From NCBI GenBank assembly GCA_949152475.1, contig OX424569.1, positions 27,511,950-27,575,949 on the forward strand: a stretch of 64,000 bases of DNA, in the 5' to 3' direction. Of this stretch, positions 1 through 64,000 are shown in pieces. The first letter of the stretch is position 1. Each line of letters opens with the position of its first letter. The translations under genes and the position numbers were made by a program. Source of the stretch: Terebella lapidaria. Lineage: Eukaryota > Annelida > Polychaeta > Terebellida > Terebellidae. The notes under the pieces are model-generated. The model was not told where the DNA came from. It was given only the letters and a program-made list of their open reading frames with translations, and did not search any database.

Positions 1-3000
1 ATAACACAATTATACAAAACTGCGTACCCAGGGCAAGCAAAGTTTTGGTGATGAAAAGGTTTTTTTTGTAAGAAGTTCTAGGATTCTTTATTCACCAGGC
101 TATCCCTGTCCATACTGAGCTCTACGGCTGCTATATGTGACTTACGCTGTCCTTCGGTTTAGGTGCCTGAACAATATTGCACTTTTAATGGGTGACACTT
201 TATCCTATGTGCTGCACAGTGTGCTTATCCCAATGGGAATTCATTTTCTTGTGGTGAACATCAAAGCTCTGCATGTACTAATTAGTATCTCTTGTAACGA
301 TCCCCACTGAATGTCCTGTTAAAACCTACCAGGATAAAGAGCACAGGTTTTTTTTATAGGTGATACAAAAATCGTATATTGGTCTGTGTTCACTTGATTC
401 TCGGAGAGACTTTATATTTTTTACGATAGGTATATTCTATGAAATCGTGTTATACAAATGTTATACATGTACGTCAAATGGTGATCAACCTGTTATAAAC
501 ATGAGTGGTAAACTCGTCATGTGTACGGCTGTTATGAACGATCATCATCTGAGAAAAACAACACACAAAGTACTCGTACCACATTGAGGGCCCACATTCA
601 TGGCCAGGCATGCCTAAACTGACTAATTAATGGGGAAAGGGACTTGAGTAGGACAAAACGAGGTTTACGTAGGATGAGTAAGTCAATCAAGAAACAATGC
701 AACATTAGAAAGCGCGAACAGTATGACAAATCATACCGTGCATTTTGCATCCATTTGTCATGCACCGAATATATCAAATGGATGGAATGCACTGTTTCTG
801 CAAATCTTACCATTTCATTACAGTCCTGAATCTGGCATCTATCACCAAAAAATGCCCTGGGCATGTAACGATCCTAGAACCATTGGTTCACTTCATAGTT
901 GTTTCCAACTTTACCAGTCAAATACATGAGACTTGGTGATTGCAGCAATGATCGTACTATGATTTGTTTCATGTGATTTTTGAGTTGACCGGTGGGGTTT
1001 TACCTAACATGCCATCAATAACTGAGAAGAAAAATCAATGTACTCTATTCAAATATACAGCACTCTATTCAGGTAACTGTCTAGGGAGATTAGTATACAA
1101 ATAGGTATTCAATATATATTGATATAGCACGAATGATACAAAGACATAGGGACGTAGGTAAGAGGTGCAAATAAGAAACATGATGCGAATGATCAACCTG
1201 AAAAGAAGAATATACAAAACCATAAACCGTCACCTATGTTGAGATGTCACCAATATATCACATATTGACAAAAAATATTGTTTACTGCTACAAAAGACGT
1301 GAATTACATCATCACAAGAATTAAAATAAACAGTACTATGATATTTAACATTATCAATAAGGAAGCTTCAAATGACGAAATTGACAAATGACAAGTTTCA
1401 AATGACAGATGACAAGTTTCAAATGACGAAATTACCTTTTTTCTAAAAATATGAGTGAAAAGGGTGTTATATATTCATGACTGGAGTGATCATATGACAT
1501 ATCGGATTTTATCTTACAGTCGCATGAAATGTCCAAGGTTGAGTCCGAGACGTTTTCAAAATATAACCGAGCCACTTGAAAATGGAATGCCATCGTACCC
1601 GACTTCTATTATTTGGATCCTGACTAAACATAGCATTAGCATTATCCGCATATTGATTATGCATTGAATATACCCAATATGAAGCCTAGAATATTTTCTC
1701 TTGTTAATTTCGCTACACAATGCAGGCTATTGACACACCTGCCTTCTTAGGCTTACATAATAATCATTACATGGAAATATCTGGGATAGGAGATTTTAGA
1801 TTTCAGGACAATCAAATGTATCCCAAATATATCCCAAATATTCTGACCGACTCTAAAATGTGGCATCCTGATTTCTTTCAGTCATCAATGACGTGTTTAA
1901 TGTCAGGGTGATAATGAGTATTGCAGAGAAAACATACTTCATATATTCTCTAGATAGTCTCAATAAATACATTTGCCACTGGAGCGTAGCCAATATACCC
2001 CCACACGCAGTTTTTCACATTATTAAATTCTTTATTAGTAATTATTTGCTAACTATCTGTAAGTATCCATGAATATTTCAGACGATCAGTATTACCATGT
2101 CATATCGACCACCCATTGTCCCTATATGAAACTATAATATACTAGCCATCGTATTTGCATGGGTCACACATGGCAATCGATTTAATACCACACAACATTA
2201 ATTAGTTGGCGTTTTGATATGGTTATATTTGGAGCCGCTTGCACAAGTAATCATAATAAAGATAGGTTAACCGATACTTATTCAACAACAAAAGGATTCT
2301 ATTTTGTTCTACGGTTGAAGTTCGAGTTTTGGTTACTCCATAGAGGACAAAAGAACTGATGAATATTGACTGCTGAATTCTCCAGAAACTGTGTGGATTG
2401 GTCGATAATCCATCAAGAAACACAAAAATGCCATCAAGGTTCCAGATATCGATTCATTAACAACACAATTTAGTTATTACAAATCACAGATTCCCGTGTG
2501 TTTCTCATTTCGAACCAATTGACGGCTTTCAATATTGAACAATATGTCATGAACACAATCCAGTAGGCCAAATCATTAGTCTTCATCACGAATAATATTA
2601 GGTTAGATCTATGTATTACAACAAAATACAAATATTTATGCGAGAAGAAAAAATATGCGGGATGCCTTCAGTGACAATCAACATTGACCACGCCGGAAGA
2701 CCTGAGCATTATGAATGATACAAATAACAGTGAACATGGAATAGCCAAACATGCCACACATTGCCCCAACGAGAACAAGGGACTGCGATCGTGGAATAAA
2801 GGAACATCGATCTGCGAGAGCGAAGGGATCATTTGTTGCCACGGGTGAGTCTCGGTGGCATTAAACAGTGTAAGTAAGTATTATCAATGGCGATCACTTG
2901 TATGGAGTGTTACTGGTTCTTGCTACCAATGACTCACAATGGCAATACTAGTAACTGGTGGCAATGGTCTCACCTCTACCATGATAATGTAAGAATATGC

Positions 3001-3182
3001 CTTATGCTGTAGACTTTGGGGTGATTATCAGTCTCATTGGCTTGTGATAATAGAAATTGGATATTTATATTTTCTATGGATCTTCGTCAGTTCAGGACGG
3101 AGCGGAAATCAAATACGGAGACATTCGCTGAAAACAGAGGATGTTGCGAAAGCCAGTAGAAACTAATAGAGAAGCTCACACA
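1..3182. other. Noncoding AT-rich DNA, no gene seen
   Basis: No reading frame with a recognisable domain or plausible exon boundary is visible on either strand. Around 1365-1433 a short motif (CAAATGAC / GACAAGTTTC) is repeated imperfectly several times. From about 1565 onward there are patches of similarity to 7735-7870 and 10610-10750, so this stretch appears to be the upstream part of an old duplication that also copied the first exon at 3183. It may therefore contain a promoter, but I see no TATA box or other element I would defend. Confidence 0.6.
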
Positions 3183-3258
3183 ATGTCAAAGTTCACCCAA
3201 ATGTGTGCAGACTGGCTGATGGATTTGTCCCTCTTTCTCGTGACATGTCTGAAGCTAG
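3183..3258 (+). CDS. Paralogous or alternative first coding exon (signal-peptide-like) of the lectin/TSR receptor gene
   Basis: ATG followed by 25 codons and one extra base, then the donor AG/GTAAGA. The peptide is hydrophobic in its second half (LFLVTCLKL) and aligns along its length with the first exon at 10976-11048: both start MS, share a D-W pair near residue 10 and end CLKL followed by a phase-1 donor. The flanking intron also aligns (a shared stretch around TGTTTTCGTAT). Because the phase is identical, this exon could splice to the exon at 17309 as an alternative signal exon and would give a 650-residue product. Alternatively it is the orphan first exon of a decayed duplicate; no other lectin exon lies between it and 10976. 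Function as a secretion signal is inferred. Confidence 0.6.
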
Positions 3259-5138
3259 GTAAGAATCAATGACTGTTGATTCACTGTAAATTCATATCTC
3301 TGTTGTACCAGATTGCTCTAAGCTGTTTTCGTATTAGTCCTTGCATGTGTATCCGATTCCATTAGATTAGCCACGACTGGTTTGTTCTGGTAATAATATG
3401 AATGAAAATACATTTGACAGATATATTTTCAAAATAAACTTTTTCTTCATAAATGAGCTTTCGAGAAATGAAATGCTGGATTTCTGGATCTGCTTGATCT
3501 TCCACAATGCCTAGATAATTAACCTTGTGCTAAAGACAGGTAGCTGTTAGGTGCTTATCCCGAATACGAATTTCTTGTCGACCGAACTTCCGCTTAGAGA
3601 CATGTTCATCATTCACTACAACACAGGAAATGCCAGTACGTCAATGGGGGGGGGGGGGGGGAGTGTAATACCCTTAACAAATGGGATCCATTCATGAGAT
3701 GTTCCGTGAACAAATACAAGTGATTGTCGACACCATGCATTAAGCCAGGATCGGTTATATGGTCGGGCTTTGTGGATGTATTGATTTATACTTGTGAGCC
3801 GACATGTAACACGACGCATACACGTGTAGATTCAAAATGTCGTCTGTACAGGGGACAACAGTTACGCAACAGTCTGCACAAAATGTCATAAAACAACATC
3901 ATGAAGCGTGATGGCTTTCCCTGAATATGAAAACTTTATCTCACTAGTTCTACTGATATAATAGCTTTGTATGTTCGTTGCATTCTTTTTTCTATTGGAT
4001 TTGCTGTTGGAAAAGGAGATGGGATATTGTAAGCAAGCTATTCATTCAAGTTTGTCTGGAACCGTAATGGGGGTATTCACAGTTCAGTAATTGTCTAACA
4101 TTGTCATAGCTGTTCTCAGACGTGCAGCTGTCGATAATGCCCATATTTGCCCCTGCGAGAAATCGACCACACGATTGCTCAATTCATGGTTTTGTTGTTG
4201 ATACAGGATGTGAAATGTTTGTAGCAAGCTATTCAGTCTTCTTTTTCTGAAACCATCAATGGGGATAGTCAAAGTTCAGTAATTGTCTAACATTTCCATA
4301 GCTGTTCTCAGACATACTACTGTCGATATAGCTCATACTTGCCACTGTGACAAATCGAACACCCAATTGTGAAAGCCATTTTCCGATTCTGCGGTATACA
4401 AGTATTGTATTTGATGGTGAAGTACACCGTCAAGTATGACTATACCAGTTAAAGTGGGGATTAGTTCTGTTCAGCAAAATACTTGTCCATTTTGGTTTGC
4501 TGTTGCGATCCCTTGTGTTTACAAAACCTCACAATCCATAAAGTACCTGATCCTCATAAGATATGAAGTTGAAATTCCTTTCTCTCCATACGCAGCTGAA
4601 ACCCATAGTATCAGAGTGTTGATTATAATTGTCACGATCATTTGAAGTATGTTTCATCGATTGGAACATGTCTTCCATGTCCGATTGCTATACATGTTGT
4701 GCGAGAAAGAATAAATGTGATGTGGCATTATGTATTTATTCATAGTTATTAATATGCGGCAGTCGAGCTAGGCAAATACTTATTTATGATCTACTGCTAT
4801 TCAATATGTTAACTGTTCGGCTGTTGCTGGTTTGTACTAACCCGCCCAGAATCATCAGAATAAAAAAAATCTGACATCCAGCAAAAAAAAAAAACACTAC
4901 AAGGATATGAACGGATTTAAGGATCATAAAACCGTGACAAGGAAATATGAAGCCGAGTAATTTGAATCAATAAAAATACACTGCAAGTACGAGCGTGTGC
5001 AAAATGCAAAAAAAAAACTTCAAGGATTAATCTCTGCAGTGGAATCTCGGAAAAATGCATAAATAAATTACCGGTACATCTAAATATCTTCGGAACCAGC
5101 ATTGTGAAATTCACACAACAACACCAACAACAAGTTAC
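3259..5138. other. Noncoding; contains a G homopolymer and a tandem duplication
   Basis: If the exon at 3183 is used this is the start of its intron. It has a run of 16 G at 3646-3661 and a tandem duplication listed separately at 4029-4412. No exon with splice signals and conserved coding was found. Confidence 0.5.
4029..4412. repeat. Two-copy tandem duplication, period about 192 bp
   Basis: GCAAGCTATTCA recurs at about 4032 and 4223 and AGTTCAGTAATTGTCTAACA at 4081 and 4273. The similarity runs through the following 120 bases (GCTGTTCTCAGAC, GTCGATA, AAATCGA). The copies differ at many positions, so the duplication is old. No coding content was recognised. Confidence 0.7.
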
Positions 5139-5139
5139 G

Positions 5140-5244
5140 AAATAGAGAAACCCCGAGGAACAGGGGGTTATTCAACATGGTCGAGGGCGGCAGCCCGAGA
5201 CTATGTTGAATAACTCCCTGTTACTCGAGGGGTTTCTCTATTTT
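5140..5244. repeat. Foldback (hairpin) element with GC-rich apex
   Basis: AATAGAGAAACCCC...GTTATTCAACATGGTC on the left is matched by its near-perfect reverse complement on the right, ending GGGGTTTCTCTATT. The arms are about 42 bp and the centre is a second palindrome, GTCGAGGGCGGCAGCCCGAG. This is the form of a MITE or foldback element; there is no coding capacity. Confidence 0.75.
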
Positions 5245-5478
5245 AAACCATACAGAAAACTACTCAGCCGTGACCGGCAGGTGTTTAACCAACATACAGC
5301 ATTGATTAAACACCTGAGAGAACAATGCAAGTATGGTTTAATCCTGTGGAAACTTTGAAACACTAAATACTAGTGATGTATGTTTAAGGGTTTGATCCTG
5401 GGTGTGCGGGCATTGCTGTCAGACACACGACCGAGGGCAGTCTGATGCAATGCCTGAGGCCGCAGGCCGAAGGCATTG
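5243..5478. repeat. Cluster of nested short palindromes next to the satellite array
   Basis: TTAAACCATAC (5243) pairs with GTATGGTTTAA (5331); inside it CAGGTGTTTAACCAA (5278) pairs with TTGATTAAACACCTG (5302). Further right, GCATTGCTGTCAGAC pairs with AGTCTGATGCAATGC, and AATGCCT with AGGCATT around the core GAGGCCGCAGGCCGA. These look like ends or fragments of foldback elements into which, or beside which, the 362-bp satellite expanded. Confidence 0.6.
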
Positions 5479-7385
5479 CATACCACTGAGTCGGTGTCAC
5501 TGCTGGCGGACGTTAAATCTGTCCCCGAGGATACCATCAACTCAGTAGCCTTCTGGCTTGTGATTAGGTACTTAGGCTATGTACTTGTCATATATCTATT
5601 CCATGGGGTTTGTTTCAGATTTCTAAATTATTTTCATAGGTTGTTGGGCAGTTGTATACTAATTCCATCATGTGTACAGTAGAAACAACTACATTTAACA
5701 CACTGTCTGCCCCTGATGACGCCAGTGTGTCTTTGGATAAACTATTTGGTCGGGCTTTGTTTCTATTGCAAAATGTTGTATATTGCGTTTGTTATTGGCA
5801 TCATCAAAATCTGACTATTGGTGGTAATAGATTGATTCTTACATTCATACCACTGAGTCGGTGTCACTGCTGGCGGACGTTAAATCTGTCCCCGAGGATA
5901 CCATCAACTCAGTAGCCTTCTGGCTTGTGATTAGGTACTTATGTACTTGTCATATATCTATTCCATGGGGTTTGTTTCAGATTTCTAAATTATTTTCATA
6001 GGTTGTTGGGCAGTTGTATACTAATTCCATCATGTGTACAGTAGAAACAACTACATTTAACACACTGTCTGCCCCTGATGACGCCAGTGTGTCTTTGGAT
6101 AAACTATTTGGTCGGGCTTTGTTTCTATTGCAAAATGTTGTATATTGCGTTTGTTATTGGCATCATCAAAATCTGACTATTGGTGGTAATAGATTGATTC
6201 TTACATTCATACCACTGAGTCGGTGTCACTGCTGGCGGACGTTAAATCTGTCCCCGAGTATACCATCAACTCAGTAGCCTTCTGGCTTGTGATTAGGTAC
6301 TTATGTACTTGTCATATATCTATTCCATGGGGTTTGTTTCAGATTTCTAAATTATTTTCATAGGTTGTTGGGCAGTTGTATACTAATTCCATCATGTGTA
6401 CAGTAGAAACAACTACATTTAACACACTGTCTGCCCCTGATGACGCCAGTGTGTCTTTGGATAAACTATTTGGTCGGGCTTTGTTTCTATTGCAAAATGT
6501 TGTATATTGCGTTTGTTATTGGCATCATCAAAATCTGACTATTGGTGGTAATAGATTGATTCTTACATTCATACCACTGAGTCGGTGTCATTGCTGGCGG
6601 ACGTTAAATCTGTCCCCGAGGATACCATCAACTCAGTAGCCTTCTGGCTTGTGATTAGGTACTTATGTACTTGTCATATATCTATTCCATGGGGTTTGTT
6701 TCAGATTTCTAAATTATTTTCATAGGTTGTTGGGCAGTTGTATACTAATTCCATCATGTGTACAGTAGAAACAACTACATTTAACACACTGTCTGCCCCT
6801 GATGACGCCAATGTGTCTTTGGATAAACTATTTGGTCGGGCTTTGTTTCTGTTGCAAAATGTTGTATATTGCGTTTGTTATTGGCATCATCAAAATCTGA
6901 CTATTGGTGGTAATAGATTGATTCTTACATTCATACCACTGAGTCGGTGTCACTGCTGGCGGACGTTAAATCTGTCCCCGAGGATACCATCAACTCAGTA
7001 GCCTTCTGGTATGAATGTCTTACATTCATACCACTGAGTCGGTGTCACTGCTGGCGGACGTTAAATCTGTCCCCGAGGATACCATCAACTCAGTAGCCTT
7101 CTGGCTTGTGATTAGGTACTTATGTACTTGTCATATATCTATTCCATGGGGTTTGTTTCAGATTTCTAAATTATTTTCATAGGTTGTTGGGCAGTTGTAT
7201 ACTAATTCCATCATGTGTACAGTAGAAACAACTACATTTAACACACTGTCTGCCCCTGATGACGCCAGTGTGTCTTTGGATAAACTATTTGGTCGGGCTT
7301 TGTTTCTATTGCAAAATGTTGTATATTGCGTTTGTTATTGGCATCATCAAAATCTGACTATTGGTGGTAATAGATTGATTCTTAC
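5479..7385. repeat. Satellite array 1, 362-bp unit, about five copies
   Basis: The unit begins ATACCACTGAGTCGGTGTCA and ends with TAGATTGATTCTTAC. Copies start at about 5479, 5846, 6208, 6570, 6932 and 7028. The spacing is 362 bp except for the first copy (a 5-bp insertion) and the last junction near 7010-7030, where roughly 95 bp of the unit is repeated. Copies differ by only a few bases, so the array is recently homogenised. An 87-residue open frame recurs in each copy but has no start context, no domain and breaks off with the unit, so I do not call it a gene. The array ends abruptly at the foldback element at 7386. Confidence 0.9.
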
Positions 7386-7673
7386 GATTATAACATGTTT
7401 TTGTCCAGACAAACGAACGAAGACCCGCGACTATACAAAAACGTCAAATTACGTTGAAGTAATTTACGTCTTGACGACGGGCCATTGTAGGACAGCAAAG
7501 CCCGGGGAAAAAGTCGTTTCCCAGGCATTGCACAGAAAACCACGTGGTTATAATAAAACCACATGGTTATTGTGTGGAAAGAGAGTTTTTCCCGGCCATT
7601 GTTGTCTGACAAACGTTATCCTCTACAAACTAGTGTGTATAAGACGATAGCGGCCAGCCATGTTATAATAATC
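7386..7673. mobile_element. MITE-like foldback element, about 290 bp
   Basis: The left end GATTATAACATG matches the right end CATGTTATAATAATC as an inverted repeat, and the halves are complementary across the element: AACCACGTGGTTAT against ATAACCATGTGGTT, and GCCATTG blocks with AAAAAGTCG / CTCTTTTTCC relatives. There is no coding capacity. It sits exactly at the end of satellite array 1, so it either inserted into the array or marks its boundary. Confidence 0.65.
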
Positions 7674-8847
7674 TATTAACATACATCACGGTCTTTGCGG
7701 TCTCTTGAATCTCAGACATTGTTGAATTATAAACGAGTCGCCTGAAAATCAAATGCAATTGTGAACACCTTGTAATATTTGGATCATGACTAAAAAACAA
7801 AAGCTATATTATTCGAACGGACTTCGTTATGAATTCGCCACATTGCAGGCTATTTATACACCTGCATCCTCAGCTTACCATTCTGTCAATGAATGCTAAT
7901 ATGGGACAGAAGAATCTACAATAACAGGAATAATTTCGTATGTAACAATGAAAGAGCTGGTCAGTGAAGCTTGAAATGCATGTTTTGTTATAAGATTTGC
8001 GTTTCTCATCAATTAAACATTTTTTTATCAAACTTCAAGATGGAAATAGAAAACTTACTTCCCAACGTGACTATATGCAATCATCATAAACATGCAGATG
8101 TATATCATTTATTGATACACTTTTTATGAAAGGGCATTAAATCAACGGGAGAATGAAAATGAACAGATCGAGTGCATTGATGTGTATTTTCCTTGTACAT
8201 TGTATACTGTGGAAAATTCCAAAATGTTTCATTCCAGGAGATTAGTTCATGTTATCGTTACAATCTCCCTTTATTGTTGATAGAAAGAGACTGCGATTAT
8301 GAATCTGATCGCTGGTGCTCACTAAGACACAAGTATCTGTGTCATTGCAAAATATTATGAGGGGCGAATACCACATGAAATTACAAGCGAGAGAGATATT
8401 TGTGCCATGCTAGCTAATTTATTTTGAATAGATCGCATATGTCACGAAGAGAATGTGACAGTCAGGGTGTCTCAGTTCTTGCTTCAGCAATCATGAATGA
8501 GTTATGGATAAAAGTATAGAAATTCAAGTTTACTTGTGGATCAGTGGTCTGATCTCGTCACTATTAACGTAACAACATGGCCTCTAGAGAGTCATTGATA
8601 TGTACTCCCGCAAATATCAAATGAACCACAAGAAATTAAAGTAGGATGTCAAGCCCCTCATATGTGCAGCTCATGTCAGTTTATTAAGTACAATTAATTG
8701 TAATGTAGAGAATAATTGTTTCACATTTCACATAGACCACTCAATGTATCTCGTTATAGACCAGTCGACAGATATTCAATAACAATCATGTCATGGTCTT
8801 TGTCTCCCAAAATCAGCTAGATCTATAGACTGTACAACATAAAAGAT
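7674..8847. other. Noncoding; upstream part of the duplicated 5' gene region
   Basis: Patches around 7735-7870 (ATTTGGATCATGACTAAA, TTGCAGGCTATTTATACACC) match 1565-1745. This marks the second copy of the old duplication that contains the first exons at 3183 and 10976. No exon or regulatory element was recognised in the remainder. Confidence 0.5.
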
Positions 8848-10480
8848 TTGCCCAAGGGCTAAGACAGGTTACCGGAAAAAATATGTTTTATATTCCAGTG
8901 ACCTTGAAAATAAGGTCACTGGTCAAATGCAACGTCATGAGAATATCCAGCAAACATGTATATCATTCCCGATATGTCGATTATTTGCTAAGCTGTAAAT
9001 TCAATACCAAGTAACAAAATAACAATTTTGTTCTATGACCTTGAAAATAAGATCGAAGGTCAAATTAATGGTCATCAGAATATTAGGCGTTTATCATTTC
9101 CTATATGTCCACAACTGACTCCTAAGCTGTAAAGTCGATAATAAGTGAGATATTAGCCATTTTGTAATATTGACCTTGAAAATGAGGTCAGAGGTCAAAT
9201 TCAAAGTCACGAGAATATTCAGCATATATCATTTCTTACATGTCCACAAATGATCCATATGCTGTAAAATCGATAATAAGTGAGATATTAGCCATTTTGT
9301 CCTGTGACCTTGAAAATGAGGTCAAAGGTCAAATTCAAGGTCATGACAATAATCTGCATATATCTTTTCCTATATGTTCATAATCGATTCCTAAGCTATA
9401 AAGTCGATAACAAGCGAGATATTAGCCATTTTGCCCTGTGACCTTGAAAATGAGGTCAAAGGTCAAATTCAAGGTCATCAGAATATTCGGCTGATATCAT
9501 TTCCTATATGTCCACAATTAATTCCTAAGCTGTAAAGTCGATAATAAGCGAGATATTAGCCATTTGTTCTCTGACCTTGAAACTGAGGTCAGAGGTCAAA
9601 TTCAAGGTCCCGAGAATATTCAGCATATATCATTTCCTATATGTCCACAATTGATTCCTAGTCTCTAATTTCAATATTAAGTGAGATATTAGGCTTAATG
9701 TGTCCCATTCTGAAGCATCTAGGAGAATTTAACATGAGAAAGTCCCATTTGGGCTGAGTTTGGACCCAAAATGGCCCACTTCGAGCGATTCAAGGGCAAC
9801 GAAATTTATACATGTCACAGGGGTACATATGAGGAGTGTTGTGCATCAATAAAAAAAAAGATACTGAACAGATTTTGAGAAAACGACCGTCAAAATCCAA
9901 AATTGGCCGTTTTTCGTTGAAAACGGCCGCTCTGATCTTGAAACCGAGGTCAGAGGTCAAATTCAAGGTCCCGAGAATATTCAGCATATATCATTTCCTA
10001 TATGTCCACAATTGATTCCTAGTCTCTAATCTCAATATTAAGTGAGATTTTAGGCATAATGTGTCCCATTATATAGCATAGGAGAATTTAACATGGGATA
10101 GTCCCATTTGGGCCGAGTTTGGGCCCAAAATGGCCCACTTCGAGCGATTCAAGGGCAACGAAATTTATACATGTTACAGGGGGTACATATGAGGATTGTT
10201 ATGCATCAATACGGAAAAAAGTTACTGAACAGATTTTGAGAAAAAACTGTCAAAGTTCAAAATTGGCCGTTTTTCGACGAAAACGGCCGCCATTTTGAAA
10301 AAAATGCGAAAAAAAAAAAAAATACCTCCCGCTCGAAATATTTTAGGCATTTTTGTGCAAAATTTCAGAAAAATCCTATCGTAAACTTTAAAGATAAAAT
10401 TGTTTACGGACGGACGGACGGCTAGACGTCGGACGCAACGCCATGGCAATAGGTTATCGGACCATAGGGCCGGTAACCTA
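8848..10480 (+). mobile_element. TIR element with internal 134-bp repeats rich in AGGTCA motifs (copy 1)
   Basis: It starts at the palindromic end GCCCAAGGGCTAAG followed by AGGTTACCGG (8866) and ends with CCGGTAACCT (10470-10479); the same ends bound the copies at 22027 and 24089. Inside are about seven repeats of roughly 134 bp, each with GACCTTGAAAATGAGGTCA, AGGTCAAAGGTCA and TTCAAGGTCA, then GATATTAGCCATTTTG. The last part is a larger duplication with an offset of about 361 bp (9573 and 9934). No transposase was seen, so it is non-autonomous. The next homologous exon (10976) lies 0.5 kb downstream, so the element sits just upstream of a likely promoter. Confidence 0.8.
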
Positions 10481-10975
10481 AAAATGCACATAAGCGAGAG
10501 ACAGACACAATATGTAAAATATCTCCAGAAAGTTTGCAGCAGAGCACAACGAACACCTGAGCAATTACGAATGGCAGTAGGACAATAGTATATAGATATA
10601 ATCGTGGTTTGAGGGCGCATCGATCAGCCCAGGCGAAGGGTTCTTCGCTTGCAAAGGTTGCGTCTCCGTGACATCATGCACTGGGAACCAGCAGCATCAC
10701 TGGCGATCACCGTGATATAGTGTTTGCTTCCTTTTTATAAGCTGTCAATGATTCGCGTAGGTCGGGATCGTATTACTTTCACATGTAAATATATGAGTCG
10801 ACATAATGGGACAAATGGAAACGGCATTTAGGACAATTCTCAAGGTTGCCGTCAGGATTTGAAAGAAAACAACTTCGTATTGCGAATCTCAATTGCGAAT
10901 TTGGATATCATGTAAAGAGACCATAGTTAGTGAGGAAGTTCTGAGAGACGATACAAAATAATGAAAAGCCCCATA
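10481..10975 (+). promoter_or_regulatory. Probable promoter / 5' UTR region of the lectin/TSR receptor gene
   Basis: This stretch lies directly before the ATG at 10976 and resembles the region before the paralogous ATG at 3183 (CATCGATC, GCGAAGGG, TGGCGATCAC blocks at about 10620-10710 against 2806-2900). Conservation between two old copies suggests a 5' UTR or promoter. I cannot point to a TATA box or a start site. Confidence 0.3.
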
Positions 10976-11048
10976 ATGTCAAATGTTGGCACAATGTACC
11001 GAGACTGGGTGGTGGAGGTGATCTTCTCTGTGATGTGCCTGAAATTAG
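10976..11048 (+). CDS. Lectin/mucin/TSR receptor, exon 1 (signal-peptide-like, residues 1-24)
   Basis: ATG plus 24 codons plus one base, donor AG/GTAGGA. The peptide MSNVGTMYRDWVVEVIFSVM is followed by CLKL; a hydrophobic segment (VVEVIFSVMCL) ends in small residues after the splice (G-A), as expected of a signal peptide cleaved near residue 24-25. The phase-1 junction joins to CT of exon 2 to give Ala. The next exon begins the extracellular lectin domain. The paralogous exon at 3183 supports the coding assignment. The start is the first ATG with no competing in-frame upstream ATG evident. Confidence 0.65.
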
Positions 11049-11423
11049 GTAGGATTTGAAAAATGTTGATCCAATGTTAATTTATGTTGCACCTTACCAG
11101 CTTGTTCAATGTTGTTTTCGTATATGTCCTTATATAATCCCATATTACATTAGGAAATGTATGTGTTTTCTTGGGGAGCCAAGTTTGATTGATTTTGTTG
11201 TAAACATTATAGGATTTCGTTCCTGAAATTAGCAAGCAACAGGTATATACCATACTGACTTTCATGTTTTTTTTAATCATGCATGGTGTTTATGAAAGGT
11301 TGTTAAACTACATGTATGATTTGCCAATTTGCCAGCTACATTTTGTTCTGCATCATTTTCTGTTCTGCTGAAATGTGAAGTGTCCTCATTTAGTGTAATA
11401 TAGAGTTCTACAAGTGGAATGTC

Positions 11424-11855
11424 TTAACGTAGTCCGCTACAAACAGTGAGGTACATGTAACGAAGAGTCAAAATTTAAAAGTCATTTCTTAAATATTATC
11501 TCTTCAAAATGACATTATTTTATAGAGTAAATGATCAGCATCCTAATACTGAAAAGAAAAGAGGGGGTCACCGTGCTCGTTTCTTCTACATATTCGATCG
11601 AAGTCACACAAATTTACCTAAAATGACATAAATTATGGCATTTTTGCACATTTTTTCGTTCATATTCACATCTTGCATCGTGTTTTCCATGCGAACGGAT
11701 ACGGTGACCCCCAATTTTCTTTTCAGTTTCAGGATGCTGAACAGTTACTCTATAAAATATATCATTTTGAAGATCTAGATTATGTTGACACAGTTATTTA
11801 TTTAAAAAAAACTCTTTGACACCCTCTCCTCACTGTTTGGAGCGCACTACCTTAA
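11424..11855. mobile_element. TTAA-flanked MITE with long terminal inverted repeats
   Basis: TTAACGTAGTCCGCTACAAA at 11424 is matched in reverse complement by TTTGGAGCGCACTACCTTAA ending at 11855, so both ends carry TTAA. The complementarity continues inward: AACAGTGAGG against CCTCACTGTT, CTTCAAAATGACAT against ATATCATTTTGAAG, and AGAGGGGGTCACCGT against ACGGTGACCCCCAA. Arms of about 150 bp enclose about 130 bp of unique AT-rich sequence. TTAA at both ends is the target of piggyBac-type transposases; the inner terminal bases do not clearly match a known piggyBac end, so the family is uncertain. It lies in intron 1. Confidence 0.7.
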
Positions 11856-11905
11856 CAATAGTGACTTCTACATATTGGAACTTTTCAGGAGTCGAGCAGT
11901 ATGCT

Positions 11906-14900
11906 GCTAAGTAAGTAAGTAAGTAATTTATTTCTTCAATGGCATATACATCAATAATAATAATAATAATAGTAATAATAATAATGGCAAAGAAATAATA
12001 CATGAAAGTCATAAATACAGTAACATAAAGAAAGTAATTTCAACAAATATAAAGCCACTGAACGGATAAACACACAGAGCCAAAAGGCTGTACACCTAAA
12101 CATAAGTAAAAAAAATAACATGCCAAACACATTTACCAAACACATTTACTTAGGCGAGTGTGTAACCCAAACAATATATACAAAGACAATAAACCAATAA
12201 TCGAGAACCACACAAGCACGCACACCTACACACTCCCACACGCACCTACGCGCACACACAACACGCGCTAAAAAATAAGAGAACTTTTAACAAAGCGCAT
12301 GCATGAAATACTAAAACGAAGCAGAACATAACAAAAATTAATTAAGAAAGGAAAACAGGAAAGGAGGAAAAACGCATAACTTTACAGTAAACTTACATTT
12401 AATTAACCAAGGACGCACTCACACAAACACTCAGACCCACACAACATAAAAACAAGCATATGACACGTAACAGAGAACACACACATAGGACATGGAACAA
12501 AACTCTGGTACATGACATACAAACGACGCACAGACAAGACGCAAAGAAAAGGAAACACATAGACCTACTATAAACGAAGGATACACACATGCACGCATAT
12601 ACATACACACACGCACCTACACGCACACAATAAGGACACCTACGCAAACACATTGAAAACAACACACACACACTACACTTCACTACACTACTGACAGAGC
12701 TAAACGATTCTCAACGATCCAAAAGCTGGACAAAACGTTAACAAGAAGGGGGATGTTTAGATACAAGAGGGTAAGCTAGGTTAATACGGCCTAGAAGAGA
12801 CAGTTTATGGATAAATTAATTAACATGAGGCGTAAGATTCAATGAGCATGACCTTGATCTTGTTCGAGAAGGACTTAGGATTATTTACAACGCGAATAAA
12901 ATGTGGTAACGACGACCATATAGAAGGACCTTTGTGAATCAGGCATTTTGAAACGATGTTGATACGATGTGGCCGGTGATGTATTGTTTGGCGCGTATTA
13001 TAGTCATGTACCTCGGTAGTTGGAGTGAACATATGGAGTAGTCTGGATGGCAGCGTGTGTTGGTGGTATGCATGCATCAACTTAGCTACCTCCAGTGTAT
13101 AAATATCAGACAGTTTAAGCATTTTGAACATTTTAAAAAGAGGCTCAGAGTGAGCATTGGAATTCGTGCGCCCAACAATTCGTACAGCCTTGCGTTGTAA
13201 AACTTCCGTCTTTTTCAGATACTTCTGGGCCGCAGTGCCCCAACAGGATATACCATATAGAATATGGGACTGCACTAGAGAGAAATATAATGTCTTCAAA
13301 ATTTTTTGTGGCATTATATTTTTCACTGACATGAGGGCATACAACGCACTGGACAGCTTGGAATTCACATGGTCAATATGGTTAACCCAACTAATTTTCT
13401 CGTCAAGGTAGACTCCCAAGAACTTGATGACCGATTTGCGTTGAATCATAACGTTATTGATATTAATACTAAGATTGTCGGGTACAGTCACCTTAGAATT
13501 ATGCGGTATGAATAATAATGTGTTTTTGACGCATTGAGGGACAGCTTGTTTGCCATGAACCAATAGCTTAAATTGGATAAATCAGTGTTTAGGCAAGCAA
13601 AAATTTCGTCTACATCGGTAGAAGACGAAAATATAGTCGTGTCGTCCGCAAACAATATCACATTCGAGCTCTTAACTGCTTGTGGTATGTCATTCATATA
13701 AATGATGAAAAGCAAGGGCCCTAATATGGACCCTTGCGGCACCCCACAAGTGATGTTTTGTATATCAGAATTAGTGTCGTTATATGAGACAAATTGTTTG
13801 CGATCTTGGAGGTAACTGCGAAACCAGAGTAAAGGCAATCCGCGGATACCATAATGGTGCAATTTGTGTAGAATGATTTCATGATCGATGGTATCAAATG
13901 CTTTAGAGAGGTCAAGGAAGACACTAGCTGTGTCCTCCCCGACCTCAATAGCATTCAAACACCTACAGACAAATTCATTCACAGCATGGATTGTAGATCG
14001 TTTCTGGCGAAAACCATACTGTCCCTCAAATAGAATGCGTTGCGATTCTAAGTAAGTATAAACGCGTTTGAAGATAATTTTTTCCAATACTTTGGACAGT
14101 GTTGGCAAGAGCGATATTGGTCTATAATTTGTAAGGAGGTCGACCGCCTTTGATTTATGCAAGGGTATAACTTTCGCTAATTTTAGATTTTGAGGCACAA
14201 CCCCTGAAGCCATAGAGTCATTTATAGCCAAACACAGCGGAAAGGATATCCCCGAACGTATCTGTTTCAACAGGGAAGGAGAAATCCCATCGAAACCACA
14301 GCTAGTTTTCGGTTTCATTTTCAGTATGAAGTTAGAAACTTCAACCGGATCAGTCGGTGATAAAAACATGGAGCGTTCATAGGTTCCAGCCAGGTAGGAA
14401 TGGAACGGGGTGGTCGGTGATGGTATAGACGCTGCTAGATTGGCCCCCACATTTGTGAAAAACTTGCAGAATTCATTGCTTATATGTTGTCCATCTGTTA
14501 CAGTACCTCCATTAATTTTGAATGCTCTGTTTACAGATGTGTTGTTGTTTTTGCCGAGACACTGCTTGATTGTACTCCAAGTTTTCTTAACATCACCTTT
14601 AAATTTATCGATGAGTTGTCCGTAGTGGAGACATTGATATCGCACATTCATCTAGTTTGCGTGACGTGACGGTGACGTGGCCGCGCTGTTTTGTGCGCTT
14701 TTTACCAACACACAGCAGGACCGGCATATGATCCGATATGTCGTTTAATAACAAGGCAGATGTAGTATCCCGCATTGAAGGAATTTTAATATATATATTG
14801 TCTATTAGGGTGGCAGAAGAACTAGTAATTCTGGTCGGCCTAGTGACTGTGGGTACTAGACACGCCGAGTAAAAAACGTTCAGCAGTTCAGCACCAGCAC

Positions 14901-14940
14901 AGATTCTTTCATTTGTTACTTGTTCAAAGAACGGCACTGA
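11906..14940 (-). mobile_element. LINE of the Jockey/CR1/L2 superfamily, 5'-truncated
   Basis: Read on the - strand it runs from the C-terminal part of an AP-type endonuclease, through a reverse transcriptase and a conserved C-terminal region, to a 0.9-kb 3' UTR and a short-repeat tail (ACTT)n at about 11906-11925, preceded by an AATAAAT signal. The 3' UTR contains a (TAT)n-type tract (11953-11990) and a CA-rich stretch (12180-12680). The 5' end, including most of the endonuclease, is missing, as is typical for target-primed insertions. It lies antisense in intron 1 of the lectin/TSR gene. A tail of short tandem repeats rather than poly(A) favours the CR1/L2 group, but the clade is not settled by eye. 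Confidence 0.88.
12820..14937 (-). pseudogene. LINE endonuclease-reverse transcriptase ORF2 remnant
   Basis: The protein would copy LINE RNA into DNA at the nicked target. Reading on the - strand: 14937-14640 holds the end of the endonuclease domain (TRPTRITSSSATLIDNIYI, then SDHMPVLL with the catalytic S-D-H). 14651-13520 holds the RT with NYRPISLLPTLSKVLEKI, YGFRQKRST, LDLSKAFDTIDHE (motif A), GVPQGSILGPLLFIIYMNDI (motif B) and LFADDTTIF (motif C, about 13640-13655). 13530-12820 continues with KFLGVYLDEKISW and the C-terminal region with HNYNTR-like VHDYNTRQ. The reading frame changes twice, near 14.64 kb and near 13.52 kb, so the copy is dead, but the catalytic Asp residues of the RT remain. 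The age is moderate. Confidence 0.85.
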
Positions 14941-17308
14941 ATGGTCGGATCATTTGATAAATGATATAGCGCGCACGTTTTCATCCTGCTATGAGAGAGA
15001 TTTGTCCAATGATATGATTTCGCGAATTCACAACCCACGCACAATCAGAAATCGTGGCAGTACGACATATCCGTTCCCAGGAAAGAGGTTTTACCAAAGT
15101 GTCATGTCTATTCATCAAACCATTAACAAAAAAGTACGAATTTCCTATAACTTTCCCTCAATTTTTTTTTTAAATCCTTCATCTCACATTGTGTGCTGGT
15201 CCCAACGAAAGTTCAGTTGCGTATGAAAAGCGCCTTTAAGGATTCCTCAGAATTATTTTAGCTTGTACGAAACATTCCGCACCGGTTGTTAAGTTCAAAC
15301 CTTTGAGTTACTTGAGCATGTACTGTAAAAAGACTAATATTGACGGCTGTGACCCCTGTATTATTAGCCAGAAATTTGATTTGGCGATTTCGGAATCACA
15401 TATATTTCTTAACATGGATCAAGTTACTTTGACACAAGATTTAATTTGGTAGTTTATTTCCTACTGCCAAATGCACCAAATAAATCGTCCGCCAAAATTA
15501 GTCATTTTACAGTATATTATGATCAAGAACAAACCCATATTTCCAGGTCATGAGTAATTTTTTTTTTATTATTTCATTCAACCCCCATGATTGGGGAAGT
15601 ACATAAAAATACAATAAAAACATGTAATGTAATGTGAATATGTACACATGATTGTAGAAGAGAACTTAGATTTGCATTATGAGCATATGTCGTGGGGCTT
15701 CATAGTGTGTATCATAATATTATGATGACCTTGACTTTGACATATGAGCTCGATCGTTGGAATGAACTCGTATGATCATTATGATCATTTGTTGTTGGAA
15801 ACGATGCAAGTCAAATTACAAGTAGTTACATACGGATGGTCGTATCCGGAACATCATTTGGGGCTTTGAACTTGTAATCATATGAATGAGTATTCAAACT
15901 CATAGCATATACGCCTAAACTTTCAGTTCGCAGATACAGCTGAACTCATGGGATATACGAATCAATAAGTGTAAATTGGCCCATGAACAAATATTGCATG
16001 AAGAGAAAGCTTAGGTTAGTATCGGGGCAGCTTATCTTTGCACCCGTTGTGTATGTGCTCGATTGTCTTATTTGTAAACTAGATATTGACAAAATATGTG
16101 TGATATTTTTTCGCATAAAAATCCTTATGTAAGTGGGTGTCCATCCAGCTGTGACGATTTCAGTCGATAATATTTCTGGTACAAAAGGTGCTGGTTAAAT
16201 AAGTACGATGTCAACCGATGGGGAATAATGGCACTGGTAAATAATTCAGCATACATACCTGCAGTGTCGAAAGCCATTGTTTCCCTGTTGACGATACAGA
16301 ATTTTGTTTTGTTGACCCGCGTGGAAAGATGAACATGAATATTTAAGCGTATGACAAAACAACATTAACATTTCACAACATTGCAACAAAGGACCTTTTC
16401 GTTCCAAAGGGTACGTAGTCATGGAGGCAAATAATCGATAGAAGTTCATAAATATTTTAGACAAGAGAATAGTGACCCGAGACTGCCATACCTCAAAATT
16501 TTGCCTGTGTGGGTGAAAATGATCTCGGCCATTTTACAGGGAAGACTCATCAAGCAATTACTGCAGTAAACAGAAGATAAAAATCGGCAGAAAACACCAT
16601 GAATGTGTATAAATTGGAATGCTACCTAGCTGGTACTGACTGAACAAAAATTCTATAATACAAACGAAAAGTGATCTTCAAAGTCCTGATTATGTGATAA
16701 GCTGAATGTATATTTCATATATAGTTATAATTATCTATGGATATGTTATATCTCGATTTGTTCTGTATAGAAATGTGGTGTGGTGTAATCGTCTCTCCTG
16801 ACTTGACTTAAGTAATGTTTACTGGTTGCAGCCGGTAAGACCATCAAGTGCGGACTTTTGTGTGAATGCTTAATTTGAAGTATTGCAATCTCGTCAGAGA
16901 CGGATTTGACTTGACTGCGCACTCACATCATCAATATATTGATACCCAACCACTCTAGACCATACGACAATTGACGTTAAACTCCAAATGTTTAATATAT
17001 TCAATGAGCACCAAATAGTGTCTTTCTCTTAGGAGTTTTAACAATACGCCTATGGAGTGTACAATTTGTCAGTCTAGAACTTTAAGCCCATGTATACACA
17101 CAAAATACAACCTCCCGTCTCGTAGTGAATAAATAATTGTGTGAATGAGTTCATGCGGCAGAGTTTGTAGTTATGGGGAAAACTATGAAAACAATTATTG
17201 CATTGACACACACATTATTGTACGTACATAATACACATAAACAACAATTCCCGTCAACATTACATTTTTACATATTGCCAGTTTAGTTTTGCTTACGTTC
17301 ACTTTCAG
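14941..17308. other. Intron 1 sequence, no further gene seen
   Basis: AT-rich DNA between the LINE and the first lectin exon. I found no exon-like open frame with matching phase-1 splice sites and no recognisable transposon ends. It ends with the acceptor TTTCAG at 17303-17308. Confidence 0.5.
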
Positions 17309-17486
17309 CTGAATGTGTTGGGACCAGTCACTGTCTCGGTGATGGAACGTGTTTCGAGGCTTCAACGATCTCCCACAAAATGAATTATGACAATGCCAAG
17401 ACTTTCTGCACGAACCTCATCCCGCCTATGGTCGCTGCCAGCATCCGATCAAATGCTGAAAACCTGGAAGTATTCAACCAACTCGT
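17309..17486 (+). CDS. Lectin/mucin/TSR receptor, exon 2 (N-terminal half of C-type lectin domain, residues 25-84)
   Basis: The acceptor is TTTCAG and the donor is GT/GTGAGT, entering in phase 1 and leaving in phase 2. Residues 25-84 begin AECVGTSHCLGDGTCFEAS and continue with the CTLD pattern: a short beta-hairpin with paired Cys (C27, C33, C39), an alpha-1 segment ending NAKTFC (C58), then M-V-A-A-S-I and NAENLEVFNQLV, the alpha-2 helix that in CTLDs precedes the W-x-G-L strand. The missing W-x-G-L motif comes exactly at the start of exon 3. The three early cysteines suggest the long-form CTLD with an extra N-terminal disulphide. The domain is extracellular. Confidence 0.85.
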
Positions 17487-17558
17487 GTGAGTGATCGCGT
17501 ATGTCAATAACATTCAGTGAGCTCGACAGTGTGAATGTGACTAATAGTGACATTTAAA

Positions 17559-18480
17559 ACAAGAAAATGCAGCAAACTGCGGAAGACGACATTAGAGCTT
17601 GAGCACATCTTCAGCACCACGACAGCTGAATTATGTTACACAACGTTACCCCCCCCCCCCTCCCAAAAGAAGAAGCCATAATTTCATCCCCTATGTGATT
17701 CCAATTCATTTCCGTATACTATAGGATGAAAAACATGGCCTACTTCATTCATATTACTAATTAATAAACATTTATTTTAAAATCGATCAATGGAACAGAT
17801 ACGCCTGCTAAAATGATATGGAACCTCATTAAAATATCCTCAAAACATTGGAAACTATGAGGAATATCTGCATCTGATATCAGATATAACCTAACACATG
17901 CCTTTACTCAGTTTCTGGGCAAATTAAAATACCAGTTAAGAATAAAAAGACTTCGCGATCCAGCACAGAACACCAGCTTAATTGTCATGTTATAAAATAC
18001 GTCAAATTACGGTAAATGTAGCCGTGGCATCGCAGACGAATCGCTGTGTTTACTTCATAACGCCAAAAATGTCCACACGCAGATACCCACATGCATGTAT
18101 GCATGCACGACTTGCTGAACAGAAATTGTGTTCCGAAATACGCGTGATTGTGGTAAAACTTGCTTTGCATTCTGGGAACGTCAATTTCCATCGGCTCCGC
18201 CATTTTGGGACGTTTTTAGATAATTTGAACATTTACGTTATTTTCTCAAACCTAGCACATCGATTTATGCCTGATATATCTGTGGAATAGTCAAAGTTTC
18301 CCATCAATTCGAGAGATTTTATGTCAAGGACGAAGAAAATCTTCATTTGAAGTAGGTATCTAAACGTTTAAATGCCAGAACGTGCGTCGATAGGTTGGCA
18401 TGAAACCTCCATAAAAAAGTCAGCACATAGACATGTATAGGGTTGGGGGCTTCGCCCCCAACGCTCTAATGTCAAAAACA
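17559..18480 (+). mobile_element. Interspersed repeat with 3' hairpin, copy A (intron 2)
   Basis: This 0.92-kb stretch aligns end to end with 50917-51813, from AACAAGAAAATGCAGC through a C homopolymer (17649-17660), TTGCTTTGCATTCTGGGAAC and CATCGGCTCCGCCATTTTG to the hairpin GTTGGGGGC TTC GCCCCCAAC (18442-18462), then GCTCTAATGTCAAAAACA. No coding capacity was seen. A 9-bp hairpin just inside the end followed by CTAA and T resembles the 3' end of Helitron or Helentron elements, but the hairpin-to-end distance is shorter than the textbook form, so the class is open. It is inserted in the intron between the two lectin exons. Confidence 0.75.
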
Positions 18481-18724
18481 CTCTATATCCACAATTGGAT
18501 ATCCACAAAAACAATTTGATAACTATTGTCCCGTAGATTACCATCAATTATTGAAAGGTTTAAACCCCTGAATGGTTGATGATAAAACACTAGTGTTTAT
18601 GTATAGAAATATGCTGAATGCTATTGTATCGATTTCAATTTCGTTGTAAAAATGAACAAAATCTACTTGACGGTCATGGTTACCCTAAGGTATTCCATCA
18701 AGCCCACTATTGCCATGGTTACAG

Positions 18725-18942
18725 GGATGGTGAGGAGGTCTGGTTGGGACTGGAGGACCCGGACCCCGGGGACAACACCTTCCAGTGGACAGACGGGTAT
18801 GACTACTGGAGCGGGTACGAAAACTGGCAGCCAGGCAAGCCGGATGGCAAGGGGTGTGCCTCCTGGTCCGACTCAAAGGAGTGGACTAATGATGATTGCA
18901 CTTCCGAGTTCAGAGCACTCTGTCGACGTGAGGCCCCAGCAG
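18725..18942 (+). CDS. Lectin/mucin/TSR receptor, exon 3 (C-terminal half of C-type lectin domain, residues 84-156)
   Basis: The acceptor TTACAG enters in phase 2, which is what exon 2 requires, and the donor is AG/GTAGGC in phase 1. The peptide starts DGEEVWLGLEDPDPGDNTFQ with the W-L-G-L core strand, then WTDG, YENWQPGKPD, the disulphide Cys in GKGC, EWTNDDC and LCRRE. These are the hallmark positions of a CTLD. The long-loop motif reads K-P-D where mannose-type lectins have E-P-N and galactose-type Q-P-D, whereas the W-x-N-D calcium-site element (WTND) is kept. Sugar binding may thus be altered or lost; this is inference. The codons are more GC-rich than the flanking introns. The exon could be opened further upstream (from 18618), but only 18725 restores phase and lectin spacing. 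Confidence 0.9.
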
Positions 18943-18965
18943 GTAGGCGAACTCCCCACCAATTA

Positions 18966-19070
18966 TCCATCAATATATTTGTTGTGCATATTGAAGCATA
19001 TATGACTTCCAAAAAAATCCTAATGCAAACTGTATTAAACCATGTCTTCTAACAATTTCTTATCAACTAT
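18966..19070 (+). repeat. Intronic 100-bp segment, copy 1 (duplicated at 20582)
   Basis: ATCAATATATTTGTTGTGCA to about TATCAACTATT is repeated at 20582-20682 with only a handful of differences. This copy ends a few bases before the acceptor of the mucin exon (19077), and the other lies about 180 bp before the TSR exon. The pair flanks the mucin exon in direct orientation, as would remain after an unequal exchange or an exon duplication. Confidence 0.85.
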
Positions 19071-19077
19071 TACTCAG

Positions 19078-20001
19078 TTGCTACTACCACGAGTGAACAT
19101 ACAACAGCTGGTACAACGAGCCAGGCCGCGACTACAAGTGAACGTTCAACTTCAAGTGAACCTTTGACTACAAGTAAACCTTCCACCACGAGTGAACCTT
19201 CGACCACGAGTGAACCTTCGACCACAAGTGAACCTTCGATCACAAGTGAAATTTTGACTTCAAGTGAACCTTTGACTACAAGTAAACCTTCCACCACGAG
19301 TGAACCTTCGACCACAAGTGAACCTTCGACTACAAGCGAAGCTTCGACTACAAGTGAACCTTCGACTACAAGTGAACCTTCGACTACGAGTGAACCTTCG
19401 ACTACAAGTGAACCTTCGACTACAAGTGACCCTTCGACTACGAGTGAACATTCGACTACGAGTGAACCTTTGACTACGAGTGAACCTTCGACTCCAAGTG
19501 GACTTCTGGTTACAAGTGAACATTCTATCACAAGTGAATCTTCGACTAGGAATGAACCTACAACTTCAATTAAAACTTCGTCTACAATTGAACCTTCGAT
19601 AAGTTACCATCTGACAAACGATCATGTGACTGAAATTGACCACATGACGACAAGTTATCATGTGACTTCTAGCACAATCACACTCGGAGCTGAGACCGCC
19701 AGCAGCCAACCCGGGATGACGCCCAGTGAACCTCCGAGTGATGTTACAGTGAGTGGGCGTACAATTACTACAGAATCCGCGAGGAGTGACCTCCCAAGCC
19801 AAGCGTCCTCTGTAACCACGGGTAGAACAGCAAACAATAACGCAACCGAAGTGGATAGTACAACAGGAACGGTCACATCTTCAACCAGTACAAAAGCCGA
19901 CATAATAACAGATTTTCCAATTAGCAATTCAACAACAATTGGTCCAGCACCTAGTGACATTTTTAAGCCAACTGCGAGTACGCATCAAAGTGGATCTTTT
20001 G
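19078..20001 (+). CDS. Lectin/mucin/TSR receptor, exon 4 (mucin-like stalk, residues 157-464)
   Basis: The acceptor is ACTCAG and the donor TG/GTGAGT; both boundaries are phase 1, so the exon is symmetric. It codes 308 residues dominated by Thr, Ser, Glu and Pro. Residues about 180-320 are repeats of the hexapeptide SEPSTT (an 18-bp minisatellite in the DNA), with variants such as SKPSTT, SEHSTT and SEASTT. The second half is a less regular Ser/Thr-rich stretch with short hydrophobic breaks. Such segments are heavily O-glycosylated and hold the lectin head away from the membrane. The 18-bp repeat is likely to vary in length between individuals. A 100-bp intronic segment just before it is duplicated after it. 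Confidence 0.85.
19137..19545 (+). repeat. Coding 18-bp minisatellite (SEPSTT repeats)
   Basis: About two dozen 18-bp units of the form ACTACAAGTGAACCTTCG lie in frame inside exon 4. ACC and ACT, and ACA and ACG, alternate at the Thr codons, so the repeat is maintained at the protein level while third bases drift. A second-order repeat is visible: the block TTGACTACAAGTAAACCTTC occurs at about 19164 and 19269. Confidence 0.85.
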
Positions 20002-20581
20002 GTGAGTGCTGAGTCCGAACCACTTCAGCCACTGTAGTTCGTTGTGTTTTTTCTTGTCCCAGCAGAAATCTTATTACTTCGTTCACTGCACCCATCAAAC
20101 AGGCACCTTTGATTGTTTTGCTATCAAAATGTAGAGATCAATCTAGTTATCCACCAAGTGTTAAATGCTAACTATTACTTCAGAGTTACTTTGATGTTCA
20201 CGTTTCAGCGTAATACTATTGCGAGAAACAGTATATAATGTCTCACATTGTGTTCTCCAGGGTTTTTTTTTCACAAACGTTTTTCATCAACGATTTTTCA
20301 GATGCAGGAGAAGTAACTTCATATTTGTCTCAGTTCTGATGACATGTAGATCATGAAAGATTTTATTGGAACGTAAACTGCGCAAGTGTTAGCCATCCTA
20401 TATAAAAAAGGATAGCCAACGAATTGAAAACGAATATCAACATAGCACTAGGCCGGACCAAAGTTCTTAAAAGCTTTTACCTCAGACTAGAAATCGAGGA
20501 AATGATACTAGACTTTTTTTTACCCGATGGCTGGTAACGTTTTAGACACACATGTCCTGGGTTCTCGGATGTCATCAGAGG

Positions 20582-20682
20582 TCAATATATTTGTTGTGCA
20601 TATTGAAGCATATATGAGTTCCAAAAAATCCTAATGCAAACTGTATTAAACCATGTCTTCCAATAATTTTCTATCAACTATT
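20582..20682 (+). repeat. Intronic 100-bp segment, copy 2
   Basis: Direct repeat of 18966-19070 (GTCAATATATTTGTTGTGCA, CCTAATGCAAACTGTATTAA, CCATGTCTTC). It stands in the intron between the mucin exon and the first TSR exon. Confidence 0.85.
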
Positions 20683-20865
20683 CCAAAATGTCTAGGAAGC
20701 CACAGACTTGTGTTTACTGTACACGTTCACGATGATGATGCGTTGATGTTTACTCCACCTGGGAAAGCATTATCATACTTGATTAGTATTACACTTATGT
20801 AAACCGAACCTGCTTCGAAATATCAAAAACATAACATGCACCGTTTTCCTTTGGGCACCACACAG

Positions 20866-21009
20866 AGTTGAGCTGGCAGGCTTGGACCCCGTGGACCCAG
20901 TGTTCAGCGCCCTGTCACGGAGGTACCCGGGCTAGAGTGATACTCTGCTACAAACCCCTAGGCAACCTCTGCCCCCATCCCCTGGTAGCCAGCAACGGCA
21001 GGATACTCT
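20866..21009 (+). CDS. Lectin/mucin/TSR receptor, exon 5 (first TSR, part 1; residues 465-512)
   Basis: The acceptor is CACACAG and the donor CT/GTGAGT, with phase 1 on both sides. The peptide begins ELSWQAWTPWTQCSAPCHGG and continues TRARVILC. This is a thrombospondin type-1 repeat with the layered W-x-x-W-x-x-W-x-x-C start, CSxPC and a basic R-A-R strand. The WxxW pairs are the usual C-mannosylation sites of this family. The domain's last cysteines come from the next exon (ECNVFPCP), so one TSR is split by an intron. TSRs bind glycans and matrix proteins; here the domain is membrane-proximal. Confidence 0.85.
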
Positions 21010-21232
21010 GTGAGTATATTGTGATTTCCATTGCAAAATGCAAAGGCGAATAATAGGAGATACATTATAAAGGGTGTATGACCCTCTAGCATCTATTGTT
21101 AACTTTTGTATATGACTACTCAACATGGTATCGAACAAATTTTCGATTATCTCGAGCGGAAGAATGTTGAAGGGGATAATTTTGAATGTGACAAATTAAT
21201 TTGTCATTCCAAACCTAAATTGTTCTGTTTAG

Positions 21233-21448
21233 ATTACGACGTGGGCCAAGATGAATGTAACGTATTCCCCTGCCCAGTGGACGGAGTGTGGCACCCCTGG
21301 ACCGAGTGGACCCATTGTGACGTCACATGTGGGGCGGGGCTTACCCGACGTGAGCGAATATGTGACCCCCCTCGTCATGGGGGAAATCCATGTCAGGGAT
21401 CAGCCTTCCAGATACGGCCCTGCAACGCAGACAACGAATGCCCACATG
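21233..21448 (+). CDS. Lectin/mucin/TSR receptor, exon 6 (end of TSR 1 and all of TSR 2; residues 513-584)
   Basis: The acceptor is GTTTAG and the donor TG/GTGAAA, with phase 1 on both sides. The first residues (YYDVGQDECNVFPCPVDG) finish TSR 1. TSR 2 then reads VWHPWTEWTHCDVTCGAG, LTRRERICDPP, GGNPCQG and IRPCNADNEC, giving the W-x-x-W, C-x-x-x-C-G-x-G and terminal paired-Cys pattern in order. All six cysteines expected of a TSR are present. The nearby downstream acceptor in phase 1 is that of exon 7. Confidence 0.88.
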
Positions 21449-22026
21449 GTGAAAATATTACTATTATATCACTTATATATCACGAACAATAGTCATATAG
21501 TTTGACGAACAATAGTCATACAATAACTGAAAGCTTAGCTGACTATCTAAGCCTTTTGCGCATATTCTAGAATGACCCGGGCCAATAGAATACTGAGCGT
21601 AATAATCATTTAATATCTACTTTATTCATACGATCAACTAAACAATGGGCGCCATTAAAAATTAAAAAAATAGTTCAATACACGCATCCGAACTGCTCCA
21701 AGGATGATTTTCAGATCACAGTTTGAATAGGTCTATACATGTTTAATGTGGATATATATTTGTACTACAAATTGAGGGCATATTTCTCCCAGCCAGTAAG
21801 TGTTCCACGGCCGTCGCCACCTGTGCATAAATGCATACAAAAGGCTTAATAGTTCCACACCAGACTTAGACTCATTGTATTTGATGGTGTGCGAAAATGA
21901 ATGTATACTTATGACGCATCAATGTCAAACCATTTTTTTTTGCGACCGCACAATGGACCATAATTATATTACGCTGAAAAATGCCACCTTGGCTAATCTT
22001 ACATTTTTTTCACAAACGCTCATTTT
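21449..22026. other. Intron 6, left part; nothing recognised
   Basis: AT-rich DNA after the TSR 2 exon. I looked for a further phase-1 TSR exon (W-x-x-W or C-x-x-x-C-G patterns) and saw none. Confidence 0.45.
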
Positions 22027-22597
22027 AAGGTTACCGGACCTATGGTCCGATAACCTATTGGCATGGCGTTGCGTCCGTTGTCCGTCGTCAGCGTCGTCGG
22101 CTCGTCCGTCCACATTTTCATCTTTGAAGTTTGAGGAGCAATCTTTCTGAAATTTTGCACAAAAAAATCCCTAAAATAATTTTAAAAGGGGTAGGAAGTG
22201 ATATATGCTGAATTTTCTCGTGACCTTGAATTTGACCTTACCTCATTTTCAAGATCAGAGCACAAAGTGGCTAATATCTCACTTATTATCGACTTTAAAG
22301 CTTGGGAATCAATTTTGGACATATGGGAAATAATATATGCTGAATATTTTGAATTTCGTGACCTGAAATTGACCTTTGATTTCACTTTCAAGGTCAGAGC
22401 ACAAATGGCCAATATCTCGCATATTATCTACTTTACAGCTTAGGAATGAATTGTGAACATGTATGGAATGATATATGATGAATCATATTCTTGCGACCTT
22501 GAATTTGATATTTGCACATATTTTCAATGTCCTTGAACGAATTGGCTAAGATCTAAAACATATATTGCCCGGTAACCTTCCTTAGCCCTTGGGCTAA
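22027..22597 (-). mobile_element. TIR element with AGGTCA-rich repeats (copy 2)
   Basis: The ends are AAGGTTACCGG (22027) and CCGGTAACCTT followed by the palindrome TTAGCCCTTGGGCTAA (22582-22597). It is the same family as 8848-10480 in the opposite orientation, with about three internal repeats (GACCTTGAATTTGACCTT, TCATTTTCAAGATCAGAGCA). A hairpin next to one end (GGTTACCGGACC TAT GGTCCGATAACC) is shared with copy 1. It is non-autonomous. Confidence 0.8.
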
Positions 22598-22689
22598 TTT
22601 TTTTATATATAAATGCAGATTTTCACCCAATCAAGTCAGTGCCCAGTTCAGAGGCGAGTTTTCTCGCAGACCCAGACTTGATCTTGACG

Positions 22690-22855
22690 TCCACCACAAA
22701 ATTTACACTGTCCGCCCCTTATGACGCCAGTCTGCTTTTTGAAATATAGTATTTGAGCGGACCTTTTTTTCTATTCTCAAAGTGTTCGTCCAAGGTGTTT
22801 TACTGATACCATCGTGGTGTTTGCGGTAATAAATTGATACCCATATAATACTGAT
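22690..22855 (+). repeat. Degraded single copy of the 362-bp satellite core
   Basis: CACTGTCCGCCCCTTATGAC, GCCAGTCTG, a pyrimidine tract and GGTAATAAATTGATACCCAT follow the order of the satellite core (CTGTCTGCCCCTGATGACGC ... GGTAATAGATTGATAC) with many changes. Only the core is present, not the linker that accompanies it in the arrays. Confidence 0.6.
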
Positions 22856-22955
22856 ACCAGATTCAACTAGAGACGGTTACATAAAACATAAGTGATTGAT
22901 TGTAAAACATGGAGTTTAAGTTTATACTACTGTCTACCCCGTTGCTATCTCACAG

Positions 22956-23152
22956 TGTCGAGACAGGCTGCAGACGACGGACCTGCGATGAAGCAATCAG
23001 ACTACCGGCCGTCAGCTCGTGCTGTGGGTTCTCTTGGCATTGTTCTTCTCCTGACAAGCATGCTTATCATGTTCATAATGGACATCGAGAAATTGTACCG
23101 TGATTTCCGCCAGGCATTGGATACAGTTCGCCATAGGCTGGCCGCATCGTGA
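22956..23152 (+). CDS. Lectin/mucin/TSR receptor, exon 7 (transmembrane segment and tail; residues 585-649, stop)
   Basis: The acceptor TCTCACAG is in phase 1, as required by exon 6; the frame runs 65 codons to TGA at 23150-23152. A short linker with D-D-G-P and basic residues leads to AVGSLGIVLLLTSMLIMFIM, a 20-residue transmembrane helix (about 607-626), then a 23-residue cytosolic tail beginning DIEKLYRDFRQ with mixed charges and one Tyr. The product is therefore a type I receptor: signal, CTLD, mucin stalk, two TSRs, membrane. Total coding length is 1950 bp, all introns GT-AG, and every junction is in phase. I know no named family with exactly this order, so no symbol is given. Confidence 0.8.
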
Positions 23153-24000
23153 TATACCTGGGTGACTTTCATGACATTTCTTTCGACTTTTTTTTTCGAT
23201 AGGCACTGTTTTCTAGAAGGCGTTTGACATATTGGCACGTGAACCTAGCTATGTTGTAATGTATGCTCAAATAGTGTACAATTCCACCAGGCATTGGAGG
23301 CTGTTCGCCATAAGGTGGCCATACTATGATGTACCTGAGTTAGTTTCATGACATTTCAATCGGCATATTTACGAAATGCACTGTTTTGTAGAAGGCGTCC
23401 GAAGTATTTGCACATGAATGTACAGTAGCTACACAAAATGTAATGTATGCACAAAAAGTGCATCGAATAATGCATCGTTCAACAAGTACGTGTGAGTATG
23501 GATTTTGGGAATTGACCTGGAGCTGCCGCATTCAATCCTTGTTCGTTCAACTTGTGGTAGAGATCCACATGTGAATCCTGGGGTTCGGATTGAAAATGAA
23601 ATTCATGACAAATGGAAAGGTATACAACCCACCGGATAACTGTCGTATGTTTGCCGGGTGTTTAAATATATTCCATGCTATTGTGATAATAATAGGCCTG
23701 TTTTTTTTTTTTTTGCTGCAATGTATCAGTTACTGTACGTGCTATTATATTGTGATAATTATAAGCTCAAGTTTTGCCAATGATGTTGGCAAATTATGTC
23801 TTCGGGTTAAATTTTGGATCAACCCACGATTTGATCTTGTGTATAAGTTTGTGCAAATGTATAGATATATGTATTTTATCTTGTGACGAGGGCCATGACG
23901 GAATTTGGTAGATACTTACATTTAACGTGTCTGATTTGTTAATGTGACTTCTCTACCGTCAACATTACACTTTCTCTCAACGTTTGGTATAATAAACCTT
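23153..24000 (+). other. Probable 3' UTR with candidate poly(A) signal
   Basis: After the TGA there is no further recognisable exon. An AATAAA hexamer at 23991-23996 (TATAATAAACC) could end the transcript, which would make the 3' UTR about 0.85 kb. A duplicated motif (CGCCAGGCATTGGATACAGT at 23108 and CACCAGGCATTGGAGGCTGT at 23286, each followed by TCGCCATA and TTTCATGACATTTC) shows that about 160 bp containing the end of the coding exon was duplicated just downstream, without an open frame in the second copy. Confidence 0.4.
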
Positions 24001-24088
24001 GGACACTTGGCTGTCTTTGTCTTTTGGGTGAAAAAAAAATCTTCATGAGGTTTTACTTCCTGGCTATGATATAATTTACAATATTTTT

Positions 24089-24706
24089 AGGTTACCTATA
24101 GTCATTTTCAAGGTCAAAGGACAAAATGGCTAATATATTGCTCCTCTATTGACTTCATGGCTTGAGAACCAATTGTGGACTTATAGAAAATGATATACAC
24201 TGAATATTTTGATGGCTTTGAATTTGACCTTGAACTTATTTTCAAGATCAGAGCACAACATGGCTGATATCTCGCTTATTATCGACTTTACAGCTTAGTC
24301 ATATAGGAAATGATATATGCTGAACATTTTGGTGACCTTGAATTTGACCTTTAACCTCATTTTCCAGGTCAGAGAAAAAATGGCTAATATCTCGTTTATT
24401 ATCGACTTTACAGCTTAGGACTTAATTGTGAACATAGAGGAAATGATATATGCTGAATATTCTAATGATTTCGAACTTGACCTTTGAACTCATTTTCAAG
24501 GTCAGATCACAAAATGGATAATATCTAACCTATTGTCGACTTTGCAGCTTAGGAATCAAATATGTACATACTAGAAATAATATATGCTGAACATTCTCGT
24601 GACCTTAAATTGACCCATGACCTTATTTTCAAGGTCACGTGACAAAACGCTAATATCTGAAATATATATTGTCCGGTAACCTTTTTTTTTAACCATATGG
24701 CTATTT
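24089..24706 (-). mobile_element. TIR element with AGGTCA-rich repeats (copy 3)
   Basis: Bounded by AGGTTACC (24089) and GTCCGGTAACCTT (about 24671) plus a decayed version of the palindromic tip. About five internal units of roughly 120 bp carry ATTTTCAAGGTCA and GACTTTACAGCTTAG. Same family and orientation as 22027-22597; it lies just downstream of the candidate poly(A) site. Confidence 0.75.
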
Positions 24707-27700
24707 TTTTTTCCAATTTGTCGAATTCTGTTCCTACGACTCCAAAGGAATTGGGCGATTTTGCCATTTTAAAAACAAACGCAATACAATTATATTTCTA
24801 GTTTCAGATTGAATAGCTTATCATTCATACTCTTAATATGAGAATGACAAACAAGTCCAAAATTAATGATCTTCAATGTACGAAATTACTTACTTACAAA
24901 ATGCACGGAATTACTTACGTCATTTATGATTACTTCTTTTCATGAAGATTTCATATTTTTGTTCATAAAATCTTCCAGTGGGGATATTGGCCTGGTTTGT
25001 CATTACATCTACGTAAACAAACTTCACTGATTCAGAAGCGATTTTTTTATCACGAATACCTCACGAATACCAACAGTTACTTACTGCGTATGGTATCACA
25101 AGACAGTAATAATGGATTATAAATGAATTATACCATTGTCACTAAGCATATTCGATTTTTCTATATGAACTCGACTTTGATCCGGGCCCATGTATGATGA
25201 GAAAATATAGAATGTACATGTTTCGCACCAGAAAAGGTAACAATGTTCGATATCAGTTTATGAACACACCAATAACACTTAACCTGTTTAGATTAATTTT
25301 GCAATGGAATCGAATGGTTGCATCGATGATGATGGAACTATTTTTGAATTGTTCTCACTCACAATGACCTGCCACAACATGGTCTAGCTACAGAGGGATA
25401 AATATTCAATCAATATTGTGCTATGTTCTCTTTCATGAAATGGCTTTCACGCCTATTCGCTCGCGTGGATGTCAATGCTGAACATAAAATGATGTGATAA
25501 AAATAGTATTCTGATCCGTCAAACTACGTAGAATATATTCGATCATATTCATATGATCAATGCAATATCATCAAATATATTTGATGATATTGTATTGTTG
25601 TTTTTACTGCACAAGCCATAACTCGTTGAACTCAGTGTCTCGTTCGTGTTGAAAAACGTTATTGTAGACTTATAATCACCAAATACTTCATTGTACTGGA
25701 ATTTATTTCTCACTTGGTCCTCCCGCGTAGCACTCGTAAACTCGTGCTCCGTGAAAGGGCCCGTGCGAAATAAATACCATTACAATGCAGCATTTGGATA
25801 ATATTATGAAGAACTCCGCTTCATTCGGCCGCATGTCAGTCTTGTAGCGACGGATGCAGCATTCATATTGCCAGCATGACATCAGTATCTATAATCCTTG
25901 TGATGTTTAATCAGTATGGTTCAACATGATAAACTGTAGTGTTCCAAATCAGAGCAGTGTTATTCTGTGATATTGGTAAGAATGTATTCGTGGAGTTGGT
26001 GGTCGGTTTTGTCCGGGATGGACAGGATGACAGTGAATGTGTTATCAGCTTCTACGTGTAACTGATATGTGTACTATACATGTCACGATTATATCTATAG
26101 GATCCAAAAGGGCTTTCAGAGTCGTGATTTTGTTCGCTTTATTCCTTCATTATCACCTCTATTATCAATATTGATCTAAACAAAAATATATGTTTACCTT
26201 ACAGCGGGGAACTGAGTCGCGGTCAACGTAAATGAGCTCAATTATGTATTGACTATTTAATGCACCAGCAAATACTATTCTTTTGATGAACAAGAAACAA
26301 GGAATGTGTTTACTTTTCTGTGTTGATTCTGGGCTATGAAATATGTGATGATGTATGGATGTATGGTGATGTGGGTGTATATGCCTATGTTATGCATTGA
26401 TCGGTAATTATACATGCTTTAAAAAAAATAAAAGCTTGATCTTGTGACGTTCAATCAGTGTGTCGTATATATAGAGTAAAACCCCGTGAAATTTTACTCC
26501 GAAGCCTACGTCATGTGAGGAAAAAATGTGATGTGGGCTTGAACAGGAAGTTCACTTTACTCTTGAGCATTTTATCGCAGTGGTGAATCAGTGTTTCTTC
26601 ACCCACATCAGAAATACACGTATAACGAGAGAGCTATCATTATGTATTTCTTATGTATTTCCACATGTATTTGCACAATGTTGATAACCTTTGGTTACGA
26701 TCACTCATTGCACACTCGTCAGTGACTACTTCAGATATCAACCCCCACTTCAAAAGTAAAGTTGCAATTTGAGTTCGAGGTATCAATAACGTTCACCATG
26801 GTCGATGATTACACAGGTGTGCCGGGACCCATTCGGGATTCGCCCAATTTGGTAGTCAGAGCATATGCTTCATGATTCATATGTGACTAAAATGAGTAAT
26901 GTTGAATTAATCAGCACATTATGAGTCCAGTACGAGCAATATTTCATGACGCATTTGGGCTATGGGCCAAAAACGTAAGTGATGTCAGTCACTAAACAGT
27001 GAGGAATATGGATGTTGTAGTTAGTTTTCCTACTGACATAACGTCACGATGTACTGCTCTTTCAAAGAAAGACAATATACTAGTGCTATTATTCATACAC
27101 TCGGGGTTCTATTCACATATCCCAGATGTTTGTTTGATTTTTAGTAGGCCTCAACCGACAGTTTTTACTGTAGTCATTGCGTCTAGTTGCGGTGCAAACC
27201 CTGCCAAATGCTTCACATTTTTTTAGTAACGGCTTGGTTTCCTTCACCAGCCCTTTACTGGTTAACAATAAACACACTTCAACGTACATGTCAACACGTG
27301 GATAGAACATGGCATACTAGATCTATTGAAGTTCAGCTTAGAAGCGAATTCTAGCTACTTGCACGCTCTTTGTGTAAATACACGTAGAAGGAACACAACA
27401 CCCTACACGCAATGCCCAGAGACGATGGGAACAAAATATGCATTTCACACAGAATATTTCTTGTAATGCAACAATTGGTACATTCGCATTGCATTTTACC
27501 ATAATGTTCAATAGACACTTCAAAACACACTACATCGCCGCAGGAGATGGAAAGATGACTAAGCAATAGACGTGGAATCAATACCCAGTATTAAGTATTC
27601 CGAGCAAAGAAAACAGGGTCCGTTATCCAATCTCATTTTCCGGGGACAGAAAGTCATATCAGGCATACGAAGTGAGAGAAAACAAAAATGACAGGGAAAC

Positions 27701-27803
27701 TCATGAACCCCCAAAAATGGCCATTAGGAGGTGAAATCAGGTGTTTCGGAAAGAGTGAGCATTTCCTGCCCCACTAGTGGCACCCGTCATGAATTCCCCA
27801 AAA
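24707..27803. other. Noncoding AT-rich DNA, no gene seen
   Basis: I see no exon-like frames with domains, only one short foldback element at 25679-25797 (listed separately). Short perfect palindromes such as GATCATATTCATATGATC (around 25545) occur but are not unexpected in such AT-rich sequence. Confidence 0.5.
25679..25797. mobile_element. Short MITE-like element (CCAAATACT family), copy 1
   Basis: CCAAATACTTCATTGTACTG at the left and its reverse complement CATTACAATGCAGCATTTGG at the right, with AATTTATTTC / GAAATAAAT just inside, give inverted ends of about 32 bp. The interior holds GCACTCGTAAACTCGTGC, another palindrome. Related sequences occur at 37127 and 50590. Confidence 0.7.
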
Positions 27804-29725
27804 TTAACATGAAAATAGATCTAGTTGCATGGCAGACATGGATTTGCTGTATTTGTCAACCAGATCATGATGACGTCCATAGAATTTCTTAAACGCAGCT
27901 ATAAGTTTTGATAAAGCATATCCTTGTCGCAGCAGTTTAGAGACTAGCTGGGCACTTCGATAGACAAAGTCCTCATATTTGCAACTAGCTCTGGAATAGC
28001 GTATAAGTTGAGAAACAAACACACCATATGCCGGTGACATAGGAATGTTGCTGCTTAGAAAAGGGAAATTGACTATGGAAAAATTGAAATCATCACGTTT
28101 GTCATATAATCTAGTTGACAGGTTAGAATCATTACCAATCTCCAACCTCAGGTCTAGATAGTTGGAAAAATTAGCGGAGTCTGTAGTATCCTTAATTTCA
28201 AGTTCCTTAGGATATATGACATCCAAATAATCACCAAATTTGGGATTATTTAGCGACAATACATCATCTATGTATCGGAAAGTGATATCAAAATTACATA
28301 TTAGTTACTTAGAACCTCCTCGTTGTAAATGTTGGATAAAATCTGATTCATATGAGTATAAAAACAGGTCTGCCAATAATGGTGCACAGTTTGTGCCCAT
28401 GGGAATACCAATAGTTTGTTGAAATGTTCGACCACCAAATACAAAAATATTATCAATCAGAAAATTAACCATATTTACCACATCTATTTCAGTATATTTG
28501 TATGGGGCATCAGAGTCGCCTTTAACAAAATAAGCGGTATTATATTTTACTACAATATAGTGGTACCGACGTTGGCCCTTTTTAGAGAAAAATGAATTAT
28601 TGATTAATTTTTTAAGCTGAGACTTCAGTTCAGAATGAGGTATAGTTGTGTACAAAGTAGAGAAATCAAATGTTGTGATAGACGTTACTTTTGAAAGTGT
28701 GTGAGCATGTAGATATTCCAATAAAGATTTGGAATTTTTAAATATCCACATTTGGTTTATACCACTTCTAGAATAGATGGTTTCAGAGTACTTTTGGAGA
28801 CCCTGTTTAATTTTAGACAATATAACAGTTAATATTTTAGAAAGGGCTTTGGTAGAACATGATGCTGAACCTGAAATATATCTTTGTTTGTGTGGATTTT
28901 TGTGCACTTTGGGATCCAATATAAGTTTGGTAGATTAGAATCTTTACATGAGGTAGTAATACCAAACGAATGCAATACAGACAAATGATTTGATAAGATA
29001 TCCTGTTTGGGCACGGTAATGGCTTGGTATGTACTATTGGAATTAGTATTGTTGGCAATACCCAGTTCGTCAAACAGGCACTGTACATGTATGTAGTATG
29101 CTTTACAAACAAAAACAACATTATTAGAAGCTTTATCTGCAGGGACAATGATGAACCTTTCTTGAAGTTCCAACAAACTATTAGTAACCACGGGATCATT
29201 GAAGACAGAGCTATATTTAGTACTAACTGACTTTGACAAAGCATTAATGCGTTTGTTTACCAATGACCTAATCTGTTTGACCCATTCTGACAGAGAATCA
29301 GTTTCTGCCTTTTCTCGCTTTGTCCATTTTCTGGCATGCTCCTCAACTGCATCCATGATTAACTTAAAATTGTATCTCCATGAAAACGACGTGGGCTCTC
29401 TATATTTGGGACCTTTGGACAAAATGTCTTTCAATGATTCATTCTCCACTATATTGAGGTCGCCTGAAATAACATGCCCAACTGGATCGTGTATGAACGG
29501 AGAGTTAATGCAAGTGCAGGAGGGTGGGTTATGTAAGAGATCATCATTATCCAAATCATTCAATGTTTGTTTGTAGTTGAATATTTTGGAAGCAACAGAT
29601 TTGGTATATGAGTAGGATATAGATGGAGCGGCCGTGTCAGTGAAGTATGATGGTACCTGGGACTGAACAGACTTATGATGTAATATATTACTGATTACTG
29701 ATACGGGTCCTCGAGCAATTCTCAA
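27804..29725 (-). mobile_element. Penelope-like retroelement fossil (reverse transcriptase)
   Basis: Seen on the - strand, in order: an N-terminal region with FIIVPADKASNNVVFVC (the position of the D-K-G motif of Penelope-like elements); YWIPK and NPHKQRYISGSASCSTK; FDFSTLYTTIPH (RT motif A); IGIPMGTNCAPLLADLF (motif B); YIDD (motif C, about 28262); and SPAYGVFVSQLIRYSRASC with a C-terminal helical region. No endonuclease domain was recognised in the covered sequence. The element is broken, with about two or three breaks. The assignment to Penelope-like elements rests on the DKA/DKG box and the LYTTIPH / ADLF motifs; a more distant RT class is possible. About 1.9 kb is covered and neither terminus was located. 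Confidence 0.65.
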
Positions 29726-30934
29726 CTAGAAGGGAGATGTTTGAACAGCTCATTCTGGCCAGTAACCTTTCCTTACTAGTCTAATGCCATTGTGAAAGTA
29801 AATGTGATCGGACTAGAGTAAAATTGATATGCTCTCAAAACGAGCCTCGGTGTGGGGGGAAGGGGGGGGGGGGGGGGGGGGGGGGTTGGGGGGGGGGTTA
29901 TGGTCCTTTCACATATCACTGCCTATGTACATTGGATCATTCAAAATTAATACAATATCTTTTCGACGATACAGTAAGTACAAATGTCACGCGATCACGA
30001 CTGGAAAGTTTCATGCCGCTGAAAGTTAATAACAATACAATCAGAAATTGTAGACCACCTCCAAAGGTTTAGTCTCTTTTTACAAGCTGACAATATTTTC
30101 AATGTGTGAGACTAACTAAAAATACTAGAATATTAACGTACTGCTTGCTGTATACATCATGATCGGTAAAACAATCTCAATTACAGTTATAATTTTCTTT
30201 CAATATCACAAAATTTAAATTGGTTATTTCAAATGATGTTTCTCAATTTGTCTGTTTAGAGCTCAATGTCAAAGGCTCCCTTTTACTTAAAGCAAACCCC
30301 GTCACTGAATGTTTCAAGTTTCATAGATTGTACATCTATACTTGTACACCGTACTTTAATAAAAATATGTTAAATTTTGAGTGAATTGGCAAATCAGAAG
30401 CAGCAGTCCGGCTAGATTCAGACGGATGATAAACACTTGCTAAAATCAATTGAATGTTCAACGGAACCTACATGTATCTGTATTTTTTGTATTTTTTTCT
30501 GTATTTTTTTTTAACTTTGCTCGAAAATCAACTTGAATGTGTGGGGCAACAACTCTATATCCTAACACTAAAAACCTGTTGGCTGAAATACCATCCTGTT
30601 CTCAATGTTTGCAAGGATGTGTTTTCCAGGTGGGATAATGTAAATAGAGAATATTATCAAATAATAATAATATATTATAAAATGCATTCATCTTGTATCA
30701 TCTCGCTATACTAATATTTGTGCATTTTGTTTATCAAACAGATAACAACACCGATACACACTTTAATTATAAACATCTATGTTTTACTAGGTCGTCAAAA
30801 TATTGAAAAATCTTGAAAATTTTTTAATTTCAGTGTCTCTCACACTCACTGAGGAAATGAATTGTCCTTAAGTTGTCTACCTTATTTCGAAGCATGCAGT
30901 AATTGACACACCTGTGACTGATTTTTTTGTCGGG
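29726..30934. other. Noncoding; contains a long G-rich tract
   Basis: Apart from the G-rich tract at 29851-29898, there is nothing but AT-rich DNA. No exon or RNA gene was recognised. Confidence 0.5.
29851..29898. repeat. Extended poly-G tract
   Basis: More than forty bases of almost uninterrupted G, broken only by AA and TT. Such a tract can form G-quadruplexes and is also prone to assembly and sequencing error, so its exact length should not be trusted. Confidence 0.9.
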
Positions 30935-31123
30935 CAGTTGTATACTAATTCCATCAGGTGTACAGTAGAAACAACAACATTAACCACACTGTCTGCCCCT
31001 GATGTGTGTCTTTTGATAGTATTCGGTAGGGCTTTGTTTCTATTGCAAAATGTTGTGTTTTACGTTTGTTATTGGAACCCTCAAAATTAGGCTGTATTGG
31101 TGGTAATAGATTGATACTTACAT
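30935..31123 (+). repeat. Single dispersed copy of the satellite core
   Basis: CGGGCAGTTGTATACTAATT through CCATCAGGTGTACAGTAGAA and GGTGGTAATAGATTGATACT matches the core half of the 362-bp unit with scattered changes and a short deletion. The linker half (ATACCACTGAGTCGG...) is absent on both sides, so the core can exist and move without the linker. Confidence 0.8.
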
Positions 31124-31149
31124 TCTACAAGCGCTTCCAAACCGCCAGG

Positions 31150-31400
31150 TCAACCGTGGCTGAATGTTATGCGGCTGTTAACACCCCAAACGCGAAACTG
31201 CTGGAAATCGTGAATTATCCCCGAACTGTGAATTGCAAAACGTGAATATTGAGAAAAAAATCTCAGAAAACGTGAATGCACATCCCGCAAAACGTATATG
31301 TATTCACGATTCGCAATTCACGGTTTGCAGATATTCATGATTCACGTGTTGCAGATATTCACGTTTCGTGATTCAAGTTTCGCAGATATGCGGTTGCTGC
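31150..31400. repeat. Degenerate repeat cluster (CGTGAAT / ATTCACG motifs)
   Basis: Many copies of CGTGAAT and its complement ATTCACG, with GCAGATATTCACG recurring three times between 31325 and 31395. The two halves are loosely inverted, so the stretch is quasi-palindromic. Not coding. Confidence 0.55.
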
Positions 31401-31914
31401 AAATTGTTCATCATCTGCAACTTGTGAGTCACAGAATGTGAATATTGAAAAACAGTATATAACTTTCGTTACAATAATACTGCAGTTCATCTGGCAGCAG
31501 ATTCATGATGACTGAACTGTGAATTTTGATAATACGGGGTACATTACTTGATATCACCCAATATGGGTAACATCTCGAATATTAACTCATTCATACCTAT
31601 ATTTTCATAATTTTTAACGAATGCCTTATGATAATCAAATGTTTTTGCCCGGAAAAAAATGGAAGTGAATGATAAAACATATCACCATACACGTATGAAT
31701 GCTGTGTTGTAACATGCTGTCCATTGATAATTTTGAACTCTGAGTAGAATGGAAAATTGCAAGTTTATGGGAGCTATTAGAATTTGTGTACAAATATGTT
31801 TTGATTATGTCATCCTATTTGACTATGTTAAATGCGTTCATTACATTCGCCACGATAGGTTTGACGAAGCCTTGAAATCTGTAACTCACGGAAGATCCCT
31901 AGCGAGATTCGAGT

Positions 31915-32045
31915 TACGACCCTCAAACGAGCTTCACGTTTTCACCCCTCCCCCCCCCCCCCCCGTACGAGGCTCGCGTTATATCCCCTCCCAACGAGGT
32001 ACGCGTTATAACCCCCTCCCCCTTCCACGAAGTTCGCGTTTAGCC
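31915..32045 (+). repeat. Short minisatellite (ACGAGNTNCGCGTT units with C-rich spacers)
   Basis: Four units, AACGAGCTTCACGTTTT, TACGAGGCTCGCGTTAT, AACGAGGTACGCGTTAT and CACGAAGTTCGCGTTTA, are separated by C-rich spacers (ACCCCTCC..., ATCCCCTCCC, AACCCCCTCCC, AGCCC). One spacer has become a C homopolymer (31950-31964). The period is about 30-45 bp. Confidence 0.75.
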
Positions 32046-32492
32046 CTTTACTAGCTAGGGGTCGTCGTAATCTCATACACGCTAACCAGTAAAGGCCTAA
32101 ACGTTTTGACGTAATGTCTTATTTTTTATAAGCACCGTGACCTAACATAACCACTGGAACCACGCTAACCCAAATCCAGGGTCATAATACTATCAAGTTT
32201 AAAATAAATCTGAGACATATCTTTGTTTTAGGCATATGAAGGCTGTAGACTTATTTCACCATAACATAGAGGAATGAATAATTGAGATCACGTGGAGACC
32301 AAATGATGTCACTGCAACATCACAATGACTTCACACAGGAGCTACAGAATGCTATTCTCCATTTTTATTAGATAATAGTGACATCACGGCGGTATCACAC
32401 CCGTGATGTCATATCTACGATGTCATTGTGTTAACAAATATCGACCTCACACGATATACATGTCACAGTTGTGTGGTCATTTTGATAACACT

Positions 32493-35400
32493 ACGACACT
32501 ACGTTTATGATGTCATGATGCCAGAGATCATGGTGACATACACACCGACTCCAACGAAATATAATTTTTTAAGCGCGACTAAGAATTTTTTATTCCCGAT
32601 TTTTATCAGTGAATAGTGCATGATTACGGTGAATCTTATAGGACATTGCCTTTTTATTTATTTTTTTCAAAAAAAAGTTCGTAATATTTGTAGGGCATAT
32701 TTAATTTTATACGCGTATTTAATATTTTATATGCGTATTTAATTTTATACACATATTTAATATTTTATATGCATAATTGATCATTCATGACGCATATTTG
32801 ATATCTTATATGCATATTCAATATTTTATATGCATATTTAATCATGTATTACGCATATTTTAGCATTTTTAAGGATATTTATTATTTTTACGCATATTTA
32901 ATCCTTTAATTCACATTTTTAATATTGTATACGCGTATTTTATATTTTATACGCGTATATAATCATTTATTATGCAATATTTTATATGCATAATCTATCA
33001 TTTATTATGCATATTTAATATTTGTTTATGCATATTTAATTTTAAATACGCATTTTTTATTTATTTTTTTATTATTATTTTCAATAATAATTATTTTTAA
33101 TAATATTACATTATTAAGTACGCATACACAATATTAAATATGCGTAATAAATCAATGAATACGCATATGAAATATTAAATACGCATATAAAATATTAAAT
33201 ACACGTAATAAATGATTAAATACGCGTATTCAATATTAAGTATGCATAAAAATATTAAATATGTTTAATAAATCAATAAATATGCATAAATACGTGTATG
33301 TAATATTAAACATGCAAAAAAAAATACTAAATATGCATAATAAATCAATAAATACGCATATAAAATATTAAATACCCATTTATACGGTGGCTGATATATG
33401 CCATAGTTTTATTTTTCAGATTTCATTTATTTATTTTTTCCAAATGACCACTCTAAAGAAAAGAAAATAATTAAATTCACGTACTTAATGTTAAATACGC
33501 GTAATTAATATTAAATACACATACTTAATATTAAATACACGTATATAATATTAAATACGCGTATATAATATTAAATACGTGTACTTAATATTAAATACAC
33601 GTACTTAATGTTAAATACGCGTACTTAATGTTAATTACGCGTACTTAATATTAAATTAGCAAAAATTGGATGTGGTTATGTTGCTGTGTATGTCTCGTGA
33701 AACAAGGTATGTATCAAGCGACATGGCGCATAAAGGAAAATAAAATATCTAACTGTCTGGTATTTAATATTAAGTACGTGTATTTAACATTAAATACACG
33801 TATTTAATATTATATACGCGTATTTAATATTATGTACGTGTATTTAATATTAAGTACGCATATTTAATATTAAGTACACGTATTTAACATTAAGTATGCG
33901 TATTTAATATTAAATACACGTATTTAAGATTATATACACGTATTTAATATTATGTACGCGTATTTAATATTAAGTACGCGTATGTAATATTAAGTACGCG
34001 TATTTAACATTAAGTACGCGTATTTAACAATAAATACACGTATTTAACATTATATACACGTATTTAATATTATGTACGCGTATTTAATATTAATTACGTG
34101 TATTTATCATTAAATACGCGTATTGAATATTAAGTACGCGTATTTAAACATTAAGTACGTGTATTTAATATTAAGTACGTGTATTACATGCGTCTGAAAA
34201 ATATCGTAAATAAATGAAAACTAAAGAATAAAACTATGGCATATATCAGCCACTGTACATTTAAAATATTAAATATACATAATAAATGATTAAATACGCT
34301 TATTTAATATAAAGTATGCATAAAAAATATTAAATATGTATAATAAAGCATTAAATACGCATACAATATATTAAATATGCATATAAAATATTAAATACAC
34401 ATAATAAATCATTAAATACACGTATTTATTATTAAATGTGCATAAAAATATTGAATATGCGTAATGAATCACTGAATACGCATATAAAATATTAAATACA
34501 CGTAATAAGTGATTGAATACGCATATTTAATATTAGGTATGCATAAAAAATGATTAAATGAGCATATAAAATATTAAATATGCGTAATAAATGATTAAAT
34601 ATGCATATAAAATATTAAATACGCATATAAAATATTAAATACACGTAATAAATGATTAAATATGCATAAAAAATATTAAATACGCATATAAAATATTAAA
34701 TACACGTAATAAATGATTAAATATGCGTAAAAAATATTAAATATGCATATGAAATATTAAATACAGGTAAAAAATGGATGAATATGCATATGAAATATTA
34801 AATATGCATAAAAAATCTTTAAATACGCGTAACAAATAATTAAATACGCATATAAAATGGTTAAATACGTGCCACAAATATTTCTAACTTTTTTTTAAAA
34901 AATAAAAGAGCAATGTCCTGAAAGAGCCACCGTACATGATTGTATTGTCTCGAGCAAGTATTTATTTGGAAATGAATACCAATAAATACCTGTCGCAGGT
35001 ATCAAATGAAAATAAATCATTACTGGTGGAAATGTAAACATACTGGAAATTGTATTTTTATTGCCAAGCATATACATGTACACTGTGCATGTACAATGTA
35101 TTATGGTTATATTACTCGATGTACATAAACTGGTCGTGGATAGCTAATCGTTGCAATAATGGTGTGCGAGTTTGATCCATTGGTAATGAACAGTTTTGTG
35201 GTTGATATTTTGATATTTGGTTCATGAAATTCTCTGAAATCCAGTGAATCTATTCGTGAGAAATACTCAGCCTAGGGCATTATCCTATACATAAATGCGA
35301 ATGAAAAGTTGTGTCATTTGGAGTCGGTGTTATGTCACCATGATCTCTGACATCATGACATCATAAACGTGATGTATATTTTATACGCATATTTAATCAT

Positions 35401-35910
35401 ATTTTACTCGTATCTAATATTCTATATGCATATTTAATCATTTATTATGCGTGTTTAATATGTTATGGTTATTAAACATATTTATTTGTGTTGGATTTCT
35501 CAAATAGCCAAAGGCTAATCCAGTGAGATTTCCAACGATGTGTATTTTTTGATGTGTATTTAATATTTTAAAATAATATTTTCAATAATGAATGATTTAA
35601 TACGCATACAAAATATTAAATAATAATAAATGATTGAGAATGCAGATACAATATTCAATACGCATACAAATGATTAAATATGCGAATAAAATAATGAATA
35701 CTGAAATAAAATGAAAGATATTGAATACACGTAATAAATGATTGAATATGCATATAAAATATCGAATATGCGTGATAAATGATCTAATGAGCATATTAAA
35801 TAATGAATACGCGTATAAAATGAATAAATACGCGCATAAAATAATTAAATACAAATTATTCATATTTTTGAAATCAAAAAGCAATGTCCTATGCGAGCCA
35901 CGATATAAAA
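32493..35910. repeat. Large foldback structure built of 20-bp ACGCGT-containing units
   Basis: An AT-rich region of arrays whose unit is close to TATTTAATATTAAGTACGCG. Between 33779 and about 34190 the period is exactly 20 bp for some twenty units; 33480-33660 has the same period with GTACTTAATATTAAATACGC. Outer parts (32690-33060, 33100-33380, 34260-34880, 35370-35470, 35590-35850) carry looser forms with ACGCATATAAAATATTAAAT. Three inverted pairs share a centre: 33385-33447 with 34198-34258 (GTGGCTGATATATGCCATAG), 32639-32700 with 34845-34925 (AGGACATTGC), and 32493-32552 with 35324-35386 (TTTATGATGTCATGATG). A further AGGACATTGCT box stands at 35880. No reading frames are meaningful. Confidence 0.85.
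33661..33760. other. Unique spacer at the dyad of the foldback
   Basis: About 100 bp without the 20-bp unit (TTGGATGTGGTTATGTTGCT to ATATCTAACTGTCTGGTA) separates the two central arrays and lies near the common centre of the inverted pairs. It is the only non-repetitive sequence in the middle of the structure. No motif was recognised. Confidence 0.6.
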
Positions 35911-36221
35911 AAGTTAAATTCGTGAAAAATGGCGAGCTATATTATTTACCTGGAGAAAAATATGATCCACAAATATAAAATGATGAAACTCTCGCGATTT
36001 TTTCACCCAAAAAGATCAGCTTGAATTTTCCGACATCAAAATATTGGCAGATAGAAGTCACCGGGCCTATCTGCCAATATTTTCATTTCCAAAATAATTC
36101 AACCAGCCTTTCCTAAAGAAAAAAATAAGCAAACAAAATCGACGAAACTGGCGAGTTTCACAATCGCAAATTTAATTGCCAATGCAACTTAATTCACGAG
36201 GTAAATAATAATACTAGATTT
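35911..36221. other. Noncoding, repeat-like (GCGAG / CTCGC motifs)
   Basis: Short AT-rich DNA with scattered GCGAGTTT and its complement, continuing into the foldback at 36222. It contains a perfect inverted pair ATATTGGCAGATAG ... CTATCTGCCAATAT at about 36042-36080. No gene. Confidence 0.5.
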
Positions 36222-36705
36222 ATACAGAGAAACAACTGTACTGGTAGGCCTAATGATTCAGACTATTCATATAGAATCAGCAAACAATGAAAAAAGAGAT
36301 TCCAGATTTCTCACGAATTTGATTGTTTTAGCAATAAAACACGCGAGTTTAATTACTTACCTCGCAAATTGAATGCTGAGATGATAAACGTCGCAAGTTT
36401 TATTATTAAACTCGCGAAGTGAATTGTCGAAGCAATATTTGCTACGTCAAAATAAAACTTTTCCACAAACCCGTTTGCATTAAAAACCCGCTAGTTAAAT
36501 TATTTACCTATTCTATGATAATGAAAGTTGCGATTTTTTTTATTGATTCAGCATTTTATTAGCGAGTTCAAAAATTTAACTCCCGAGTTTTATTGATAAG
36601 AGAATTAAATTCGTGAAAAATCAGGAGTTTTTTTATTATTCGCTTTTTTATGTAAACAGTCCGAATCAACAGGCCTACCGGTACAGTTGTTTCTATGTAG
36701 GGGAG
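36222..36705. mobile_element. Foldback element, about 480 bp
   Basis: ACAGAGAAACAACTGTACTG / GTAGGCCTAATGATTCAGAC at the left pairs with GTCCGAATCAACAGGCCTAC / CGGTACAGTTGTTTCTATGT at the right. The interior consists of repeated TTTAATT and CGCGAGTTT motifs in both orientations (CTCGCAAATTGAATG, AACTCGCGAAGTGAATT). Non-coding. Confidence 0.7.
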
Positions 36706-37126
36706 AGACGTGTAATATGGACCAGTGTGTAATATGAACCTCCCCGGGTTGTAGCAGCAGGATGACATCCATCTTCATGGTGATTGACGTAATTATGACG
36801 CTCATCATTTGTAACTTCCGGTCATCGCTAAGAGTAACATCACAGAAAGCAGGGTATATGGAATGAAATTTAAATGAAAATCGCCAAAATTGATGTTATT
36901 TTTCAATTGTGAATATTATTGCGTGGTCATCCCATTTTTTATATCGAGGGGCTAAGTTGTGATTCCATGTTACAGAACAATAAACGTAGCATTTCGACAG
37001 TTAGTTGTGATTATGCATTGAATTTGTTGAAAACCAAATTACACTGGCCGTGGTCCATTTTAACTATAGTGTGGTCCTTATTACACACAGAGCGTGTAAT
37101 ATAGACCACTTGAATGCCTATTTTAA
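36706..37126. other. Noncoding; no gene seen
   Basis: AT-rich DNA with three copies of GTGTAATAT(G/A)GACC or close variants (36709, 36725, 37095). No exon recognised. Confidence 0.45.
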
Positions 37127-37252
37127 CCAAATACTGCATTGTACTGGGATTTATTTCGCACGGGTCCTCTCACTTGTCCGCGGAAGGACCAAGTGAGAAA
37201 TAACACGGGCGTAGAACTGTTTCGCTATGAATGCTCTACGCGATGTTCAATG
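37127..37252. mobile_element. MITE-like element (CCAAATACT family), copy 2
   Basis: CCAAATACTGCATTGTACTG opens it as at 25679. Its right part (GGGCGTAGAACTGTTTCGCT, CTACGCGATGTTCAATGA) is the reverse complement of 50590-50640. A 50-bp palindrome, CTCACTTGTCCGCGG with CCGCGGAAGGACCAAGTGAG, is present here and absent from copy 3, so one element appears nested in another. Confidence 0.65.
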
Positions 37253-37444
37253 ATTCACCCTACGCCGAGTTGATTCCCTTTACCGATTATCAAAACACGT
37301 GCTCAAGTGAACATTTTCAGTGCCAGTTGGACACACACAGGAGTGAAGCAAATGTAGGTCGTATAATCGTATTCCTGAAGCACTGGCGGGTGAAGGGACA
37401 TATTAGATGGAAACACACCAATTTTTCTCATCGCCGTCATTAAA

Positions 37445-38436
37445 TATGAGATTTTATCAGTTTATGTGGTAAATACTTTCGGATTTCTAAAATATTTTCA
37501 TAGGTTGTTGGGCAGTTGTATACTAATTCCATCAGGTGTACAGTAGAAACAACTACATTTAACACACTGTCTGCCCCTGATGACGCCAGTGTGTCTTTGG
37601 ATAAACTATTTGGTCGGGCTTTGTTTCTATTGCAAAATGTTGTATTTTACTTTGTTATTGGCATAATCAAAATCTACTATATTTGTGGTAATAGACTGAT
37701 ACTTACATTCATACCACTGAGTCGGTGTCACTGCTGGCGGACGTTAAATCTGTCCCCGAGGATACCATCAACTCAGTAGCCTTCTGGCTATTGATTAGGT
37801 ACTTATGTACTTGTCATATATCTGTTCCATGGGGTTTGTTTCGGATTTCTAAAATATTTTCATAGGTTGTTGGGCAGTTGTATACTAATTTCATCAGGTG
37901 TACAGTAGAAACAACTACATTTAACACACTGTCTGCCCCTGATGACGCCAGTGTGTCTTTGGATAAACTATTTGGTCGGGCTTTGTTTCTATTGCAAAAT
38001 GTTGTATTTTACTTTGTTATTGGCATAATCAAAATCTACTATATTTGTGGTAATAGACTGATACTTACATTCATACCACTGAGTCGGTGTCACTGCTGGC
38101 GGACGTTAAATCTGTCCCCGAGGATACCATCAACTCAGTAGCCTTCTGGCTATTGATTAGGTACTTATGTACTTGTCATATATCTGTTCCATGGGGTTTG
38201 TTTCGGATTTCTAAAATATTTTCATAGGTTGTTGGGCAGTTGTATACTAATTCCATCAGGTGTACAGTAGAAACAACTACATTTAACACACTGTCTGCCC
38301 CTGATGACGCCAGTGTGTCTTCGGATAAACTATTTGGTCGGGCTTTGTTTCTATTGCAAAATGTTGTATTTTACTTTGTTATTGGCATAATCAAAATCTA
38401 CTATATTTGTGGTAATAGACTGATACTTACACTCAC
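37445..38436. repeat. Satellite array 2, 362-bp unit, about 2.7 copies
   Basis: The cores begin GTTGTTGGGCAGTTGTATAC at 37504, 37866 and 38228, exactly 362 bp apart. These units differ from array 1 consistently (for example TTTTACTTTGTTATTGGCAT and GGTAATAGACTGATACTTAC against the array 1 forms) but hardly at all from one another, which is concerted evolution within each array. The array ends at CTGATACTTAC. Confidence 0.9.
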
Positions 38437-39185
38437 CACAATTTACAACGCAATCCAACCAATCATTGCAGATTAAAAGTATTTGTTGTTTACAATAATA
38501 TCACGACAGAAATCAAGTACAATGACCAGTGTTACTAGATGAGAAGTCGCAATGTTGCTGAACATCCCTTCTCTGGACTCAGCAGGGGCTTCTTCACCTC
38601 CAATTACAGGGACCACTGGCAAGAATTCCATCTGATAAATGATAAATAGTATGATTCATTTGAATCCCAATAACAACACAAAACCTGGAATCGAAAGTAC
38701 CTGATTCGTAATAAAATTGAAAGTGCTTCTAAGATGAATTTGCTTAAAACATATAATGTTGGCGCCGTGTGTAAGGGGTAGCGGCACCATGCGACAAGGG
38801 AAGCTTTGTGTGTGGCAATGTTCCGTAAAGGGTATCAGGTGCAACGAAAATTTTACCATAATTCTGACATATAAATCGCAGTATATACATCACATGATTC
38901 ATGAAATACATATATGATGTCGGTATTTTGATCTTCGACTATAACACATTGCAGAAGTGACAAATTTTCCAACATTGCTGAATAAATATATTGTCATCAC
39001 TGTTCGGAAATAAACAGCCCTTATTTTTTGCACGTTTATCGTGGTTTGTTGGCTAACACTGGTAAGCCAATCGACCGCTGTGTGACCGCTTTTCACTGAA
39101 ACTCACTTTTGCTGATGTTTTGATTCGCAAATACGTGTGTTTCTAGTTTGTTAGTCGGTAAAGGGAATCAACACCGCGCAGGGTG
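38437..39185. other. Noncoding; no gene seen
   Basis: I see no exon, RNA gene or repeat ends here. Confidence 0.45.
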
Positions 39186-39970
39186 TATTAGTCCAGGGCT
39201 TTTATGGCCCAAATGGGGTCAGATAGGAAAAAATTGCAACACTACATATCATTCGTGATTTGATTACAGAAATATATGCTGAACAACATATCAAAAGTCT
39301 AAAGTTCTCAAAATATGGGAAGTTAGACAAAATGACAATTCTTTGGACCCCCCCATTTGAGTATTTTCCCGCACCATTTCGCCATGTCAGAAGTTAGTCT
39401 ACTGTCAGGGTCTGGGGTAGAAATTTGGGTGTCAAAGCTGAATTTTTGCACAGTGACTCTGGAGACCACATCAATAACCCACAAAAAAGTCCCCATCAAT
39501 CCCATGGGAAGTTTCCTAAAAAAATCCAAGATGGCCGCCATTTATATGCGAAATAGCTTAAAATTGAACTAGCGAGTTATCTACTGCACCTTCGTTGGTG
39601 ATTTAAGTGTCTACTCCGATATTTTCTGACCCAAGGAATCAGATGGTGGTATTGCTGAGTTTCTGTGACTGTTGATTGTTTCAAAATCCGAATTGGCTGC
39701 CTTGAAAAACCTGGAAAATTCGAAAAAAACGTTTCTAGCTATATTTCAGCTTCTATGTCAGATGAAGGCAAAATGTTGGTGTCTACTCCTATGTTATCTG
39801 ACCCAAGAAATACAGTGGTGATACCGCCGTGTCTCTGTAACTGTTGGTTGCATCAGAAATACACATGGCTGCCATAAAAATCTGTGACAATTTTCGACTA
39901 TATATCAGCTTCTTTTATAGATAGGAGCAAGAATTTGGTGCCTATATTGATGTTTATACACAGGGGAAGG
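39186..39970. repeat. Repeat region with tandem units of about 172 bp
   Basis: GTGTCTACTCC...ATGTTATCTGACCCAAG at 39779 repeats GTGTCTACTCC...ATATTTTCTGACCCAAG at 39607, and both are followed by GGTGGT/GTGGTGAT, TCTGT(G/A)ACTGTTG and GGCTGCC. A third, more diverged unit begins near 39940 (TTGGTGCCTATATTGATG). The preceding part contains AAGATGGCCGCCATTTATAT. No coding frame spans the units. Confidence 0.65.
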
Positions 39971-42448
39971 GATACCAGCACCAGTGGACCCATATTCAAC
40001 TAACCAAAACATACATGGACTCACAATTTATTGATAAGACATAATGACAATCACAGTACAGACTTGCGGTATTGATTTTGCAGGAAAGTAGAGGGACTGC
40101 ATGTTAGCAGAGCCATATGCTGGAGACAGGCAGCTCAGCTTTGTAGTGACTTAGAGCAGCCCTACCTCTCGCACAATCATCTGTTTGATAGTAGCTTGGA
40201 ATAAGTCCACCATTTTGATGAATAATGACTCCTTACGATGCAATGATTCTCGGTTCACAAAGAGGCTTCGTTCAACCACAACTGTGTGAATGGTGCTTGC
40301 TCAGCACAGCAAAGAGCTTTGATAATCCCTTGTCATATTCACAAACAGGAAGACTAGCTTATCCAGTTGTTGTGGCCAGAGCGTTTGATGCTAATTTCAT
40401 GCGCGGCAAAGCATGTCAAAAATCTTGATGGAGCATGCTTACATATACTTCTAAAGCAGAATATTGCATGACAGGAACTCTGCCACAACGGATCTGAGCT
40501 CATCCACATCCACAACTCCCACCCATAATGAAACCATAGGGCCTAAACAAGTGGTTCTGCTGAGATCCCTTCAACAACCCGCATGTTCCTGTAAGTTCAG
40601 TTTTGGCATGGCATATATTTTGAGCCCAATGGTTTCAGAAGGGAACCACGAGCTTGAAAGTTCCTAAATGCTGGCTCGGATGGTGCTGCTGTTCCAAAGG
40701 AACTGCTAAAATTGGTCTACATGTACTATGAATGACAACATGACGTGATATTTTCAAAACAACACGTTTTGTTGTGAAAGGTAACACGGCAAGTCGAGAA
40801 GTAGTAGCAGGTTATGTGGATGATGAATGTACTTGGGTATTGGTTCCATGTTTCCTGAGCACAGGACGCCAGCACGAGGCAGTCGCAACTTTGTCCAGAG
40901 GATATCGAGGGCCTTGAAATGGAGCGACTTGTCGCAACTGTGCAATACAAAAACGTTCCAAAAGAGGTATGGTGGAAGCATTCCCTGAACATGAAGCCCA
41001 CATTGTTAAGGAGCCCAACTGCCGACTGCAGTACTTCCTCCAAGACTTCACGTGAGACAAGCTGGTCGAGCATATATATTGTAGCAGCTGCCAGCCAATC
41101 CAGGGTAGTGTCTATCAAGGCCACAGACTGTAGGGGTCGTTGGACCTCCATGGCTGAGACATGGGGACAGACACCGAGTTAGGGGTGGATAAGTGGCGCA
41201 GCGCCTCTTTGGGAGGACCAAAACGGCTTGGCAAGAAATTCCTTCTGGGAGAATCAAAGAACTTGGAGAGCTTCGACCGCTTGGTATTTTCTTCCATGTT
41301 CCTAAAAGCTCCCTGCCAACGGCGTTTGAAAGCTTGGAAACACTCCAGCTCAGAGGCAACTGCTGATGAGCTTCAGCTGGAGGTATGGGAAGGCCGCAGG
41401 CCACCTGGTCCACCGAAGTGGACAACTTAATTGGGGGTTCACGTGGGTACTGTGACCCCATACGCGAATGCACGAGAAAGAGCTTCTCCTTGGAGAGTAA
41501 GTCCTGCCATCCACTTCCTGGGAACGAGCGATGTTGGAACTCCGGTCGAGCTCATCCACCCCCATGGAGTCTTCTGGTGAACGCATAACAGTGGGTGCAA
41601 TACCATCGAAAAAAGCGGATAAGGTGGAGCCAGTGAGAGTTTTATTGGTAGCTGAGGCTGCCTGGTGTAACCAAGCACAGGAAAGGCAATTGGGACGTAA
41701 AAATACTCTGTACCAGAGTAACCACGAGAAATTGTTCCCTTGGGTACGAGCCCGGGCTGGAGAGCCTGGCAGCATCGAAGCAGGGTTGACATCCAGCGTC
41801 ACATGGCTTCCAGTGTTAAACCTGCGGAAAGCAGGAAGATACCGGGCGGAGACAGCTCTTGTGCAGCCTGGCAGGCAACAAGCGATGGGTCATCTGAGTT
41901 TTCAGCTACTGACTCATAAAATTGAACATCGTCTTGGGCTGAAACGTTAAACGAGCGCCGAGGCTCAGATCCAACACCCTGAGACCTTTGGGGCAGCTCA
42001 TGGGGGGTATTGTTGTACCAGACAGAAATCCCACGGAAAGGGCCTTAGCCGGGAGTCTCACTAAGCATTCCCAAAGTCGAGGAGAGCCCGGAGGAGAGTT
42101 CTAAATCCCTCGTTGCAATGGCGGCAGCGAAGACAAGCCTCGAGGCTGAGACATCATCTGGAAAACAGGATGTTCGACCCAAAGGTCCAAGAATGCAGTA
42201 TAAGATATGGAGAATCACTGCTGAAAGCATCGGCATTGATTGTCCTAATTGAAACCAGGTTCCTCCCAGGACCCTCCCTTGGGTCCGGAGACAGATAGGG
42301 CCAGCCGACCGGCATAAAACCCATTCAGACTCGGTGTTTGAGTTCCTATCGAAGGCCGGGCCCCAAGAGGGATGAATCTGGTGATTCCAACAATCCCAGT
42401 TGGTAAAAAGCAACGAGAAAGACACGGATTATAAGAGTAGGTTATAAG
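39971..42448. other. Unrecognised, moderately GC-rich stretch; possible decayed gene or element
   Basis: Base composition rises from about 40.2 kb to the edge of the LTR element, and several overlapping short frames appear on both strands (for example 41161-41430 and 41531-41950 on +, 41048-41473 on -), none with a domain I recognise and none clearly linked by splice signals. Codon-like third-position bias is not visible by eye. It could be an old retroelement, a decayed host gene, or simply GC-rich DNA carried with the neighbouring element. I do not call a gene here. Confidence 0.35.
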
Positions 42449-43185
42449 TGTAAAGTTTTTTGACTATCGTCCGCTCTTCGGGATCCTCGAGGATAGTCCT
42501 CTCACCAGCGAGTCCTTGCGGACGTGCATCCGCTATTCCGGATCCTTGCGGCGGCGCCGCTCACCGGAGGTCACTGCGGACACGGTAACCACTCTAGCAT
42601 TAACGGTAACCAGGTAACAGCCCACCCGACACTCCCAGGCCTACGGACACCGTTCAGAAACTGGTTCATCACCACGGTGTTAACTGGAGGGGCCTGGCGA
42701 GCCGCGGTCTGCCTCGGGGACGGAACCCCGTACAGTCCGACATGCTGGCCAGAGCCTATGTCACACGTCCCGGGAAGGGAGAGAACTGGCGATCCACAGG
42801 GCTTGCGCCCCAAAGTCAGCAACTTGTCTCTCCCAGCCCGGGCCTCCCCATGGAAATCGTCCCCAGGGCTCTAGGAGCCCACTACTCGCAACTAGGGAAC
42901 ACAAAGCTCATGGCGAGCCTCGTGTGCGTCCCAGTTACTCTCTTTCGGACAATCTCCTCGATCGAGTCGCTTCCAGTGTATATATAATACACCACAAGCT
43001 GTAGGACGCACGCGAGGTATAATCAAACCATTGTTATAGTTTACTGGAGCGTAAATTACAATGCGTTGCCGTGGCAACGCACGCTCGAACGGAGCGTGTC
43101 AAAACAAGGCCAAGAACAAAAAGGCCACATAAATGGCATGTATGTTTACAATCACCTGCCGCGTGCTCAGGGCAAAATCGCCACA
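42449..43185 (-). repeat. 3' LTR of the Gypsy element
   Basis: 737 bp, TG...CA ended, matching 49213-49948 along its whole length. Read on the - strand this is the downstream LTR; it is preceded (at 43186-43200 on +) by the polypurine tract. Confidence 0.9.
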
Positions 43186-43200
43186 TTACCCCCTTCTTAC
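43186..43200 (-). other. Polypurine tract of the Gypsy element
   Basis: On the - strand GTAAGAAGGGGGTAA directly precedes the 3' LTR, the position and composition expected of the plus-strand primer site. Confidence 0.75.
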
Positions 43201-45811
43201 AATGTTGGTCCCCAACATGTTCCGCCCGCACCCAAAACAGCCAAAACCCGACGAAGGCTTCGCATGGCGGGGGCCGGAAGAAGGCAAGATGGTAACGCCC
43301 GGAAGTCATGGCGCAAGACACTAGGACTTTAAGAGTCCCTTTTGGAAGAATGGGGAACTACCCCCGGACTTACGGAGTAAACTATAACGCGCTCTGTAAT
43401 TTTGACTAAACCCTCATAAACAAGCTAAAATTTTGACCGAGGTGGTCCAAAACCGTGTGATGACCTTGGAAGGTCATCCGTTATAAAAGGACGGTGTTTC
43501 GAGTCTTTGGAATATCTTTAAGGTTAAACTTTAAATTTAGAAATTTTGTAAAACGACACACCGAGTGATCAAAAGTGATAGTACCTCTGAAAAGTGTTGC
43601 CGACCGCCCTGCCGGCCGGCTCCTCAGATCCGCAGAACGGGTCTGAGGCAGGGCGGAGCCGCGGGAGCGACTCCGGCACGCCCGCATGACATATGTACAT
43701 CTAGCAGACACACATACACCTGCGGACAGCTGTCACAGACAGCTATCAAAGCCAACGCGGCAAGCCGCATCGACTGCCAGTATCTGTATACTACAATCCG
43801 CACAGGCCTGTGTAAAGACACGCAGATGGACGGACGTCTGCACTTACATGCAGCCGCCCACCCGCCCGCACATCTCCAGCACGGTGTGCATGGGGAATTT
43901 ACAACTGGCAAAATCACTCGCATCTCGAACACCGGCCACGCGGATCCCGCGGGATCCAGCGCCGCAGCAGCGGACGAAATGCGAGTGGCACAAAACACAT
44001 GTGCTACACATCTGGAGATTAATAAATAATCCGGGTACGACATTTTTACATATATATATACATGTAACAAATGATGACAGCTATACTACACGTGCAGCAA
44101 TGCACGCAGTGTCGCTGCAAAACTCTGTCCCCGGTCATACTGACACATGCCCGGACCAAAATACATGCACTATATCTCATGCGGAGGCAGTCATTTCCCT
44201 CCGGTGACTCCAAATCGAACCATGTATACGGGAAGAAAATAAATTTCTATCCCCGGGGACCTTGCAAATATCATACAGTAATTAAGATTAGTCATTCGCT
44301 TTTGCGTCCGCACCGGCGGTAAATGACGTAAAATTAATCACCCCAGCAAGGTAGAAATTGGGCATAAAATTGACAGTAACCACTAACTTGTGGCTTGTAC
44401 GAATATGTCAGACGAAAACAACAATAAATTGTCATTCTCCAGTCTTTTCAAATATCACAGCAATCCGTCACTGTCAAAATTAGCGCAATCCCTTACACCC
44501 CTCTAGCGAAAGCAGAAATCTCCCGATTTCTTACTCTCTTTTGCACCGGAAAGGAAATTTCACATACTTGTCTCACTTTGTATCAGTAAATGAGCAAGAA
44601 CAGAATTCTCCAGAGACATGCCGCACACTTGTGGCTTATAATCCTCCCATAAATAATAAATGAGATGGAAAATAAACAAAATCACTCCCCATAGCCACTG
44701 GCACGCTTGCAAGGCGATCGGACATACCCATGACGTCCGGACCGACAATCGGGCGCCCTATGGGCGTTTGCAAAGCGCCCACTAGCAACCCCGACGTACA
44801 GCCCGGCCGCGGAGTGGTGCCCGGTCCAGCCCAGAGCCTCCTCAAACGACTACCGGAGCACGGAGCCAATAGATTAGATGCGGAGCCGGCATGGGCCATA
44901 ACCTCAATGGTTAGGGGGCGAACCCTTCATACCGGCGCCCAATCTAGAGGCGCCCAAAGATGATGAAAGCAATAGCCGGCGGACGTCCGGAGCTGCCCGA
45001 GTCCAGGCCGGACGCCTACCATAGAACGGCGTATTGCCCTTATCCAATGTAGATGAAATTGGAATTAAAAGCCACCACAAGTGTTGCGCATGTAATATAC
45101 GACCCCCTTCTTAGAAGGAGGCCGGGGTTCCGGTCATTTCGGCCGGACCGCGTATTGTAAGGCACGATCCGGACGAGAATGAGCGTCACCCGCTACCGCG
45201 GCTGGTCCGCACACGCGGACTTAACAACCGCTCCATTATCATAATGGATAGTCGGTTTCCTGCCGTAAGAAACCTTACTTACTATAACCTTAATTATAGT
45301 AATGGCTCACAGGGGATAACTACACCGAAGTGCGTCATCTTAAAGCGTCGCGGACGCCGGACGAGTCACGCGGACGAACCGCGGACGTCAGTCCTCACGT
45401 GCGGACACTATCCCCGCGTCCAGAGCCAGTTCCCCAAATCCGTGGGAAGGCGCTTCTCCCGTAGCGGACCTAAATCCCAACCTCAGTCTGGCCACTTAAG
45501 AGGCTGTTCCGGGACCAGGGGCGTCCGGCAAATCCACAAAAGTCGTCCGGCCAGCGTAGCCGCTGTGTTTACTACGCCGGACTACAGGCGAACTGATGCG
45601 GATGAGGCTGCCGCACGTCCCTAGCGCTGAAAACTACGGGAGGGCGGATGCGGAGCGGCGGCGTTACCACGTGAAAGTCTCCGCGGACCTCAACTCCGAA
45701 GATAGCCACAAAGTAGCCACCCGCGGAGGTAAGTCGTGCGGACTCTCACGGAACGACCTAAAACCCGTCCTTGGTGTGATAGACGGGTACCGCAGATGCA
45801 TGGGCGGAAGG
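43201..45811 (-). other. Internal region of the Gypsy element without recognised domain
   Basis: 2.6 kb between the protease frame and the polypurine tract. It is GC- and CGG-rich at 43.6-45.8 kb. I found none of the hallmark motifs of reverse transcriptase, RNase H or integrase on either strand. It may be a long 3' noncoding region, as in some non-autonomous LTR groups. Confidence 0.5.
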
Positions 45812-47239
45812 TTATTCCCACCCATATCGTGCTGGCGCACGTGGTTTCCGGCGTGGCCGCCCGTCATCCGCAGGTACTGGAGGGAGTGGGGGTACCTGCG
45901 GATCGCCGTCATCTGGCTGATAGCCACCCAGTCCATCATCTAACGGGTCAGAGAGGTCCTTCGGAACCCGAGATTCCAAATGGTCCGGCAGGGTGAACGG
46001 GTCATCTCCGGCGGCCGCCGCCGCGCACGCAGCGCGGCAGACTGGATCGTCGGGGAGGACACGACTCGAAGACGCGGGAATAGCAGTAGCTGCTATGCAT
46101 CCGCGCTTCAGTACAATCGGAGCATCCGTAGGATTCACCACAAGGATGGGCATCACATGGGGGTTGGACATGACCAGGGCCCCACCCAGCACGAGTCCGG
46201 TTCCTTCGGCGAAACTGCTCACGGGTTGCACTATACACGGTCGACCATCGAGGGGCATGCGGGGACGATGCGGCCTCGCCTCAATGATCATCTCACTCAT
46301 TGGCGGCACTACTACAGTGCGTGACACCCGCATTTGGAATGAATGCATCGGGCCCGAGCGGAAGAGAAAGTGTGTGTCCTCTCCCATCCGGAATTCGCCA
46401 GCACTAAAGTTGGCGGTCACCCGGTGGACCCGTAGAAAAGTCATCTCAATAATCCCGGCCGCTCCGATATCCGCAACGATTGCCTCTGTCGGATACACCT
46501 TGTCCCCAAGGGTAATAGGCAGATCGATGATGCCATGGATACGGATGCAGTTGTCTCCCGCTCCGTAGAGCTTGTACGGTCCGGGATCCCGCAACTCAAG
46601 GTTGCGGAGCGCGGGCTCCTTCTTAAACGTTCCTGCAGCAACGAGGGTCACCTCTGAGCCAGAGTCCATGAGGAACCGGACCGGCTCCCGTCCGAAGGAC
46701 AGGGGCAGGTACCAGCAGGGGTCCCTCACCAGCGCGCAGGTAGGGCGATACCGTTCGCACGCGCTGGGCTCATCTACGGAGTCCTCGCCATCCGCCTCAG
46801 CCACGGAGGAGCTAGACTGATCTCCAAGGACTACTTCCGGAGAAGTCATATCAACTTGGGGTTCGTCCTGCTCATCAGCGGGTGGGGCGGCATCTTTTGC
46901 CACGGAACAACTATCCCCGGACGTAGTGTTGGCCGCCACCACGTCCGGATCTAGTTTCCCTGCCGCGGGTTCCGACCCTGCTGTCCCGGAGGACCAGACC
47001 GGAAGGAATTCCTCCGTTGCGGGCCAGGGAGGGCTCCCTGGTATCCGCGCGACCGCAGGCGTTCCAACAACTCCGGACACTTCAGCCAAAAGTGTCCCTG
47101 CTTTCCGCAGAAGTAACAGGGACGGTTCTGAGCTGGTCCGGAGGTGAACGCGCAACATTCTGCGGGTCCCGGAGCTTCGATCCCGGCGCAGTGCGCAATC
47201 ATCTGCGCGGCGCCGAAATCGTATTCCTCCATGTCGCAC
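45812..47239 (-). CDS. Gypsy protease-containing frame (fossil element)
   Basis: An open frame of 475 codons in a different phase from gag, overlapping its end by about 290 bp, as in families that reach pol by frameshifting. An aspartic protease core is visible (VRFLMDSGSEVTLVAAGTF, then a second conserved strand region with I-I-E-M-T-F-L). The C-terminal part is Pro/Asp-rich and ends with a basic R-P-R-R-K-P-R-A-P-A-R tail, a composition more usual at the end of an integrase. The protease would process Gag in virus-like particles in the cytoplasm. Confidence 0.75.
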   Translation of the reverse strand: MRHGGIRFRRRADDCALRRDRSSGTRRMLRVHLRTSSEPSLLLLRKAGTLLAEVSGVVGTPAVARIPGSPPWPATEEFLPVWSSGTAGSEPAAGKLDPDVVAANTTSGDSCSVAKDAAPPADEQDEPQVDMTSPEVVLGDQSSSSVAEADGEDSVDEPSACERYRPTCALVRDPCWYLPLSFGREPVRFLMDSGSEVTLVAAGTFKKEPALRNLELRDPGPYKLYGAGDNCIRIHGIIDLPITLGDKVYPTEAIVADIGAAGIIEMTFLRVHRVTANFSAGEFRMGEDTHFLFRSGPMHSFQMRVSRTVVVPPMSEMIIEARPHRPRMPLDGRPCIVQPVSSFAEGTGLVLGGALVMSNPHVMPILVVNPTDAPIVLKRGCIAATAIPASSSRVLPDDPVCRAACAAAAAGDDPFTLPDHLESRVPKDLSDPLDDGLGGYQPDDGDPQVPPLPPVPADDGRPRRKPRAPARYGWE

Positions 47240-49101
47240 TCATCCGAGGACGAGCTCGGCGCGGCGACTGGTGCCGCATGTGCGGGCGTCCCTGTGGAGG
47301 GTGCCGACGCACTAACCCACTGCGGGGTATGTTCCCTGGCGGGTTCCCGGACGACCGGGTCCTGCCACGGGGTTACCTGCGATGCTTTGACCGGAGGAGG
47401 AGTCGCCGCCTGCGCGGGTACAGCCGGGGCCGGAGGCAACGGTCTAGGGCGGACAGCTACCTCGAGCGCAAGCGCGGAGTCTATTGCCTCCTCCATCGAT
47501 CGTTTTTCATGGGTGGCCAGCCCGCATGCTAAGTGGTAAGGCTGGCCATCGATGAACTGATCGATCAGCATCGTTTCAAACCGTCTAGAGTCCATGTCCG
47601 GAAAAGCTCTCCGGCCGAGTATGCGCAGGTTAAACGCATAGTCTGTCACGGACTCAGTCGGTTGGCGGGTACACGCCTTGAACTCTCGTTCAGACTGCCG
47701 CCAATTGGTTGTCGGCGTGAACAGCAGGCGAAGTTGACGGGCAACCTCGCCGAAAGTCACTGTTCCCACCAGCAGACACGGCATCACGCAGAGAGCTTTT
47801 CCTTCTAAGCTACCCGCGAGGACATGTCCAGCTTCATGCTGGGACCATCCTTCGTACACGGCGGTACGCCACACCTGGAGTAAGTAGTCCTCCAAGTCGG
47901 CGTTATCCCCGTTGAACCGTTTCCGCCACGAAGAGTGGTCGGACCCGTCATCGCGTTTGTTACGCGCCCGACGTGCGGTCCTGGCTCCGGGGTCGTCCCT
48001 GTACAGCGGCAAGTTCCGCGAGCTACCCGCGCCTGCGGCGGAGTCTGCCGGAGCAAACATCGACGCCGCGGACATAGGAGCAGGAAAGCTCACGTTTGCC
48101 GCCGGGGTCATTCCCGCTAAAAACCCACTCTGGCTTGGGGCTTGGGGCCGAAGCCGCCTGTTGCCACTGCCCGTCCGACACACTGTACGCGCCAGGGTAA
48201 GTCGACCACGCGGCTTGCGCTCCAACCGTCGGAACGGTCGACGCGGTCGCCAACGCGGTGCCTCCGAGCCGCGGAGCAGGCGCGGGTCCCATTGCGGTGC
48301 CACTGGCGCCTGCGGACTCAGCAGGACTTGGGGAGGGGCTATAGGCCCAGTCATCCCCGGACTTAGTATGGCCGACGGATCGACGCTCGGAGGCGGCTGA
48401 TTCCGCTTGAACTGTACAAGCGCCTCGGATATCAGCCACCTCTCCCTCTCCGTCAAAGGCCCCGAGTTGCCTTGTGACAGCGGAGAGGGGGAACAGTTCC
48501 GCCGGTCTGATCGTCCCTGGTGGGGCGACCGGACGCGGTCATAGCGCCCTAGAGGAGCCAGCTCACTCAGAGTGTTGGTGAGCTGGTCCATTCCGCCTGA
48601 CGCGGACCGCCTGGAATCCCCGCCGGGAGCCCTCGCAGGAGCTCCTCCGACTGGAGGTGGCATCCAGTACCGCTGGTCCGCTTGCCCGGAGGTATTCGCG
48701 CCGGCGTCCACTAGATTCCGGACATCCGGAGATGTCCCCTGGAAGAGCGTCGCCTGCCACGACTGCCGCCCGGACTTAGGCGGGCGCGGGGTAGCGCCGT
48801 TGCCAGCTCCACCTACCGTGCCTAACGGATCAGGGCTAGGCCCTGATCGCAACCTCTGTTGCGGCCCCTCGAGGCGCGACTCTTCGTCCGGAGACGGAGT
48901 CAGTGACGCCGGAGTCGACTCTGTAGACGGGATTTTGTCCACGGAGGTCTCCGCACGTTCCTTCCTACCGCCGGAGTCATCCGAAGAATTCTCACGGCGG
49001 CCGTCGCTCGACCGGGTGTGGTCCGCGACGTTTCCACCCGTTTCCCCCCCCCCCTTGGGTTCATTAGCCTTATCTTTTGCTTTATCTCTTTCTTTCGTCA
49101 T
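46951..49101 (-). CDS. Gypsy Gag-like protein (fossil element)
   Basis: An open frame of 716 codons, the first long frame after the 5' LTR and leader. The N-terminal half is low-complexity, rich in Gly, Pro, Ser and Arg. The capsid-like retrotransposon Gag region follows the HSSWRKRFNG segment (WRTAVYEGWSQHEAGHVLAG, then FKACTRQPTESVTDYAFNLR). A CCHC zinc knuckle, CYFCGKQGHFWLKC, stands near the C-terminus. Gag would form the particle and package element RNA. The knuckle and capsid region make the assignment firm; the frame looks whole. Confidence 0.85.
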   Translation of the reverse strand: MTKERDKAKDKANEPKGGGETGGNVADHTRSSDGRRENSSDDSGGRKERAETSVDKIPSTESTPASLTPSPDEESRLEGPQQRLRSGPSPDPLGTVGGAGNGATPRPPKSGRQSWQATLFQGTSPDVRNLVDAGANTSGQADQRYWMPPPVGGAPARAPGGDSRRSASGGMDQLTNTLSELAPLGRYDRVRSPHQGRSDRRNCSPSPLSQGNSGPLTERERWLISEALVQFKRNQPPPSVDPSAILSPGMTGPIAPPQVLLSPQAPVAPQWDPRLLRGSEAPRWRPRRPFRRLERKPRGRLTLARTVCRTGSGNRRLRPQAPSQSGFLAGMTPAANVSFPAPMSAASMFAPADSAAGAGSSRNLPLYRDDPGARTARRARNKRDDGSDHSSWRKRFNGDNADLEDYLLQVWRTAVYEGWSQHEAGHVLAGSLEGKALCVMPCLLVGTVTFGEVARQLRLLFTPTTNWRQSEREFKACTRQPTESVTDYAFNLRILGRRAFPDMDSRRFETMLIDQFIDGQPYHLACGLATHEKRSMEEAIDSALALEVAVRPRPLPPAPAVPAQAATPPPVKASQVTPWQDPVVREPAREHTPQWVSASAPSTGTPAHAAPVAAPSSSSDECDMEEYDFGAAQMIAHCAGIEAPGPAECCAFTSGPAQNRPCYFCGKQGHFWLKCPELLERLRSRGYQGALPGPQRRNSFRSGPPGQQGRNPRQGN

Positions 49102-49192
49102 TTTTGAGTCGTCCGTGAGGAGCGGGCGTTCCCCAGGGACGAAGGAGGCTACAACACTGTGACGGTAGGCTGCGATGGAACACTGTCGGACT

Positions 49193-49212
49193 GATCCTGG
49201 TCACGGCACCAA
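49193..49212 (-). other. Primer-binding-site-like sequence
   Basis: Read on the - strand, TTGGTGCCGTGACCAGGATC follows the 5' LTR immediately. TGG at the start is the complement of the CCA end of a tRNA, as in most LTR elements. The primer tRNA is not identified. Confidence 0.7.
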
Positions 49213-49948
49213 TGTAAAGTTTTTGACTATCGTCCGCTCTTCGGGATCCTCGAGGATAGTCCTCTCACCAGCGAGTCCTTGCGGACGCGCATCCGCTATT
49301 CCGGATCCTTGCGGCGGCGCCGCTCACCGGAGGTCACTGCGGACACGGTAATCACTCTAGCATTAACGGTAACCAGGTAACAGCCCACCCGACACTCCCA
49401 GGCCTACGGACACCGTTCAGAAACTGGTTCATCACCACGGTGTTAACTGGAGGGGCCTGGCGAGCCGCGGTCTGCCTCGGGGACGGAACCCCGTACAGTC
49501 CGACATGCTGGCCAGAGCCTATGTCACACGTCCCGGGAAGGGAGAGAACTGGCGATCCACAGGGCTTGCGCTCCCGAGTCAGCAACTTGTCTCTCCCAGC
49601 CCGGGCCTCCCCATGGAAATCGTCCCCAGGGCTCTAGGAGCCCACTACTCGCAACTAGGGAACACAAAGCTCATGGCGAGCCTCGTGTGCGTCCCAGTTA
49701 CTCTCTCTCGGACAATCTCCTCGATCGAGTCGCTTCCAGAGTATATATAATACACCACAAGCTGTAGGACGCACGCGAGGTATAATCAAACCATTGTTAT
49801 AGTTTACTGGAGCGTAAATTACAATGCGTTGCCGTGGCAACGCACGCTCGAATGGAGCGTGTCAAAACAAGGCCAAGAACGAAAAGGCCACATAAATGGC
49901 ATGTATGTTTACAATCACCTGCCGCGTGCTTAGGGCAAAATCGCCACA
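49213..49948 (-). repeat. 5' LTR of the Gypsy element
   Basis: 736 bp, matching 42449-43185. It contains TATATATAA (about 49741-49749 on +) in the same place as the other LTR, which could act as a TATA box, and CG-rich direct repeats (GATCCTCGAGGATAGTCC, GCGGACGCGCATCCGC). Confidence 0.9.
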
Positions 49949-50916
49949 TAAGTAGTGCTGTTCCGATGAGTAGGACAATGGGAGAAGTTAACACTATTCT
50001 GCCATTTCATGACTTTGTCGGGGGATTAGAATGGATACCGACAAACAGACAAATTCATAATTTCAAGACCTAATCCATGGATGAATTTTATAAAAGCAGT
50101 GTACGTGGTCAAATCGAAGTGATACTAAAGTATCGAAGTCAAAGCCATGGGAACATCACAGACACCCATCCAGCTAAGCGTGAGATCAGGTGCTCCGTAA
50201 GAGTGAGGTCATTCCTTAAATCTTTCGCATAGGAGGTTTCGATATGTGGGACACATATTTTAAGTAGGCTGTATAGGTAACCGTCTTATATGTTATTGTA
50301 CATGTATGGGAGTTAATGTACATGTATAGGAGTAGTTTTGGTGGATATATATGCAGCGAAATCGATATAAACACAATGTTCTTTTGCAACAAACATACAT
50401 AATTGTGGCGTTTCTAGAGTGAAAAGCTAGAAATGTTTCACCCTATGTTTAGGAATGTTCCTGATTTTTCATCTCTTTAGACTTTTAGTATGTTATTTAG
50501 ATGCCTTCAATGCAAACAATTCCGCATGATTTGTTAGTGTTGCAATTTTTTCCCCGTGATACACTATATACCCTAGACTATATCTGATTCATTGAACATC
50601 GCGTAGGGCATTCATGGCGAAACAGTTCTACGCCCGTGAATAAATTCCGGTACAATGTAGTATTTGGTTTATTATACGTCTACAATAACGTTTTCTAACA
50701 CAAAAGAGACAATGAGTGATGTCACAATGAGCGACGTCATAGCAACGAGTACCAGTAGTAGATTATTTGCGTTCAGTAGATTATTGGAGTATATTATTCA
50801 AATAATGTACTCCAATAATCTACTCCTGTGTAGAAATGACGAGCCACAACAAACCGATGTATGAACGCTACATATTTATTCAGGTAAATTACAGCACGAG
50901 ATGCATCACAAATTGC
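49949..50916. other. Noncoding; contains a short palindrome and a MITE fragment
   Basis: After the TAAG target duplication the sequence returns to AT-rich DNA. 50590-50667 is a CCAAATACT-family fragment. AGTAGATTATTGGAGTA (50780) and TACTCCAATAATCTACT (50809) form a perfect 17-bp hairpin arm pair. No gene recognised. Confidence 0.5.
50590..50667. mobile_element. MITE-like element fragment (CCAAATACT family), copy 3
   Basis: CATTGAACATCGCGTAGGGC ... TTCTACGCCCGTG ... TACAATGTAGTATTTGG is the reverse complement of 37127-37252 without its 50-bp central palindrome. Only one terminus (CCAAATACT in reverse) is clear. Confidence 0.65.
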
Positions 50917-51813
50917 AACAAGAAAATGCAGCTAACTGCGGGAGACGACATTAGAGCTCGAGCACACCACCAGCACCACGAGACCTGAATATATCTTACA
51001 CCCCCCCCCCCCCTTACGAAAAAAGAAAATTGAAACATATCATGTCCCACATGATTCCAATTCATTCCCGTATATTATGATGAAACACATAGGCCTACTT
51101 CAATCATATTCCTAATGAGTAAACATTTATTTTGAACTCAATGAAACAGATACGCCTGATAAAATGATATTGAACCTCAATAAAATATCCTTAAAATATT
51201 GGAAACTATGAGGAATATCTGCATCTGATATCATGATATAGATAACACATGCATACTGAGCAAATTAAAAGACCAGTTTAAAATAAAAAGGTTTCGTAAC
51301 CCAGCATGGAACACCTTGTCATGTGATAAAATATGTCCAATTACGGTAAATGTAGTCGTGGTACCGTAGACGAATCGTTGTGTTTACTTCATTACGCCAA
51401 AAAAGGCCGTACGCAAGGTTACATGTACATGCATGCACAAAATGCTGCACAGAAAACTGTACGTTCCAAAGTACGCGTCATTGCGGTAAAATTTGCTTTG
51501 CATTCTGGGAACGTGAATTTCCATCGGCTCCGCCATTTTGACGTTTTCCAGACGAGCTGACCATTTTGCGTAATTTTCTCAAACCTAACACATCGATTTA
51601 TGCATTATATATCTGTGGAATATTCAAAGCTTGCCATCAAATCGAGAGATTTTATGTCAAGGACGAAGAAAATACTCATTTGAAGTAGGTGTACAAAGGT
51701 TTACATGCGAAAACGGGCGTCGATAGGTGGGCATGAAACCTCCATAAAAAAGTCAGCACATAGACATGTAGAGAGTTGGGGGCTTCGCCCCCAACGCTCT
51801 AATGTCAAAAACA
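50917..51813 (+). mobile_element. Interspersed repeat with 3' hairpin, copy B
   Basis: The same element as 17559-18480, in the same orientation, with roughly 10-15 percent differences by eye. It includes the C homopolymer at the equivalent position (51001-51013) and the hairpin GTTGGGGGC TTC GCCCCCAAC at 51775-51795. The two copies begin and end at the same bases, which defines the element boundaries. Confidence 0.8.
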
Positions 51814-52207
51814 AAGAGTAATGTTGGAACATTTCTCAATTCTCGACGTACAGATGATCAGTGCAGCCATGAGATGCTGATTAATAATATCCATGGGTTG
51901 TATATGGCTTTTCACTTCGTGATTAATCCATTTGCAGATATTCAGTGAAAACGTTATCCTCGATATTTTGATATTCCTTGGATCCGTAGATCCAAAATTG
52001 TGAATATTTCTGCCAGAAATTTCCAGATCATATTCGCAAACATTTCACACATTTCCTGCAAATATACAGAATGTACAAGCCTATGAAACAATTTGTGCTT
52101 AGTTCGTCATTTTGAATATAACGTAATATTAATGGTGCCTATTTGGCGGCATATTTACATTGTCGAATAAATAGCGCAAAGTAAAAAAATACAGCTACTC
52201 ACCAGTA
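51814..52207. other. Noncoding; no gene seen
   Basis: A short AT-rich interval between the hairpin-ended repeat and the left arm of the DIRS-like structure. Confidence 0.45.
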
Positions 52208-52818
52208 TTAGTCCATGGGCCAAAGGGGGTTACCCTGCCCCCCATGAGGGAATTTAGCAGACATATGTATTAATGTAGCCCGTTATATTAGCGTTCAGAA
52301 TCTGCTTGTTTGCAAAAAATATATTGAGGACAACAATGTTTTTTAAGCCTTCGAAGTGTGATACCCCCTTTGACCAAAAATGCAATTTCGGCATTTTTCT
52401 GTCAGTATCAATATCACACGCGATATCTTTTCGCTTGTAAAATTAATAATTTTTGACACAGAACTATGGTATTTGGCAAATCATTGTACTTCAATATCAT
52501 ACACACTATGCAATATTATTTGAATCTCATTTTAAAGTTGCCTAGCAACCGTTGCTAGGGAACATTTTTTTTCTTTGAAAGTTTGGTTAATTACCATAAT
52601 GAGGTTAAAAATTGTGTAAAACCCATAACAATAAATGATAGTTACAATTAATTATAATGCAGAACATATATAGACATGTTATTACCAGCCATGTATCCAT
52701 AGCAATGATCAGGTTACCTTAGCAACCAATGACAATATGAAAATATCATCGCAAATTCGTTACATATTACGAAATACAGCGTTTATACTTAAATTTATGA
52801 ACGGATAACATTCATAAT
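52208..52818 (+). repeat. Left inverted arm of the DIRS-like structure
   Basis: Matches the reverse complement of 58378-58987 through CATGGGCCAAAGGGGGTTAC, CTTCGAAGTGTGATACCCCC, TTGCCTAGCAACCGTTGCTA and CCATAGCAATGATCAGGTTA. Divergence is modest, so the two arms are from one event or have been corrected against each other. Confidence 0.85.
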
Positions 52819-53953
52819 GCTCGAGTTATTGATTTTCTGCAAGACATGTCAACCCATTTAATCAGCTTCCACATACCGGATATATCAATATCAATTCTCA
52901 TCAATAGGATGTCAGACTATCCTGTCCACAACTATCACAATGCATGCTACAGAAATGGAAATATTTATAAAACGTTTGCGTGCTTGTTTTCGTGTATCAT
53001 TGTAAAATTTACTCCGCAAAGTGAAAATTCATAAGTAAAAGATCTTAAGATGGAATACATGGTATCACAAGCCATGTTATAGTTAACGGGAATAAACCAC
53101 TTTCATACATGAGAAATGAGAAACGAATGAGTACGAATGAGAAATTTCCAATATTTTAATTGTAAATTTGCCGTTTATTGTTATTACTCACCTCTAAACT
53201 ACTACGTGCTCCTTTTCGATCCTTCGGATCGTTCTGGATAGAAATTTGTGTACTGAAAGTAAGGCACGATCATCTGTCTGCATGACTCGATCGCTCCTTT
53301 TGCCGCCTAAACCGCCGCGCATGCGCGCGCAGCTGCACAGAAGCCTATCTTTTCTGTCCTAAAACCGACAAAAGGAAGCCCCTAGCACAACAGCTGGCGG
53401 GAAGGATGGGATGGAGTTCACTGTAGTAGTTTAGAGGTGAGTAATAATAAACGGCAAATTTACATTTGAAGTTGGTGAAGTTTATTTTAACATCATCAAT
53501 CTCAACTACTACATGCTCCTTAGAATCAAGATACTGATTCTGCTCCTTAGAATCAAGGGATAGGCAGTGGAGCAGTTGAGCTGGAGGATCATGAAAACAG
53601 ACGATAGTATTGATTTCGAGCGAACCACTATGAGATACTTAATAATTTCAGCAACGCGATCGTTTGCCTCAGGTGTGCACGAATTTCTTCTTCCCCCAAT
53701 CGGTGGAAAATGAGTCTCAGACCAAAATTCAAAGAATTCATAATAAAACACAAAATGTTGAGTATATACACATGCAAATTAAAACCAAGACTTCTCTGTC
53801 CAGGTGGTCAAACAACGCTCTATGCAACAACTAGCGGACACAGTCTGAATCTGGAGGACTGGTCCTGAAGTTCGGCAGCATTGGACAGATAGAACCCAAT
53901 AAATGTCACAGAATTAGTCGGCATTCCGGCCCTTACAATATATTTTAAACGGA

Positions 53954-54966
53954 TTATTCGACCTGGCCGCCAAAGACATAGAGATGTGTCGGATTTGGTG
54001 GGACGATATTTTGTAAGTCACACGATCGTCGGAACCTAACACCACATAAATAGTTCTCACTACAATCTTCACCATTCTGGATAGTGTAGTGTGTGTGTTG
54101 TGGAGATTTCCGTAGCCCTGTTAGGCCGATAGGAAATGAATAATCGCTTAAGATTTTCCTGACTGATCTGGTGCGATCGATGTAGATTTTCAGCGCTCTG
54201 ACTGGACACAAGACTGCATCCAGCTCATTCGTCCTACATAACCGCCTAATGACGGTATTACGATAGGAGAGAACGCTTTCTATGATATGATTATTGGTCA
54301 GATCGATCACCATAGCACGAAGTACGGGGCCCAAAATCGACCTGTATTCCTCGATCATTATAGGTTTTAAGTTAGGCCTATCAAAGCAATAGCAGAGAAA
54401 GCCTATAGCATTGCATTCAGAGAGGCAGAGAGCGGATCAATGCGCTTTCCGTTACATCAGCATACAAAAACTCTCCACTTAGCCTCATACGTTTTAGAGG
54501 AAGATCTCCTTTTCTTTCTCGCGAGATGTGGAGACACCTGGTGAGAAAATCCTGCCTCCTGGAAGGATCGCTCGATAGCCTCCACCCGGTAACTTGAGCA
54601 CGTGGACGGAATCGTTAAATATGTTCCACCCCGGCTGCTTCAGCTACCGATCCCTGATCGGGAGTACCCGTGGTACATCAATCAGGAGTGACAGTAGCAG
54701 CTGAAACCACGCCTGCGTCGGCCAGCATGCGCCACCAACAGTATCTCGCACTGAGACCTAGCCACTTTGTGTAGCACTTCCGATGGAAACCAGATTGGCG
54801 GGTACGCATACCCGTACATCCCGTCCCACGACTTGGACATTGCATCCACGGCAAATGCCTCGCTCTCTGGCAGTGGTGAGAAATACACCGGGAGCTTGTG
54901 ATTCTGTGAGTTTGCAAACAGGTCTATATTCGGTGTCCCAAACGCATGACAAATGCAATGGAACAC
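53954..54966 (-). pseudogene. DIRS-like recombinase and RNase H remnants
   Basis: 54358-53954 resembles the C-terminal part of a DIRS tyrosine recombinase (CPVRALKIYIDRTRSVR). 54966-54682 has the DIRS RNase H end pattern (GTPNIDLFANSQNHKLPVYF, SPLPESEAFAVDAMSKSWDG, YAYPPIWFP). In the parent family the recombinase replaces the integrase and joins a circular DNA form to the chromosome. Fossil; not functional. Confidence 0.7.
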
Positions 54967-55079
54967 CTCCGGATGTGGGCTCCATCCATGCCCATGATCT
55001 TGTCAGGTCTCGACAGTGCGTCGGCTAAGATATTCCTGCTGCCCGGCAAATGACGTGCACTGATCTACAGACGGTACTT

Positions 55080-56660
55080 GAAGGCAAACATGATCGACTT
55101 CCAAACAGAGATCCCTCGACCGAGTCTTCCCCCCCCCCCTGCTTGTTTATATGTGCCACGACCGTGCTGTTGTCCGTGAAGACCAGCCACTTCTACCCTG
55201 GCGGACTCTGAGGTTTCGATCTCGAACGCATGTCTCACCACTCGCAGCTACAGGACATTGATATGCCTCGATTACTCGCGCATATTCCACATGGCCAAGA
55301 GTTTTTGTTCGTCCATATGAGCTCCCCAAGCTGACATATCTGTGAAGAAGGTCCGATCCGTCAGATACTCCGATGATGGAATTCCTCAAAAGAGATTTTG
55401 AGGATCAAGCCACCACTTCATTGCCTTCCGAACAGGAAGACAATCCTGATCAGCTTCCATGCAGAGATCCCTCGACCGAGCACCTACCCCCCCCCCCCCC
55501 ACCCGCACTGAGACCTGGCCACTTTGTGTAGCGCTTCCGTTGGGAACCAGGTTGGCGTGTACACATACCCTTACATCCCGTCCCACGCTTTGGACATCGC
55601 ATCCACTGTAAGTGCCTCGCCCTCTGGCAGTGGTGAGAAATACACCTCCGGATGTGGGCTCCATCCATGCCCTTGATCTTGTCAGGTCTCAACAAAGCGT
55701 CGACTAAGATGTTCCTGCTGCTCGGCAAATGATGTGCACTGATCTACAGACCGTACTTGAAGGCAAACCTGATCGACTTCCAAACAGAGATCCCTCGACC
55801 GAGCCCCCCCCCCCCCCCCTGCTTGTTTATATGTGCCACGATCGTGCTGTTGTCCGTGAAGACCAGCCACTTCTACCCTGGCGGACTCTGAGGTTTCGAT
55901 CTCGAACGCATGTCTCACCACTCGCAGCTGCAGGACATTGATATGCCTCGATTACTCGTGCATGTTCCACACGGCCGAGAGTTTTTGCTCGTCCATATGA
56001 GCTCCCCAAGCTGACATATCTGTGAAGAAGGTCCGATCCGTCAGATACTCCGATGGTGGAATTCCTCAAAAGGGATTTCGAGGATCCAGCCACCACTTCA
56101 TTGCCTTCCTAACAGGAAGGCAAACCTCATCACCTTCCAAGCAGAGATCCCTCGACTGAGCCAACACCCCCCCCCCTCCCCACCCGCTTGTTTGTATGTG
56201 CCACGACCGTGCTGTTGTCCATGAAGACCAGCCACTTCGTCCCTGGTGGACTATGAGGTCGCAGATTTTGAACGCTCGTCTCTTCGCTCGCAGCTGCAGG
56301 ACATTGATATGCCATGATTACTTGTGCGTATTCCACATGGTCGCAAGTAGTGCTCGTCCATATGAGCTCCCCAAGCTTTTTTCTGACACATCCATTAAGG
56401 AGGTCCGATCCGTCAGATACATACTCCAAAATTGGCATTCACCAAAAGAAATTTCAGGGGTCCAGCAACCACCTCCGAGCCCCCCCCCCCCCCTCCCCGC
56501 CCCTGTTTGTTTATGTGTGCCACAATCGTGCTGTTGTCCATGAAGACCACTTGTCTCTGGCGACCTCTGAGGTCCCAGATCTCGAATGCATGTCTCACCA
56601 CTCACAGCTGCCGGACATTGATATGCCACGATTGCTTATGCATGTTCCACATAGCAGAGA
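55080..56660 (-). repeat. Tandemly amplified segment inside the DIRS-like fossil
   Basis: One segment, TATGTGCCACGACCGTGCTG through GACATTGATATGCC and GTCCATATGAGCTCCCCAAG to GGTCCGATCCGTCAGATAC, occurs four times, at about 55150, 55830, 56200 and 56510. Each copy is preceded by a C homopolymer (55130, 55488, 55806, 56166, 56480) and by CAAACAGAGATCCCTCGACC-like sequence. The copies cover the RNase H region and diverge by a few percent to about 15 percent. Confidence 0.8.
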
Positions 56661-56715
56661 TTAAGCACCTGCTGAACGGCACCTGTTTTATCCATTGAAG
56701 CCAACTGACCAATGA

Positions 56716-58047
56716 TCAATAGAAACTGACTAGCTGTGATCGATGAATTAAGCCAAAGCATTTTTGCATCGCCACAGATGCCTTGAGAACTATCTTCTCC
56801 AGAGGAAGAGCTACCACTCGATTTAGATCGTATTCTACCCCTACATACAATTTGAGGACGAACCCAGATTGTTCGATAGCCTGAGATGTAGAATCGGCTA
56901 CAATCAGCCAATAGTTGATGTAGTGGTGGAATTGAATTCCAACAGATCGAAACCTGGCCGCTAACGCCCTTACGACATGGATGAACATGTAAGAAGTAGT
57001 GGCTACTCAAAAGGGAAGTACCTTGAACTGGTACTTCGAGCCTGGGTGTATGGGCACATGCACATGTAGATACTCGTCCTTGATGTCAATACTGATGGCC
57101 TACTTCCCCTTGACTAGAGCTTTTGGAACGAAAAGCGCCGACTCCGTCTTGAATCTGGTTACGATCAGGAAGTTGTTGAAGGTTGACAGGTTGAAAATGG
57201 GATGTTGGCCACCTGTCCTTTTCGGCACCAGGAAGATCAAAGAATAGAACCCCCTCTCAGCAATTGTTGACCTTGTGGTGCAAGACTTGAAGTTTTTCCC
57301 GATCGCCAGGCACAGGGAAGAAACACCCGGTTGGTCTAATTGGAGGTTAGAAAGGAAGTTGGATCTCCCATCGAAAGGGAAAACCATACTTCACCCATGC
57401 CATGACTGACTCGTCTGAGGACGCCAGATCGCTCCAGTTCTGGTTGAACTGAGCTAGACGCCTCCGGACTGCATCAGGTTGTGGGAGACTTAGTTCTGAT
57501 AGACCCGAGCCTTCCACAGAGCCTACATTTCCCTGTAAGGAGTCACTTCTTGGTATAAGCTTTCCCTTGCATTTACCCTTGAGGGGGAGGCTGCGCACCC
57601 CAAAAGCTGTTTGAGCAGCTTTCTGGCCCTTAATCTTCTTGCTTGCTCCTGGCCCCGCCACCTTCTCGAGCAAAGCCTTGGCCATAGCCCCATCTCGCAG
57701 ATGTTCCCACATAACGGAAATATCTGATCGAGAGAGGTTGGCGTGGGTAAACCCCGAGAATAACGGCCTCCCACGTAGATCAGCAATGTCTGTGGCAGAC
57801 ACGTCAAGTGTACGGAGATCGGCATCACGCAGTGTGAGATCCAACTGTGCGCACCGTTACACTCAGCAGCATGTACGACTCTAGCCAAAACGCTGAGTGC
57901 TGCCTGGATGCTGGCGCGACTCCCCTCCTCCAGATCTGTCTCGTCGACGAACTCCTGGACTGAGGTGGCCAGGTGATCCGCCAACGGAAGCTGTTCCATG
58001 ATGCGACAGCGTCTGCCACCTCCAAAGTCCAGTAGTTGTCGTTCCAC
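56716..58047 (-). pseudogene. DIRS-like Gag/reverse transcriptase remnants
   Basis: 58047-57350 has the polar region that precedes the RT in DIRS elements (TDLEEGSRASIQAALSVLAR and a segment with Q-F-N-Q-N-W). 57387-57100 holds the first RT blocks (GFYSLIFLVPKRTGGQHPIF). 56988-56716 holds a block around Y-I-N-Y-W at the position of the Y-x-D-D motif, followed by LIVADS. Fossil of a DIRS-type polymerase. Confidence 0.7.
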
Positions 58048-58377
58048 TCAGGCCGAACACGGCTAGTCTGGAAAGTAGACAACGTACAACCATGTGTTGG
58101 CAATCTGTATAAACTGAATTGCTTTTCATATATCAATATTGGAATGCCCATGTATCAAATTTAATTTGATGATTTGTCTTTAGACAGAAGACAACTTGCT
58201 GACACATTTTACTGTATTGTGTCAATATATCTTAATATGCACTTGTGAGTTGCTAAGATCATACTAACAATAGCAATGTCATTTCCACGTGTATGACCAA
58301 AATCATGTAAATGTTTGACCTGATGATATGGCACATATTTTTGCACCTGAGCAATGTTATGCAAGCATTTGCATTTA

Positions 58378-58987
58378 TTATTCATATTATCCGTCCATAA
58401 AACTAAGTATAAACAAAGTCTTCAATAAAATGTAACGAATTTGCGATGATATTTTCATATTGTCATTGGTTGCTAAGGTAACCTAATCATTGCTATGGAT
58501 ACATGGCTGGTAATAACATGTCTATATATGTTCTGCATTATAATTAATTGTTATAATAATTTATTGTTATGGGTTTAGACAAATTTTAACCTCATTATGG
58601 TAATTAAACAAAATTTTCAAAGAAAAAAAAGTTCCCTAGCAACGGTTGCTAGGCAACTTTAAAATGAGATTCAAATAATATTGCATAGTGTGTATGATAT
58701 TGAAGTACAATGATTTGCCATATACCATCGTTCTGTGTCCAAAATTATTAATTTTACAAGCGAACAGATATCACGTGCGATATTGATTTTGACAGAAAAA
58801 TGCCGAAATTGCATTTTTGGTCAAAGGAGGGTATCACACTTCGAAGGCTCAAAAATTATTGTTGTCCTCAATATATTTTTTGCAAACAAGCAGATTCTGA
58901 ACACTAATATAACAGGCTACATTAATATATATGTCTGCTAAATTCCCTCATGGGGGGCAGGGTGACCCCCTTTGGCCCATGGACTAT
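58378..58987 (-). repeat. Right inverted arm of the DIRS-like structure
   Basis: Reverse complement of 52208-52818; ends GGCCCATGGACTA. Confidence 0.85.
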
Positions 58988-59745
58988 ATATGATGGATCG
59001 TATATATCGTGGCCAGGGATGGACCTTTTCAACCAGTCTTGAATCCACGCAAAATTCTGCCATAGATAAATCGTATATCTTGAAACGAATTAAAGGATGC
59101 AGAATATTCATATCCATTTTATATGGACTTTAAGGTTACCGCATTTTGATGCAGAAAGTAAAAGAATGTTATCTCTTTTGAACCTTCAATTAAATCAGTT
59201 TAGTAAATGACTCGCCTGTTTGCCGATATGTGCTCGCATCATTTTTTTAGGTTCTTCAACGAATGCCGTTTTGAATGCCGTTTTAAATAAATAAATGACG
59301 TTTTAAATACTCAAGTAGCATTTCCTGGTACTTTATAGGCTCCCGCTTTGAAATCGAATTGTACTATCCAAATGCTTCATTCCGACATCACGGAGCTTTT
59401 CCAGTGAGCTTTCTGTGGCAAAAGACAGCGCGTGTGTTGTCGTGTTTCCCTTTATACTGCTTCATTCGAGTAATACTCACAACCATATGAAAAGAGGCGA
59501 AAACGACTAAACGCGCATTGCGAATAAACTAATAAACTATTCAATCGGAACCGTGTAAACTGTAGTCATAACAACAGGAAGCTCTGTCGTATTTAGCTAA
59601 CCATGCAAATATCAGAGTTGAGTGGAATGTAAGTATCAATCTATTACCACCAATACAGCCGTGATGTAGGTTCCACTTAACTGCATAAATGAGAACAAAA
59701 TTACTGAAAATCTTGGGACAAATATTGCGCACCATCGGAAGCATG
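58988..59745. other. Noncoding; includes a fragment of the satellite core
   Basis: 59629-59661 is an exact reverse-complement match to the end of the solo satellite core at 31091-31123 (GTAAGTATCAATCTATTACC and the next 13 bases). No gene recognised. Confidence 0.55.
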
Positions 59746-59747
59746 AT

Positions 59748-60320
59748 GTAAAGTCCACCTGTGACGTCACTCTATTGTTCTTTCCCTCCATTACCAATAG
59801 GTAATGGAGAGCTACATGCGATTATTGGAGCGATATGTTTGTAGTTTTGGAGCTGAGCTCAATTGAGAGAAGTTTTGCTCACTTCATTGATTGCAAAACA
59901 ACGGGATTGAATCACATGTACATGCATGTATGTGCAGTATTGCCAAATTGACCTCACGACTGTCATGGTTGAACACCATTTAATCCGAGAAGATTATTAT
60001 TGTTCGGCAATATTTGTCCGAGGAGTACGCTTCACAGAAGAAGGGGTTGAACCATGACAGTCGAAAGGTCAATGGGGTACCTACGCCAATTGCAAATTCA
60101 TTGAAGTATTCCAGTAAAGACCCACGTTGCATTTAATGCCCTCTTCTGGCAAAACCTTCCATGCATAACAAAGTCAGTATTGTTGACAAATTTTAGTCGC
60201 CTTACTGGTCAGCACTGACCATATCCTATGAATATCGATTAATTTTAGTCATGCATGATTAAATTGTGAAAATTGGAATGCCTTTATATGGCAACGTGGG
60301 TCTATTTACAGGAAGACACA
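59748..60320. repeat. Cluster of foldback repeats
   Basis: CTCCATTACCAATAGGTAATGGAG (59787-59810) is a 24-base palindrome. ATTGACCTCACGACTGTCAT / GGTTGAACA (about 59948) pairs with GGTTGAACCATGACAGTCGA / AAGGTCAAT (about 60045-60074). GTAAAGACCCACGTTGC (60114) pairs with GCAACGTGGGTCTATTTAC (60292-60310). These are nested or adjacent foldback elements. Not coding. Confidence 0.65.
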
Positions 60321-60569
60321 AACAATTTGTACCTTTCGATAATGTACCCCATTGACATGTAGCCACTCATGCTTGAAATCTTCTCCCATACACGAAGCGT
60401 ACTTGGACCAGGTACCTTGTACTGCTCCATAAATACTACTCGAGCACTCTACACATAACATTCAATCCGTCTCACATCTTTTTAATCCTTATTTTATATG
60501 GAGGAACGAGCAGCACAAGTTTCCTGGGACTCTGGTCTAACAATTCCATTGTAACAGTTAGGGTATCCA

Positions 60570-60800
60570 TTATTAGTTACATGTGAAGCAATATCCAATT
60601 TCGCAATATCCATCGCATTGTGTGTGCTTATCCAAAAGAAACAAAAAACTGTCCCTGCAAGTTATAATTATATCCGCTGCATGTAAGCTATCCAACTTTT
60701 CAAATATCCATGAAATCGTGTGTGATTATCCCAAGTTATGCCTGCAAGTTAGAATCATATCCACGACTGTTTGCATTCAGCTTTCACAGCAGAGGATGAG
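60570..60800 (+). repeat. Degenerate tandem repeat, period about 60-115 bp
   Basis: Segments such as CAATATCCATCGCATTGTGTGTG / TTATCC and CAAATATCCATGAAATCGTGTGTG / TTATCCC, with CCTGCAAGTTA(T/G)AATTATATCC, alternate two to three times. Confidence 0.5.
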
Positions 60801-61005
60801 TATATATTGTATCATGAACATTTGAATAGAGTGTGAATTTCACTTGAACAATACGATGTCGTCCCTTCAACTTTTGTTTGTGCAATGAATGCAGCCATTT
60901 CCCGTACATCTCTCTTATATAAAACAATTGTGCTCACGTCTTCACAACTCGTGAATCTTGAGCAATAGTGATTGTGTGTGTGTGGGGGGATTATTTTGGG
61001 GGTGG

Positions 61006-61210
61006 TGGACTTTACATTAGTCAAAGCCCTCGTCACGCTCCATTACCTATTGGTATTGGAAACCTCGGGCTTCGCCCTCGGTCTCCAATACCAATAGGTA
61101 ATGGAGCGCTCCTCGGGCTTTAACTACTACGTAAAATCCACCAAGGGAGTGATTCTATTGTTTGATCGCTACATTACCAATAGGTAATGTAGAGTCTTGG
61201 ACTGTTGTTT
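61006..61210. mobile_element. Foldback element with GC-rich apex, plus adjacent half copy
   Basis: GGTGGACTTTAC at 61006 pairs with GTAAAATCCACC at 61131. The inner arms CTCCATTACCTATTGGTATT and AATACCAATAGGTAATGGAG enclose the hairpin ACCTCGGGC TTC GCCCTCGGT (61062-61082). A further palindrome, TACATTACCAATAGGTAATGTA, follows at 61171. The outer sequence GTAAAGTCCACC also precedes the palindrome at 59787, so the same family is present at least three times in 1.5 kb. Confidence 0.75.
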
Positions 61211-61398
61211 ACACGGAGGTAATGGAAAGTTGTTCTATACCAGTTTGTGTTTGAAAATAAGAACACTACTGAAGCACGAGAGAAATTTAATAATTATTTG
61301 GCAAATGTAATGCTACATAATCAAAAAGCATAATATTCGAGACATTTTACAACTACTTCGGCATTTTAATGTTCACGGTTACAGAAAATTCCTTTCCG

Positions 61399-62280
61399 TC
61401 AGAAGACGCGGCGGTGTCGGCCGGCCGGGGTAGTAGTGCGGATTTCCGGTGCCAGATCCTGTACTGCATAAGAGGAACAACCTTGGACGATGCTGCTCAA
61501 CTTCTTACGCTTTTTCTCGCCCGTGCGCTTGTAGTCTCTGACAGCCAGTGAACGATGTCCCGTCACCTCTGTAATGAGCTGTTCGTCTACTTCTGCATCG
61601 TACAGGCGGGTTGCGGCTGACGACCGGAGCGAGTGGTTGGTGCGATATCCACCAAGCCCAGCAGCTGAACACAGGCCCCGTACAACCGTCGATAGCTTAT
61701 GACGACCAATGGGCGATCTGCTGTACCACACGACTGATGTTGGGTTATCCAGAGGTCGGAGATAGAATGCAGGGAGTGACTCCAATGGGCTAGGACAGTG
61801 CAAAATATAGTGCTTGTAAATGTTGATTGGGCAGCGTTCGTGGTTGTCTACATTGGGAAATGCGTCGACGGTCTTGTTCTTCTTGTGGACGTCCTTGAGG
61901 CCTCCTTGGTTGCATTTAGAGTGATCCTCGGTGTAGCGAAGAACTTCTGTGCCAGAGGGAAGCACAATACATCTTATCTGAGCTGCTGGTCCGAACAGTA
62001 AGGCGCGGTGTTCTTCCCCTCCTCGTAAAGCGAAGTATAGACCAATCGTGTACATTAGTGTGTGCACCAACTTTCGAGGCGTGTCGGTACCGAGGACGCC
62101 GCTAGTCCACATCAAATCTTCTTCCGCTACAGTGATGACGTCAGCCTGACGTCGGGGCTGATTGACACCTTGTTTGGCACGGATCTTCATTTGGTTGTCA
62201 ACAGTATTTCGGATTTGTTTAAAGCGGTCGTCGACGAAGAATTTGTAGGACTTGCCGTTTGCCTCCAGGTGTAGCTGCAA
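61399..62280 (-). CDS. Crypton-type tyrosine recombinase (DUF3504-like) open frame
   Basis: A DNA strand-transfer enzyme of the Crypton transposons, related to domains captured in animal KCTD1, QRICH1 and ZMYM proteins. The 293-codon open frame on the - strand contains, in order, FKQIRNTVDNQMKIRAKQG; EEDLMWTSGVLG; YFALRGGEEHRALL (first catalytic Arg); HERCPINIYKHYILHC; YSRSPIGRHKLSTVVRGLC; NHSLRSSAATRLYDAEVDEQ (H-x-x-R); EVTGHRSLAVRDYKRT (His and catalytic Tyr). All catalytic positions are kept and there is no stop, so it looks intact over this domain. The frame remains open upstream to about 62340 without a clear ATG, so the N-terminus or a first exon is missing or further right. It could be a recently active element or a domesticated gene. 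Confidence 0.8.
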   Translation of the reverse strand: MQLHLEANGKSYKFFVDDRFKQIRNTVDNQMKIRAKQGVNQPRRQADVITVAEEDLMWTSGVLGTDTPRKLVHTLMYTIGLYFALRGGEEHRALLFGPAAQIRCIVLPSGTEVLRYTEDHSKCNQGGLKDVHKKNKTVDAFPNVDNHERCPINIYKHYILHCPSPLESLPAFYLRPLDNPTSVVWYSRSPIGRHKLSTVVRGLCSAAGLGGYRTNHSLRSSAATRLYDAEVDEQLITEVTGHRSLAVRDYKRTGEKKRKKLSSIVQGCSSYAVQDLAPEIRTTTPAGRHRRVF

Positions 62281-62348
62281 CTTGACATGTGCCCCTCTGG
62301 GACAGGTCGCGCCGCTGACAACAATCGGCGGGTTGGTCGATTCTTACT

Positions 62349-64000
62349 TTATCTCCTCAAAATATCGCTGATTTAGGTGTATAATTCTATACCTCTGACA
62401 TTTATGTTGCTAAATGACATGTACTCTAAATGTCTCTTCGTAACATAACTGCAATACAACATCATTTATTCAAATCAAAGAAAATTCGAACAGCCCGCGG
62501 CCATTTTGCTTGTGTGGGTCGCACTAATAACCGTCCGAAACCGTCCTGGACCTTCCAGGGGGCAAATACCACTGTCCGGGACCCGAGAAAACCGCCTAGG
62601 AGTGTTTTCTATATTTTTATTCAGATCTCTCATATGATTCCGAACTATACATAAAAACGAGTTAGTCACAAGACATTGCAAGAAATATTTCAATGGTAGA
62701 AATTTTATAACATCTATAGGGAAATAATGTATAATAACTGATGGGGTTTTAACACCACAGTCCTTGACTCCTTTGACATTAATAATATTTATTTGTCTCC
62801 AAGGCACGGAGAGAACACAGAAAACATACTTTGAACTGGTGCATGAAACATTTCAAGTGGTGCATTCAACTGGTGTGTTTCTTTGCGTGCAATTGCAATT
62901 ACTACTGTTCAAACTTCAAAGGGTATCGATTGAAATATCAGCAAATTATTAACTTGGCTGTGATAGTGTGATCTATGAAATTATTTGAGACCGGCTTTGA
63001 GCGTGGCAAGTGGCATGACATTGATGCCATGTTATTTTATTTTTATTTATTTTTTGTTTGTTTTCTTTTTTGATTGTCAGACCTATACTCTGATTTTTCA
63101 TACTTGTTACATTATTTCTTTGCTGATTATCTTGCGATTCCAAATGGTATCATTCTATAACTTGGCATACTTGACCTGGGAGTCAAACAGCAATTTCCTA
63201 CCGAATTTCAAACTTGTATCGCGAAAATCTACTTGGCAATCTAACTCCTTGTTAAATTGGCCCCATCATGGACTTTCTGGGTCCGCACAGGAATTTGCAT
63301 ATTTGCTCGGTTGTCTTCCGGAATCAACATGTATACAAAAAGGCGAAAGATTAAAGTCCTCATAAGAAAATAATATAAAGCAGAATATATCAGTAAGACG
63401 TTAGCAACATATTTAAATGAATCTGGTAATTAGAGTCATAAAACTGTAGAAGCTGTCTTGTGCTGTTCACCGTGGCTTCATCTACAGGACATTTCTCCAA
63501 AGTCTTACACACTCGATTGAATTAGTGATCTCTGATACACTTGACTAGATTAAACTCATATTCACGGCAGACCTCCAGAGGCAGAGATTGAAATAAAAGA
63601 TTGAAGATCGAATAAATGTCTATCAGCAGATTTTCCTGATAAAATCGAACTCCACATATAGGAATGAAATCAAATACTTGTTGATGATCTACATAAGGCA
63701 GTTTTGAGAAGTTGTGGCAGGTAAGTCGAAGACGATACCTTCAAAATGCGGTAAGCGTCTATATTTTCTTTTTAAAAGCATTTCAGAATAGAGGCATCGA
63801 TGGGTATCTAAGCTGAATTTTTGTCCAAAACCGGCCATTAAGCTATTTCAGAATTCTGAATTCTTGATCTGCCCCTGACATGTATTGTATAGTGTATATT
63901 ATGTGGCAGTGGGAAATCATCACACTTTTTTAAGTGTTGTTTAATATGCAGTATGTTTTTTTTTCATTTTGATGATGTTGAGTTGAAAGTATAGGGTTTT
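62349..64000. other. Noncoding; no gene seen
   Basis: AT-rich DNA to the right of the Crypton frame. I looked for an upstream exon of the recombinase on the - strand and for Crypton ends and could not identify either. No other feature recognised. Confidence 0.45.

Follow-up and report, generated by a model that had tools for sequence, protein, structure and literature searches.

Foldback elements such as TU of sea urchins and FB of Drosophila have inverted arms made of short tandem units. According to the sections of the cited accounts that were available to us, here and below, the transposon Galileo belongs to the P-element superfamily, and the THAP domain of its transposase binds sites in the tandem repeats of its long, Foldback-resembling TIRs (PMC3688188). 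IS3EU elements have TA..TA termini and usually 6-bp target-site duplications (PMC10045372); in the TET-bearing IS3EU elements of fungi the TIRs are >30 bp long and end TAYGG..CCRTA, and a gene for an alpha-kinase lies opposite the transposase (PMC12730594). Dispersed satellite-like arrays that are carried by mobile elements are described for the non-autonomous Helentrons of the oyster (PMC7492417).

We analysed a locus of the polychaete Terebella lapidaria. The window (i.e. the whole stretch of DNA analysed, 64,000 nucleotides) spans C16:27511950-27575949; the assembly has 438 contigs and a total of 761.6 Mb. Our explanation of the locus, which we consider likely as a whole, array function included, is that it holds two non-autonomous DNA transposons of IS3EU type, one (E1) nested in the other (E2), together with the debris of a third copy (E4). 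As in Galileo, the arms are long, inverted and internally repetitive, but here the unit is a 20-bp palindrome, strictly phased in E1, whose binding by transposase is putative, and the transposase is not of the P-element superfamily. The arrays are dispersed with their mobile carriers as in the oyster, although the carriers are TIR elements with 6-bp duplications rather than Helentrons. As in the fungal elements, a cargo gene lies opposite the transposase, a HECT-ligase gene here; this gene and the inverted subterminal 20-bp arrays go unmentioned in the available sections of the IS3EU accounts. A literature search likewise brought neither to our notice in IS3EU elements, within a comparison made from those sections.

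Two nested elements with separate target-site duplications

A sequence-only reading had described 32493-35910 as a single foldback of 20-bp units in which three inverted pairs share one centre. The AT-rich arrays of 20-bp units with inverted arms are there, so the structure is real, but it was misread. The centres differ (33820 for E1, 33779.5 for E2 and 33935.5 for a 54-bp inverted pair), and in place of one co-centred structure there are two nested insertions, each with its own 6-bp target duplication. The features are, in order:

32501..32554, + strand: 54-bp inverted duplication, left copy, outside E1 and E2
32619..32624, no strand: E2 target-site duplication, left, CATGAT
32625..34934, + strand: E2, older non-autonomous element classed as IS3EU-type, ends TACGGTGAATCTTATAGGACATTGC / GCAATGTCCTGAAAGAGCCACCGTA, 2310 bp with E1 and one of its duplications counted in
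32695..33057, - strand: E2 left array, units of 20 or 21 bp, higher-order period of 61 bp (TRF)
33112..33379, + strand: E2 right array before the E1 insertion, approximate limits
33377..33382, no strand: E1 target-site duplication, left, CATTTA
33383..34257, + strand: E1, younger non-autonomous element classed as IS3EU-type, 875 bp, ends TACGGTGGCTGATATATGCC / GGCATATATCAGCCACTGTA, CATTTA on both sides, with dispersed copies
33470..33649, + strand: E1 left array, nine 20-bp units (ATTAAATACGCGTACTTAAT)
33650..33768, + strand: E1 spacer at the dyad, recurring with E1 at other loci
33769..34189, - strand: E1 right array, opposite in orientation to the left one, with 21 20-bp units and a higher-order period of 120 bp
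34258..34263, no strand: E1 target-site duplication, right, CATTTA
34264..34869, + strand: E2 right array after the E1 insertion, approximate limits
34935..34940, no strand: E2 target-site duplication, right, CATGAT
35318..35370, - strand: 54-bp inverted duplication, right copy, 96% identical
~35376..35905, + strand: E4, E2-like third element, partial or truncated, with its right end (GCAATGTCCTATGCGAGCCACGATA) at 35905

The E1 arms (33471-33656 and 33842-34027, 186 nt) are 91% complementary. Judged by the array limits, the E2 arms meet at ~33058-33112, ~735 bp from the E1 centre. This places E1 within the right arm of E2 and makes the nearly common centre a coincidence brought about by the nesting. 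Because the unit ATTAAATACGCGTATTTAAT reads the same on both strands, inverted pairs turn up at many centres (866 were reported by the inverted-pair search). The outermost pair, the 54-bp inverted duplication, is no transposon end of the E1 or E2 families, and no left end was recognised for E4.

The strict 20-bp period holds for E1, in which 27 of 28 intervals are 20 bp and one is 21, but not for E2, in which 20 and 21 bp are mixed. The spacer at the dyad and the AGGACATTGC boxes are real. The sequence-only reading had proposed a test for target duplications outside 32493 and 35910; these boundaries were wrong, the true ones being 32625/34934 and 33383/34257.

Dispersed copies of E1 and E2

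The 23-bp E1 end has 509 exact places in the genome (255 + 254), against none for the reversed control, and a genome-wide search for the unit, proposed with the sequence-only reading, found the palindromic pattern TTAARTACGCGTAYTTAA at 1230 sites against two for its control; with such counts the repeats are not due to chance. A probe from 33383-33470 gave 40 scored places from 637 candidates, ten of them at 100% over the full probe length. Twelve E1 copies of 870-880 bp are 91-99.9% identical, and the spacer offset is 268 bp in most of the young copies compared (271 in one). Copies begin TAC(G/A)GTGGCTGATATATGCC, with the inverse at the other end, and 6-bp duplications are usual; one end in most copies reads TACAG, one base off TAYGG.

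Exact 6-bp duplications flank 34 of 42 two-ended elements with the E1 TIR and are absent from eight (38 of 42 when one mismatch is allowed), compared with 6 of 1722 in a cross-pairing control; the count leaves out L004, L050, L051 and L054, and two of its members, L008 and L012, share flanks. At least nine E1-type units are present in 40 of the 42. Lengths are 14 or 15 modulo 20 in 21 of the 42, a clustering from which copies seem to gain or lose whole units; the same-flank copies L008 (835 bp) and L012 (874 bp) are 39 bp apart in length. L054 has two direct end copies with the same flank and, by eye, a reverse-transcriptase-like ORF.

The E2 ends define a second family, TACGGTGGCTCTTTTAGGACATTGC, with 95 places at no more than one mismatch and none for the control. 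Among those of 20 fetched loci that were judged by eye, 6-bp duplications are present at seven (L032, L033, L036, L039, L041, L042 and L044) and absent at L031 and L037.

A full-length relative with an intact transposase ORF

A 10.3-kb element at C1:52942706-52953024 (L050/L051) has E1-type ends, the target-site duplication CTATGG and an intact ORF of 421 aa with an integrase core (PF24764, rva_4, E 1.5e-35). The same ORF matches the NCBIfam IS481 transposase weakly and far below the cut-off (E 2.7e-4). Residues D141, D200 and E242 were picked out by eye as those of a DDE transposase; no P-element match was found in the protein, nor any THAP match at E<=1. There are five copies of the ORF, 99-100% identical, with 102 more diverged matches among those listed; the near-identity of the five suggests that the full-length family was recently active.

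The opposite strand holds a frame of 223 aa that matches the HECT domain (E 2.8e-7). Frames near it resemble further exons by eye, the Pfam HECT match being confined to the one frame. The DNA of the HECT region has five genome places, one of them partial, each adjoining a transposase copy, and the right-hand DNA of the full-length element adjoins all five transposase copies. The C1 copy has a left array of 12.4 units and, in inverted orientation, a right array of 20.5; the left array lies between the TIR and the ORF in five of five copies, and the right array was read in the C1 copy alone. At L081 (C2:34329130-34330900), one full-length copy has received an E1-type element, with the target-site duplication GCATAA, in the stretch that separates its left array from the ORF for the transposase.

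E1 has no transposase gene and retains the arrays. Its left end and the ends of the full-length element have 89-93% identity; its right end is 97% identical over 92 bp to L049 and 92% over 51 bp to the five-copy element; and part of its spacer is 84% identical over 38 bp to the stretch from left array to ORF of L050 and 92% over 52 bp to L049. The shared ends suggest that E1 uses the transposase of the five-copy element; its right end, nearer to the sibling subfamily of L049, makes that element a putative rather than a certain helper. L049 itself (a TIR pair, 7.5 kb, target-site duplication ACAACG) had no recognised transposase-like ORF of at least 80 aa, and the one of its nine ORFs taken to Pfam gave no match.

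Although the repeats had been thought to fit no nameable class, the termini and duplications of E1, E2 and the full-length element, and the kind of transposase of the last, match IS3EU. Of the features that mark IS3EU/GingerRoot elements, we find the TA..TA termini (TACGG..CCRTA here, with TACGGTG at the ends of E1 and E2), the 6-bp target duplications and a DDE transposase related to IS3/IS481. The TA-CAGTGGC ends had suggested Tc1/mariner, which was dropped when the flanks proved to carry 6-bp rather than TA duplications. Membership of Foldback/Galileo (P superfamily) is contradicted by the transposase, which is of rva_4 kind and gave no THAP match at E<=1.

Probable CpG decay in the unit cores

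The sequence-only reading had taken the CpG of ACGCGT to be preserved, perhaps by protection. All 30 cores of E1, and 61 of 70 in E2 and E4, are CGCG or derivatives of it by CpG decay (C-to-T or G-to-A), but intact CGCG is left in just 12 and 7 of them, respectively, and decay products dominate. This looks like ordinary CpG decay that has gone further in the older element, without protection; the mutation pattern is what would be expected if the core CpGs decay by the methylation route, leaving fewer intact cores in E2.

Among the 12 E1 copies of 870-880 bp, private CpG-type changes number 9 at outer core positions and 4 at inner ones, whereas the fixed unit variants number 1 and 17, respectively (Fisher 0.0003). 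The contrast could reflect constraint on TAC..GTA; we give it no weight because the 120-bp higher-order-repeat units are not independent. In E2 the outer/inner pattern is the opposite of that in E1.

Arrays of other 20-bp units

The other two of the 42 two-ended elements, L063 and L075, have the same E1 TIR with another palindromic 20-bp unit, TTTTGAACGCGTTCAAAA, in the following arrays:

L063 923-1703: alternative array, unit TTTTGAACGCGTTCAAAA
L075 1376-1709: alternative array, unit TTTTGAACGCGTTCAAAA

L063 has an exact 6-bp duplication. Identity at lag 20 is 0.61 in L063 and 0.53 in L075, with maxima of 0.53 and 0.48 among 200 shuffles. Since the same end is found with different unit flanks in E1 and L063, there is no simple link between the transposase and the sequence of the unit. 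In a set of 20 loci, 24 of 33 ends have at least three E1 units inside 350 bp; the other nine ends include two of L063 and two of L075 with the alternative array, and a 21-bp array in L068. L062, also among the nine, and L054 have only marginal period-20 arrays, and the solo E1-TIR ends L058, L067 and L070, which make up the rest of the nine, have no period-20 array in 800 bp.

From the 102 diverged transposase matches we also took a sample of 12, with 37-57% identity, and examined 1.2 kb upstream of each. Period-20 arrays lie upstream of five, in three lineages, above all 100 shuffles (best-lag identity 0.63-0.95; shuffle maxima 0.47-0.52). L084 and L087 have a period of 61 = 20+20+21 and the TIR-like sequence TACGGTGGCTTAGATCTGCC, and share with E2 only TACGGTGGCT; in L085 a 20-bp unit with a CC(C/G)GG core is repeated to 41 copies; and L088 and L093, which are near-duplicates, have ~8 degenerate 20-bp units. 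Within the 1.2 kb upstream, no period-20 array was found for the remaining seven (L082, L083, L086 and L089-L092), among which L089 has a TIR-like sequence, TACGGTGGCTGTTATCTGCC, but no array, and the period in L092 is 32 bp. An ACGCGT-type core is common to E1, E2, L063 and the arrays of the 55-57% identical transposases; the core differs at 46% transposase identity, where it is CC(C/G)GG, and at 37%. Period-20 arrays are thus recurrent and not universal. The surprising part is that, within one genome, 20-bp phasing keeps returning in different elements and transposase lineages while the unit itself changes.

Possible insertions of the family into its own arrays

E1/E2-type array sequence adjoins 11 of 105 distinct end flanks, compared with 4 of 2000 random window positions, where some of the flanks belong to the same element or cluster, L061 and L074 are weak one-end matches and the control is not AT-matched. 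Within E1, the site GGTATT at the junction of spacer and array has received a further E1-type insertion at three exact loci and one mismatched one:

C1:22446561, insertion at GGTATT
C1:93673141, insertion at GGTATT
C12:38909937, insertion at GGTATT
C3:30927996, insertion at GGTATT

The C12 insertion is probably independent, because the other end form (TACAG) is on that side. These observations are suggestive of insertion of the family into its own arrays.

Other features of the window

Tandem arrays of a 362-bp satellite-like unit, ~94-96% identical between arrays, flank the locus at 5474-7385 and 37477-38435, with a diverged fragment (85-86%) at 30927-31125. A dispersed repeat occupies 34932-35248 and 35249-35293, with copies mostly 76-84% identical; some other loci have the second piece immediately before the first, which would fit a circularly permuted or tandem unit of ~362 bp, and the repeat has no similarity to the 362-bp satellite. 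Reverse-transcriptase ORFs lie at 13488-14648 (-) and 28305-28916 (-) (Pfam RVT_1, E 7.4e-38 and 1.3e-7), and an ORF of DUF3504/phage-integrase-type tyrosine recombinase, possibly Crypton-like, at 61399-62277 (-) (E 3.5e-33 and 2.3e-8). A GC-rich stretch (~61%; 46951-49098 (-) and 45812-47236 (-)) has a gag-like ORF with a weak, below-cut-off Retrotrans_gag match (E 0.0063) and a neighbouring ORF in which a protease-like motif, DSGSEVTLV, was seen by eye. Rfam and tRNA searches gave no matches.

Discussion

The boundaries of E1 and E2, their 6-bp duplications and their dispersal are established, and so is the existence of a full-length element that matches and whose transposase ORF is intact. 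Given the target duplications, E1 would have moved by cut-and-paste with a 6-bp staggered cut, presumably mobilised in trans by the transposase of its full-length relative, and would then have inserted into the right-arm array of E2. The 20-bp units beside both ends appear to be an integral part of the transposon: they are inverted on the two sides of the C1 copy, the left array is in all five full-length copies and E1-type units are kept by nearly all two-ended elements. We infer that the units serve as subterminal sites whose phasing puts them all on the same face of the helix, each with a short palindromic, GC-bearing core in AT-rich DNA, and that dimers of the transposase (or a host protein) may bind them and aid assembly of the paired-end complex. 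Unit number could shift by unequal exchange or slippage. The suggestion of a protein-binding array in the sequence-only reading is thus the one we prefer for the repeats, at the level of an inference. Judging from sequence, the arrays are probably functional, and by analogy with Galileo they are probably phased subterminal binding sites for the transposase; their position at both ends, their inversion, their retention in gene-less derivatives and a period that is kept while the sequence changes all argue for this. A more specific proposal is that the transposase of this IS3EU lineage reads palindromic sites spaced at two helical turns (20, or 20+20+21) at both ends, so that spacing is kept while the units change, and that the arrays are also landing sites for the family's own insertions. 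The changes are exemplified by flanks TACGCGTA and GAACGCGTTC with the same ends, and by the cores ACGCGT, CC(C/G)GG and AAACNTTC across diverged lineages. We put this proposal forward tentatively, as one that is on balance unlikely to hold in full.

The same transposons might instead carry the arrays passively, as an AT-rich, satellite-like passenger that grows and shrinks by slippage or unequal exchange but plays no part in transposition. To this we give a substantial minority of our belief. The clustering of lengths by 20, the 39-bp difference between L008 and L012, the higher-order periods of 61 and 120 bp and the seven diverged transposases without an upstream array are all what it would predict, and conservation of the period under changing sequence could also be explained by concerted evolution of an ancestral array. 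It sits less easily with inverted arrays on both sides of the C1 copy, E1 and E2, with a left array in every full-length copy, or with period 20 in different units in E1-end elements and in three further transposase lineages. That the arrays bind a host protein, or act as promoter, enhancer or insulator of the transposase gene, is a good deal less probable: the left array of the full-length element is directly upstream of the transposase ORF, in promoter position, but an equivalent array is at the right end, far from that ORF, the gene-less E1 keeps its arrays, and the cores differ among transposase lineages of one genome.

Readings in which the locus is one structure fare much worse. The sequence-only reading was right that transposons with foldback-like, internally repetitive arms are present, and such arms are what a co-centred foldback transposon of the Drosophila FB/Galileo type would have; that reading is nevertheless very improbable, in view of two nested elements with different centres, separate 6-bp duplications and separate genome-wide copies, and a transposase of integrase/IS481 kind with no P-element or THAP match. 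We give the least credence, next to none, to a chromosomal element for replication or scaffold attachment, or to an assembly inversion artefact; the AT-richness of the arrays suits it without being specific to it, and it is opposed by hundreds of dispersed ends on many large contigs, with distinct target duplications in the sampled copies.

What had looked like a foldback of no known class can now be studied as a defined system: a family of IS3EU type with five near-identical copies of an intact transposase ORF and hundreds of end copies. The HECT ubiquitin-ligase-like gene is a type of cargo that we did not meet in the available sections of accounts of the IS3EU superfamily. The 20-bp-phased arrays with their different units form a natural series that makes the idea of a multimeric transposase-binding platform, a question raised for Galileo, testable.
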